NCBI GenBank assembly: GCA_036388415.1
Contig: DASVRW010000001.1
Span: forward strand, 1 to 41,738
DNA: 41,738 nucleotides
Reading direction: 5' to 3'
Source: Candidatus Saccharimonadales bacterium
GTDB taxonomy: Bacteria; Patescibacteriota; Saccharimonadia; Saccharimonadales; UBA4665
The notes under the pieces were generated by a model. The model saw only the letters and a list, made by a program, of their open reading frames with translations. It searched no databases and had not been told where the DNA came from. Of this stretch, positions 1-41,738 are shown in pieces (positions within the stretch are counted from its first letter, which is position 1; each line of letters begins with the position of its first letter). Both the position numbers and the translations under genes were made by a program.

Positions 1-402
<402 letters not shown>

Positions 403-626
403 ACGTTCTCTCATTCGGTCATTGCACTAATTTATTAGCGTAGTGGTTTGAATGAGAGGAGTGCAATTTGACTAGTTATTGGTGTTCATCACCGTTTCAC
501 AAGCTTAAGAACTTTGTGAAACTGATATTCACAATATGTTTGTCACTTGTTTATTGATTATCTTATCCGTGCCATTTGTAATATCAATGGGCACCGATTG
601 GTCCAGTCATTTTTATGGCTGCTCCT
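403..626 (+). other. 23S-5S spacer with processing hairpins
   Basis: No tRNA is visible in this spacer. It holds several inverted repeats: CTCTCATTC (408-416) with GAATGAGAG (450-458), ATTGCACT (421-428) with AGTGCAAT (460-467), GGTG/CACC (481-493), GTTTCACAA (494-502) with TTGTGAAAC (514-522), and ATGGGCACCGA (587-597) with TCGGTGCCCAT (629-639). The last one reaches into the 5S gene. These are plausible precursor-rRNA processing stems. The small reading frames that cross the spacer into 5S are not credible genes. Confidence 0.7.
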
Positions 627-743
627 ATTCGGTGCCCATAGCATGAGGGAAACACCTGTTCCCATTCCGAACACAGCAGTTAAGCCTCATAGCGGTTACA
701 ATACTTGGGTTTCGAACCTTGGGAAAATAGCACGGTGCCGAAT
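627..743 (+). rRNA. rrf: 5S ribosomal RNA
   Basis: The conserved 5S core CCATTCCGAACACAGCAGTTAAG-like stretch lies near 661-684. The ends pair to form helix I: ATTCGGTGCC (627-636) with GGTGCCGAAT (734-743), ten pairs including two G-U wobbles. This fixes a length of about 117 nt, usual for bacterial 5S. It lies about 225 nt downstream of 23S and is followed at once by an intrinsic terminator. Confidence 0.96.
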
Positions 744-748
744 TATAA

Positions 749-779
749 AAAAGCCATCCTTAACGGGATGGCTTTTTTC
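749..779 (+). terminator. Intrinsic terminator of the rRNA operon
   Basis: A perfect stem AAGCCATCC (751-759) / GGATGGCTT (766-774) with a six-base loop is followed by a T tract, directly after the 5S gene. Confidence 0.93.
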
Positions 780-892
780 TTTTGTAGTAAGCCATTTAGC
801 CGGCCGAATTAAGTCTAGTTTTGCAGAAAAATGATTATTTATGTAGTACATACATATACTAAATATGATTAGATTCTCAAACCATAAAGGGT

Positions 893-920
893 TTGACTAT
901 GCTATGAAAAAGCTTATACT
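893..920 (+). promoter_or_regulatory. Sigma70-type promoter for the cohesin/TIG/dockerin gene
   Basis: TTGACT (893-898), 16 bp spacer, TATACT (915-920). The expected start of transcription leaves a leader of about 25 nt before the ATG at 953, with no clear Shine-Dalgarno. Confidence 0.65.
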
Positions 921-952
921 TAAGTAAAATACTAAATAATTAGGGCCTATCG

Positions 953-2701
953 ATGATAGACAAAAAACAAATGCAAAATATAAACAGTTTTTTACAAAAG
1001 CGGGTGGTACAGCGTTTTAGTGTGGTCGCTGTCGCCCTTGTGGTAGTCGGTTCAGTGGCCTACTTCGGTGCCAATAATAGTAATTCAAGTCAAGCTGCTG
1101 GTGTAGGTACACTTTCCGTAACGCCAGCTACCGGCACCTTTACGACCGGCTCAAACGTTAGCGTAACCATCTCTGAAGATAGTGGTACTGACCCGGTTAA
1201 CTCCGTGCAGGCTTCACTGCGTTATGACGCAACGAAACTACAATATGTCAGCATGACTGAAGGCACGGCGTTTTCAACGATTGCAGCCACTAGCACTGCT
1301 ACGGCTGGAACAATCCGGGTTGGACGTGCAACAGCGGCTGGCAGCTCGGTAACTGGCAATAATGCAGTCGTAACGGTTACCTTCAGGGTACTTGGTAATA
1401 CCGGTACCACGGCTTTGAACTTTGATCCGGCCTTCTCATTCATTGTTCGGAGCACGGATAGCGTCAATATACTGACCTCCAGCACCACTGCAACGTATGC
1501 TATGAAACTACCGACACCAGCCATCTCTGCAGTTAGCCCAGCCAGTGGCTCGATCGCAGGCGGTACGGCACTTACTATTACTGGCTCAAACTTCGTCAGT
1601 GGTGCTACCGTATCCGTCGGCGGAGCTGCAGCAACGGCAGTAACTTTCGTCAGCGCAACAAGTATCACTGCAACTGCACCAGCTCATGCTGCGGGCGTGG
1701 TCACTGTAGCTGTTACTAATCCCGACGGTCAAGTTGCGTCACGGGCTTCTGGCTTTACCTACTTCGGACCGGCACCAACTATTACAACGGTGACACCGAC
1801 CAGCGGTTTGCCAACTGGTGGGACTAGCGTCACTATTGCGGGTACAAACTTTGTAGCCGGCGCCTCAGTCAAATTTGGTGGTCTGAATGCAACCAACGTT
1901 ATCGTAACTGCAACGAGTATTACTGCAACTACGCCAGCCCGCGCTGCTGGAACTGCTGATGTAGTTGTCACCAACCCTGACGGTCAGTCAGCTACCAAAC
2001 TTGCAGGCTATACCTACAGGCTGCCAGCCCCAACTGTTACGTCTGTTAGCCCGACACGGGGTCTTGTAAATGGTGGTACCGTCGTTACAATCACTGGTAC
2101 TAACTTCGTCAGCGGTGCGACTGTCATGGTCGGTAACGCTGCCGCAACGACCGTTACCTTCGTCAGCGCAACATCAATACGGGCTACCACGAGCGCTCAG
2201 CCAGCTGGTGTCGTCACCGTAGCCGTTACAAACCCAGATGGCCAGAGAGCAAGCCTGGCTTCCGGCTACACATATGTAAACTCAGCACCAACCATTTCAG
2301 GGGTCAGCCCAACCTCCGGTGCTATCGGTGGCGGTACTACGGTCACTGTTACCGGTACGAACTTCACAAGCGGTGCCACGGTTAAATTCGGCGCAGCAGT
2401 TTCTAGCAGTGTTACCTTCGTATCGGCAACGACACTAACAGTCCTCGCTCCGGCTGGAGTTGCTGGACCAAGCCAGGTTGTTGTCACCAACCCTGACGGT
2501 CAGTCAACGGCAGGTACTGCGCCAGTCTTCACTTATCTGTCAAATCCCGGTGACGCCAACAACGACGGCCGCGTCAATGCCATCGACTTGTCGATCATTC
2601 TGTCCCGCGATGCCCAGAACTATCCGCCAGCTGATTTCAACGGCGACGGTACGGTTGGCTCAGCTGACATGGCAATATTACTTGGTCGCTGGACCTGGTA
2701 A
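953..2701 (+). CDS. Exported cohesin-like / 4x IPT-TIG / dockerin surface protein
   Basis: 582 residues. A basic N-terminus and a hydrophobic segment (about 22-40) form a signal peptide or anchor. Residues 53-183 resemble a cohesin fold (alternating strands, YDATKLQYVS motif). Four tandem IPT/TIG immunoglobulin-like domains follow at about 188-270, 274-355, 358-441 and 445-528, each opening with a P-x-I/V-x-x-V-x-P-x-x-G pattern and ending near TNPDGQ. Residues 532-582 are a type I dockerin with two calcium-loop repeats, DANNDGRVNAIDL and DFNGDGTVGSADM. No catalytic domain is visible, so a scaffold or adhesin role outside the cell is the likely function. Having a cohesin-like and a dockerin module on one chain is notable. 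It is transcribed alone, between its own promoter and a terminator. Domain calls are by eye. Confidence 0.88.
   Translation: MIDKKQMQNINSFLQKRVVQRFSVVAVALVVVGSVAYFGANNSNSSQAAGVGTLSVTPATGTFTTGSNVSVTISEDSGTDPVNSVQASLRYDATKLQYVSMTEGTAFSTIAATSTATAGTIRVGRATAAGSSVTGNNAVVTVTFRVLGNTGTTALNFDPAFSFIVRSTDSVNILTSSTTATYAMKLPTPAISAVSPASGSIAGGTALTITGSNFVSGATVSVGGAAATAVTFVSATSITATAPAHAAGVVTVAVTNPDGQVASRASGFTYFGPAPTITTVTPTSGLPTGGTSVTIAGTNFVAGASVKFGGLNATNVIVTATSITATTPARAAGTADVVVTNPDGQSATKLAGYTYRLPAPTVTSVSPTRGLVNGGTVVTITGTNFVSGATVMVGNAAATTVTFVSATSIRATTSAQPAGVVTVAVTNPDGQRASLASGYTYVNSAPTISGVSPTSGAIGGGTTVTVTGTNFTSGATVKFGAAVSSSVTFVSATTLTVLAPAGVAGPSQVVVTNPDGQSTAGTAPVFTYLSNPGDANNDGRVNAIDLSIILSRDAQNYPPADFNGDGTVGSADMAILLGRWTW
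1514..2536 (+). repeat. Four tandem TIG-domain repeats
   Basis: Four diverged coding repeats of about 255 bp, one per IPT/TIG domain. Shared protein signatures are TITGxNFVSGATV, VTFVSATSI and VTNPDGQ. Neighbouring copies keep some near-identical DNA (for example around the NPDGQ codons), which points to expansion by duplication or ongoing recombination. Confidence 0.8.
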
Positions 2702-2708
2702 TCAGCTT

Positions 2709-2740
2709 CGGCGCAGGGAACTCACGAGTCTCCTGCGCCG
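2709..2740 (+). other. Strong hairpin just after the stop codon
   Basis: CGGCGCAGG (2709-2717) pairs perfectly with CCTGCGCCG (2732-2740), with an inner ACTC/GAGT stem. It starts 7 nt after the stop and has no T tract, so it may stabilise the mRNA 3' end rather than terminate. Confidence 0.6.
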
Positions 2741-2792
2741 TAAACACCGGCACTTGAAATTGTCATCCCAGCGGCTAATGTGTCCAGAATTG

Positions 2793-2832
2793 AATAAAAT
2801 AAACCGAACAGAGTCTCGGTTTATTTTATTTT
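2793..2832 (+). terminator. Intrinsic terminator (A/T-rich 15-bp stem)
   Basis: AATAAAATAAACCGA (2793-2807) pairs perfectly with TCGGTTTATTTTATT (2816-2830) around an eight-base loop, followed by TT. It ends the surface-protein transcript and could act in both directions. Confidence 0.75.
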
Positions 2833-2979
2833 CAGACTTTATTACAGGGGCGAACAAACGGAATATAAGCACTATGAGATATTTTACAGCTGCGCATAAG
2901 CTTTATAGGTTATTCTTATGGATAGTTTGAGGGGGACATATACCAACCCTCAGACGTAATACCTACAGGAGGAATGACT

Positions 2980-3198
2980 ATGGCAGGAACACGATCTGGC
3001 GGCGAAGCAGCTGCTGCAACAAACAAGAAGAAGTATGGACCTGATTTTTACGCTCGCATCGGTGCGGCAGGTGGCAAAAAAGGCCGTAGTGGCGGCTTTG
3101 CTGCTGGCAAAGAAGGCCGCGAGCGCGCCCGCAAGTACGGTGCGATCGGCGGACGTTTGTCTCGACGCGGCAAATCCGAACTCGACGAAGCGGCATAG
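2980..3198 (+). CDS. KGG-repeat (YciG/GsiB-like) small basic protein, copy 1
   Basis: 72 residues, strongly basic, Gly/Ala/Arg/Lys-rich, with GG-K/R repeats (IGAAGGKKGRSGG, GAIGGRLSRRGK). These match the KGG stress-induced repeat family (PF10685). It is a close paralogue of the protein at 3434. An upstream in-frame ATG at 2974 is rejected: the Shine-Dalgarno AGGAGG (2967-2972) is only 1 nt from it but 7 nt from the ATG at 2980, and that start gives the same MAGT N-terminus as the paralogue. A small leader hairpin, TGAGGG (2928-2933) / CCCTCA (2947-2952), lies just before the Shine-Dalgarno. Function is unproven; a stress or nucleic-acid-associated role is inferred from the family and the charge. 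Confidence 0.88.
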   Translation: MAGTRSGGEAAAATNKKKYGPDFYARIGAAGGKKGRSGGFAAGKEGRERARKYGAIGGRLSRRGKSELDEAA

Positions 3199-3217
3199 GG
3201 TCGTAGCTCACACAATC

Positions 3218-3249
3218 AACCCCTCGAGAAATCGAGGGGTTTTGTATTT
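3218..3249 (+). terminator. Intrinsic terminator after KGG copy 1
   Basis: Perfect ten-bp stem AACCCCTCGA (3218-3227) / TCGAGGGGTT (3232-3241) with a GAAA tetraloop and a T-rich tail. Confidence 0.92.
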
Positions 3250-3304
3250 TATAGAGTCACTTAATCCAGTCAAGTTACCGAAAATAGCCATAAACAAATT
3301 ATAG

Positions 3305-3333
3305 TTGACAAGTAAACAATAGCGTGATATCAT
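3305..3333 (+). promoter_or_regulatory. Strong sigma70-type promoter for KGG copy 2
   Basis: Consensus -35 TTGACA (3305-3310), 17 bp spacer, TATCAT (3328-3333). This is the closest match to consensus in the window and implies high expression with a leader of about 95 nt. Confidence 0.82.
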
Positions 3334-3360
3334 AAGCATAGTTTCGAGATATCGTAATGA

Positions 3361-3397
3361 GGGTTCTTCGTGCAGAGATGTGCGGAGAACTCTTTTT
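3361..3397 (+). promoter_or_regulatory. Terminator-like hairpin in the KGG copy 2 leader (candidate attenuator)
   Basis: An uninterrupted 13-bp stem (3361-3373 with 3380-3392, four G-U pairs) has a six-base loop and is followed by TTTTT (3393-3397). It sits between the promoter and the ATG, so the gene can only be expressed by read-through or from a second promoter. A TATAAT at 3411-3416 lies downstream but lacks a good -35. Confidence 0.6.
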
Positions 3398-3433
3398 ATT
3401 ATCGAACGATTATAATTAACGGAGGTTTACAGC

Positions 3434-3634
3434 ATGGCTGGAACAAAAGCTGGCGGCGAAGCTGCTGCCAAGACGAACAAGAAAAAGTATGGTGCTGATT
3501 TTTACGCAAAAATCGGTGCTAAGGGTGGCCGCTTAGGCCGCACTGGTGGATTTGCTGCTAACCGCGAGCTTGCTCGTGCTGCTGGCGCTAAAGGTGGCCG
3601 TATTAGCCGCCGCACCAAAAAAACTGAAGCCTAA
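3434..3634 (+). CDS. KGG-repeat (YciG/GsiB-like) small basic protein, copy 2
   Basis: 66 residues, very basic, with the KGG-type pattern repeated (IGAKGGRLGRTGG, AGAKGGRISRRTKK). It shares MAGT-x-GGEAAA-x-TNKKKYG with copy 1, so the pair arose by tandem duplication. A good Shine-Dalgarno GGAGG (3421-3425) lies 8 nt before the ATG. The strong promoter at 3305 and the leader hairpin at 3361 suggest high but conditional expression. The family (PF10685) is linked to stress in other bacteria; the molecular role is unknown. Each copy has its own promoter region and terminator. Confidence 0.9.
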   Translation: MAGTKAGGEAAAKTNKKKYGADFYAKIGAKGGRLGRTGGFAANRELARAAGAKGGRISRRTKKTEA

Positions 3635-3653
3635 ACAGCTAGTAGTTGACATG

Positions 3654-3686
3654 AAAGCACCCGGTTTGTCCAGGTGCTTTTTGTTT
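3654..3686 (+). terminator. Intrinsic terminator after KGG copy 2
   Basis: Stem AAAGCACC (3654-3661) / GGTGCTTT (3673-3680) followed by a T-rich tail. It lies between convergent genes and may also serve the minus-strand gene ending at 3702. Confidence 0.85.
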
Positions 3687-3701
3687 ATATATTCGCTGTT
3701 G

Positions 3702-4202
3702 CTAACGGCGGATCTGGAGTGCAAAAACTGGCGGTGCTTTCTTGTGCTGGGCACGGCGGTACGCCCGGCAAAAGCGCGACGGGCTGACTTGCCAACGGGT
3801 ATGACAGTTGAAGCAGCGGTAATGGTTGCTCTCGTCAGCCTGCAGGCACTGCGTGCCGCAGCCAGGACAGAGTGAGCGGCGATACAGCCAGTCGCGGTAG
3901 GTATCGAGGCAATCCTGAACATAGTCATCGTCAATAGTAACACCGTAATCTGCCGAAGCCACCAACGCATGATTCCAGGCGGCAACTTCGAGGTGTAGTA
4001 GTTCGATGTCGGCTTTGTAGGAAGTATGGCCGAGTAGGGCATGGCTGGTTTCGTGAAGCAGCGACCAACTGCCAGACTGCTCATGCATGCGGCGGGCATC
4101 GTAGAAAACTTCAGATGTTTCAGGGCACCAGTAAAATGACGGCCCGGCCACGAATTGTAATTGCGGATGAGCAAGCGCTAGACGTTCAACCAGTTCAGTC
4201 AT
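3702..4202 (-). CDS. Predicted HExxH zinc metallopeptidase-like protein with C-terminal zinc ribbon
   Basis: 166 residues. LLHETSHALLGH contains an HExxH motif (50-54), the zinc site of zincin peptidases; ImmA/IrrE-type proteins have a similar H-E-x-x-H-x-x-x-x-H arrangement. A conserved-looking E in the downstream LHLEVAAWNHAL helix (about 72) could be the third ligand. Residues 112-133 form a zinc ribbon (CPGC ... CFNC). No signal peptide is visible, so it should act in the cytoplasm. Its ATG follows the ROK-kinase stop directly, so the two are translationally coupled. The substrate is unknown. A non-catalytic zinc protein remains possible. Confidence 0.75.
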   Translation of the reverse strand: MTELVERLALAHPQLQFVAGPSFYWCPETSEVFYDARRMHEQSGSWSLLHETSHALLGHTSYKADIELLHLEVAAWNHALVASADYGVTIDDDYVQDCLDTYRDWLYRRSLCPGCGTQCLQADESNHYRCFNCHTRWQVSPSRFCRAYRRAQHKKAPPVFALQIRR

Positions 4203-5048
4203 TTAGACAGCCCTCGGTATGCGGTGATGAATTTCCGGGTGATACAGTGATTTAGCCAGATCATAACAGCCGTACAGGACGGCTTCGTCCGGCCGTTCAG
4301 CTGATTTGATCGGTGGTATCGGCACGAGCGGGCTGGCAAACTTGTCCAGTTCGGCTACGAGGAATTTCTGATAACGGTCAAAGTAGATACCGACGCTACC
4401 TCCGATGACAATGATATCTGGTTCGGTAAGTGCGATCAGCTCGATCAGGCCGCGGGAAATATCGCGGGCGATAGCATGCCATGTTGCCGTATCACGAACC
4501 GGGATGTCCTGCGCAAATTTACCGTAGCGGCGAACAACGGCACTGCCGGCAGCAAATGACTCCCAGCTGACCAGCTTGTCCTGATGTTCAATAATCATTT
4601 GACCGGCTTCGCTGCCAGCAAAATTAGCATCGATTTTGCCGCCGACAACTAGACCTGCGCCGATACCGGTGCTAATTGTTACGTACAAGACTTTGTCGAT
4701 ATGCTTGATGAGCATTGCCTCCGATAGGGCTGCCAGGCTCGGATCGTGCTCGAGGACGACGGGGCAGTGTAGGATCTTTTCAATATCATGCTGAATCGGT
4801 ACATCGCGCCAGGGAAGATTGCCAAATACCCGTCCGATACCATGCTTGCGGTCGATACGGCCTGGTACGGCGACGCCGGCTCCATGAAAGTCATGGTCGC
4901 CAAAATCTTTGACGGCTTTTTTCAGCTCAACCAGGAAATCATCGTACTGCTTGGGGGTGGGGATGCGTACTTTTTGCAGAATGACACCATTGTCATCTAG
5001 GCTCGCCGCCAATATTTTACTACCCCCAATATCGATGCCTACATACAT
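4203..5048 (-). CDS. ROK-family sugar kinase / regulator-like protein
   Basis: 281 residues with the sugar kinase/actin fold. The phosphate-1 loop is DIGGSK (6-11). The expected catalytic Asp is D102 in LEHDPSLAALSE, and the phosphate-2 loop is STGIGAGLV (126-134). No DNA-binding N-terminal domain is present, so it resembles a glucokinase-type ROK enzyme more than a repressor. The usual ROK zinc motif (a GH followed by CxCGxxGCxE) is absent: the matching stretch reads GSEAGQMII. The sugar specificity therefore cannot be read off. It is first in a two-gene minus-strand operon with the HExxH protein. A TATACT -10 (5056-5061) ends only 7 nt before the ATG, suggesting a leaderless transcript. Confidence 0.87.
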   Translation of the reverse strand: MYVGIDIGGSKILAASLDDNGVILQKVRIPTPKQYDDFLVELKKAVKDFGDHDFHGAGVAVPGRIDRKHGIGRVFGNLPWRDVPIQHDIEKILHCPVVLEHDPSLAALSEAMLIKHIDKVLYVTISTGIGAGLVVGGKIDANFAGSEAGQMIIEHQDKLVSWESFAAGSAVVRRYGKFAQDIPVRDTATWHAIARDISRGLIELIALTEPDIIVIGGSVGIYFDRYQKFLVAELDKFASPLVPIPPIKSAERPDEAVLYGCYDLAKSLYHPEIHHRIPRAV

Positions 5049-5055
5049 TAGCTAC

Positions 5056-5061
5056 AGTATA
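5056..5061 (-). promoter_or_regulatory. Candidate leaderless-promoter -10 for the ROK operon
   Basis: On the minus strand TATACT is followed by 7 nt and then the ATG at 5048. No good -35 hexamer lies at the expected distance, and no Shine-Dalgarno is present. Confidence 0.5.
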
Positions 5062-5168
5062 GTACTACTGCTATAGAATTGGGTAGCCTTATAATACCAA
5101 TTTTACAAAATTACAGCTTTTGCAGGCAGTATGGCAGTACCTTTTACGACCAGGCCAGGGCCGGTAAC

Positions 5169-5197
5169 TTTACCTCTGATACGAAAAGAGGTATAAT
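5169..5197 (+). promoter_or_regulatory. Promoter of the rpsA-infB operon
   Basis: TTTACC (5169-5174), 17 bp spacer, perfect TATAAT (5192-5197). The leader of about 85 nt contains a small hairpin, CAGATT (5211-5216) / AATCTG (5222-5227), and two GGAGG motifs (5236-5240 and 5276-5280). The first could serve an overlapping leader frame that starts at ATG 5253 and ends at 5360. Confidence 0.8.
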
Positions 5198-5290
5198 TAA
5201 GCTAATCTTACAGATTATGGCAATCTGTTCCTCACGGAGGATACTCGTTGCTATGGCTGAAGAAATACATTCGAAGGAGGCACTTAGAAA

Positions 5291-6406
5291 ATGCCAACAA
5301 CAACTACAGCGGATACTGACGCTCCAGCCGAAACGGCCAGTAAAAATAATGCTCCTATGAGTATGGATGAATTACTCGCGGCAAGCGAGCTCAAGCAGCT
5401 CGAAGCCGGTGATGTCGTCGAAGGGACTATCACTTCGGTCAAGAAACACGAAATGTGGATAGATCTCGGCGCCCGTGGCGTCGGAGTTGTCATGCGCCGC
5501 GAAATCGGTCATGGCCAGCCACTCGAAGTCGGGTCAAGTATTACAGTCAGCGTTATCGACCCTGAAATGGACGAGGGCTACTCGCTGCTCAGCATGAAGC
5601 GGGCTGCCAAGGACCGCGGCTGGGACGAGCTGCAGCGCGTCTTCGATGACGGTGACGTTGTCGAGATCGTACCTTATGACGCAAACCGTGGAGGACTGCT
5701 TGTCGAACTGGAAGGTATCCGAGGTTTCCTGCCTGTCTCACAGCTGGCTGCCGGCCATTACCCACGGGTATCCGGTGCGGACAAGGACGAAATATTGCAG
5801 AAGCTCAATGCACTCGTCAATCAGACACTGCGCGTCCGCATTCTCGATGTTAGTCGCAAAGACAACAAGCTTATTTTCTCAGAAAAAGAAGCTGTTAAGG
5901 GTGATATGCAGGCCCGCTTAACCAGCCTCAAAGTTGGTGATGCGGTCGAAGGCGTCGTCACTGGTGTGATCGACTTTGGTGCTTTCATCAACGTCGATGG
6001 TATCGAAGGTCTCATTCACATTTCCGAGATTTCTTGGGAACGAGTCGATGATCCTCGCAATTACGTCAAAGTCGGCGACACCGTCAAGGCAAAGATTATT
6101 GCTATCGACAAAGATCGTCTGAGCCTCAGTCTCAAGCAGATGAGCGACGATCCATGGCTATCTGAAGTCAAAACCTTCAATAAGGGCGATGTCGTCGAGG
6201 GTAAGATTACCCGCATTACGCCATTCGGTGCATTCGTACAGATTAGTCCTTCAGTAGAAGCACTAGTCCACGTCTCCGAAATGGGCGGTGAAGACGGCGT
6301 TGATCCTGAAAAGATTTTCCAGCTCAACGAAAAGAAGCAATTCAAGGTTCTCGACATTGATGCTGAGAACCGCAAAATCGCGCTCAGTCTTAAAGACGCA
6401 AAATAG
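5291..6406 (+). CDS. rpsA: 30S ribosomal protein S1 (four S1 domains)
   Basis: 371 residues with four S1/OB RNA-binding domains at about 39-105, 120-198, 214-283 and 297-368. Domains 3 and 4 carry the classic GxVTGVIDFGAFINV...GLIHISEIS and GKITRITPFGAFVQI...ALVHVSEM patterns. E. coli S1 has six domains; four is usual in Gram-positive and many small-genome lineages. S1 helps the 30S subunit bind structured or Shine-Dalgarno-poor mRNA, relevant here because many starts in the window lack a Shine-Dalgarno. The start is set by GGAGG (5276-5280), 10 nt upstream. It leads an operon with infB and the Q/P-rich gene. Confidence 0.95.
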   Translation: MPTTTTADTDAPAETASKNNAPMSMDELLAASELKQLEAGDVVEGTITSVKKHEMWIDLGARGVGVVMRREIGHGQPLEVGSSITVSVIDPEMDEGYSLLSMKRAAKDRGWDELQRVFDDGDVVEIVPYDANRGGLLVELEGIRGFLPVSQLAAGHYPRVSGADKDEILQKLNALVNQTLRVRILDVSRKDNKLIFSEKEAVKGDMQARLTSLKVGDAVEGVVTGVIDFGAFINVDGIEGLIHISEISWERVDDPRNYVKVGDTVKAKIIAIDKDRLSLSLKQMSDDPWLSEVKTFNKGDVVEGKITRITPFGAFVQISPSVEALVHVSEMGGEDGVDPEKIFQLNEKKQFKVLDIDAENRKIALSLKDAK

Positions 6407-6457
6407 TATGTAAGTAATAAGTATTGGCTACTCAGCCGGAAAGGTGTGTCGACAACG

Positions 6458-8224
6458 ATGGCAACTACTACAACCATTGAAATAGAAGAAAATATTACGG
6501 TCGGCACGCTGGCTGAGAAGCTGATGCTTCCAGTGAGCCGTGTTATTGGCGAGCTGATGAAAAACGGCGTTATGGCAACCGTCAATGAGCGTATCGATAT
6601 CGATACTGCGCAGATTATTGTCGGTGAACTCGGGCTTGATGTCGAGCTCAAAAAGCAAGAGGAAGCTGCTCCTGCGGTCACGACCCGCGTCAAGCGGGCT
6701 ATCAGCGACAAAGCCGTCACTCGGCCGCCGGTTGTCGCTGTGATGGGGCATGTTGATCACGGTAAGACCAGCCTGCTTGATGCTATCCGTAGTGCCCAGG
6801 TAGCCAAGGGCGAGGCCGGCGGCATTACCCAGCACATCTCGGCCTATCAGATCACGCACAAAGACCGCAAGATAACATTTCTCGATACACCGGGCCACGA
6901 AGCCTTCGCGGCGATCCGTGAGCACGGCGCACTGCTGACTGACATTGTTATTATCGTCGTCGCCGCAGATGACGGCGTCAAGCCGCAGACCATCGAAGCG
7001 ATCCGCTTTGCCCGCAAAGCTGGTGTCCGTATCGTCGTGGCTATGAATAAAATGGACAAAGAAGGCGCTAATCCGAACCAGGTCAAAGGCCAATTAGCCG
7101 AGCAGGATTTATTAATTGAAGAATACGGCGGCGATATCGTCGTTGTCGAAGTCTCGGCCAAAACAGGCAAGGGCGTACCAGAATTACTCGATATGTTGCT
7201 CCTAGTAGCTGATGTCGAAGAGCTAAAGGCCGAAGTTGATCTGCCGGGTACCGGGCTCATTATCGAAGCTCATGTCGAACAGGGCCGCGGACCAGTCGCC
7301 CACGCACTCGTGGAGTCGGGAACCGTCAAAAAAGGCTCGTTCATCGTCGCCGGCGGCAGTTATGCCAAAATCCGCAACCTGGAATCTACCAGCGGCGAAA
7401 ACCTCGCGCAGGCCACACCGTCGACGCCTGTCGTCATTACTGGCTTCAAGACCTTGCCGGAATTCGGCGATGAGTTCATCGTCGTAGACAATGAAAAACT
7501 GGCCCGCTCACAGTCGGAAGCAGTCTCAGCCTCCAAAAGCAGCGGCGGCAAACTCGACATGAACAGTACAGAACTAATTCGTATGATCAACCGCAACAAC
7601 AAAGTCGAAGAGTTCAATATTATCATCAAAGCCGACGTGCAAGGTTCACTGACTTCTGTCATGGACAGCCTGAAGGCACTTGACACCGATGAAGTTGCCG
7701 TCCGCGTCGTCGGCTCCGGCATCGGTACGATTACCGAAAATGACGCCCACCTGGCGCACACCAGTAATGCCGTCATTTATGGCTTCAACGTTACGCTACC
7801 GGCTAATATTCGCCAGCACGCCTCCCGTGACAAGGTATCAGTCCGCATGTACAAGGTTATCTACGAGCTGATCGATGACGTCAAAGTCGAGCTCACCAAC
7901 CGCTTGGCTCCTGAAGTCACCGAAACCGACATGGGCCGCCTGGTCATCCGCGGTATCTTCAATACCACCAAAACGGAGGTTATCTGCGGCGGCGAAGTGA
8001 CCAAGGGCAAGTTAGTCGCACCAGCGCTGGCCCGCGTCGTCCGCGGTAATGACAAAATCGCTGATGTCGAAATAACCGGCCTCAAGCGCGGCCCGCAGGA
8101 AGCCCGTGAAGTCTTCGAAGGTGAAATGTGCGGCATGAGTATCAAGACAAACTCACGCCTCGATCTCCTTGAAGGCGATCATATTGAATTATTTACTCGC
8201 GAAAGCGTGAAGCGTTCACTATAA
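6458..8224 (+). CDS. infB: Translation initiation factor IF-2
   Basis: 588 residues. A short IF2_N domain (about 10-60) precedes the GTPase: G1 GHVDHGKT (97-104), G3 DTPGH (143-147), G4 NKMD (197-200) and G5 SAKTGKG. Domains II, III and the C-terminal fMet-tRNA-binding region follow in the usual order. The long N-terminal extension of E. coli IF-2 is missing, so this is a compact form. The GTPase escorts initiator fMet-tRNA to the 30S subunit, consistent with fmt and def in the window. A GTG at 6446 could extend the frame by four residues; the ATG at 6458 is preferred, but neither is well spaced from the AAAGG at 6440-6444. It is second in the rpsA operon. Confidence 0.97.
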   Translation: MATTTTIEIEENITVGTLAEKLMLPVSRVIGELMKNGVMATVNERIDIDTAQIIVGELGLDVELKKQEEAAPAVTTRVKRAISDKAVTRPPVVAVMGHVDHGKTSLLDAIRSAQVAKGEAGGITQHISAYQITHKDRKITFLDTPGHEAFAAIREHGALLTDIVIIVVAADDGVKPQTIEAIRFARKAGVRIVVAMNKMDKEGANPNQVKGQLAEQDLLIEEYGGDIVVVEVSAKTGKGVPELLDMLLLVADVEELKAEVDLPGTGLIIEAHVEQGRGPVAHALVESGTVKKGSFIVAGGSYAKIRNLESTSGENLAQATPSTPVVITGFKTLPEFGDEFIVVDNEKLARSQSEAVSASKSSGGKLDMNSTELIRMINRNNKVEEFNIIIKADVQGSLTSVMDSLKALDTDEVAVRVVGSGIGTITENDAHLAHTSNAVIYGFNVTLPANIRQHASRDKVSVRMYKVIYELIDDVKVELTNRLAPEVTETDMGRLVIRGIFNTTKTEVICGGEVTKGKLVAPALARVVRGNDKIADVEITGLKRGPQEAREVFEGEMCGMSIKTNSRLDLLEGDHIELFTRESVKRSL

Positions 8225-8250
8225 TCAAAAGTAGTAAGGAATAGCAGCAT

Positions 8251-8913
8251 ATGGCACTCAAACTCGACAACAACCTACTAGAAGAACTCGGTCTCGGCGC
8301 GTTGCCGGATTCCGAAAAGCAGTTATTGCTGCGCCAGATATACGAAAAGCTCGAAATGAATGTCGGTATGCGCCTGGCTGACCAGATGAGCAACGAGCAA
8401 CTCGACGCCTTCGAAAAATTTGTCGATGCCAGCGATGACAAGGGCGCCTTCCAGTGGCTGGAACAGAACTTCCCAAATTATAAAATGGTCGTCAACGAAG
8501 AATTTGAAAAATTAAAAGCTGAGGTAAGGTCTGTTGCTCCACAGATTTTGGCGAGCGCACAGCAGCAGGAAGGTGCAGCGCAGGCTGCAGCTGGCCCGGG
8601 AACACCGCAGGCCGGACAGATGCCAGCATCAGGTCCGTCGCCAGCACAAGCTGCGCCGCAGCAGTATAGTCCCGGTCCGCAACCGCAACCAGGGCAGCAA
8701 CCTCAGCCGCAGTATTATCAACAGTCGCAACCCCAGTACGCGCCCGCACCGGGCACCGCAATACCCCAGAACGGACATTTGCAGCCTCAGTACGGTGCGC
8801 CCGCACCAAACGCTAATCCTGCGCAGCAGTACCCGCCGCAACAGGCAGGTCAGCAGTCTTATCCCCCCGAGCAACCACCGCAGCAGCCGCCAGCCGCCTT
8901 TACCCAGGCCTAA
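8251..8913 (+). CDS. Uncharacterised protein: helical N-terminal domain, Q/P-rich tail
   Basis: 220 residues. Residues 1-95 are a compact, charged alpha-helical domain (LLEELGLGALPDSEKQLLLR ... LDAFEKFVDASDDKGAFQWL) resembling small domains of unknown function common in Patescibacteria (possibly DUF5663; not verified). Residues 100-220 are low-complexity Ala/Gln/Pro/Tyr and surely disordered. No signal peptide or membrane span is present. It lies 26 nt after infB with a modest AAGGA Shine-Dalgarno, so it is probably co-transcribed with the translation genes. Function unknown. The disordered tail might mediate multivalent contacts; that is inference. Confidence 0.85.
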   Translation: MALKLDNNLLEELGLGALPDSEKQLLLRQIYEKLEMNVGMRLADQMSNEQLDAFEKFVDASDDKGAFQWLEQNFPNYKMVVNEEFEKLKAEVRSVAPQILASAQQQEGAAQAAAGPGTPQAGQMPASGPSPAQAAPQQYSPGPQPQPGQQPQPQYYQQSQPQYAPAPGTAIPQNGHLQPQYGAPAPNANPAQQYPPQQAGQQSYPPEQPPQQPPAAFTQA

Positions 8914-8930
8914 ATAACCTCCCGTTATGC

Positions 8931-8956
8931 ATAACACGAGCTGCTCATTGTGTTAT
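8931..8956 (+). terminator. Weak hairpin after the rpsA-infB operon
   Basis: ATAACAC (8931-8937) / GTGTTAT (8950-8956) with an inner GAG/CTC stem. There is no T tract, so it is a weak terminator candidate or an mRNA 3'-end structure. Confidence 0.35.
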
Positions 8957-9161
8957 CGGAAAAGTGTTGTGATTTCTCGCATCATCAAAATGTATAGAAC
9001 TGACTTGAGAGTTAAATATTTTATAGTTGGTATACCGGTCGGCTGATAGTATTTCAGGATTGAGTTGAGGCTTGAGGTGCGTGCATCGGATAACTCCCTG
9101 CGCGCGATCAAAATGTATTATTTATGCACTCACTTAATTAATTTATATGGAGAACCTGACA

Positions 9162-11054
9162 ATGTCACCAAGTTCAGTAGGACAGGAAACAATGCCTCGT
9201 CGCGTCAGCGAAACACAACCACCGCTCGCCGAATCGCAGCCTGACATATTAGTTACGGAGCCGACTGCGAGCGCAGAACAGACCTCGGAGCGTCCCTACA
9301 TATTCGGACCACGCATCGTGCAGGCTTTAGCTGCCGCCGAGCACGTCGCAAGCGGAGAAGAATATACGAGAACCGCTGCATTTGGAGACACAAAATCTGG
9401 TACTTACGGTGTCATAGACGTAGATGAAAACGCTAGGCGGGGGATCCGATATATCAAGAACTTTGGCCGAGATATTAGAAAATCTCTTCAATCGCCCGTT
9501 GACCCTGACAATCCCGAGGCCACGATGCGCCAAGCACTCGAAGAAAAATATGTTGGCTTGCACCGTCAGCCCAAAAATGAAGACATTTCGGTGGCAGCCG
9601 TCAAATTCTTTCAGCGCAACAGTGACAAGGGTGGCATACTCCAAGCAGTCATTGGGAGTCGCGGCAGCAACTACGTACTGCACGAGCAAAGGACGTCTCC
9701 GCAGACGCCACCCATCTCTGACATCGTGCATGATTCAGAAGTGCCGACCAATGAAATTCAGACATCGGTCAGGCCCGTCCGCCCCGGTGAGCGCATTATA
9801 ATAATTTCTAAGGCAGTGTTCGGTGCCCTAGGTGCTACCAGTTCGTCCGATCTCTTGAAAGATCTGGGAAAAATCCTGAAGGAAAATCCTGGTTCGAAAG
9901 ATGCCGCCCGCGCACTCGCTTCCCGCGTGCCCTCGAGAAGAGGGGCATCAGCAGTGGTGATCGACGTACCAGACGGCCCCGGCTATGTCGGTAATGACGC
10001 GAGCGAAGTATTCGAACCACAGCGAACCGGACTGCGCGCCAAGATGCTCGGCGGCATAGCAGTCCCTGCAACTGTCGGTAGTTTAATTAGTCGATGGCAG
10101 GCACGTGGCGCAGAGGCAGGCAAGCAGCACATGCTTGGACAGCCTCCACAAAAAGTTACGGGTATTGGACAGCCTCCAATTGTTCCACCAGCCGACAAGC
10201 CTATTAGACAGAAAGTGAAAGAAAGAGTTCAATTCGGTCCACAATATCTAGCGGCATCTGGTGCAACTTGGCTTGCTGCGCGTAGAACTGGCAGCACGGC
10301 GAGCGCCGAAACAAAAACCGAGAAGCGTCGATTTGGAAAGAAGGCTTTGATTGCTACTTTGATCGGTGGAATTTTGATCTACAAATTTGGTGAGAATTTT
10401 GTTGACTTCGGCGATGGTAAAGATCAAGGCTTAGACATTTTAGGTGCACCGCTTCCGACGACAGCAGATATTGGTCAGGGGGATAGCTCCGGTTATGACT
10501 TAAATCCGTTCAATCAAACAACACTCCTTAACGATGATCCCGCCAATCCGACCGTCAGTACAATTGATCGTGACCCTGATATCCTGTCGGCATTCTTTGA
10601 TGGCGACGGGTTTGACGGCGGTCTATTTACCAAAGACCCAGTAGTTGAGGTTACGGCTCCTAGAGTTAGTCCGCCAGTGGAAGTTTTGCCAGACAAAGAA
10701 ATCGTAGAAGTGCCGAAAATCGAAATCAAGGAACCATGGACTCCAGATGGTTTTGAAATAGCAAAAGGCGAAGGTCTGTTAGAAACCATTCACGACCAAG
10801 GACACGACCTTGTCGGTCATAAATTCAATAACGAAATGACCGAAAGTGTACTTCAAAATGTGCAAGACACATTTGGAAACAATATAATTGAGCTACCGAA
10901 GCACACTGGGCCAGATACGTACGTTGTTAACCAAGATTTGCGAATTGCATCTCCGGGCGAAGCGCATTGGCGCACCGAAGCTATTGAGCGTTTCATCCAC
11001 GACAATATCATTAAGGTTGCCGAAGAAACCAAGACACTTCAAAACGCTGCTTAG
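9162..11054 (+). CDS. Single-pass membrane protein with degenerate PP2C-like cytoplasmic domain
   Basis: 630 residues. After a disordered N-terminus, the stretch from about 65 to 270 follows the strand/helix order of a PPM/PP2C phosphatase. It ends with RIIIISKAVFGALGATSS...AARALASRVPSRRGASAVVIDV, like the PP2C tail in which DG-W-D and RDNATVVVV motifs normally occur. The metal-binding aspartates appear lost: the expected DG and D positions read SKAV and RRGAS, and the GDSR-like position reads GSRGS. A membrane span at about 394-411 (ALIATLIGGILIYKFG) is followed by a Pro/Asp-rich linker and a C-terminal domain of about 100 residues (PWTPDGFEIAKGEGLLETI...) predicted to lie outside. The start is the ATG at 9162, 9 nt after GGAG (9149-9152), not the in-frame ATG at 9147. 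It has no operon partner. The PP2C link is by eye. Confidence 0.7.
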   Translation: MSPSSVGQETMPRRVSETQPPLAESQPDILVTEPTASAEQTSERPYIFGPRIVQALAAAEHVASGEEYTRTAAFGDTKSGTYGVIDVDENARRGIRYIKNFGRDIRKSLQSPVDPDNPEATMRQALEEKYVGLHRQPKNEDISVAAVKFFQRNSDKGGILQAVIGSRGSNYVLHEQRTSPQTPPISDIVHDSEVPTNEIQTSVRPVRPGERIIIISKAVFGALGATSSSDLLKDLGKILKENPGSKDAARALASRVPSRRGASAVVIDVPDGPGYVGNDASEVFEPQRTGLRAKMLGGIAVPATVGSLISRWQARGAEAGKQHMLGQPPQKVTGIGQPPIVPPADKPIRQKVKERVQFGPQYLAASGATWLAARRTGSTASAETKTEKRRFGKKALIATLIGGILIYKFGENFVDFGDGKDQGLDILGAPLPTTADIGQGDSSGYDLNPFNQTTLLNDDPANPTVSTIDRDPDILSAFFDGDGFDGGLFTKDPVVEVTAPRVSPPVEVLPDKEIVEVPKIEIKEPWTPDGFEIAKGEGLLETIHDQGHDLVGHKFNNEMTESVLQNVQDTFGNNIIELPKHTGPDTYVVNQDLRIASPGEAHWRTEAIERFIHDNIIKVAEETKTLQNAA

Positions 11055-11117
11055 TTGGTATATCAAGCGAGCTGTTTCGTTGCCCGTACAGTTTGTAGGA
11101 GTTAGCGGCCGCGCGGC

Positions 11118-12071
11118 TTAGACCTTATAGCCCGCCAAAAAACTCTGCACGGCCATATCCGCCTTACCTGCGGGCTTGAGCCGGTCAATCGCTAATATGC
11201 CATCGCTGGTATAGAATCCGAGCCGTTTCGGCGGGTGCCAGATCGAACCAGGCTGTACATTGTCGGCGTCCGGAGGCACGCCTTCGACATGAGCTGCAGT
11301 AATGATGACGTCACGCTCGCCGATGCGAGTTCGGCTGCTCGGCCAGCCAGTGAAGGCACGAATTTCGCGCTCTAGCTGTGCAGCGGGTTTGGTAAAGTCC
11401 AAAACTCCGTCATCTTTGGTCAGTTTGCGTGAATAGGTCGGTTCGGGTGAGCGGCCCAAGGCGACTGCGGCCTCTTGCTGCGGATAGGGCCGGTTGACGC
11501 CCTCGATGTAGCGCGGCAGGGTGCCGACTAGTAGTGAATCACTGAGCGCGATCAGGCGATCCGTCAGATACGGTGTTGTCTCAGTGCCTTGCAGATCGTA
11601 TATGCCGAATGCCAGCAACGGACCTTCGTCGAGGCCAGCTGTGATCAGCATCAGGCTGACGCCGGTTTGGGCCTGACCTGATAATATCGAAAAGGTAATT
11701 GGATCGGCGCCGCGCCACTGCGGGAGCAGAGAGAAATGGCTGTTGACGATGCCGAGTTCAAAGGCGTCGATGACGTCCTGGGCGATAATAATGCCGAAAT
11801 CAATGACGATGCCGAGCCGGCTGCTAAACTGCTGCTCGGCGAATAGCTGCGATAGCTCACGCTTGTTGGTTACGGTCAGCACGCGGCCGACTGGCGCATC
11901 CGGCTGCTCACACCAATCAATGACCGGAAACGAGCCCTTAAAGTGCGCCGGACGGGGTTTGGTAATGACGGCTTCAATTGTGAAGTTTTGGGCCAGTAGC
12001 TTCAAGGACTCGGCAGCAACCGGGCCGCTACCAAAGAATACGACTGAAATATCTTTGGTTGTGAGCGGCAT
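11118..12071 (-). CDS. fmt: Methionyl-tRNA formyltransferase
   Basis: 317 residues. The formyl-transfer active site is visible: N110, H112 and SLLP (114-117) in VNSHFSLLPQWRGADPI, and D148 in TAGLDEGPLL. The N-terminal Rossmann half is followed by the C-terminal OB-like tRNA-binding domain (about 205-317). It formylates initiator Met-tRNA using 10-formyl-tetrahydrofolate. Its ATG follows the def stop codon directly, the standard def-fmt coupling. N-terminal binding motifs are somewhat diverged (VFFGSGPVAAESL), as is common in CPR proteins. It ends 63 nt from the convergent membrane-protein gene, with no clear terminator between them. Confidence 0.95.
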   Translation of the reverse strand: MPLTTKDISVVFFGSGPVAAESLKLLAQNFTIEAVITKPRPAHFKGSFPVIDWCEQPDAPVGRVLTVTNKRELSQLFAEQQFSSRLGIVIDFGIIIAQDVIDAFELGIVNSHFSLLPQWRGADPITFSILSGQAQTGVSLMLITAGLDEGPLLAFGIYDLQGTETTPYLTDRLIALSDSLLVGTLPRYIEGVNRPYPQQEAAVALGRSPEPTYSRKLTKDDGVLDFTKPAAQLEREIRAFTGWPSSRTRIGERDVIITAAHVEGVPPDADNVQPGSIWHPPKRLGFYTSDGILAIDRLKPAGKADMAVQSFLAGYKV

Positions 12072-12659
12072 TTATTCGCCTGTGTCTTCCCAGAGTTCGG
12101 CATTGTCGCGGACGGTGTGTTCATAATCAAGCGGTTCAAGCTCGCCTTGGCCGGCTAGCTTATAGAAGGCCGCTGGGTTGTCTTTGATGTGGTCAACGAA
12201 GACGATGCCGTTGGTATGGTCGATCTCGTGTTGGAATATGCGTGCTAGGAAACCTTCGGCGGTGACACGGAATTCCTTGCCGTTGATTCCCATCGCCTTG
12301 ACGCGGACCTTGGTGTAGCGGGGAACCATGCCGTAAATACTTTTGACGCTCAGACAGCCTTCGTAATCGGACTCCAGCTTGCCTTCGTATTTAGTGATGA
12401 CGGGATTGATGAAAACGGTAAAGGTATGGTCTGATTTGTCGTCGAAGTTGTTGCGGATCACCACCACACGCTGCGGCACATCGATCTGGATGGCGGCCAA
12501 TGCAACACCGACTTCGTGTTCGCGGCTGTTTTCCCAGTCGATTGTCGCTGCTTCCATGTCTGCTATCAGCTGCGTAATCTCGGGGGTTACGAAACTTACT
12601 TTTTGGGATCGTTGGCGCAAATGCGCGTTCGGCAATGTGATGATGTCGTCTTTTGTCAT
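12072..12659 (-). CDS. def: Peptide deformylase
   Basis: 195 residues. The three deformylase motifs are present: GVALAAIQ (51-58, in place of GxGLAAPQ), EGCLS (100-104, with metal-ligand Cys102) and HEIDH (144-148). The enzyme removes the formyl group from nascent proteins before Met aminopeptidase acts. The longest frame begins at a TTG two codons upstream; the ATG at 12659 is preferred because a perfect TATAAT (minus strand, 12668-12673) ends 8 nt before it, giving a leaderless mRNA. It is upstream of and coupled to fmt. Confidence 0.95.
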   Translation of the reverse strand: MTKDDIITLPNAHLRQRSQKVSFVTPEITQLIADMEAATIDWENSREHEVGVALAAIQIDVPQRVVVIRNNFDDKSDHTFTVFINPVITKYEGKLESDYEGCLSVKSIYGMVPRYTKVRVKAMGINGKEFRVTAEGFLARIFQHEIDHTNGIVFVDHIKDNPAAFYKLAGQGELEPLDYEHTVRDNAELWEDTGE

Positions 12660-12667
12660 TAGCAACC

Positions 12668-12673
12668 ATTATA
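12668..12673 (-). promoter_or_regulatory. Candidate leaderless-promoter -10 for def-fmt
   Basis: Perfect TATAAT on the minus strand, 8 nt before the ATG. The -35 region is poor and there is no Shine-Dalgarno. Confidence 0.55.
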
Positions 12674-12717
12674 ACAGATGAAATACCGACAATTGGAGAT
12701 GCAGCCTCCGCACCGGG

Positions 12718-14826
12718 TTACAACAGGTTGATCGGGTCAATATCATAATTCCAGCCGGATTTGGGCAGGATTTTGATGACATCGAGCAGGGCGGGCCGCT
12801 GCTTCGATTTAAGGATCAGCTGCCACTCGAATTTGTCGCCAGCTTTGCCATGGAATGATGGCATCGGGCCTTCGACGATGAGTGGCAATTTCAGATCTTG
12901 GATTACGTCATAAAATTTTTCGGATGCTTTTTCGGCGGATGCACTGGTGGCACGCCGGCAGGTCAGCTTGAGTAGGTAACAAAACGGCGGAAAATTGAAC
13001 ATTTTGCGCTCGGCAAGCTCGCTGGCATAAAATGTATCCCAATCGCGGACCAGAGCAGCGGTAATCACCGGGCGCTCGGGCGCATATGACTGTACAACGA
13101 TACGTTGCCGCGCCAGGTGGCCACGCCCAACTCGCCCAATGACTTGCGCCAGCAGCTGATAGGTGCGCTCTTCGGCGGAATAATCCGGAAACGTCAGCGA
13201 CGTGTCAGCGATAATGACACCGAGCGTGCTCAGGCGGGGCAGGTCCAGACCCTTAGCCAGTAACTGCGTGCCGACGAGGATATCGACATCACCGGCCTTG
13301 ACGGCTTCGTAGTGTTGCTCAAAGCGCTCAGACTTTTTATTGTCGGTGTCGAATCGCATCACCCGGGCACTTGGATACAGCCGACGGACTTCTTCCTCGA
13401 TTGCCTTGGTGCCGACCACCTTGAAGACGACATCGGCATTGCCGCAGTCCGGGCATGATGTTGGCGTGGCTTGTTTGAAACCGCAGGTGTGACACTGCAG
13501 TATATGTAGATCATGATGATAAGTGAGCGGCAGGTCGCAGTGCGGACAGACAGCTTGCCAGCCACAGGTATTGCACAGGATAACGCGGGCCGTCCCGCGG
13601 CGGTTGAGATACAGCAGGCTCTGTTCGCCGCGCTGCAGGCTGGCATGGATGGCTTTGATGAGCGCGCTCGAGATATACTGTGAGCGCCCAAATGCGGCGC
13701 GGTCTTTGAGGTCGACGACTTCCGTCAAAACGCTATTTTCGGCAGATGCGATATGCGCGTTTTGTAGGCCCATGTGCTGCATAGGCGCGGATTCAGAAAT
13801 TGAATCGAGAGGGTAGCTAGCGCCACGAGCTGACCCCTCGGAAGATCCGAGGCGGTCACTCGTAGAGCGCACTCGAGAGGCAGTTTCTGAATCCGCAATC
13901 CCGCTTCCGACCGCCATCTGCCGCATGCGGAGTATTTTCTTATGCTTCTGCTCGGCGATATAGTAATCATTTATCGGCGGCGTAGCCGAGCCAAGTATCA
14001 GCGTCGCTGCGTGGGCCTGCGCCAGCTGCGAGGCGACGCGGACGGCGTGATAGTGCGGCGCTTGCTCATGCTTGTATGACGGTTCGTGCGATTCGTCGAC
14101 GACGATCAGCCCGACGCGTGCCAGCGGGCTGAATAACGCCGAGCGCGGCCCGAGCACGATCAGCGGCGTCGTGCTCTTGATGATCTGTAGCCAGGTCTGC
14201 TGTCGGGCTTTGGGCGTAAGCTGCGAATGGACGACAATGACGCGCTCGCCAAATACCGCCCGGAAGCTGGCTGCCAGCTGGGATGTCAGGCCTATTTCAG
14301 GCGTCAGAATAATCGCCGACGTACCGGCGTTGACGGCCCGGAGCGCCAGCTCGATGTAGACTCTGGTTTTCCCGGTGCCGGTGTCGCCGTGCAGCAGGTA
14401 CGTATCCGGTTGGTCTATGGCGTGCAGGGCAGCCGCCTGTTCGGCAGTTGGCGCTGGCAAGCCGACCGAGTGCATTGGAATGTCTTTGGTCGCACCAGCC
14501 GTTTCGGTGATTGTTTTGGGCGACAGGACGTTCGGTAAGATCTGCTGGGCTATCATGCCGAGCGGTGCCGGATAGTAGTCCCGCAGCCATGCCGTCAGAT
14601 CGACAAGAGGACTCGGTAAGGGTGGAATGTCGAAGACTTCGAGTATATTGCGGGTCGTGAAGCGCGGTTTGCCGACCGAGCCGGTTATAACGCCCAGCAC
14701 AGCCTGCTTCTGCATCGGCACCAGTACGACGCTGCAAAGGGCGATTTTATCAGGTGAGGCGTAAGTTAACGCTTCGTTGCCATGGTATTGAGCGCTCGAC
14801 ACGAGCACGGTGTAGTAATAGCTCAC
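12718..14826 (-). CDS. priA: Primosomal protein N' (PriA helicase) with in-frame insertion
   Basis: 702 residues. An N-terminal DNA-binding region is followed by a superfamily 2 helicase: Walker A GDTGTGKT (147-154), DEAH-type box VVDESH (242-247) and motif III LGSATP (278-283). Eight cysteines in CxxC pairs (418/421, 427/430, 445/448, 458/461) bind two zincs. The C-terminal helicase motif QVIGRVGRG follows. PriA restarts stalled replication forks. Between motif III and the DLKDR strand, residues about 304-370 are far longer than usual; residues 311-347 are encoded by a 110-bp palindromic element. The start is GTG 14826, 6 nt after a minus-strand TATACT. The frame stays open through the insertion, so the gene looks functional. 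Confidence 0.95.
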   Translation of the reverse strand: MSYYYTVLVSSAQYHGNEALTYASPDKIALCSVVLVPMQKQAVLGVITGSVGKPRFTTRNILEVFDIPPLPSPLVDLTAWLRDYYPAPLGMIAQQILPNVLSPKTITETAGATKDIPMHSVGLPAPTAEQAAALHAIDQPDTYLLHGDTGTGKTRVYIELALRAVNAGTSAIILTPEIGLTSQLAASFRAVFGERVIVVHSQLTPKARQQTWLQIIKSTTPLIVLGPRSALFSPLARVGLIVVDESHEPSYKHEQAPHYHAVRVASQLAQAHAATLILGSATPPINDYYIAEQKHKKILRMRQMAVGSGIADSETASRVRSTSDRLGSSEGSARGASYPLDSISESAPMQHMGLQNAHIASAENSVLTEVVDLKDRAAFGRSQYISSALIKAIHASLQRGEQSLLYLNRRGTARVILCNTCGWQAVCPHCDLPLTYHHDLHILQCHTCGFKQATPTSCPDCGNADVVFKVVGTKAIEEEVRRLYPSARVMRFDTDNKKSERFEQHYEAVKAGDVDILVGTQLLAKGLDLPRLSTLGVIIADTSLTFPDYSAEERTYQLLAQVIGRVGRGHLARQRIVVQSYAPERPVITAALVRDWDTFYASELAERKMFNFPPFCYLLKLTCRRATSASAEKASEKFYDVIQDLKLPLIVEGPMPSFHGKAGDKFEWQLILKSKQRPALLDVIKILPKSGWNYDIDPINLL
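13787..13896 (-). repeat. Palindromic element inserted in frame in priA
   Basis: A 110-bp stretch whose ends are a perfect 13-bp inverted repeat, GCGGATTCAGAAA (13787-13799) / TTTCTGAATCCGC (13884-13896). The interior keeps pairing toward the centre: TCGAG/CTCGA, GCGC/GCGC, CTACGAG/CTCGTGG (minus strand), TGACC/GGTCA, and a central CCTCGG (13836-13841) / CCGAGG (13847-13852). The whole element can fold into one long imperfect hairpin. It encodes residues 311-347 of PriA, a Ser/Ala/Arg-rich loop, without breaking the frame. No second copy was seen in the window. Confidence 0.72.
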
Positions 14827-14832
14827 TTCTTT

Positions 14833-14838
14833 AGTATA
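14833..14838 (-). promoter_or_regulatory. Candidate leaderless-promoter -10 for priA
   Basis: TATACT on the minus strand, 6 nt before the GTG start at 14826. No Shine-Dalgarno and no clear -35. Confidence 0.5.
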
Positions 14839-14859
14839 TAGAAACCTACAGAATCATTG

Positions 14860-14888
14860 TTGATTCGACAGCTAAAAGTCGCTATACT
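14860..14888 (+). promoter_or_regulatory. Promoter for the winged-helix gene
   Basis: TTGATT (14860-14865), 17 bp spacer, TATACT (14883-14888). The leader of about 130 nt ends in a Shine-Dalgarno (AAGGGGAG) before the ATG at 15026. Confidence 0.68.
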
Positions 14889-15025
14889 TTCTTATGTTGA
14901 CGTTGTGCGAATGACAATGGTAACCGTAAGCATCACAGCTGAACGACGGTTCCTATACATCGCAAGCGTTCTCGTAACGGGGATTTATCAGCCAGTGCAT
15001 AAGAGGCAATTAAGGGGAGTCGTGT

Positions 15026-15310
15026 ATGCTTGACGTATTTATTACATCCAGAGTTCGTCGGAAGATCATTGTTATTTATGCTAAGTATCCTGATTTCAAA
15101 ACGCATGTCAGAGGCCTGGCCAAATTGATTAAAGAAGACGCCGGCAACATCCAGCGTGAACTGAAACGCCTCGAAAAAGTTGGTTTCCTGATTTCCGAAA
15201 AGCAGGGAAACACCAAAATTTATTACACCAATAAGCAATTCGCCATCTTCAAAGAGCTGCAGAGTATTGTCCTCAAGTCGCAGCGCACGACTCAGAAAAA
15301 AACTGTTTAA
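15026..15310 (+). CDS. Winged helix-turn-helix DNA-binding protein (ArsR/MarR-like)
   Basis: 94 residues, single domain. Residues about 15-85 fit a winged HTH: a helix (RRKIIVIYAKYPD), then HVRGLAKLIKEDAGNIQRELKRLEKVGFL with a recognition helix at NIQRELKRLEKVG, and a beta wing ISEKQGNTKIYYTN. Cysteine metal ligands are absent, so no metal sensing is apparent. Similar single-domain proteins in CPR are annotated as ArsR-like or as HTH partners of nucleotidyltransferases; no partner gene is adjacent. The basic tail QRTTQKKTV could add DNA contacts. The start is supported by AAGGGGAG. Its targets are unknown. Confidence 0.82.
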   Translation: MLDVFITSRVRRKIIVIYAKYPDFKTHVRGLAKLIKEDAGNIQRELKRLEKVGFLISEKQGNTKIYYTNKQFAIFKELQSIVLKSQRTTQKKTV

Positions 15311-15340
15311 ATTTTTATATAGCCGAAGTACGGAGTGGAG

Positions 15341-15346
15341 TACAAT
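15341..15346 (+). promoter_or_regulatory. Candidate leaderless-promoter -10
   Basis: TACAAT, 6 nt before the ATG at 15353; no Shine-Dalgarno. It also argues against the longer frame whose first codon lies at 15335, inside the promoter. Confidence 0.45.
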
Positions 15347-15352
15347 CCTATC

Positions 15353-15757
15353 ATGAATTCATTTAGCACGAAGAAATATCTGATTTTAGCGCTTGTATCC
15401 TTGATACTCGGCTTGGCAATTATCCGCTGGCATACGACGAACAATGTACCGGCCTGTATCAATACGCCTGGCTGCCAGTTTGACGGGCAACGCGGTACGC
15501 TGGGCGAGCGTATTTACGGTTACCCACTAGCCTACAAGAAGGTGACAACTTTCCGCCCGTCAGGAAATAATGCATCATCTAATAACACTAGTACGGCGCA
15601 GACATCTATCGAGAATCAGGCCTTTAGCGTGCCGAGCGTCATCATGAACACGCTGTTCTGGTTCGGGCTGCTGCATTTACTGGCCCGCTTCATAAAACCG
15701 CGTCAGAAATCTATGGTGAGCGGACATTCGCAGCAAGAAGACGCGCGAAACACTTGA
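15353..15757 (+). CDS. Small two-span membrane protein of unknown function
   Basis: 134 residues. A first hydrophobic span at about 9-27 (YLILALVSLILGLAIIRW) is followed by an extracytoplasmic loop with two cysteines (PACINTPGCQF) that could form a disulfide, then a Ser/Asn/Thr-rich disordered stretch. A second span at about 99-115 (VIMNTLFWFGLLHLLARF) precedes a short basic cytoplasmic tail. No known domain is recognised. Its stop codon overlaps the -35 of the rpsU promoter. The start is chosen from the TACAAT hexamer just upstream. Confidence 0.75.
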   Translation: MNSFSTKKYLILALVSLILGLAIIRWHTTNNVPACINTPGCQFDGQRGTLGERIYGYPLAYKKVTTFRPSGNNASSNNTSTAQTSIENQAFSVPSVIMNTLFWFGLLHLLARFIKPRQKSMVSGHSQQEDARNT

Positions 15758-15782
15758 AATAGTGTCACTACTAGAGTAGAAT
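15754..15782 (+). promoter_or_regulatory. Promoter of rpsU, near-leaderless
   Basis: TTGAAA (15754-15759), 17 bp spacer, TAGAAT (15777-15782), then only 9 nt to the ATG. The -35 overlaps the stop codon of the upstream gene. Confidence 0.72.
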
Positions 15783-15791
15783 ACAACAGAT

Positions 15792-16007
15792 ATGATACAA
15801 GTTACACGTAAAGACGGCAAAGAATCAACGGAGAACTTACTCCGACGCTTCAACCGCAAAGTACAGCAGTCCGGCGCTATCGCCATCGTTAAGTCCGGTC
15901 AATATTTCGAAAAAGGCATCAGCAAGCGTGATCGCCGCACCAAAGCAATTATTCGCCAGGAACGCAAAAACATCAAGGTCAAGAAGATCAAGCTCGGCAT
16001 CCGCTAA
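15792..16007 (+). CDS. rpsU: 30S ribosomal protein S21
   Basis: 71 residues, highly basic. The N-terminal strand (MIQVTRKDGKESTENLLRRF) and following helices with the RDRRTKAIIRQERK stretch match S21. S21 sits on the 30S platform near the anti-Shine-Dalgarno end of 16S rRNA and helps mRNA binding. The gene has its own promoter with almost no leader and an intrinsic terminator, so it is a single-gene unit. That an S21 gene is itself read without a Shine-Dalgarno is notable. Confidence 0.95.
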   Translation: MIQVTRKDGKESTENLLRRFNRKVQQSGAIAIVKSGQYFEKGISKRDRRTKAIIRQERKNIKVKKIKLGIR

Positions 16008-16031
16008 GCATCAGCTCCCTGCACCTTGCGT

Positions 16032-16057
16032 AAACACCTCCACTGGGAGGTGTTTTT
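16032..16057 (+). terminator. Intrinsic terminator of rpsU
   Basis: Perfect ten-bp stem AAACACCTCC (16032-16041) / GGAGGTGTTT (16046-16055) with an ACTG loop and T tract. Confidence 0.93.
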
Positions 16058-16142
16058 ATTGTCCCGTCCTTCAATAACTCCGTCAACCGTATCCAAACAC
16101 AGCAGTTTTTGCTAGAATAAGACGAACGGAGAAGATACTCAT

Positions 16143-16610
16143 ATGCCAAATACGACCGATACATACAAAGTCCGCATCGACAAAGACCTGAAGGCTGCTA
16201 TGTTGGCTGGCGACAAGGACCGCGTCCAAGTCCTGCGCGGCCTAAAGAGCGCCATACTATACGTCGAAGTCGCCAAGGGTGCCCGCGACAATGGCCTGCC
16301 GGAAGACGAAGTACTAAGCATATTGTCTAAAGAGGCGAAGAAGCGCCAGGAAAGCGCTGATATGTATACCCAAGGTGGAGATTCCGGGCGCGCTGACACC
16401 GAGCTCCAGGAAAAGCAAATTATCGAAGCGTACCTGCCAAAGCAGCTGTCTGAAGACGAAATCAGCAAGATCGTCGATGAAATCGCTGCCGCAAACGGCG
16501 GTATTACAAAAGAAACTATGGGCGCGACGATTGCAGCCGTCAAACAAAAATCTGGCGGTGCGGCTGATGGCGCCATGATCGCACGGCTGGTCCGGGAGCG
16601 AATCTCTTGA
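16143..16610 (+). CDS. GatB/YqeY domain protein
   Basis: 155 residues covering the whole YqeY family: an N-terminal helical part (DLKAAMLAGDKDRVQVLRGLKSAI) and a C-terminal helical part (IEAYLPKQLSEDEISKIVDEI ... TKETMGATIAAVKQKSGGAADGAMIARLV) like the GatB tail domain. The tail domain of GatB binds tRNA in the Asp/Glu-tRNA amidotransferase; free-standing YqeY proteins have no settled function. It often neighbours rpsU in bacteria, as here. The start ATG has a modest CGGAG upstream; a TAGAAT at 16113-16118 is a possible -10. Its TGA overlaps the start of adk. Confidence 0.92.
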   Translation: MPNTTDTYKVRIDKDLKAAMLAGDKDRVQVLRGLKSAILYVEVAKGARDNGLPEDEVLSILSKEAKKRQESADMYTQGGDSGRADTELQEKQIIEAYLPKQLSEDEISKIVDEIAAANGGITKETMGATIAAVKQKSGGAADGAMIARLVRERIS

Positions 16611-17155
16611 TACTCCTCATGGGCGTTGCCGGCGCCGGTAAAAGCATGCAGGGGCGTATACTGGCTGACGAACACGGCTATGCCTGGATATCGACAGGCG
16701 AAATTCTGCGCGTGCTCGTCACAGGTAAGCGACGCCAGGAAATGCTGCAAGGCAAATTACTGAGCGACGACGAAATCATCGAACTGATAGACAAAGTGTT
16801 TGAAATGATCGACACCTCGCAGCAGTTTGTTCTCGATGGCTTTCCGCGGACAATTCCTCAAGCTAACTGGCTGACAGAGCAGGCCAAAAAAGGCCGTTTT
16901 GAACTGAGCTGTATCATCAATCTCAATGCCAGCGAAGAGACAGTGATCAAACGTCTGACAAGCCGGGGCCGTCCGGATGACACCAAAGATGCCGTCTGCC
17001 GCCGGATTGAAGAATACCATGCAGTTACACAGCCGATTCTCAGTCATTTCAAGCAAGAAAATATAAAGGTCCACGATATTGATGGCGACCGAGACGCCCG
17101 TGCCATCCATGACGATATATTAAACCTGATCGATAACCCTGAGCCACTGGTCTAA
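16607..17155 (+). CDS. adk: Adenylate kinase, short form
   Basis: 182 residues. P-loop GVAGAGKS (6-13), AMP-binding TG (about 31-32) and DGFPRT (77-82), and an RGRPDD stretch in the place of the LID. The large zinc or beta LID of long adenylate kinases is missing, so this is a short-type enzyme. It interconverts ATP, AMP and ADP in the cytoplasm. The TTG start (16607-16609) overlaps the TGA of the upstream gene in a TTGA arrangement, so the two are translationally coupled. map follows 8 nt later. A related nucleoside-monophosphate kinase is less likely but possible. Confidence 0.9.
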   Translation: MILLMGVAGAGKSMQGRILADEHGYAWISTGEILRVLVTGKRRQEMLQGKLLSDDEIIELIDKVFEMIDTSQQFVLDGFPRTIPQANWLTEQAKKGRFELSCIINLNASEETVIKRLTSRGRPDDTKDAVCRRIEEYHAVTQPILSHFKQENIKVHDIDGDRDARAIHDDILNLIDNPEPLV

Positions 17156-17163
17156 ACGCAGGT

Positions 17164-17931
17164 ATGAATACACGAATCAAAACACCAACAGAAATTATTG
17201 CCATGCGAGAAAGCGGCCGCATGCTGGCGAGCGTGCTGCAAACGCTGAAAGCGCAGACAGAGGCAGGCATGTCGACCAAAGATTTAGCGCTGATTGCGGC
17301 CAGCGAGCTTGCAGCGCTCGGCGGCAAGCCAGCCTTCCTCGGCTACCAGGACTTTCCGGACGTGATCTGTATTTCTGTGAATGAAGAGGTGGTCCATGGT
17401 ATACCTAAAGCATCAAAAATCATCCAGGCCGGGGATATTGTCAGCCTCGATTTCGGTGTGTTGTACGACAGGATGATTACTGACGCCGCGATCAGTGTAA
17501 TTGTCGGTAAGCCACGCGAAGAACGGCATGCGCGGCTTGTCCGCGCCACCGAAGCTTCGATGCACGCCGGCATTGCGGCACTGCATGACCGGGTGCGTAC
17601 TGGCGATATCGGTTCGAGCGTTCAAGCGGTGCTGGAATCGCCGAAACTCGGCGGCAAGTACGGTATTGTCCGTGATCTTGTCGGGCACGGCGTCGGTCAT
17701 GAACTACATGAAGATCCCAACATTCCTAATTACGGCAAACCCAACACCGGCCCATGGCTGGACGCCGGGATGACGATTGCGATCGAGCCGATGGCGACAC
17801 TTGGCACAGAGCGCGTCGCTATGGCGCCCGACGGCTGGACGATTGTGACAGCTGATGGTTCTTGGTCAGCCCATTTTGAGCACACCATACTTATTACTGA
17901 GGACGCCGCCGAAATACTTACCGAAGTGTAA
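17164..17931 (+). CDS. map: Methionine aminopeptidase, type I
   Basis: 255 residues, pita-bread fold. Metal ligands are in place: D96 (SLDFG), D107 (ITDAA), H175 (GHGVGH), E208 (AIEPM) and E239 (HFEHTI). H78 (VVHGIP) and H182 (ELHEDP) match the other conserved active-site histidines. It removes the initiator Met after deformylation, so with fmt and def in the window the N-terminal processing set is complete. The adk-map order recalls the secY-adk-map cluster of other bacteria, here detached from ribosomal proteins. A 142-bp palindromic element begins 5 nt after its stop. Confidence 0.97.
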   Translation: MNTRIKTPTEIIAMRESGRMLASVLQTLKAQTEAGMSTKDLALIAASELAALGGKPAFLGYQDFPDVICISVNEEVVHGIPKASKIIQAGDIVSLDFGVLYDRMITDAAISVIVGKPREERHARLVRATEASMHAGIAALHDRVRTGDIGSSVQAVLESPKLGGKYGIVRDLVGHGVGHELHEDPNIPNYGKPNTGPWLDAGMTIAIEPMATLGTERVAMAPDGWTIVTADGSWSAHFEHTILITEDAAEILTEV

Positions 17932-17935
17932 TCGC

Positions 17936-18077
17936 TGCAAACCCAAATCCCAAAACCTCCATTTTGAGTGGCAACCTGCGGGGCGGCCCCTAGAATTATT
18001 TTATCCTTAAGATAAAAAATTTTAGGGGCAGACAGGTTGACGAGGCTCATGGGCAGGTTTTGAGATTTGGGCTTGCA
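17936..18077 (+). repeat. 142-bp palindromic (MITE-like) element between map and ftsA
   Basis: The outer 23 bp (17936-17958 and 18055-18077) form an inverted repeat matching at 21 of 23 positions, both mismatches being G-U compatible. Inside, CAACCTG (17972-17978) pairs with CAGGTTG (18033-18039), GCCCCTA (17986-17992) with TAGGGGC (18023-18029), and TTTTATC with GATAAAA around a CTTAA centre. The element fills nearly the whole intergenic space and codes for nothing. It may also end the map transcript. Confidence 0.78.
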
Positions 18078-18081
18078 AAAC

Positions 18082-18111
18082 TTGCTCAAATCGAAGCTGA
18101 AGCGTTATACT
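18082..18111 (+). promoter_or_regulatory. Promoter of ftsA, near-leaderless
   Basis: TTGCTC (18082-18087), 18 bp spacer, TATACT (18106-18111), 9 nt to the ATG at 18121. It starts just outside the palindromic element. Confidence 0.6.
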
Positions 18112-18120
18112 ACTGAGAAC

Positions 18121-19377
18121 ATGCATAGCAATGCGGCACATAGTAACAGCGGCCAAAACATGGCTCATTTCATTGGTCTCGATATCGGCACATCGGCTGT
18201 TCGCTGTGTCGTCGGTATGATCGATACGAATGATGGCGGCAAACCGTCCATCATTGGACACGGATCAGCGCCCAATATGGGTGTTCGTAAAGGCGTCGTT
18301 GTTCATGTCGACGATGTTACCGAGGCGATTATTCAGGCCGTTACGGAGGCTGAGCGCTTGTCCGGTACACAGATCAACCGTGCCACTATCAACGTCAACG
18401 GCGTACACATCGAAGGCATCGATAGCAAAGGCGTGATTGCGATCAGCGCCGCTAACCGCGAAATTAGCACTGAGGATCGATTGCGCGTTGAAGAAGCGGC
18501 GACCGTTATCAAAATGCCGCCAAATCGTGAAATAATCCAATTTTTTGCTAAAAATTATAGCTTGGATGGTCAGCGCAATATCAAAGATCCTGTCGGCATG
18601 CACGGCGTACGGCTCGAGGTCGACGCTCATCTGGTAACAGCTGCCAGCCCGAATCTACGCAATCTTGATATGGCTCTCGAAAAGGCTCAGATCACGCCGA
18701 CGCATCATACGCTATCGAGCCTGGCATCCGCCGAAGCTGTACTCGGTCGTCAGCAGAAAGAGGCTGGTACCGTCGTTCTGGATATCGGTGCTGGCACGAC
18801 TAACTTCATCGTCATAGAAGACGGCGAAGTCCAGCACATCGCCGTCCTGCCGATCGGCGGCATCCATCTGACGAATGATCTGGCAATTGGACTCAAGACA
18901 GAGCTCGATGTGGCTGAGCGTGTCAAAGTCGAGCACGCGACACTCGGCGTACCGAAGCGGGCGACAGCAATTATCCGCCAGGGCGACCAGGATCATCACT
19001 TTGCTATGGATGACGTCAATATGATTGTCGAAGCCAGGGTAGAAGAGTTGTTTGAATACGTTAATAAAGAGCTGATTCGGATTCGTCGGGCGCGCAAATT
19101 GCCAGGCGGAATCGTCCTGACGGGCGGATCGGCCAAGCTGCCAGGGCTGGCTGATTTTGCCAAGGAACAGCTGCAGCTGCCAGCCCGCGTCGGCAAACTG
19201 CAATCGGTCACTGGCCTAGTCGATACCATTGATGACCCGGCGTACTGCACGGTTGTTGGGCTGATGTTACTTGATATGCTACTTTTGCCGGAAGCTCATG
19301 GAGTCGGTAATTACGGCGGTTCGAGCGCTAAGGCGTACCGGATGGTCGAAGGATTATTCGGCCGGTTTCGCAAATAA
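18121..19377 (+). CDS. ftsA: Cell division protein FtsA
   Basis: 418 residues of the actin/FtsA family. The phosphate-1 loop is GLDIGTSAVRCVVG, the phosphate-2 loop is LDIGAGTTNFIVIEDG, and the adenosine motif is LTGGSAKLPGL. The 1C subdomain specific to FtsA lies between the first two. The C-terminus RMVEGLFGRFRK is an amphipathic helix, the usual membrane-targeting tail. FtsA tethers FtsZ filaments to the membrane. The longer open frame starting upstream at 18067 is rejected because it would begin inside the palindromic element and upstream of the promoter. ATG 18121 fits the promoter; ATG 18160 is a shorter alternative. ftsZ follows after a 315-bp gap with its own promoter. Confidence 0.95.
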   Translation: MHSNAAHSNSGQNMAHFIGLDIGTSAVRCVVGMIDTNDGGKPSIIGHGSAPNMGVRKGVVVHVDDVTEAIIQAVTEAERLSGTQINRATINVNGVHIEGIDSKGVIAISAANREISTEDRLRVEEAATVIKMPPNREIIQFFAKNYSLDGQRNIKDPVGMHGVRLEVDAHLVTAASPNLRNLDMALEKAQITPTHHTLSSLASAEAVLGRQQKEAGTVVLDIGAGTTNFIVIEDGEVQHIAVLPIGGIHLTNDLAIGLKTELDVAERVKVEHATLGVPKRATAIIRQGDQDHHFAMDDVNMIVEARVEELFEYVNKELIRIRRARKLPGGIVLTGGSAKLPGLADFAKEQLQLPARVGKLQSVTGLVDTIDDPAYCTVVGLMLLDMLLLPEAHGVGNYGGSSAKAYRMVEGLFGRFRK

Positions 19378-19692
19378 ACACAGCGCTCCCGCTGCCTTGC
19401 TTATGCTTCATTGCAATTAATTTATCTACTGTATGCGCTGCTTGAAGCAATCGTGTTGCAGCCACAAATTTGCCGTATTTACTCGAATTAACAGAGTTAA
19501 CATGTGAATACATTATGTGTTCAAAATCCCATATTTCCATGACGATGATTATGTAGGACGGGGGTCGGTGTGCGGCACACCTGATGATAGGCATTCAAAC
19601 TATAAACACGTCATTAGCCCGTATAAATTATTGAACCGTTAGCGTGCATGCCGTATACTGACGGTATACACAACTAAACAGGTACTCTCCCC
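19378..19692 (+). other. ftsA-ftsZ intergenic region
   Basis: No credible gene is present; a minus-strand frame of 88 codons overlaps ftsA and has no family signature. A hairpin GGTGTG (19567-19572) / CACACC (19576-19581) and the ftsZ promoter are the only recognisable elements. The region is unusually long for ftsA-ftsZ, which are commonly adjacent. Confidence 0.6.
19631..19659 (+). promoter_or_regulatory. Promoter of ftsZ
   Basis: TTGAAC (19631-19636), 17 bp spacer, TATACT (19654-19659). The leader is about 27 nt, without a clear Shine-Dalgarno. Confidence 0.75.
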
Positions 19693-21078
19693 ATGCCACA
19701 AGCAGTCGATCCAGCCATTGAAACATTCGCCCGTATCAAAGTGATCGGCGTGGGCGGCGCTGGCGGCGCAGCAATCAACCGGATGGTTGAAGCTGGCATT
19801 GAAAGCGTTGAATTCATTGTTATCAATACCGATGCCCAAGCGCTGCACCATTCGAAGGCTGCCGTCAAAATACACATTGGCAAGGATACGACGCGTGGAC
19901 TGGGTGCTGGCGCCAATCCTGGCGTTGGCGAAGAAGCAGCCAAAGAATCACATGATGAAATCAAAAAAGCTATTGAAGGTGCTGATATGGTGTTTATTAC
20001 ACTTGGCGCCGGCGGTGGCACTGGCAGTGGTGCTGGCCATGTGGTTGCTCAGATTGCCCGCGATATGGACATTTTGGTCGTCGGCTTCGCGACCAAGCCG
20101 TTTGCCTTTGAAGGTGAAAAGCGCCGCCGCAATGCTGATATTGCCATCGAAAATCTGCGCAAATCAGTCGATACATTGATTACGATCCCAAATGACCGTC
20201 TGCTACAGACGATCGACCGCCAAACGCCGCTTCTCGACGCCTTTAAGGTGGCCGATGATGTGCTGCGCCAGGGCGTGCAGGGAATCTCTGATCTTATTAC
20301 CGTCAACGGGCTGATCAATCTTGACTTCGCTGATGTCAAAGCCGTCATGAGTAATGCCGGTTCGGCACTGATGGGTATTGGCCGCGCCAGTGGTGAGAAC
20401 CGTGCCGTCCAAGCGGCGCAGCAGGCGATCGATTCGCCGCTGCTTGAGGTCTCGATTGACGGCGCCCGCGGCATTCTCTTTAACATAATCGGCGGCAATG
20501 ATCTCGGCATGCACGAAATTAACACTGCTGCCGAAACAATCACGGCTGCCGCTGATCCGGAAGCCAATATCATCTTCGGTGCGACCATTAACCCGGATCT
20601 AGAAGGCGAGATGATTATTACCGTTGTCGCCACTGGGTTTGATGCTGCTTATTATACTAAGCGCAGCGCTGCCAGCGAGCTCGGACTCGGGCCATCGGTG
20701 GCAGCCCGGCCAGTTGCCCCGGCCATAGCTGACGGATTACATAATTCAGCTCCGCTGCGTAGTGATGACAGTGTCATGTCTAGCCTCGATATGGATCTCG
20801 ACGACCCAGCACCCCAGGATGATAGCTTTACCAGTGACACACCGATGCCGAATATTTGGGCAATTGATGACGACAGTCAGAATATACCTCAGCATGACAG
20901 CCATCATGATGCGCCGACGCAGCAACCAGCTTCGACGTCGTTATTCGGACCTGACAATACTGAAGATGAACTCGAGCGTCCTTCATTCCTGCGCCGCTTG
21001 CGCGGACGCCGCAAAAGCGAGACTGACAAGAACGACAATCAATCGACGATTTCTCCGTCTGATCCTGATATAAAATAA
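19693..21078 (+). CDS. ftsZ: Cell division protein FtsZ
   Basis: 461 residues, tubulin-like GTPase. The nucleotide-binding signature [11 protein letters not shown] lies at 105-115. The N-terminal [13 protein letters not shown] loop and the synergy-loop region [15 protein letters not shown] are intact. A disordered acidic linker (about 330-425) leads to a conserved C-terminal peptide, [13 protein letters not shown] (about 427-439), that would bind FtsA. A polar tail of about 20 residues follows, so the peptide is not at the extreme end. FtsZ forms the division ring. Expression from its own promoter would allow a dose independent of ftsA. Confidence 0.97.
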
Positions 21079-21136
21079 GTGCCCATCGTAGGCATAAGCG
21101 TAATAATTAATACAGCAGATTTTTGGCCTTCTGGTC

Positions 21137-21165
21137 TTGAAATACGCTAGCTGTAGGGTTATGCT
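21137..21165 (+). promoter_or_regulatory. Promoter of nrdR-nrdJ
   Basis: TTGAAA (21137-21142), 17 bp spacer, TATGCT (21160-21165). It implies a leader of about 210 nt before nrdR. Confidence 0.6.
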
Positions 21166-21191
21166 TATAAAGCTAACACCACATGTAGTAA
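21144..21191 (+). promoter_or_regulatory. Candidate pair of NrdR boxes
   Basis: ACGCTAGCTGTAGGGT (21144-21159) and ACACCACATGTAGTAA (21176-21191) each match 11 of 16 positions of an NrdR-box consensus (ACACTATATATAGTGT form). Their starts are 32 bp apart, three helical turns, as expected for tandem NrdR boxes. One lies in the -35/-10 spacer and the other near the transcription start, so binding would repress. Confidence 0.5.
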
Positions 21192-21288
21192 AAAATGCAT
21201 GCAGGCTCGCACATTGGAAATTGAGATGTTAATGGGTACTTGAGGCTAAGCTGGCTCGGGATGTTTGGACTACGGCACATCGGAAGCG

Positions 21289-21319
21289 CCAGATGTGCCA
21301 CCATGTGGCGCACATCTGG
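21289..21319 (+). other. Hairpin in the nrdR leader
   Basis: CCAGATGTGC (21289-21298) pairs perfectly with GCACATCTGG (21310-21319), with a further inner CAC/GTG. It sits in a long leader rich in short complementary segments. No B12-box sequence was found. Confidence 0.65.
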
Positions 21320-21382
21320 TGACCCGTACGTGCCAAAAGCCAAACGTGCCGACGGCAGCGCAGTAAAAAAAGGGGTATGAAT

Positions 21383-21889
21383 ATGAAATGCACCCAATGT
21401 CAGCTTCACGATACGAAGGTAATTGAGTCGCGCGACGTTTCAGACGGCGAAGCCATTCGCCGCCGGCGATTGTGTCCGGATTGCAATTATAGGTTTACGA
21501 CCTACGAGCGCTTGGAGCGGCCGCAGCTGATCGTCATCAAAAATGACGGCACACGGCAGCTATTCAGCCGGGACAAGCTGCTGGCCGGACTGTACAGAGC
21601 TTGTGAGAAGACAACCGTGACCAGCATGCAAGTCGAGCGGATCGTTAGCGATATTGAGCAAGCATTGTATGCCTGTGGCGATAACGAAGTCGGATCAGGC
21701 AAGGTCGGCAACCTAGTGATGGAACGGCTGTCGCTCGTCAACGAAGTCGCTTATGTCCGGTTTGCCAGCGTCTACCGCCGGTTCAAGGACATATCGAGCT
21801 TCGAGCAGGAATTATCGCTGCTGAAAGGCAGGGATAAGGCGCATGATACGCCGGATCGTGAACAGAAATTGGATACCATCAAAGACTAA
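21383..21889 (+). CDS. nrdR: Transcriptional repressor NrdR
   Basis: 168 residues. An N-terminal zinc ribbon with C3, C6, C31 and C34 (MKCTQC ... CPDC) precedes an ATP-cone domain (about 48-138). NrdR senses ATP/dATP through the cone and represses ribonucleotide reductase genes. The ATG at 21383 is chosen over one two codons upstream: AAAGGGG (21369-21375) is 7 nt from it but only 1 nt from the other, and NrdR proteins start MKCxxC. It is upstream of nrdJ, its expected target, and carries candidate NrdR boxes in its own promoter. Confidence 0.96.
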   Translation: MKCTQCQLHDTKVIESRDVSDGEAIRRRRLCPDCNYRFTTYERLERPQLIVIKNDGTRQLFSRDKLLAGLYRACEKTTVTSMQVERIVSDIEQALYACGDNEVGSGKVGNLVMERLSLVNEVAYVRFASVYRRFKDISSFEQELSLLKGRDKAHDTPDREQKLDTIKD

Positions 21890-21892
21890 GTT

Positions 21893-21953
21893 CTTTGATG
21901 GCTCTCCCGGGTCTTTTATAGATATAAAAGATGTAGGAGAGCTATCGTCAAAG
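21893..21953 (+). other. Long segmented hairpin between nrdR and nrdJ
   Basis: Three nested stems: CTTTGA (21893-21898) / TCAAAG (21948-21953), GCTCTCC (21901-21907) / GGAGAGC (21936-21942), and TCTTTTATA (21912-21920) / TATAAAAGA (21923-21931). It begins 3 nt after the nrdR stop and lacks a T tract. It could set the nrdR:nrdJ ratio or protect mRNA ends. Confidence 0.7.
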
Positions 21954-22078
21954 CCAAAGCCGCACAGAGTGCACGCTGCGTCAGTGACGAAACTCTAACA
22001 AAAACAACAAAATTATTGAGGGGTTCGACCGAGTGTGAGAGCTCGCCGGATTATAACAAGAGGGGAACAGGTATAAGT

Positions 22079-25006
22079 ATGGGACAAGCAGCAAGCAGAA
22101 CCGAAGCAGAGCGGATATACGGAAGGCTCTTTACGAAGCCACAGACCAAGGCATATGACAGCCTGACATGGAACAAACTTGATTCAGTTATTATGAATCC
22201 GATGACGCAGCAGCCCGTGTTTGAGCAGCTCGGTGTCGAATTTCCAGAAGGTTGGAGCCAGAATGCTATCAACATCGTTGCTCAAAAGTACTTTACTGGT
22301 ACACCCGGCACTGACGAGCGTGAATCATCACTCAAAGATCTTATCAACCGTGTCGCCGATACTGTTGTGCGCCAGGGTTTGCAGGAAGGTTACTTCGTCA
22401 GCGAAACAGAAGCCGAAGATTACCGTGAAGAACTGAAGTACGTGCTGGCAACCCAGCGAGCGGCATTCAACAGCCCGGTATGGTTCAATATCGGCGCCGC
22501 GGAGCGGGCACAACAGGCCAGCGCCTGTTTCATCCTGGGCGTGCAGGACACTATGGATTCCATCCTCAACTGGTACACCGAAGAAGGTATGATCTTCAAG
22601 GGCGGCTCCGGCTCCGGCATTAACCTTAGCAATATCCGCTCCAGCGTCGAGCCGCTCAGCAAATCCGGTGGTACAGCCAGCGGCCCGCTCAGCTTCATGC
22701 GCGGTGCCGACAGCTCTGCTGGCGCCATTAAGAGTGGTGGTAAAACCCGCCGGGCAGCTAAAATGGTGATCCTGAATGTTGACCACCCGGATATCCTTGA
22801 TTTCATCCGCTGTAAGATGATTGAAGAGCGCAAAGCCCGCGCCCTCGAGGCAGCTGGCTTCGATATGACGCTCGATGGCAAAGACATTTTCTCTGTTCAG
22901 TATCAGAACGCCAACAACTCGGTACGCGTCACTGACGACTTCATGAAAGCCGTCGAAGCTGATGCCGACTGGGACCTGAAGGCGGTTCAGACTGGTAAGA
23001 CCGTTAAGACCATTAAGGCCCGAGACATCATGCGCGCCTTTAGTGAAGCTGCCTGGGAATGCGCCGATCCTGGTATGCAATTCGATACCGTCATTAATGA
23101 GTGGCACACCACGCCGAAGGCTGGCCGTATCAACGGATCAAACCCTTGCAGCGAATATATGCACCTCGATAACTCGGCCTGTAACCTGGCGAGCCTGAAT
23201 TTGCTCAAATTCTTGAAGGACGACGGCTCATTCGACATCAAATCATTCATCCACACCGTTGAACTGATGTTTACGGCCCAGGAAATTCTGGTCGGCTACA
23301 GTGATTATCCGACCGCAAGTATCACCAAAAACGCCCGCGCCTACCGCGAGCTCGGTATTGGCTACGCCAACTTGGGCGCGCTGTTGATGGCCCAGGGACT
23401 GGCCTATGACTCCGACGAAGGCCGGGCGCAGGCAGCGGCTATTACGGCACTCCTGACTGGCCAAGCCTATGCGACAAGTGCCCGGATGGCACAAAAGGTC
23501 GGACCATTTGCCGGCTTCCATAAGGACCGCGAAGGTATGCTGCGTGTTCTGCGCAAGCACCGCGAGGCTGTATCGAACATCAACGCTGGTCTCGTACAGG
23601 AAGAACTGCTCAGCGCTGCAGCCAGTGCCTGGGATGATGCTGTCGAGCTCGGTGAGCTCTACGGCGTGCGCAACTCGCAGGCTTCAGTCCTGGCGCCAAC
23701 AGGTACGATCGGTCTGATGATGGACTGCGATACCACCGGCATCGAGCCTGATCTCGGCCTGGTAAAATTCAAGAAGCTTGTCGGCGGCGGCACGATGAAC
23801 ATCGTCAACCAGACAGTGCCGCGGGCCTTGACGGCACTTGGTTACCGGCCGGCAGAAGTTGACGCTATCGTGCAGTATGTCGATACGGAAAAGACGATTG
23901 TCGGTGCACCACACCTGTTGCCTGAACACCTCAATGTCTTTGCTTGTTCAATGGGTGACAACAGCATTCACTATCTCGGTCACGTCAAGATGATGGCGGC
24001 TGTCCAGCCCTTCATATCAGGGGCGATCAGCAAGACGGTCAACATGCCAGAGGACGCCAGCGTCGAAGATATCGAGCAGCTACACCTCGATTCATGGAAA
24101 ATGGGCCTTAAGGCGGTTGCTATCTACCGCGACAACTGTAAGGTCGCCCAGCCGCTCAGCATGATGAAAAAGGGCGGTGACGCCAATAACAATACTGCTG
24201 CACCTGAAGCCAGTGCGACCGCATCTGACGACGCTGCTACAGCTGGCGACAAGATCATTGTCCGTGGCGCTGTCCGCCGTAAGCTGCCACGCGTCCGTAA
24301 CGGCAAGACGTATAAGTTCCAGATCTCCGACCTGGAAGGCTATTTTACCGTCGGTGAATACGAAGACGGCACGCCGGGTGAACTGTTTATCTCGGTCTCC
24401 AAGCAGGGCAGTACACTATCCGGTCTGATGGATTCATTCGCGATCAGCGTCAGCCATGGCTTGCAGTACGGGGTACCACTAAAATCGTACGTCAAGACGC
24501 TGCGTGGCACTTCGTTTGCACCGTCAGGCATTACTGACGACGATGATATCCGCACCGCCAGCTCGATTACTGACTACATCGTCCGCCGCTTGGCACTCGA
24601 CTACCTTAGTTTCGATGATCGCTTGGAACTCGGCCTAGCCAGCTTCGACGACATGCCGTCGGATGAGCAGGTGAGTTTGCTCGACGAACCGGCTGATCAG
24701 GTTACTATCGACCCCTCCAAGGGTGATACGGCTGATCGCAATGCCGGCCCTAATCCGCTGACCAACGCCGAAAGTGGTGCAGCGGCCAAGCCAGCGCAGG
24801 TCGCCTTGGCCGCCAAGCTACCGGCTGCTGCCTCCCGGATTCAGTCCCCAGCCGTCAACACGGCACCTGGCCTGTCATCGGCAGACGCCAAGCTGAACAG
24901 CGGTGACAGTACTGCTCCGCTGTGCTACAACTGCGGTAATCAGACACAACGCGCCGGCAGCTGTTACGTCTGCTCAAGCTGTGGTTCAACAACCGGCTGT
25001 TCATAG
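22079..25006 (+). CDS. nrdJ: Adenosylcobalamin-dependent (class II) ribonucleotide reductase
   Basis: 975 residues. The catalytic barrel motifs are clear: FNSPVWFNIG, GSGSGINLSNIR, NPCSEYMHLDNSACNLASLNL, and APTGTIGLMMDCDTTGIEPDLGLV. A C-terminal domain typical of NrdJ follows (about 740-865), then an Ala/Pro-rich linker and a cysteine-rich end with CxxC pairs (LCYNCGNQ, CYVCSSCG), the likely redox-active thiols. It makes deoxyribonucleotides using B12. No B12 synthesis or transport gene lies in the window, so cofactor scavenging is implied. The start ATG has AGGGG 13 nt upstream; a longer frame from 22016 is less likely. It probably shares the nrdR transcript. Confidence 0.97.
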   Translation: MGQAASRTEAERIYGRLFTKPQTKAYDSLTWNKLDSVIMNPMTQQPVFEQLGVEFPEGWSQNAINIVAQKYFTGTPGTDERESSLKDLINRVADTVVRQGLQEGYFVSETEAEDYREELKYVLATQRAAFNSPVWFNIGAAERAQQASACFILGVQDTMDSILNWYTEEGMIFKGGSGSGINLSNIRSSVEPLSKSGGTASGPLSFMRGADSSAGAIKSGGKTRRAAKMVILNVDHPDILDFIRCKMIEERKARALEAAGFDMTLDGKDIFSVQYQNANNSVRVTDDFMKAVEADADWDLKAVQTGKTVKTIKARDIMRAFSEAAWECADPGMQFDTVINEWHTTPKAGRINGSNPCSEYMHLDNSACNLASLNLLKFLKDDGSFDIKSFIHTVELMFTAQEILVGYSDYPTASITKNARAYRELGIGYANLGALLMAQGLAYDSDEGRAQAAAITALLTGQAYATSARMAQKVGPFAGFHKDREGMLRVLRKHREAVSNINAGLVQEELLSAAASAWDDAVELGELYGVRNSQASVLAPTGTIGLMMDCDTTGIEPDLGLVKFKKLVGGGTMNIVNQTVPRALTALGYRPAEVDAIVQYVDTEKTIVGAPHLLPEHLNVFACSMGDNSIHYLGHVKMMAAVQPFISGAISKTVNMPEDASVEDIEQLHLDSWKMGLKAVAIYRDNCKVAQPLSMMKKGGDANNNTAAPEASATASDDAATAGDKIIVRGAVRRKLPRVRNGKTYKFQISDLEGYFTVGEYEDGTPGELFISVSKQGSTLSGLMDSFAISVSHGLQYGVPLKSYVKTLRGTSFAPSGITDDDDIRTASSITDYIVRRLALDYLSFDDRLELGLASFDDMPSDEQVSLLDEPADQVTIDPSKGDTADRNAGPNPLTNAESGAAAKPAQVALAAKLPAAASRIQSPAVNTAPGLSSADAKLNSGDSTAPLCYNCGNQTQRAGSCYVCSSCGSTTGCS

Positions 25007-25035
25007 CGCTGGTAACCCCACAGGACTGTATGTGT

Positions 25036-25070
25036 AAAATAAGAGGCCCGAGAGGGGCCTCTTATTTAAT
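25036..25070 (+). terminator. Intrinsic terminator of nrdJ
   Basis: Thirteen-bp stem AAATAAGAGGCCC (25037-25049) / GGGCCTCTTATTT (25055-25067) with a five-base loop. Confidence 0.88.
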
Positions 25071-25151
25071 TAGTTGAGCATATGCGTCTGTCTCACGAGC
25101 GGTGTCTACTATAGATCTACTGTCAGTATATGGTGTTGAAAACGCTTAAGC

Positions 25152-25180
25152 TTGACCATATATGATATAAAATATATACT
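25152..25180 (+). promoter_or_regulatory. Promoter of the helical unknown gene, leaderless
   Basis: TTGACC (25152-25157), 17 bp spacer, TATACT (25175-25180), then 8 nt to the ATG at 25189. It is one of the cleanest leaderless layouts in the window. Confidence 0.75.
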
Positions 25181-25188
25181 TGGAACTT

Positions 25189-25749
25189 ATGCAAACAAGG
25201 AGGGTTCCTATTTTACATACTCATCAAATGGCTTTGAAGCTTGCGCTTAAGGCCATAGCTCGTCTCGGTAGAATCGATATGGCGTCGGCTAAACGCATCA
25301 AGCGTCAAAACCCGCTGCTCGAGACAGAGATCCATATCGAAGAGGAACTGCTCAACCTGCAGGAGTCACTTGACACCTATCATACGGCTGGCGATACTCT
25401 CCGCAGCTACCCGACAATGCAGTCGCATTTCCTGCGTGAAAAGGAAAGTATCTTGCAACACTGCGTCGGCTTGGTGGCCCGCATGCTAGGAGGCCGTAAG
25501 CTGCCGTATAGCTATACGGCAAAAGACGCTGATCGTGCAGTCCGCCGGCTAATCCAGTTACTGGTTGAGGACGCGCGGCGCAGCGGCCGGCGAATTGACA
25601 ATGACATCATGGAAATATTCGTTCCATTCATGACGGTGCGTCAGCGCGTCAAAATGCGCCAATGGGGCATGGATCTGGTCGTCCAAGCATCGCAGCTGCC
25701 AAAGGTATACGATTTCGGTAATATGATGCTCCGCCGCGTCCGTCAATAG
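25189..25749 (+). CDS. Uncharacterised alpha-helical protein
   Basis: 186 residues, basic and almost wholly helical (HIEEELLNLQESLDTYHTAGDTL, KDADRAVRRLIQLLVEDARRSGRR, VRQRVKMRQWGMDLVVQASQ). There is no signal peptide, membrane span or recognised motif. The ATG at 25189 is set by the promoter. A perfect AAGGAGG at 25197-25203 lies inside the coding region just after the start, and could direct initiation at the ATG at 25228 (MALKLALKAIARLG), though its spacing of 24 nt is too long. Neighbours give no clue to function. Confidence 0.75.
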   Translation: MQTRRVPILHTHQMALKLALKAIARLGRIDMASAKRIKRQNPLLETEIHIEEELLNLQESLDTYHTAGDTLRSYPTMQSHFLREKESILQHCVGLVARMLGGRKLPYSYTAKDADRAVRRLIQLLVEDARRSGRRIDNDIMEIFVPFMTVRQRVKMRQWGMDLVVQASQLPKVYDFGNMMLRRVRQ

Positions 25750-25832
25750 ACGGGCTGCTGATTATTGCTTGCATTGAAAACTTGGATCAAGTAGCATGTA
25801 AGCATAAGTATAGTTAATAAGGTGTATTCCTG

Positions 25833-26903
25833 ATGGTACGTGCGGTACGAACTCTAACGGGCAAGAGTAAAAGGGTAATTGTAATGACGGTGATAGCGCT
25901 GGCTGTAGGCGTAGGTGGAAGCATTGCCTCCTTGCAGTCGCATGCGGAAACGCCATTTGCAACTGCGGAACCAGAAAATGGTACGCTGAGCGCTCCGGCA
26001 GTGGCCGTAAATGACGCGGCTGCTTCCAACGGCAAAGCAGTGCAGTTTGCGGTAGGCAGTGCTCCAGGTGCATGTAATGGCGCCCTCAATACGCCGGGCG
26101 GCCCCGACAGTGCCGGCGTCTGTTGGCCGGCAGCCTATAACACTGGCTATCCGCGCGGACTGCCAGGCGATACGCGTACGCCAGTGACTCTGACGCCGTA
26201 CACTGGGCTCTGTGATATCCGAACTGACAATCTAGTCATCGATTCTAAACTGTTAAACTGCGGCGGCATGTTGGTATATGCCCGTAATGTGACGATTAAG
26301 AACAGCAAAATTGTCGGGCATATCTTTACAAACTCTGCCACTGCCAGCCTGACGCTGATCGATACCGAAGTCGATGGCGGCTCTGGCCATGCGCGGTCGA
26401 TTGGGGTTAATAACGTTACCTTGCTGCGGGTGAATGTCTACGGCAACCAGCATACATTACAGTGTAGTGAAAATTGCACCGCGACAGATTCCTACATGCA
26501 CGACCAATATCCTGGTGGCCGTGACTTAGGATGGCATCAGAACAGTTTCCTGACAAACGGTGGCTCAAATCTCAATATGATCCACAACACTATGGGTTGC
26601 ACTGGTGGCTGTACTGCAGTTATTGGGCTTATACCTGACTACAATATATCTGGGTTTACTGCTGACCATAATCTGATCGTTGCCTCGCCAGACAGTAGCT
26701 ATTGTCTATACGGCGGCGGTAACTCTGGCAATAAACCAGGCGTTGCCAGTTCTATTGTATTTCGCAACAACGTTGTCCAGCGCGGTGCCAATGGCAAATG
26801 TGGCGCCTACGGACCAGTAACCTACTTCAACCCAAACTCACCTGGCAACCAGTGGGTTAACAATACCTGGTCAGATGGCAGTGTCCTGCCGTCAGCTAAT
26901 TAG
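25833..26903 (+). CDS. Exported right-handed beta-helix protein 1
   Basis: 356 residues. A basic start and hydrophobic span (about 14-34) form a signal anchor. Residues 38-73 are the shared juxtamembrane module (TPFATAEPENGTLSAP ... DAAASNGKAVQF) also found in three other exported proteins here. From about 130 to 345 come repeated short strands with Asn and hydrophobic ladders (VTIKNSKIVGHIFT, LTLIDTEVDGG, VTLLRVNVYGN, LNMIHNTMGC), typical of pectin-lyase-like parallel beta-helices. Several cysteines may form disulfides. No catalytic residues of polysaccharide lyases can be assigned; it may bind or cleave glycans. An AAGGTG Shine-Dalgarno lies 8 nt before the ATG. Protein 2 follows after 5 nt, so the two share an operon. 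Confidence 0.85.
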   Translation: MVRAVRTLTGKSKRVIVMTVIALAVGVGGSIASLQSHAETPFATAEPENGTLSAPAVAVNDAAASNGKAVQFAVGSAPGACNGALNTPGGPDSAGVCWPAAYNTGYPRGLPGDTRTPVTLTPYTGLCDIRTDNLVIDSKLLNCGGMLVYARNVTIKNSKIVGHIFTNSATASLTLIDTEVDGGSGHARSIGVNNVTLLRVNVYGNQHTLQCSENCTATDSYMHDQYPGGRDLGWHQNSFLTNGGSNLNMIHNTMGCTGGCTAVIGLIPDYNISGFTADHNLIVASPDSSYCLYGGGNSGNKPGVASSIVFRNNVVQRGANGKCGAYGPVTYFNPNSPGNQWVNNTWSDGSVLPSAN

Positions 26904-26908
26904 ACATT

Positions 26909-27946
26909 ATGAAGCGGCTACGTGCGAGACGACAAGTAATTACGGTAGCTGCAATTCTGCTTGTCAGTGCCGCGGGTACGATGTTCTATGTGCAGTCACG
27001 GGCTGCGACGCCACTGGTATCTGCTGAGCCGGAAGCTGGTACTATTAGTGCTCCAGCCGCCCGAATAAGCGATAATGCCGCGTCAGCTGGAGCGGCAGTC
27101 AAGTTTACGCCTGCCGTCGTATCGACGGCCAAGCCCTCAGCTGCCAACACTGGTGTACCGGCAGGTACGAGCCTGACGGTCGTCAGCGGTGATCAGGTAT
27201 ACAGCACGGCAAATCAGGTGATATCCAATGTGGATATACGCGGCTATGTGCAGATTACCGGCAAAAATGTTACTATTCGGAACTCAATTATCCGTGGCGG
27301 CATTAAGCCCTGCATTATGGGCAATGCCCAAAATTCGGCAGCTTTGTGGGTACGTGAAGACCTGGCGGCAACGGCTACGATTGAGAATGTGGAGATCAGC
27401 CCCAGCAACGCGACTGCCTGTATGGACGGTATTTGGGCGTCCAATAGCACGCTGACCCGCGTCAACGTCCACGGATCTGTTGATGGCATCAAAGCGCACA
27501 ACAATCTTCGGATAGAGGACAGTTATATACACGATCTCGCGTATTTTGCGTCTGATCCGAACCAGGGCGGCCGAGCGACGCATAATGACGGCGTCCAATC
27601 GTACCAGTGTAATTCCAACATTACCATTAACCATAATACGATCGACCTCAGTACTTCAAGCGGCGGTAACGCAGCTTACCAGATAACGCAGGACTATAGC
27701 AAAGCCTGCAGCAACATCGTCATCAGCAACAATTGGCTGGACGGCGGCAATTGCACGATTAACATCGCTCACAAGGTTCTCGCCAGTCTGACGGGTGTGT
27801 CGGTGACGGGCAACCGCTTCGGCCGTCATCAAGGATTTACGAACTGTACGGTGCTGCTGTCTACCAGATCAACGCTAACTGCGTATAGTGGAAATGTCTG
27901 GGACGATACCGGCTTACCGATTCCGAGTCCGTCGGTGCACGATTAG
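26909..27946 (+). CDS. Exported right-handed beta-helix protein 2
   Basis: 345 residues. Signal anchor at about 9-27, then the shared module at 32-67 (TPLVSAEPEAGTISAP ... DNAASAGAAVKF). The body (about 95-330) has beta-helix rungs: VISNVDIRGYVQITGKNVTI, ATIENVEISPSNATACMDG, STLTRVNVHGSVDGIKAHNN, ITINHNTIDLS, IVISNNWLDGG. It shares the V/I-N-V-H-G-S-x-D-G-x-K and ED-SYIHDLA...THNDG signatures with protein 3 and is a clear paralogue. The conserved H-x-DG pattern recurs at the same rung and could mark a ligand or active site, which is inference. It begins 5 nt after protein 1. Confidence 0.87.
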   Translation: MKRLRARRQVITVAAILLVSAAGTMFYVQSRAATPLVSAEPEAGTISAPAARISDNAASAGAAVKFTPAVVSTAKPSAANTGVPAGTSLTVVSGDQVYSTANQVISNVDIRGYVQITGKNVTIRNSIIRGGIKPCIMGNAQNSAALWVREDLAATATIENVEISPSNATACMDGIWASNSTLTRVNVHGSVDGIKAHNNLRIEDSYIHDLAYFASDPNQGGRATHNDGVQSYQCNSNITINHNTIDLSTSSGGNAAYQITQDYSKACSNIVISNNWLDGGNCTINIAHKVLASLTGVSVTGNRFGRHQGFTNCTVLLSTRSTLTAYSGNVWDDTGLPIPSPSVHD

Positions 27947-27995
27947 GCGGCGCTGCCTGCCACGATATTAGTCGCATGTGCCGCATAATACGTGC

Positions 27996-28001
27996 TACAA
28001 T
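27996..28001 (+). promoter_or_regulatory. Candidate leaderless-promoter -10
   Basis: TACAAT, 7 nt before the ATG at 28009; no Shine-Dalgarno, weak -35. Confidence 0.45.
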
Positions 28002-28008
28002 TTACAGC

Positions 28009-28278
28009 ATGAAAGTGGTTATCCTATATCGACCAAAATCCGAACATTCGACGGCCGTCGAATCGTTCGTGCATGACTATCAGATCCGTCATGGATCGGC
28101 CCGGCTAGAACTCGTTAATGTCGATGAGCGGGAGGGAATTGCGCTCGCCCGGCTGTACGACATTGTCAGCTACCCAGCAATCCTGGCGATGGCAGCGGAC
28201 GGTACGCTGCTGCACATGTGGGCCGATCAGCAGCTACCGCTGATGGATGAAGTTGCTTCGTATATGGTCGAACGCTAA
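28009..28278 (+). CDS. Thioredoxin-like fold protein without the CxxC motif
   Basis: 89 residues with the beta-alpha-beta order of a thioredoxin: strand MKVVILYRP, a helix, strand LELVNVDE, a helix, then VSYPAILAMAADG with the cis-proline position, and a C-terminal helix. The site where CxxC normally lies reads RPKSEHS, so it has no redox-active cysteines. There is no signal peptide, so it is cytoplasmic. It lies between beta-helix genes but has its own putative leaderless start. A role as a binding or adaptor protein is possible. The longer frame from 27976 is rejected because it would start upstream of the -10. Confidence 0.72.
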   Translation: MKVVILYRPKSEHSTAVESFVHDYQIRHGSARLELVNVDEREGIALARLYDIVSYPAILAMAADGTLLHMWADQQLPLMDEVASYMVER

Positions 28279-28360
28279 GCAGCGTTACTGTAAAAGCCAT
28301 ATCGGCTACCATCCTTTTATTATGCTTACGATTTATTTAAACAGGTTATATAGACAGTGT

Positions 28361-28366
28361 TATAAT
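28361..28366 (+). promoter_or_regulatory. -10 element upstream of the beta-helix 3 gene
   Basis: Perfect TATAAT; the -35 region is weak. It is followed 7 nt later by a six-codon mini-ORF. Confidence 0.5.
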
Positions 28367-28373
28367 AACTGAC

Positions 28374-28413
28374 ATGAAACTGGTTATCCTTTGAAGCAAG
28401 TATGAAAAACTGA
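28374..28413 (+). other. Two mini-ORFs (MKLVIL and MKN) in the beta-helix 3 leader
   Basis: ATG AAA CTG GTT ATC CTT TGA (28374-28394) then ATG AAA AAC TGA (28402-28413), whose stop is 2 nt before the ATG at 28416. The first repeats, with one change in 17 nt, the start of the thioredoxin-like gene at 28009, so it may be a truncated duplicate. They could form a reinitiation chain. Confidence 0.4.
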
Positions 28414-28415
28414 AT

Positions 28416-29366
28416 ATGAATGTGAAGCAAAAAAACAGGCTTACAGCTTTTGTCGCGGTGGCATTAGTGGGAGTTGGCGGCGCGGCGCTGCTGAATGCGT
28501 CGCAGGCCGCGACGCCGTTTGTAGCGGCTGAGCCTGAGACTGCTGCCATTGCAGTACCCGCAGCATCCATGGCTGATACGACAGCATCTGGTGGCAGGGC
28601 GGTCAGATTCAACCAGGCAACCGGTACGTTCCAGAGTAACTGTATCATTAAGCCGTCGGCTTGCGGTTACCCGGACGAAACCAATACCGGCGTACCATCT
28701 GGCACGACATTAACTAATAGCGGTTCGATAACAGTTACGGTAGCTGGTACGGTTATCTCAAACATGAACATTAACGGCCAGATAATCATCAAAGCCAATA
28801 ATGTGACCATCCGCAATACTCGAATAACATCGGGTGCTTACTATCCAGTTGATTACCGGGATCCATACACTGGCCTAGTCGTCGAGGATACCGAAATCAT
28901 CGGGACGAGCGTGAATGTGACAGCCGCTCTTAGCTTTCGCGGCTATACCGCTCGCCGTGTTAATGTCCATGGCTCAGCCGATGGTCTAAAAGTTGACGCT
29001 AATGTCACGATCGAAGATTCTTATATCCATGATTTAGCAACCAATTCCACGACGCACAACGACGGGTTTCAGACGACTGGCGGCAGCAATGTCACCCTAC
29101 GGCATAATACCTGCAAGCTCAGTACGATGCCGACTGCCAATGCCTGTATCCAAGTTGGTACGGAATGGGCTAGTAATTCCAATTGGCTGGTCGCGAACAA
29201 CTTGTTCGACGGCGGCGGTTGGACTATCAATGCTAGAGCTGGGAATACGGATATGACGGTTACTAATAACCGGTTTACGCGCAACGCCAGCTACGGTACC
29301 GGCGGCATACCAGGCAGTACCTGGACAGGTAATTATTTTGACGATAATGGAGCTGCCGCAAACTAA
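28416..29366 (+). CDS. Exported right-handed beta-helix protein 3
   Basis: 316 residues. Signal anchor at about 9-26 and the shared module at 31-66 (TPFVAAEPETAAIAVP ... DTTASGGRAVRF). Beta-helix rungs run from about 100 to 310 (VISNMNINGQIIIKANNVTI, LVVEDTEIIGTSVN, YTARRVNVHGSADGLKVDAN, VTIEDSYIHDLA, VTLRHNTCKLS, WLVANNLFDGGG). It is about the same length as protein 2 and closely related to it. No catalytic assignment is possible. It has no strong Shine-Dalgarno and may depend on the small leader ORFs upstream. A cell-surface glycan-binding or glycan-cleaving role is inferred. Confidence 0.86.
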   Translation: MNVKQKNRLTAFVAVALVGVGGAALLNASQAATPFVAAEPETAAIAVPAASMADTTASGGRAVRFNQATGTFQSNCIIKPSACGYPDETNTGVPSGTTLTNSGSITVTVAGTVISNMNINGQIIIKANNVTIRNTRITSGAYYPVDYRDPYTGLVVEDTEIIGTSVNVTAALSFRGYTARRVNVHGSADGLKVDANVTIEDSYIHDLATNSTTHNDGFQTTGGSNVTLRHNTCKLSTMPTANACIQVGTEWASNSNWLVANNLFDGGGWTINARAGNTDMTVTNNRFTRNASYGTGGIPGSTWTGNYFDDNGAAAN

Positions 29367-29403
29367 ATCATGCCGTTCTATATGCGAACTGCAGTTTGAG
29401 CGG

Positions 29404-29409
29404 TATAAT
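29404..29409 (+). promoter_or_regulatory. -10 element of ileS
   Basis: Perfect TATAAT about 18 nt before the first T-box stem; the -35 is not clear. Confidence 0.55.
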
Positions 29410-29426
29410 AATAGGTAATACGTTTC

Positions 29427-29669
29427 CTGGGCCAGATCTGGCGCCTGGATGGAGTGGCTATCAACCACAAGACTCTGCCACGCGGAGTGCGTAGCTGGAA
29501 GAAATCTTGATGCCTACATGCAGATAGAAATTAGATCTGGCCGGGACAGCCCGTAATAGCAATAACAAAGCGCCACTGAAGAGTCATCTCTTCTGGAAGT
29601 CAGATGGTACCGCCCTCAAGCCGCATTGGCATCGGGGTTCTGGCATTCGGAAGAGGTGACTTTTTATTT
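29427..29669 (+). promoter_or_regulatory. T-box riboswitch leader of ileS
   Basis: The T-box core TGGTACCGCC lies at 29605-29614. It fits a canonical antiterminator: helix A1 GTCAGA (29599-29604) / TCTGGC (29639-29644), a seven-base bulge TGGTACC (29605-29611) whose UGGU would pair with the tRNA acceptor end, and helix A2 GCCC (29612-29615) / GGGT (29635-29638). A long Stem I is closed by GGCCAGATCT (29430-29439) / AGATCTGGCC (29533-29542). Isoleucine specifier candidates are ATC (29504-29506) and ATT (29530-29532). CTCTTC (29588-29593) can pair with GAAGAG at 29578-29583 (Stem III) or with GAAGAG at 29650-29655 as part of a 12-bp terminator stem followed by TTTTTATTT. Uncharged tRNA-Ile would thus raise ileS expression. 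Confidence 0.85.
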
Positions 29670-29728
29670 ACAAATCTACGCAAAATAGCACTATATCGCT
29701 GGTTTACGCCAGCAGCAAGGAGTAATGC

Positions 29729-32700
29729 ATGAAATTTCAAAAAAACAGCCGCCGCCGGGCGAATGAGTACGAAAAGGATCTGATCCAGTATTGGAAAGAC
29801 AACAAAACATTCGAAAAATCAGTTGAGCAGCGCCCGGCTGATAATGCCTATGTCTTTTATGACGGGCCACCGTTTATTACCGGTGTCCCGCACCACGGAA
29901 CGCTGTTGTCGAGCATCGCCAAGGATGTCGTGCCGCGATACTGGACAATGAAAGGCAAGCGCGTCGAACGGGTATGGGGTTGGGATTGCCACGGCCTGCC
30001 AGCAGAAGTGTTTACTGAGAAGAAACTAGGCATAGCTGACCGCCGCGACATCGGAACCAAAGTTAGCCTTGAAGATTACATCAATACCTGCCGTGAGAAC
30101 ATGGTACAGACAGGCAGCTTGTGGGAAGACACCATCGAACGTATCGGCCGCTGGGTCGACTTCAAGGGTGCGTACAAAACCATGGATAAAGACTACATGG
30201 AATCAGTCTGGTGGGCCTTCAAACAGCTCTATGACAAAGGCAAAATCTACGAAGGCGAGAAAGTGCTGTTGTATTGCACCCGCGATGCCACGCCGATATC
30301 AAAGGCGGAAGTTGCCATGGACAATAGCTACCAGGATGTGACTGATCCGTCGGTGTTTGTGAAATTCAAGCTGACAGGCGGGTTAGGCACGGAAACTAAA
30401 GGTGAAGCAGCAGAGCAGGTAGTTCAGCAATCCGATGCGGACACGTTTCTGCTCGCTTGGACAACGACGCCGTGGACATTGCCCGCCAACACTGCTGTTG
30501 CAGTCAATGCTCATGTGCAATATGCCGAGATTGAGGTCGACGGACAGAACCTAATCCTAGCCGAAAGCTTACTTGCCAAAGTGCTGACCGACGAAAAACA
30601 TCAGCCAGTTCCATACACGCTCAAGCGGACATTGAAAGGTGAAGAGCTGGTCGGTATGTCATACGAGCCGTTATTCGAAGACCGTAATACACCGGATAAT
30701 ATGCAAGCGCACAAAGTCTGGCATGCCGATTATGTTTCGACGGAGGACGGTACTGGTATCGTCCACTTGGCGCCAGCCTACGGTGAAGAGGATTATGTTT
30801 TGTCCCAAGAAAAGGGCTTTCCGTTTGTCATAAATATTGATGACAACGGCTTCTTTAAAGATGGCGAATGGGTAGGTCAAAATGTCTGGGAAGCCAACAA
30901 GCCAATCGCCAAAACGCTGAAGGAACGCGGTGTTGTATACAAAATTGAGTACATCAAACACAGTTATCCGCACTGTCACCGCTGCGGCACCAAACTGATG
31001 TACCGCGCTCACCCCAGCTGGTTTATGGACATCGTCGGCGAAAAAGATAAGATGCTGGAAGAAAACGAAAATATCAATTGGTTTCCGGAGCATCTCAAGC
31101 ACGGCCGATTCCAAAAGACCGTTGAAACAGCACCGGATTGGAACCTCAGCCGTGACCGCTTTTGGGCGACGGCTATGCCGGTGTGGAAGGGTACAGATGC
31201 AGACGGCAGGGAACTGGTAAAAGTAGTCGGCAGCTATGCTGAGCTAAAGGAACTGAGCGGTGAAGAATTGGCTGATTATCACCGGCCGTGGATTGATGAT
31301 ATCGAGTTCGACTACGACGGGGTACACTACACACGGATCGACAAAGTACTTGATTGCTGGTTCGAAAGCGGCAGCATGCCGTTCGCGCAGTTCCACTATC
31401 CGTTTGAAAATGTAGAAAAATTTGAGAACAATTTCCCCGGTGATTTCATCGTGGAGTACGTCGGTCAGGTCCGGGCCTGGTTCTATTATGTGCACGCGGT
31501 AAATACTGCGTTGTTCGGACATAATGCCTACAAGAATGTCATCACGACCGGTACACTGGCTGGCAATGACGGCCGCAAGATGAGCAAATCGTTCGGAAAT
31601 TACACAGATCCGAACGAGTTGATGGACCAGTACAGTGCTGACAGCCTACGCTTCCTACTGATGAGCAGCCCGCTCATGAACGCCGAAGATTTTGCGCTGG
31701 TCGACAAAGACGTTGCTGATGTGGCCCGCAAGCTCAGTATGGTCTGGAATATGTACGATTTCTTTACGCTGTATGCTGAGGTTGACGGTTGGGAATCGCC
31801 GGATGCGGCTCACGGTTTGTATGACGATCCCCTCGACGCGCTCAGTAATCCGCTCGACAGGTGGATTGTATCGCGCGTCCATCAATTGACGGCAGAAGTC
31901 TCAGACAATATGGAGCGTTACGATGTGCCGAATGCTGCCAAGCCGATATTGCCGTTTCTGGATGACGCCAGCAACTGGTATGTCCGCCGCAGCCGTCGCC
32001 GGTTCTGGAAGTCATCTGTAGATGGAGCGGACGGCACGGACAGCGACAAGCAGGATGCGTACCGCACACTGCACTACGTCCTGGTGCGACTCGCGCATGT
32101 TTTAGCGCCGTTCACGCCGTTCCTGGCGGAAGAACTGTTCCACAAGCTGACAGGTGAGGAATCGGTGCATCTGCGTGACTGGCCGGAGACGGGGAAGATT
32201 GATACGGCTGTACTGTTTCAAATGAAGCGGGTACGGGAAGTGATTAATGAAGGTCTCTCGCAACGTGCCACCGCAAAAATTAAAGTTCGTCAGCCACTTA
32301 GTCAGGTTAGTATCGTTGATGATACGAAATGGACGACTGACGAGCTGACGGCCATCATTGCCGAGGAGCTTAATGTCAAAAATGTTGAGGTGCGACTACG
32401 TCCGAGCGCCGACGATGTAGAATCAAAATCCTTTGTCGAGCTTTGGGAAGAACGCAACGATGGACCGCCCAAAGTCGAAGTCGATATGACACTAACTCCT
32501 GATCTCAAGCGCGAAGGTCAAGTCCGTGAAGTCATCCGCCAGGTGCAGAATGCCCGCAAGCAAGCTGGACTGAATGTCGACGATCGCATCCGTCTGGAAC
32601 TCGTCACGCATGACGATGAGCTAAAGCAGGCAATCGCCGAGCATGTGGCCACGATTCAGTCGGAGACGCTGGCAACCGAGCTGCAGACGGATGGTAGCGA

Positions 32701-32773
32701 TATGGCAGACGGCTTTACGACTGCAGTCAGCATAGACGGCGCTGGGCTCGCTATCGCGATTATTGGACTCTAG
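29729..32773 (+). CDS. ileS: Isoleucyl-tRNA synthetase
   Basis: 1014 residues, class I synthetase. The HIGH-type signature reads HHGT (55-58, in GVPHHGTLLSS) and KMSKS lies at 617-621. The editing domain (CP1) includes TTTPWTLPANTA and GTGIVHLAPAYGEEDY. A CHRCGT site lies inside the enzyme, and an anticodon-binding domain follows with the tail domain typical of the longer, eukaryote-like type. It charges tRNA-Ile with isoleucine and edits valine. The AAGGAG at 29716-29721 sets the start. It is controlled by the upstream T-box leader. Confidence 0.97.
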   Translation: MKFQKNSRRRANEYEKDLIQYWKDNKTFEKSVEQRPADNAYVFYDGPPFITGVPHHGTLLSSIAKDVVPRYWTMKGKRVERVWGWDCHGLPAEVFTEKKLGIADRRDIGTKVSLEDYINTCRENMVQTGSLWEDTIERIGRWVDFKGAYKTMDKDYMESVWWAFKQLYDKGKIYEGEKVLLYCTRDATPISKAEVAMDNSYQDVTDPSVFVKFKLTGGLGTETKGEAAEQVVQQSDADTFLLAWTTTPWTLPANTAVAVNAHVQYAEIEVDGQNLILAESLLAKVLTDEKHQPVPYTLKRTLKGEELVGMSYEPLFEDRNTPDNMQAHKVWHADYVSTEDGTGIVHLAPAYGEEDYVLSQEKGFPFVINIDDNGFFKDGEWVGQNVWEANKPIAKTLKERGVVYKIEYIKHSYPHCHRCGTKLMYRAHPSWFMDIVGEKDKMLEENENINWFPEHLKHGRFQKTVETAPDWNLSRDRFWATAMPVWKGTDADGRELVKVVGSYAELKELSGEELADYHRPWIDDIEFDYDGVHYTRIDKVLDCWFESGSMPFAQFHYPFENVEKFENNFPGDFIVEYVGQVRAWFYYVHAVNTALFGHNAYKNVITTGTLAGNDGRKMSKSFGNYTDPNELMDQYSADSLRFLLMSSPLMNAEDFALVDKDVADVARKLSMVWNMYDFFTLYAEVDGWESPDAAHGLYDDPLDALSNPLDRWIVSRVHQLTAEVSDNMERYDVPNAAKPILPFLDDASNWYVRRSRRRFWKSSVDGADGTDSDKQDAYRTLHYVLVRLAHVLAPFTPFLAEELFHKLTGEESVHLRDWPETGKIDTAVLFQMKRVREVINEGLSQRATAKIKVRQPLSQVSIVDDTKWTTDELTAIIAEELNVKNVEVRLRPSADDVESKSFVELWEERNDGPPKVEVDMTLTPDLKREGQVREVIRQVQNARKQAGLNVDDRIRLELVTHDDELKQAIAEHVATIQSETLATELQTDGSDMADGFTTAVSIDGAGLAIAIIGL

Positions 32774-32786
32774 CTTTAGTTTTATG

Positions 32787-32823
32787 GCGAGCACGCCGGT
32801 ATGCTTTGCGCTGACATGCTCGC
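32787..32823 (+). other. Hairpin after ileS
   Basis: GCGAGCA (32787-32793) / TGCTCGC (32817-32823), about 13 nt after the stop. There is no T tract; it abuts a TTGACA (32824-32829), so it could be both a 3'-end structure and part of the next promoter region. Confidence 0.45.
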
Positions 32824-32842
32824 TTGACATAACCTTTTAGGC

Positions 32843-32848
32843 TATAGT
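32843..32848 (+). promoter_or_regulatory. Candidate leaderless-promoter -10 for the histidine kinase
   Basis: TATAGT, 6 nt before the ATG at 32855. A perfect TTGACA (32824-32829) lies 13 bp upstream, which is too close for a normal promoter. Confidence 0.4.
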
Positions 32849-32854
32849 GATGAC

Positions 32855-35224
32855 ATGCCCTCCGATACTCATGCCATGCTCCGACGCGTACGGCATTTGA
32901 TATTTGGAATACTCATAATTTTGGCGCTTACAATACCCCTGATTATTCAGGGTGGTAGGGCCGATGTGCGAATTTTTGATATCGGTTTTAATCCGTATGC
33001 GTTGCTTTCATTCAGCGGATGTATGCTTAACGTTGCATTTCTCATATATATCCGTACCCTCAAACTCCAGGGAGACGAAGCGACATGGCTAACGTTTTGT
33101 ATCGGTGCAGTTAGTGTTTTCGGGTTCGCCGAGACAATGCAGCGGCTTTCATTGACGATTGACGGTGCAATGTTTTGGGCAACGATGGGCGGTGTAGCCA
33201 CAGAAGTAATACCGGTAGCCACATTCTTATTCGCGCTTGCATATACCCGGCCGACGTCTTGGTATTCGAGCAAAGTCGCATACATACTGCTGGCAACGAT
33301 GCTCATGATCTTCTATCAGGCTAGTAGTACTGACCTGATATTTTTCACGGATCCTGGCCATGTCATGCAGTACTCATGGGGCTTTAATAATGAAATTGGT
33401 GATGCGTATATAGCGCAAGCCATATGGCAATTAGTGTTTTTTGGGGCCGCTTTTTGGCTGTTGCTGCATCTATATCGCACGACTACGAATACTGTTATCA
33501 AAAAACAGTCCATGCTATTTTTGGTTGCCATCGGTGTACCTGTTATCGGCGGTATGATTACCGATCTAGTATTGCCGGCTCTGTATATCACGACATTGCC
33601 GCCGCTGGCTACCTTCTTTAGTGTTGTTACTGCCGCTGGCCTTGTCTATGGAATTGCACGTTACCGGGTCTTGCGGGTTAGTCCGTCGCTGCTTGCACAC
33701 AATATTCTGTCAGCCATGCATGAGGCCGTCATTGCGACCAACGATCAATCAGAAATTGAGTACATGAACGCCGAAGCTGAGAAAATTTTTGGCCGTCAGA
33801 CGACACGCCCGATAATATTTCGTTTATTCGACCAGTTCGACAATGATGGGTTTGACGCAAATATTATAAAGTTGCAGCAAGGCGAAACCTATACTTTGGA
33901 TAACCTGACGGTTACGGACCAGGAGTCTAAAAAGGTATACATGCAGGCTCAAGTGTCCAAACTGCACAGCGATAGTCTGATCGAAGGCTATTTGTTTGTT
34001 TTGTCTGATGTCACAGAACTGAAGCAGTCGTATAAAGCACTCGAGGCTGCCGACACAAAACTTATTCACGAAAAACAAAATGTTGAACGCAAGGTACATG
34101 AGCGTACTCAGGAGCTGACTGAACAACGGGCGCGGCTTGAGGCTTCCATCAACAGTCTGAACGCCGGGTATCTGATGACCGATCGCACGAATAATATATT
34201 AATTATGAATGGAGCTGCGCAGCATATGCTGTTCGGTCGAACTGACGCAGCGACTAAGTATACGCTCGAAGACATTGCAAAAATCTTTGGTACGGACTTT
34301 CAGTTTGTACGATCAGTTGAAGCCTGTCTGGAAAACGACAGGCCTATCGTCACGGACGCTGTTCTGCAAAACGGTAAAATGCTAAAAGTATTTTTGGCGC
34401 CGATTAGCGATACGACAGTTGAGACAGATCAAAAACTCGGAGTCGTAGTGCTTATCGAAGATATCACCGAGGCCAAGGTGCTTGAACGCAGCCGGGAAGA
34501 ATTCTTCTCGATTGCATCGCACGAACTCCGTACGCCGCTCACGGCTATTCGCGGCAATGCCTCCATGATCAAGCAGTTTTATGCTGCGCAGCTGCAGGAC
34601 ACGGAACTGCATCAAATGGTTGATGATATTGAGATATCAAGCGTCCGTCTCATTGAAATTGTCAATGATTTCCTGGATGCTTCGCGCTTAGAGCAGGGGA
34701 AAATACAATTTCACTCTGAGGCTTTCCGGATTGAGGAAATTCTTGAGAATGTCGTATATGAAATGAGCGCGCTTGCGAGTCAGAAACACACGCATATACA
34801 GATCGATAAGACGCTTCACGCAACATCGCTTGTGTATGCTGACAAGAACCGTGTAAAACAAGTGATATACAACCTTGTTGGCAATGCTATGAAATTTACC
34901 GATAAGGGAGCGATTACCATTACGGTAGAACCGGCAGCCGCTTCGCTGAAAGTCAAAATAACTGATACAGGACCCGGTATATCAAAAGAAAACCAAAACT
35001 TGCTTTTCCGTAAGTTCCAGCAAGCTGGCAATAGTCTCCTGACGCGTGAGACAAGCCGTGGTACGGGACTCGGGCTCTATATATCAAAGCTCCTGATTGA
35101 CGGTATGGGCGGCAAAATGGCCTTAGAGCGATCGGAAGTCGGCAGAGGATCCACGTTCTCGTTTACGGTACCGCTTGCGACGCAGGCTCAGATCGATGCA
35201 CCTTTAGCCACGAAACAGCTGTAG
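32855..35224 (+). CDS. Membrane sensor histidine kinase (7TM, two PAS, HisKA, HATPase)
   Basis: 789 residues. The N-terminal part (about 10-270) has some seven membrane spans, resembling the 7TM region of histidine kinases. PAS domain 1 spans about 275-390 (EAVIATNDQSEIEYMNAEAEKIFG) and is followed by a coiled coil (about 385-430). PAS domain 2 spans about 430-540. The HisKA domain has the H-box FFSIASHELRTPLTAIRG with phospho-acceptor His556. The HATPase domain has the N-box (NRVKQVIYNLVGNAMKF), G1 (DTGPGIS) and G2 (GTGLGLYIS). It should sense a membrane or intracellular signal and phosphorylate a response regulator, but none is adjacent, so it is an orphan kinase. No Shine-Dalgarno is visible. 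Confidence 0.92.
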   Translation: MPSDTHAMLRRVRHLIFGILIILALTIPLIIQGGRADVRIFDIGFNPYALLSFSGCMLNVAFLIYIRTLKLQGDEATWLTFCIGAVSVFGFAETMQRLSLTIDGAMFWATMGGVATEVIPVATFLFALAYTRPTSWYSSKVAYILLATMLMIFYQASSTDLIFFTDPGHVMQYSWGFNNEIGDAYIAQAIWQLVFFGAAFWLLLHLYRTTTNTVIKKQSMLFLVAIGVPVIGGMITDLVLPALYITTLPPLATFFSVVTAAGLVYGIARYRVLRVSPSLLAHNILSAMHEAVIATNDQSEIEYMNAEAEKIFGRQTTRPIIFRLFDQFDNDGFDANIIKLQQGETYTLDNLTVTDQESKKVYMQAQVSKLHSDSLIEGYLFVLSDVTELKQSYKALEAADTKLIHEKQNVERKVHERTQELTEQRARLEASINSLNAGYLMTDRTNNILIMNGAAQHMLFGRTDAATKYTLEDIAKIFGTDFQFVRSVEACLENDRPIVTDAVLQNGKMLKVFLAPISDTTVETDQKLGVVVLIEDITEAKVLERSREEFFSIASHELRTPLTAIRGNASMIKQFYAAQLQDTELHQMVDDIEISSVRLIEIVNDFLDASRLEQGKIQFHSEAFRIEEILENVVYEMSALASQKHTHIQIDKTLHATSLVYADKNRVKQVIYNLVGNAMKFTDKGAITITVEPAAASLKVKITDTGPGISKENQNLLFRKFQQAGNSLLTRETSRGTGLGLYISKLLIDGMGGKMALERSEVGRGSTFSFTVPLATQAQIDAPLATKQL

Positions 35225-35271
35225 TCTTGCTGTGCTGATCCGGTAGGCCGGCCGAGTCGAGCATTGCCGAC

Positions 35272-35300
35272 TTTACAGAGGCCGATATATCTGGTACCAT
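35272..35300 (+). promoter_or_regulatory. Promoter of rplU
   Basis: TTTACA (35272-35277), 17 bp spacer, TACCAT (35295-35300). The leader is about 30 nt. Confidence 0.55.
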
Positions 35301-35336
35301 CTATTGGTAGGTAAATTCTAATAAGTAAGAGAAAAA

Positions 35337-35651
35337 ATGAGCAAAGCAATCTCCGCAGTTATTGCAACTGGTAGTCACCAATACATTGTAAGCGTCGGCG
35401 ACACACTGAATGTTGAATTAATCGAAAGCGACGATAAGTCTGTTTCCTTCGAACCGCTACTGGTCATCGACGGTAACAAAGTCAGCGTCGGCGCACCTGC
35501 CGTGTCTGGCGTTAAGGTCGTTGCTGATGTCCTTGAAGAAGTTCGGGCTGACAAGGTCACTAGCATCCGCTACAAGGCTAAAAAACGCGTTCACAAAGTT
35601 CGCGGTCACCGTCAACGTCTGACTCCGATCAAAATTACCAAAATAGCGTAA
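35337..35651 (+). CDS. rplU: 50S ribosomal protein L21
   Basis: 104 residues, full length. The N-terminal AVIATGSHQYIVSVGDTLNVE matches L21, and the C-terminal RYKAKKRVHKVRGHRQRLTPIKITKI is the conserved rRNA-binding tail. L21 is a beta-barrel protein that binds 23S rRNA. In most bacteria rpmA (L27) follows directly; here a terminator follows and the next gene is a surface protein, so rpmA is elsewhere or absent. Only a weak AGAG lies before the ATG. Confidence 0.95.
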   Translation: MSKAISAVIATGSHQYIVSVGDTLNVELIESDDKSVSFEPLLVIDGNKVSVGAPAVSGVKVVADVLEEVRADKVTSIRYKAKKRVHKVRGHRQRLTPIKITKIA

Positions 35652-35670
35652 CTGTACGTCTTCTGTTTTT

Positions 35671-35700
35671 AAAATGCATCGCCGCACGGCGATGCATTTT
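35671..35700 (+). terminator. Intrinsic terminator of rplU
   Basis: Perfect 13-bp stem AAAATGCATCGCC (35671-35683) / GGCGATGCATTTT (35688-35700) with a GCAC loop and a T-rich end. It can act on both strands. Confidence 0.93.
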
Positions 35701-36038
35701 TCATAAAGCTGCCGCGCCAGCCCGTATCCGCTGTGACCACCTGTGGAAAAACATCGCAGCATATATTAGGTAATAATTACTTATAATAAATACAACATAA
35801 ATAATACAACCAAATTTCATATATTTGAAAATATTAGGAATTAGCATCTGTAGATATACCATTTGGTTGTTTTTACAACTATTCAATGTATACCTTTGAC
35901 TATATCACGTATGGATTATGATATTTGCCCAATAAACATTAGGGTTGTATCTGTTATCAGCATGCTTCAAAATAGTACATAAGCTTATTAGTCGCTTTAC
36001 ATAGCGACTTCAGCTAAAACCAAAAACATTATAAACAA
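35701..36038 (+). other. A/T-rich intergenic region upstream of the giant surface protein
   Basis: No gene is credible. It holds a spaced inverted repeat ACAACCAAAT (35806-35815) / ATTTGGTTGT (35861-35870) followed by TTTT. A possible promoter is TTGACT (35896-35901), 15 bp, TATGAT (35917-35922). A leader hairpin AGTCGC (35990-35995) / GCGACT (36004-36009) lies just before the duplicated 5' segment. Confidence 0.6.
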
Positions 36039-36157
36039 ATGTTCAAACAAACACCTCAAAAACGAGAACTGTTCCAACGTGTCCTGACGCCTGTCGTACT
36101 GGGTGTATTGAGCGTGGCCAGCATCTTGTATGCTGGCTTCGCTCTATTCCCTCAAAC
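36008..36157 (+). repeat. Duplicated surface-gene 5' segment, copy 1
   Basis: The leader end and signal-anchor codons are nearly repeated at 41571-41722. The last 76 bp (36082-36157) are identical to 41647-41722, including third codon positions. Confidence 0.88.
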
Positions 36158-39100
36158 TGCCGCGGCTATTACGAGTAATACGATTAATTTTCAGGCTCGC
36201 CTGGAAGGTCCCGGGGGCAGTATTGCACCTGACGGTATGTATAATATCGAGTTTAATATCTACGCTACCAGTAGTGGCGGCGTATCGCTGTGGAATGAAG
36301 TTTATTATGACAGTAATGGATTAGCCGCAGGGAATGATAACAGAGTACAAGTGGTCAACGGCTACGTCAGTGTTTCACTCGGCTCCCAGACGGCTTTCCC
36401 AAGTACGATCAACTGGAACCAGAATCTCTACCTGACTATGAATGTGGGCGGGACAACACAGTCGTCCACACCGTCCTACGACGGTGAAATGAATCCTCGG
36501 CTCGCGCTTACCGCTGTGCCGTATGCCTTCCAGGCAGGGCAGTTGGCGCAGTTTAACAACGCGACTAACTTCACGAGCAACTTGACATTGGCTGCACCAA
36601 CTGGTGGTAACCAGACCTTCGTCGTGCAGGACCAGGGGGCGGCGGGGGTGTATACGTTGTGTGTGCAGGGAGGCAGTAGCTGTGGATCTGGATCTGGCAC
36701 AGACGCGAGTTATATACAAAATCAGAATGTTTCGCCGCAAACGGCAAACTTCAATATTTCCGGCAGCGGTACACTTGGTGGTTTGTTGACCGCCAATGCC
36801 GGACTGACAGTCGCAAGCGGTCCGGCCTTCATCAATTCGTCTAGTACGATCAATACTGCAATTACCATTGCTAACTTGGTAGCGGGGGGCGCTATAGGAA
36901 CGGCGGCAGCGACAGTAGACGTTGCAACGACCATCGCCATTACGCAGACGACAGCAGGGCAAACGCTGACGATTCCGGCTCCGACTATCACGACCGCCGG
37001 ACGGCTTTTGTACATAAGTAACACTGGTACTGTGAGCTTTACGGTCGGCGGGGTGAACACAATTCTTGTGCCAAACTCGACGACGACACTGGTATGGAAC
37101 GGCACGCAGTGGACGTCGGCCGGTGTTGACAGCAGCGGCGCAAACTACATACAAAACACGACTACTCAGCAAACTGCCAATTTCAACATAATGAGCAACA
37201 GCGCATCCAGTGTGGCGGCGATTATTTCTGGAGCTACCAGTCAATCGGCCGACATACTGCGGATTATTGGCGGTGGACAGTTCAGGACGACCATAACGAG
37301 TGCGGGGCAGTTTCAAATCGCACCCAATGCTGGAGGTGGCACAGGGACAGTCGCTATGGCGGTAACCGCTAATGGTACACAACCAGCATTGACCGTATCG
37401 AATGTCGGCAGTGGCCTCAAGGCAACATCCAGCGGCAATAACACGAACTCTGCTGTTGAAGGAGTTGGTACGGCCGGCGCTACAGCAGTCCTGGGCGGCA
37501 GCACTACCGGGATTGGTGTCCGTGGCACGTCTACCAGTGGTTTGGCGCTGAGCGCAAGCAGTAATAGTAGTAACTCGGCGTTTTTCCAAAGCGGCACGGC
37601 GACTAATACGGCCGCTACCACCGTATCGCGGGCCAACGGCGCGCAAACCGGTGATTTGCTGCAGTTACAAGCCAATAACGGCGAAGTCCTGACTAGATAT
37701 GATGCCAACGGAAATTACACGGGTAATGGTACGACTATTACCTTGAGCGCATTAGCGCCGGTAACTGGATTGAGTGCTACGCCAGCCGGCACCAGCTTCT
37801 ATTACAAGGTCAGCGCCCTTAATGCGCAGGGTGAATCTGGCGTAACGACAGAAGTCTCGTCCGGTGCTGGTGCCACTGTCAGCTGGACGGCTGCTGCCGG
37901 GGCTACCAGCTACCGGGTATATCGCGGTACGACACCAGGCGGACAGAATGTCTACATTACGGTGCCAGGCAACGCTACCAGTTTGGGTAACGCCGATACG
38001 ACTGCTACGAGCGGTTCGGGCAGTGCTCCCGGCAATGCCGCCAGTGGGTATACACTGTTTAGGTCGGTCAGTGCAGCTCAAACGGTAACGATGTCGGGCA
38101 ATAACACGACCATAGCGAGTACCAGCACAGTCGGAAATTTCAGCACTGCATTAACGGTGACGTCTGCCGGCGGCGGCTATGCAGTATATGGATATAATAC
38201 GGGCGGTATGGGTTTTGGCCAGAGCGGCGGCCAGGCTGGCGTATTTGGCGAATCTATTAACGGTGGCCGCGGTGTAGTGGGGCAGGCTGTCGGCACTGGC
38301 TCTATCGGCGTACTCGGGCACGCTGCCGGAAATTCCGGCATGTTCGTCACCCGGACATCCGGCAACGCTAATACGACGCTGGTGAGCCGGGCAGGACCAC
38401 AACAGACAGGCAACCTGCTGGATCTCCAGGCTGCGAACGGTGAAGTTTTCAGCAAATTCAGTGCCAGCGGCGCCCTGACATCGTACGGCACGACAACAAA
38501 TTTACTCGGACTGAACACGCCAGTTATAACGTTGTCGAGCGGTACTGCCGGAACCGCGTTTTATTACGTAGTGACAGCGACAAATGCTGCCGGTGAGACG
38601 GTCGCATCGAATACCATTGGCGCTACGACCAATACGGTCACGATTAGCTGGACACAAATACCAGGGGCGACTGGATACAAGATTTATCGAAATACGACGA
38701 GTTCGTTCGCCACTGGAACATTGCTGGCTGCTACCATCACAAATGGCACAACTACTAGCTATACTGGCACAGCCGGTGCTACGGGCGCGGGCGTTCCTCC
38801 GGCCACAACGACTGGCACGAAGCTGGCCGTGCAGGGGTGGTCGGGTCAATCTGGAAATGTATTCGAACTTATAAATTCTGCAGGTACCGTGGTAAGCAGT
38901 TTTAATACTGCAGGCGGCTTAACGGCGAGTAGTATTACCTTACAAAACAGCACCAACGCAAATACAGTCACCCTAGCTTCGAGTGCTACAAGTGCCAGCT
39001 ATACGCTGACATTACCAATGGCTATCGGCAGTGCAGGCCAGTGTTTGTCCATTGTGTCGGTCGTATCGGGCAATGCGCAGCTTGGATATTCGAATTGTTC

Positions 39101-39584
39101 AGGCGGCGGCGGAGCAATACGTCGAACGACACTTGTACCACACTATACAGGTGCAATAACCAGGGCTGATGGCAGTGATAACAGCGGCACTATGTCAACG
39201 AATTATGACGCTGCGAACGTGCACTCATATTACAATTGGACGAGTACCGCGGGTACGCTCAATGACAATGAGGTAGTTGTCCGCAGCGCCATTCCGAGCG
39301 ATTATATGAGCAATTTTGGTTCGTTTAAGATATGGACTTATGGTACGTCAAACTTGCCGGCAGACAACGATATAATCATCACTATCAAAGACGCTGCGGG
39401 GACGACATGCACAAATGCCGTATCGCTATTACCAGGCACTGCCAATACCTGGACGCAACAAACGGTCACCCTGAGCGGCTGTACCTACGCTGTCAATGAT
39501 CTCATCACAGCTGTAATCCGTATGGCTTCCAGATCAAATAGCAACGTGCGAATAGGTGAAATAACGTATGAGTATACGAATTAG
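36039..39584 (+). CDS. Giant exported tail-fibre/FN3-like surface protein
   Basis: 1181 residues. Residues 1-45 form a signal anchor (VVLGVLSVASILYAGFALF). Residues about 46-170 form a beta-rich head domain (INFQARLEGPGGSIAPDGMYNIEF...) of a type seen in CPR cell-surface and phage-tail-like proteins. Low-complexity Thr/Ser/Ala/Gly/Asn beta-strand repeats follow, with two YIQN...TANFNI units. Two homologous blocks (about 520-660 and 770-910) each contain a QTGxLLxLQAxNGEV unit and a fibronectin III-like domain (GATSYRVYRGTT and GATGYKIYRNTT). The C-terminal roughly 140 residues resemble a jelly-roll tip. No enzyme motif is visible, so an adhesin or host-contact fibre is inferred. It has weak start signals and no Shine-Dalgarno. 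Long antisense frames inside it are composition artefacts. Confidence 0.85.
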   Translation: MFKQTPQKRELFQRVLTPVVLGVLSVASILYAGFALFPQTAAAITSNTINFQARLEGPGGSIAPDGMYNIEFNIYATSSGGVSLWNEVYYDSNGLAAGNDNRVQVVNGYVSVSLGSQTAFPSTINWNQNLYLTMNVGGTTQSSTPSYDGEMNPRLALTAVPYAFQAGQLAQFNNATNFTSNLTLAAPTGGNQTFVVQDQGAAGVYTLCVQGGSSCGSGSGTDASYIQNQNVSPQTANFNISGSGTLGGLLTANAGLTVASGPAFINSSSTINTAITIANLVAGGAIGTAAATVDVATTIAITQTTAGQTLTIPAPTITTAGRLLYISNTGTVSFTVGGVNTILVPNSTTTLVWNGTQWTSAGVDSSGANYIQNTTTQQTANFNIMSNSASSVAAIISGATSQSADILRIIGGGQFRTTITSAGQFQIAPNAGGGTGTVAMAVTANGTQPALTVSNVGSGLKATSSGNNTNSAVEGVGTAGATAVLGGSTTGIGVRGTSTSGLALSASSNSSNSAFFQSGTATNTAATTVSRANGAQTGDLLQLQANNGEVLTRYDANGNYTGNGTTITLSALAPVTGLSATPAGTSFYYKVSALNAQGESGVTTEVSSGAGATVSWTAAAGATSYRVYRGTTPGGQNVYITVPGNATSLGNADTTATSGSGSAPGNAASGYTLFRSVSAAQTVTMSGNNTTIASTSTVGNFSTALTVTSAGGGYAVYGYNTGGMGFGQSGGQAGVFGESINGGRGVVGQAVGTGSIGVLGHAAGNSGMFVTRTSGNANTTLVSRAGPQQTGNLLDLQAANGEVFSKFSASGALTSYGTTTNLLGLNTPVITLSSGTAGTAFYYVVTATNAAGETVASNTIGATTNTVTISWTQIPGATGYKIYRNTTSSFATGTLLAATITNGTTTSYTGTAGATGAGVPPATTTGTKLAVQGWSGQSGNVFELINSAGTVVSSFNTAGGLTASSITLQNSTNANTVTLASSATSASYTLTLPMAIGSAGQCLSIVSVVSGNAQLGYSNCSGGGGAIRRTTLVPHYTGAITRADGSDNSGTMSTNYDAANVHSYYNWTSTAGTLNDNEVVVRSAIPSDYMSNFGSFKIWTYGTSNLPADNDIIITIKDAAGTTCTNAVSLLPGTANTWTQQTVTLSGCTYAVNDLITAVIRMASRSNSNVRIGEITYEYTN

Positions 39585-39631
39585 TCTGTTGATGTGCTGT
39601 ATAACCCAGGGGGCAGGAGAGAGGTCTTGCA

Positions 39632-39660
39632 TTGACCGTCTGACCACATTTGGTTATGCT
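39632..39660 (+). promoter_or_regulatory. Promoter of the GH71-like gene, near-leaderless
   Basis: TTGACC (39632-39637), 17 bp spacer, TATGCT (39655-39660), then 10 nt to the ATG at 39671. Earlier in-frame starts at 39650, 39656 and 39662 lie in or against the -10 and are unlikely. Confidence 0.65.
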
Positions 39661-39670
39661 TATGGTAGTT

Positions 39671-41254
39671 ATGGTACTACCGAGGAGAAAGTGGAGTAGA
39701 TTTGTTGTAGTTGCTGCTGTAATTACGTTATTTGCAGTGCTTGGAGCACAAATACTGACATGGTCGTCATCTGCCGCAACTAGTTCTGTCAGTGTTGAGG
39801 CCGAAGCGGGCGTAAAGACTGGGGTGGTATCTGATATCGCCGACAGTTCGGCAAGTAGTGGGAGCGGGGTAGTGTTCGGTAGAACAGTTCCATCAGGCGA
39901 GCAGTATTTGCCGATGTTACTACCATCCCAGGATGTACTGAAATCCAGCCCCAAAAAAGTATTTGCTCATTATTTTACGCAGTTTCCTATATCTATAGAT
40001 AATAAACCGGCGGAGAGCGACTACTATGCGGTGAACTATTTAAATCCCAACGGCGAAAGCGGAAAACATAGCTCGTATGGAGGGTTTCTGCGTGAAAGGC
40101 CGTTGCCACGGCCGGTTATTGCTGCTGCTGATTGGCGGCTAGAGGATATGAAAACTGAGGTCAGGCGGGCAACAGGGGCCGGCCTCGACGGATTTACTCT
40201 CGACATGTTGTCACTCAGCGGAGCGCATTGGGATAAGATGCAATTGCTCCTGCAGGCGGCGACTGCCGTGGATCCAAAATTCAAAATACTACTTATGCCA
40301 GATGGCACGACCTCTGTAACTGCAGACGTTAATGCACTGGCTAACTCCGTTGCCGGCATGGCACAGAATTCCTCGGCGTACCGGCTGGCAGATGGGCGTC
40401 TTGTTATTTCGCCGTTTGCACCCGAACGCCAGGGAGCTGCCTGGTGGCAGAACTGGTTGGCTATAATGAAAAGCAAAGGAATCGATGTCGCTTTTGTGCC
40501 ATGTTTTGTTGATTATCGAAACAATGTTGAGTCCTTTGCGCCATTTAGTTATGGATTATCGAACTGGGGAAGTCGCAGCCCCGCGGCGAATGCTAACATT
40601 GCCACCAATATAACGGATGCCCATAATCGAGGAAAATTATGGATGCAATCAGCCTCGACCCAGGACGAACGACCAAGGTCCGGTGTGTACGACGAGGCTC
40701 AAAATTCTGAAAATTACCGCTTAACATGGGACGGAGCAATCCGGGGGGATGCCGAATGGGTGCAAATACCCACCTGGAATGATTACACAGAAAGTGCGGA
40801 AATTGCTCCCTCAACGCATATCGGCTGGAGTCTGTTAGACCTGACGAGCTATTACGTCACCAAATATAAACTGGGTGTTGAACCGACTATAAGGAAAGAT
40901 GTTGTCTATGTGTCCCACAGGGTGCACCCAGCCGCCGCTACGCCGACTGGGGGCCAGACGAGGCTTATGTTGCTGCGAGCCGGCAGCAGCCAGCCGAGAG
41001 ACATGGTAGAAGCGTTAACTTTTCTAACTGCTCCAGCCAAGGTGAGTGTTAAGATCGGCGCTACGGCATATACGTATGATGCGCCTGCAGGTGTATATGC
41101 TAAGACGTATCCATTGGCAGCGGGTACTGTTTCAGTGAGTACTACCCGGATTACTACCGGTCAGGTAACGGCTACTGCAACATCGACATTTCCTGTTACT
41201 AACTCTCCGGTAGTCCAAGATCTCCAATATTATTTTACGAGTAGTGCCCGCTAG
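39671..41254 (+). CDS. Exported GH71-like (alpha-1,3-glucanase family) glycoside hydrolase
   Basis: 527 residues from the promoter-supported ATG. Signal anchor at about 10-30, then a variant of the shared module (SVSVEAEAGVKTGVV ... DSSASSGSGVVF, 39-69). Residues about 95-420 match the layout of family 71 glycoside hydrolases: KVFAHYFTQFPIS at the first strand, GG-LRERPLPRP, GLDGFTLDML at an acidic strand end, and WVQIPTWNDYTESAEIAPS near the end. Acidic residues in GFTLD and NDYTE could be catalytic. A C-terminal beta-sandwich (about 425-527) follows. GH71 enzymes cleave alpha-1,3-glucan, found in fungal walls and bacterial biofilm matrix. The substrate here is inferred only from the family. 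Confidence 0.83.
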   Translation: MVLPRRKWSRFVVVAAVITLFAVLGAQILTWSSSAATSSVSVEAEAGVKTGVVSDIADSSASSGSGVVFGRTVPSGEQYLPMLLPSQDVLKSSPKKVFAHYFTQFPISIDNKPAESDYYAVNYLNPNGESGKHSSYGGFLRERPLPRPVIAAADWRLEDMKTEVRRATGAGLDGFTLDMLSLSGAHWDKMQLLLQAATAVDPKFKILLMPDGTTSVTADVNALANSVAGMAQNSSAYRLADGRLVISPFAPERQGAAWWQNWLAIMKSKGIDVAFVPCFVDYRNNVESFAPFSYGLSNWGSRSPAANANIATNITDAHNRGKLWMQSASTQDERPRSGVYDEAQNSENYRLTWDGAIRGDAEWVQIPTWNDYTESAEIAPSTHIGWSLLDLTSYYVTKYKLGVEPTIRKDVVYVSHRVHPAAATPTGGQTRLMLLRAGSSQPRDMVEALTFLTAPAKVSVKIGATAYTYDAPAGVYAKTYPLAAGTVSVSTTRITTGQVTATATSTFPVTNSPVVQDLQYYFTSSAR

Positions 41255-41602
41255 CCAGTGTCTGTTGACCCTTCGGCTGCTGTGGCCTGATAATGCCTGT
41301 GTATAAGTCTATGGAAATAACAAGAAATTAAGTTATTAATGTGATATATACAACAATTATATTACTACGATAGTTTATAAGTCATCTATTTTATGGTGAT
41401 AAGTGTGGTATTAACAACACTATATGCTTATTTTATGACATTTTGCCGATTGCTTGGAGGAAAGGATATTTTATGCAATTGTCATTGATTGAGTACCATA
41501 AGCGGTTCATACTGTATACAAGCCATAGACGCTAAAGTTTATGGCGCTAGTTGAAGCTTTCTCGCAATTGCTTCAGCTAAAACCAAAAAACATACTCAAA
41601 CA
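41255..41602 (+). other. A/T-rich intergenic region upstream of the second surface protein
   Basis: It holds one tiny ORF (41473-41535) and a hairpin TGAAGC (41552-41557) / GCTTCA (41570-41575) that occupies the same place as the hairpin before the gene at 36039, with a different sequence. No clear terminator for the GH71-like gene is visible. Confidence 0.55.
41473..41535 (+). CDS. Possible 20-residue leader peptide or small protein
   Basis: ATG at 41473 opens a frame of 20 residues (MQLSLIEYHKRFILYTSHRR). It is preceded by GGAGG (41456-41460) and AAAGG (41461-41465), the latter 7 nt upstream. It is basic and short, with no family match. The good ribosome-binding site in an otherwise non-coding leader is the only support. 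Confidence 0.3.
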   Translation: MQLSLIEYHKRFILYTSHRR

Positions 41603-41722
41603 AATGTTCCAACAAACACCTCAAAAACGAGTACTGTTCCCACGTATCCTGACGCCTGTCGTACTGGGTGTATTGAGCGTGGCCAGCATCTTGTATGCTG
41701 GCTTCGCTCTATTCCCTCAAAC
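41571..41722 (+). repeat. Duplicated surface-gene 5' segment, copy 2
   Basis: Direct repeat of 36008-36157, with a 76-bp identical core and a few changes upstream of it. Confidence 0.88.
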
Positions 41723-41738
41723 AGCTACGGCTGCTGCC
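41603..41738 (+). CDS. Second tail-fibre-like surface protein, N-terminus only (partial)
   Basis: 45 codons, cut by the window end. The signal anchor is nearly identical to that of the protein at 36039 (MFQQTPQKRVLF then the same VVLGVLSVASILYAGFALF), differing at about five residues up to FPQTA. The following residues (TATAAA) begin to diverge. It is almost certainly a paralogue of the giant surface protein. The start is fixed by alignment with the first copy; no Shine-Dalgarno is visible. Confidence 0.85.

Follow-up and report, generated by a model that had tools for sequence, protein, structure and literature searches.

The palindrome within the priA gene of this Candidatus Saccharimonadales genome belongs to a family of small hairpin elements, mobile in the past and not listed before, which occurs in Saccharibacteria and in a few other ultra-small bacteria. 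We put the probability at about three in four that the priA segment goes back to an old and since fixed insertion from a miniature palindromic transposable family of Patescibacteria, one that was moved by IS4-type transposition and thereafter retained as a hairpin. The first-pass annotation had likened the segment to the Rickettsia palindromic elements (RPEs), and this reading is largely right and partly supported, with corrections that concern where the copies lie, how they are maintained, and their MITE-type ends. Saccharimonadales do contain a palindromic family that behaves like RPEs, is of MITE type and shares a conserved, structured core.

The palindrome in priA

In the window, i.e., the whole 41.7-kb stretch of DNA analysed (41,738 nucleotides), the priA palindrome is the longest close inverted repeat. 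Its arms (13787-13811 and 13872-13896) have 25 nt each; they are complementary at 80% of the positions and without a mismatch over the outer 13 bp. Folded as RNA it reaches -64 kcal/mol, to be compared with -41.2 ± 4.0 for 200 dinucleotide shuffles, none of which is as good (z = -5.67). Inverted repeat and fold together confirm the palindrome with perfect 13-bp ends that had been described at 13787-13896. The hairpin covariance models introduced below score the copy at 101.7 bits (R1) and 82.8 bits (R2) (span 13794-13889), and its anatomy is given in Table 1. Four other inverted repeats in the window (35803-35873, 26143-26166, 32587-32693 and 34488-34515), all imperfect and with arms of 17-20 nt, do not match the element model. 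Rfam gives nothing in the window at gathering scores, and nothing over the element, at eight loci, at E ≤ 5.

Table 1. Parts of the priA palindrome and of its host gene, in window coordinates
Feature	Position	Strand	Basis and remarks
Whole palindromic element	13787..13896	+ (modelled strand; antisense to priA)	Inverted repeat, fold, R1 and R2 scores
P1 outer arm, left	13787..13802	+	16 bp with 13881-13896; fold pairing; covaries over 63 copies
P1 outer arm, right	13881..13896	+	Same basis as left P1 arm
Internal loop 1, AATCGA	13803..13808	+	Opposite GAGAGG 13875-13880; unpaired columns conserved across family alignments
P2, GAG	13809..13811	+	Pairs with CTC 13872-13874; covaries
Bulge, GGTAGCTA	13812..13819	+	Conserved; family consensus GGTnGCnA, from column counts
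P3, GCGC	13820..13823	+	Pairs with GCGC 13867-13870; weakest helix, 86% paired
Internal loop 2, CA	13824..13825	+	Opposite TAGA 13863-13866; columns near-invariant; family CA/TARA
P4 CGAG, bulged C, P5 TGACC	13826..13835	+	Pair with 13854-13862; P4 and P5 covary
Terminal hairpin	13836..13853	+	Variable; length and sequence differ among copies
priA, insertion host	12718..14826	-	702 aa; ORF open throughout; expected PriA domains
Extra coding segment of priA, residues ~306-361	13744..13911	-	Split G001/G003/G004 protein matches, PriA alignment, 6dcr split

Where the window protein has about 56 extra residues, the PriA proteins of relatives have from 0 to about 14 in the protein alignment, and split matches and alignment place a related insert only in the window genome (G000) and in its congener G002. 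Residues 311-347, taken earlier as the translated palindrome, are absent from the PriA of relatives apart from this insert in G002; the interval fits the DNA palindrome roughly, while the extra protein segment is larger when measured against relatives. The solved PriA structure PDB 6dcr aligns to residue 305 and resumes at residue 369, and this break puts the insert in the linker that leads from the first helicase lobe to the second.

A long PriA loop of about 50 residues, unrelated in sequence, occurs at the same site, after GSATP, in G079 (L086). It was rejected as a copy of the element, since its DNA has no such palindrome, and it means either that the site accepts other insertions or that an old element has decayed there beyond recognition. 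Between the inserts of G000 and G002 the core identity is 85-93%, while the arms are not recognisably alike, and by sequence comparison the two are likely to share descent, with rewritten arms, rather than to stem from independent insertions. The target duplication that had been predicted for the borders of the priA copy is not visible, and the ends of the copy have no CTGACC; we infer that it descends from a form with transposon ends.

A dispersed hairpin family

When the 110-bp sequence is searched with BLASTN against the 1.14-Mb genome, on both strands, only the element itself is found. BLASTN alone would thus mislead to a single copy in the window genome, and a model of the hairpin is needed. 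Partial matches in the congener G002 and in more distant genomes revealed a common anatomy, in which the outer arms are unrelated between sites and complementary within each. Two hairpin covariance models were made, R1 and then R2, which was built on 26 sequences.

The hairpin model finds three copies in the window genome (priA, C2:81239 and C2:1028643). Across the 295 Saccharimonadales genomes searched it gives 78 matches, spread over 31 of them. Outside the order, three Patescibacteria genomes are positive at E ≤ 4e-6; the congeners G001, G003 and G004 have no match. The search of genome and relatives with a covariance model, proposed in the first-pass annotation, turns up two additional copies in this genome and many among the relatives, and the PriA of relatives is without the segment. 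This is not the outcome that the annotation had named as refuting, namely no other copies and the same loop conserved without palindromy. The elements are about 70-130 bp in size and have no transposase gene of their own, with up to six copies in genomes other than G117, which has 11. Named matches to the core pattern in GTDB genomes are Candidatus Saccharibacteria or Saccharimonadales MAGs, and viral contigs searched with the same pattern gave no match. Two core-pattern matches with weak model scores are treated as chance, one from an Acidobacteria record (L154), which does not fold into the element, and one from a Kaiserbacteria record (L159), which reads as ordinary hisA coding sequence. 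No published family of such a kind in Patescibacteria was found in open-licence full text.

These counts bear on whether the palindrome could have been born within priA as a local quasi-palindrome by template switching, with no mobile family behind it. Template switching can create and homogenise coding palindromes, as is discussed for nematomorph mitochondrial genes (PMC6649704), but here the same core is met at dozens of unrelated sites across many genera, more than a local event could account for, and such an origin is extremely improbable. Template switching, refuted for the origin, may contribute to the maintenance of the arms.

Genomic placement and in-frame copies

Among about 70 copies that were classified, nearly all lie in spacers between genes and four secure copies lie in genes. 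A dispersed palindromic family of Patescibacteria that has moved, and that enters unrelated proteins in frame at tolerated loops, is what the data bear out, but the spread through coding genes that had been proposed with it is not the main habit of the family. The in-frame copies, which have empty sites in relatives, concern three genes, priA (in two species), hisF and dus. In G088, HisF gains residues 135-171 from a copy, and in G179 a copy whose arms measure about 20 bp gives a Dus protein roughly residues 243-288. The frame most frequently open in the family, in 33 of 55 copies, is the antisense one (reading CGC-TCT-AC) in which the priA and hisF copies are translated. The linker between the helicase lobes of PriA would have tolerated the insert because the element has a stop-free frame.

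Left out of the coding count are a weak match in prfB (L022) and a copy that overlaps the start of an ORF (L046). An antisense orientation bias, apparent at first in a dozen tandem cases, came down to 24:16 as cases were added and is not claimed.

The genomic contexts are unrelated, and even congeners differ widely in how many copies they have and where these lie. Close inverted pairs, similar to BIME doublets and less than 70 bp apart, occur in G066 (L024, 1501-1583/1651-1732) and in G197 (L079, 1857-1935/1983-2054), and there is a third inverted pair in G092 (L020, 1501-1575/2423-2495). G002 and G088 have copies (L030/L039) between the two members of the same convergent gene pair, a valS-like tRNA synthetase and an XRE-type regulator, despite being two families apart; either the copy is very old or the site is a hot spot for insertion.

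Evidence for transposition

The family has been mobile recently in G117 and G078. The 11 copies in G117 are near-identical, fall into two subtypes of 107-108 bp, and are bounded by 20-bp terminal repeats (CTGACCCACAYGCACTTTTT or a near variant, and the complement). Nine of them are flanked by 9-bp direct repeats, of which eight are perfect and one agrees at 8/9. In G078, the 20-bp ends of the copy L017 are similar, and it too is flanked by a perfect 9-bp repeat. A 1120-bp insertion sequence in G021 has CTGACCCACCTGCACTTTAA ends similar to those in G117, together with a perfect 9-bp duplication, and it encodes a 336-aa ORF that scores above the cut-off for DDE_Tnp_1 (Pfam). The best NCBIfam models for this transposase are IS4, all below their cut-offs, and its sequence contains YYHRFEIEEVFKDAK, a candidate for the Y..R..E..K region of the IS4 type. 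An insertion sequence with similar ends and a 9-bp duplication makes the element a MITE, at least in that setting.

Several further elements in G021 carry CTGACCCACACTCACTTTTT ends, with contigs breaking inside them. At least 10 contig ends of G021 lie inside insertion sequences with such ends (L119, L124, L127, L130, L133, L135, L137, L139, L141 and L143), and the assembly is therefore broken by a multicopy IS4-like element.

Mobilisation of IS4 type is well supported for the G117, G078 and G021 lineages, and for the remaining copies we infer it. An IS4-type DDE transposase would have moved the elements in trans, the ancestor of the priA copy probably among them. The partner insertion sequence (G021) and the G117 copies belong to different genomes, the transposase was not found in the window genome, and most old copies are without shared recognisable ends. 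Relatives of the IS4-like transposase occur in 10 of 295 genomes, 2 of the 31 that are element-positive versus 8 of the 264 others, which is no useful association. Two MITEs with ends of the same type, L150 (1799-1920) in G078 and L152 (1894-2011) in G128, are not recognised by the model at their centre, and L152 has a 9-bp duplication. These centres either belong to a second MITE type or are cores that have diverged very far, from which it follows that terminal repeats and core need not share a single history.

Movement by RAYT, the Y1 tyrosine transposase, would make the family REP-like, as its palindromic, extragenic and multicopy character might suggest, but this is hardly credible: terminal repeats and 9-bp duplications fit DDE transposition, Y1_Tnp has no match in the window genome, G002, G066 or G088, and it is present in 3 of the 12 genomes that were element-positive in the first model search, against 24 of 99 overall.

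Conserved core, covarying stems and their maintenance

The family shares a structure that covaries. In a structure written by hand for five sequences, 100% of the cells are paired and 15 of the 24 pairs have double changes. In an alignment of 63 sequences, fitted to the model, 90.7% of the cells are paired, compared with 61.5% when it is shuffled and 32-45% when it is slid, and none of 500 shuffles reaches its 423 double-changed cells. The alignments A3 and A4 are model-fitted and A1 is not. Copies from many genera share the core and near-invariant internal loops, and their tips are variable. The ratio of G-U to A-C is 52:14 inside the modelled columns, which may be ascertainment, and 13:20 in the arms outside them. 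The excess of G-U over A-C, having vanished outside the modelled columns, is not claimed as a strand signal.

At the orthologous site L044/L045, the core is identical at 54 of 55 positions, the arms are 59-68% identical and the flanks 68-76%. When the 22 arm pairs are followed between the two copies, 13 are unchanged, 8 have changed on both sides and 1 has gone from mismatch to pair, while a change confined to one side, from one standard pair to another, does not occur. At L052/L054 the neighbouring coding DNA is mostly 83-100% identical and most loops do not differ in sequence; the outer arms agree at about half of their positions and are nevertheless complementary. These two copies (1501-1580 and 1501-1582) come from sister species and lie in the spacer just before a putative ATP synthase c-subunit gene.

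Paired change in the arms can be due to selection on the hairpin, to template-switch correction of the arms, or to both; template switching is discussed for the coding palindromes of nematomorph mitochondria (PMC6649704). Some selection is indicated by the conserved unpaired loops, since arm correction alone would erase them. Because the arms differ but stay paired, at orthologous sites as well, the element is not simply decaying selfish DNA, and the maintained core and stems suggest that a putative hairpin function has been retained. Once a copy is fixed, selection would keep the hairpin, perhaps as a transcript structure that forms an mRNA end or an RNase III processing site, and template-switch correction between the arms may be an alternative or an additional keeper.

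A more speculative and rather doubtful thought is that this is a structured-RNA family of Patescibacteria, dispersed by MITEs, with internal loops of specific (possibly catalytic or protein-binding) activity and with stems that change together, which persists even in priA. In a different account, the element would be primarily a structured RNA or a single-strand DNA hairpin with a cellular function, long retained at many loci, and G117 and G078 would show a secondary capture of this hairpin in the form of an IS4-type MITE. Such an account fits the presence of conserved unpaired loops in all copies, the near-identity of the L044/L045 core beside its diverged arms and flanks, the copies that related species keep in the same spacer and the valS-regulator copies of G002 and G088. 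It fits poorly with copy numbers and positions that vary even among congeners, three of which have no match, with the unrelated contexts and with an apparent strand signal that is gone outside the model, and we consider it unlikely. An IS4-moved element, later retained as a hairpin, remains the preferred reading.

Comparison with known systems

RPEs (Ogata et al. 2000, as reviewed) are dispersed elements of about 105-146 bp that form long hairpins (PMC2229807, PMC10969869). The priA element, with its 110 bp, is of similar size, and the two families have in common the long hairpin, the dispersal and the occurrence both between genes and in frame at tolerated sites of unrelated genes. They belong to different phyla and no sequence relation is claimed, so that the likeness is one of behaviour only and the Saccharimonadales element is not filed as an RPE. 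Target duplications of RPEs were listed as unknown in a 2007 review (PMC2229807), whereas recent copies here have 9-bp duplications and a candidate IS4-like partner. In R. conorii nearly half of the RPEs lie in ORFs (PMC10969869), as against about 4 of 70 copies in genes here. RPE repeats are reported to lose repeat identity with time (PMC6649704), whereas the arms here stay complementary and the structured core is conserved.

The MITEs Correia/NEMIS, RUP and ERIC are likewise small and non-autonomous, with terminal repeats, a target duplication and a partner insertion sequence; their transcripts are predicted to form long hairpins and some make in-frame fusions. The present family differs in its IS4-like partner, 9-bp duplication and CTGA ends, in its covarying core, conserved internal loops and spread over many genera, and in the absence of the terminal TA dinucleotide that is listed for most such MITEs (PMC2229807). 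REP/BIME elements with RAYT are also extragenic palindromes near gene ends, sometimes in inverted pairs, but the element here is longer, has terminal repeats and target duplications, and has no RAYT association. The coding palindromes of nematomorph mitochondria resemble it in being long inverted repeats in translated genes with arm complementarity kept. In the passages that describe them they overlap conserved protein regions and are not insertions, and a shared core or transposon ends go unmentioned there (PMC6649704).

Implications

RPEs, which are known from Rickettsiales, are the usual textbook case of selfish DNA adding new peptide to proteins, and the Saccharimonadales family supplies another case, independent of the first, from a phylum whose members are reduced and depend on hosts. 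Since its target duplications are visible, a transposase is proposed and relatives have empty sites, the origin, framing and retention of such insertions become testable. A conserved core together with stems that change but stay paired gives, furthermore, a way to separate selection on a hairpin from template-switch correction, two processes that are usually confounded.

Follow-up and report, generated by a model that had tools for sequence, protein, structure and literature searches.

A probable transcriptional T-box upstream of ileS in Saccharibacteria in which Stem III appears to act as antiterminator against a nested terminator

The window (the whole stretch of DNA that was analysed, 41,738 nucleotides in length) comes from Candidatus Saccharimonadales bacterium, the genome of which spans 1.14 Mb in two contigs. 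The contig begins inside a 23S rRNA gene that is followed by a 5S rRNA gene (positions 1-743), and several long open reading frames without a Pfam match are found at 9147-11054, 25180-27946 and 36039-39584, one of which (1181 amino acids) lies downstream of ileS. The ileS gene itself is preceded by a Shine-Dalgarno (SD)-like motif and by a structured leader (Table 1). Because no sigma-70 promoter pair passed a standard scan of the window leader, the TATAAT box ahead of it is put forward only as a probable -10 element.

Table 1. Features of the ileS leader and of its immediate surroundings, in window coordinates
Feature	Position	Strand	Basis
Probable -10 element, TATAAT	29404..29409	+	sequence; TATAAT/TACAAT-like boxes upstream of Stem I in relatives
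T-box leader, Stem I through antiterminator (model R1 match)	29438..29645	+	cmsearch, 70.5 bits, E 4e-22
Ultrashort Stem I hairpin, specifier loop CUAUCAA; AUC (Ile) at 29460-29462	29454..29468	+	alignment and pair map
Additional hairpin inserted in Stem I	29472..29488	+	sequence; comparison with L005 (same genus), which also has the hairpin
Stem II; S-turn strands AAGAA 29499-29503 and AUUAGAU 29530-29536	29495..29540	+	pair map
Stem IIA/B pseudoknot region, putative, F-box-like CCCGUAAU	29541..29561	+	sequence motif
Purine string AAGCG (RRRxG), 5' of Stem III	29568..29572	+	motif of PMC7583486
Stem III, 29573-29575/29594-29596 and 29578-29583/29588-29593	29573..29596	+	constrained fold
Terminator 5' arm (T5') with core at 29582-29593; includes the loop and the 3' strand of Stem III	29582..29597	+	folds
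Antiterminator: A1 29599-29604/29639-29644; bulge UGGUACC 29605-29611; A2 29612-29616/29634-29638, first pair G-U	29599..29644	+	constrained fold, covariation, pair map
Terminator 3' arm (T3'); core GAAGAGGUGACU 29650-29661	29646..29661	+	folds, duplex energy
U-tract TTTTTATTT	29661..29669	+	sequence
SD-like AAGGAG upstream of ileS	29717-29722	+	sequence
ileS, isoleucyl-tRNA synthetase, 1014 aa	29729..32773	+	Pfam PF00133 E 5.8e-115 and Anticodon_1; 62-76% identity to Saccharibacteria IleS

The leader was matched by a covariance model ('R1') trained on 11 Saccharibacteria ileS leaders, the window being excluded from the training; a search of the window's own genome with R1 returns a single site, the ileS leader, and the folding energy of that leader departs from chance with a z value of -4.4. 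A search of plasmids by blastn with the leader as query gave no match. The original prediction, which had been made from the letters of the DNA and which proposed a T-box at this position, advised a check against the Rfam T-box model; that check came back empty, the window leader having no T-box match at the gathering threshold or at E values up to 10. That the leader is a T-box is close to certain.

Its Stem I is reduced to one 4-bp hairpin with a 7-nt loop, in which the specifier AUC matches the amino acid of the downstream ileS, and the long Stem I with an apical tRNA-elbow module is absent from the window. The remaining T-box elements are present: a Stem II S-turn, a IIA/B region, a Stem III accompanied by the RRRxG...AA purines, and, between A1 and A2, a UGGN bulge complementary to the NCCA end of tRNA. 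IleS was located in 93 genomes of the window's family, and R1 gave 90 matches in 99 sources; most of the first 30 leaders display a conserved GGATGGTACC core some 60-130 nt before ileS, together with a hairpin that has an ATC loop. The AUC specifier is present in the Stem I loop of 83 of 87 leaders, 75 of which can be parsed with a U-tract and form the basis of the layout counts given below; within those 75, a looser purine-string pattern is found in 70, and the first A2 pair is most often G-U (40/75). Over 58 leaders outside the training set, the Stem I hairpin (99.6% paired) and lower Stem II (100%) both show covariation, the antiterminator is paired at 100% (helix 7) and 95.8% (helix 8), and the Stem IIA/B helix is the weakest of the leader (71%).

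The cognate tRNA had to be sought elsewhere. No tRNA-Ile(GAU) is found among the 40 tRNAs in the contigs of the window genome, from which the 16S gene and the 16S-23S spacer (with its spacer tRNAs) are also missing, and the complete genome of a congener was used because of this absence. There, tRNA-Ile(GAU) lies between 16S and 23S, carries A73 and ends in A-CCA; this tRNA fits both the AUC specifier and the UGGU of the bulge.

The central feature of the leader is the manner in which its terminator is arranged. The arms at 29582-29593 and 29650-29661 are fully complementary over 12 bp (with one G-U pair), are followed directly by TTTTT, and flank A1, the bulge and A2, so that the antiterminator is nested inside the terminator stem, as had been claimed from the start. 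The competing strand, CTCTTC at 29588-29593, can pair either with GAAGAG at 29578-29583 (Stem III) or with GAAGAG at 29650-29655, again in agreement with the original prediction; only the extent of Stem III had been underestimated, since CCA at 29573-29575 also pairs with UGG at 29594-29596. Folding of the leader, a further check that had been suggested, recovers both states. When T3' is blocked, Stem III and the antiterminator form together with the 7-nt bulge open (-26.8 kcal/mol), and when the 3' part folds freely a single long hairpin results (T5'-[A1-bulge-A2-A2'-A1']-T3'; -48.1 kcal/mol), at the tip of which the antiterminator is intact. The predicted difference between the terminated ('OFF') and the read-through ('ON') state in the window is -21.5 kcal/mol, all of these state energies being minimum-free-energy estimates for the RNA alone, computed with neither tRNA nor cotranscriptional kinetics. 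The T5'/T3' duplex has a calculated energy of -25.6 to -25.8 kcal/mol, as compared to about -7.4 kcal/mol with a shuffled T3'.

This layout recurs in most relatives. T3' pairs upstream of A1 in 67 of the 75 parsed Saccharibacteria leaders; relatives with a conventional overlapping terminator, which the original prediction had named as the observation that would speak against it, amount to a minority (six gut leaders and L102). Within the 67 nested leaders, the 3' strand of Stem III lies within T5' in 62, and A1/A2 with an open bulge are retained in the OFF fold in 64. OFF is the more stable state in all leaders (by a mean of 12.0 kcal/mol), and the default state would therefore be OFF; since A1/A2 persist in the OFF fold, it would be Stem III, and not A1/A2, that excludes the terminator. 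On these folds, the role of antiterminator would seem to fall to Stem III.

Covariation in homologous leaders, also proposed as a check, bears this structure out. In the 58 leaders that had not been used for training, pairing extends to 91.8% of cells (67.3% in shuffles), the covariation score is 0.666 (0.234 in shuffles, and 0.05-0.14 for slid structures) and two-sided changes occur at 37 of 38 pairs, in an alignment that leans towards the structure because it was fitted to the model, the margin nonetheless being large. The strand that Stem III shares with the terminator is paired in both states in 432 of 558 cells, with three strands changing together (at position -8, for example, the triple flips are (T,A,A) 15 times and (A,T,T) 10 times), in a table that is built on predicted folds and hence is partly circular. 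The independent part of that test lies in the T5'/T3' duplexes, for which the energy is -15.4 kcal/mol for a leader's own pair of arms, -8.4 kcal/mol for cross pairs and -5.7 kcal/mol with a shuffled T3'. The elements, their mutually exclusive pairings and the conservation of both are thus documented by sequence and by comparison of leaders, and the comparisons lend strong support to the nested Stem III/terminator switch.

The alternative that survives best, although it is an unlikely one, holds that the nested hairpin is a constitutive attenuator, with Stem III serving only as a pausing or stacking element and with little control by tRNA. The great stability of the OFF state in the window is what such an attenuator would display; yet the Stem III helix by itself shows strong covariation (94.9% paired, with two-sided changes at 8/8 pairs), its 3' strand being at the same time complementary to T3', and an attenuator of this type would need neither a specifier nor a T-box bulge, both of which are conserved.

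Less probable still is a conventional T-box, in which a hairpin further downstream would share the 3' strands of A1 and A2 and the nested pairing would be incidental. In characterised transcriptional T-boxes the 5' strand of the terminator is indeed formed by the A1 and A2 3' strands (PMC7583486, PMC10907184); the original prediction was right that the known overlapping layout differs from that of the window, and wrong in taking the T-box strand to be the shared one. The conventional layout does occur among relatives: T3' pairs with A1' in the gut Saccharibacteria leaders L101, L103, L106, L107, L110 and L111 and in L102, such overlap is seen at 25 of 84 T-box loci of other Patescibacteria and is used by many T-boxes outside the window's order, and it is found in all three of the viral-contig T-boxes which, alone among those taken as outside controls, passed the Rfam cut-off. 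In the window, however, T5' lies upstream of A1, and the best hairpin that can be drawn from A2'/A1' up to the U-tract reaches only -3.4 kcal/mol, on which account a conventional terminator was rejected in favor of the nested duplex (-25.8 kcal/mol), the complementarity of which is maintained over 62 distinct leaders. A standard terminator scan of the window leader found no terminator; a scan of this kind misses the nested one because it limits the loop to 3-8 nt, and the nested loop exceeds 50 nt. Equally improbable is a translational T-box of the kind known from Actinobacteria, where Stem I is ultrashort, in which the T3' hairpin would affect mRNA folding or stability instead of termination. 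Most translational T-boxes are described as having an ultrashort Stem I (PMC7583486), and one relative (L029) has no U-tract and may be of that type. In the window, however, TTTTTATTT follows directly upon the hairpin, and the SD is situated some 55 nt beyond it, clear of the predicted switch stems and with no sequestrator masking it; 75 of the 87 leaders can be parsed with a U-tract.

Several leaders depart from the nested Stem III layout. In a FastTree phylogeny of IleS, the six gut leaders form one clade placed among nested-terminator leaders, which fits a change from nested to conventional layout inside Saccharibacteria, the tree by itself giving no direction. A clear Stem III is lacking in L010, L084 and L089, the T5' of which is AAGUCC(C), a stretch that belongs to the purine string; with L172, L208 and L228 they make up a set of nested terminators that lack Stem III and use the conserved purine string (AAGNNCC) as their 5' arm. 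A third layout is seen in L231 and L232, where T3' pairs with the A1 5' strand and an upstream AAAC, displacing A1' rather than Stem III. The ileS T-box of L029 (leader at 3146-3320, - strand) may be a translational switch, given that UCCGGC of its A1' is complementary to a GCCGGA that immediately precedes the SD (AGAGAAGGAG). In L003, L011, L014, L021 and L023 several hundred bases separate the T-box from the downstream ileS, and one or two other genes occupy the interval, which suggests that those genes are co-transcribed under isoleucine control.

T-boxes are also known from Chloroflexi, Deinococcus-Thermus and some Deltaproteobacteria. The original prediction had described them as little discussed outside Firmicutes and Actinobacteria; for Patescibacteria this holds for the literature, in that no relevant open-access paper was found on T-boxes in Patescibacteria, Saccharibacteria, Parcubacteria or candidate phyla (an earlier mention elsewhere being possible), but in the genomes T-boxes are not rare, R1 matches occurring in 126 of 380 sampled across the phylum. 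Of 50 downstream open reading frames tested, 48 match families (ileS, valS, aspS of both the discriminating and non-discriminating kinds, leuS, thrS, tyrS, aroE and hisG) and two are without a match. R1-family T-boxes of other Patescibacteria (L187-L246) precede valS, aspS/asnS-type genes, leuS, thrS, tyrS, aroE and hisG, and some of the valS copies have GUC in the specifier loop. Automatic terminator classes are rough outside Saccharibacteria (L031 is called nested or 'overlap5', and L010 overlap or nested, depending on the run), and no strong claim is therefore made there. Relatives score below the Rfam RF00230 gathering score of 93 bits (L102, 66.6; L110, 50.2; L101, 47.4; L006, 36.1; L025, 36.0), and with the window leader returning nothing from either Rfam or the terminator scan, it appears that standard RNA models and terminator finders overlook such Patescibacteria T-boxes.

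From these pairings we infer how tRNA would be bound and in which direction, and by what kinetic steps, the leader would respond. Stem III and then A1/A2 would fold as RNA polymerase leaves the leader. Uncharged tRNA-Ile would pair at two places, its anticodon binding the AUC of the Stem I loop and its ACCA terminus the UGGU of the bulge, and by doing so would lock the discriminator (the purine string, Stem III and A1/A2), such that the strand at 29588-29596 stays in Stem III, no terminator forms and ileS is transcribed by tRNA-dependent read-through, or antitermination. With charged tRNA or none, Stem III would be left unlocked, whereupon the emerging T3' would zip on just below A1, invade Stem III and then take its loop (AGUCAU); the outcome would be a long hairpin that keeps A1/A2 folded at the tip and is followed by the U-tract, and transcription would stop. 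The reading that ileS is controlled by a transcriptional T-box for tRNA-Ile, with an ultrashort Stem I and with Stem III as the real antiterminator, is assigned a probability of roughly 0.86. It is also likely, if by a slightly smaller measure, that this is a distinct expression platform, dominant in Saccharibacteria ileS, in which A1/A2 are present in both states, Stem III antiterminates and an ultrashort Stem I acts on transcription, and that it belongs to a set of Patescibacteria T-boxes which spans the phylum and has apparently gone undescribed.

What role Stem III plays in T-boxes has been termed unclear (PMC6197855), and no description of a Stem III/terminator arrangement was found in open-access T-box papers. 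As one arm of the predicted switch, Stem III of this family would offer a clean system in which to test that role. The Saccharibacteria family would break two working rules, namely that an ultrashort Stem I accompanies translational control and that antiterminator and terminator have the 3' strands of A1/A2 in common, and the wider set suggests that aminoacyl-tRNA synthetases are regulated by tRNA sensing throughout the reduced, host-dependent Patescibacteria.

Set beside known systems, the window leader resembles the class I T-box (RF00230; B. subtilis glyQS and tyrS) as a tRNA-sensing leader of an aminoacyl-tRNA synthetase gene with an intrinsic terminator as its output, and shares with it the Stem II S-turn, a Stem III with purine string and A1/A2 with the UGGN bulge. 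In contrast to the long class I Stem I with its elbow-binding apical module (PMC7583486), the window has a single-hairpin Stem I; and whereas the A1/A2 3' strands of class I constitute the terminator 5' arm, A1/A2 of the window are enclosed in the loop of the terminator, for which Stem III is the competing helix. The class II ultrashort ileS T-box of Actinobacteria (M. tuberculosis, N. farcinica), for which the TBDB model search was confined to that phylum (PMC7778990), is similar in gene, amino acid and short Stem I, and in having a Stem II S-turn and IIA/B region that support the tRNA contacts otherwise made by the Stem I apex (PMC7583486, PMC10651847), but its output is SD sequestration and that of the window would be intrinsic termination. 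Closest of all are the T-boxes of the gut Saccharibacteria, which have the same gene, aptamer and model family as the window, and in which, unlike the window, T3' pairs with the A1' strand in the textbook overlap.
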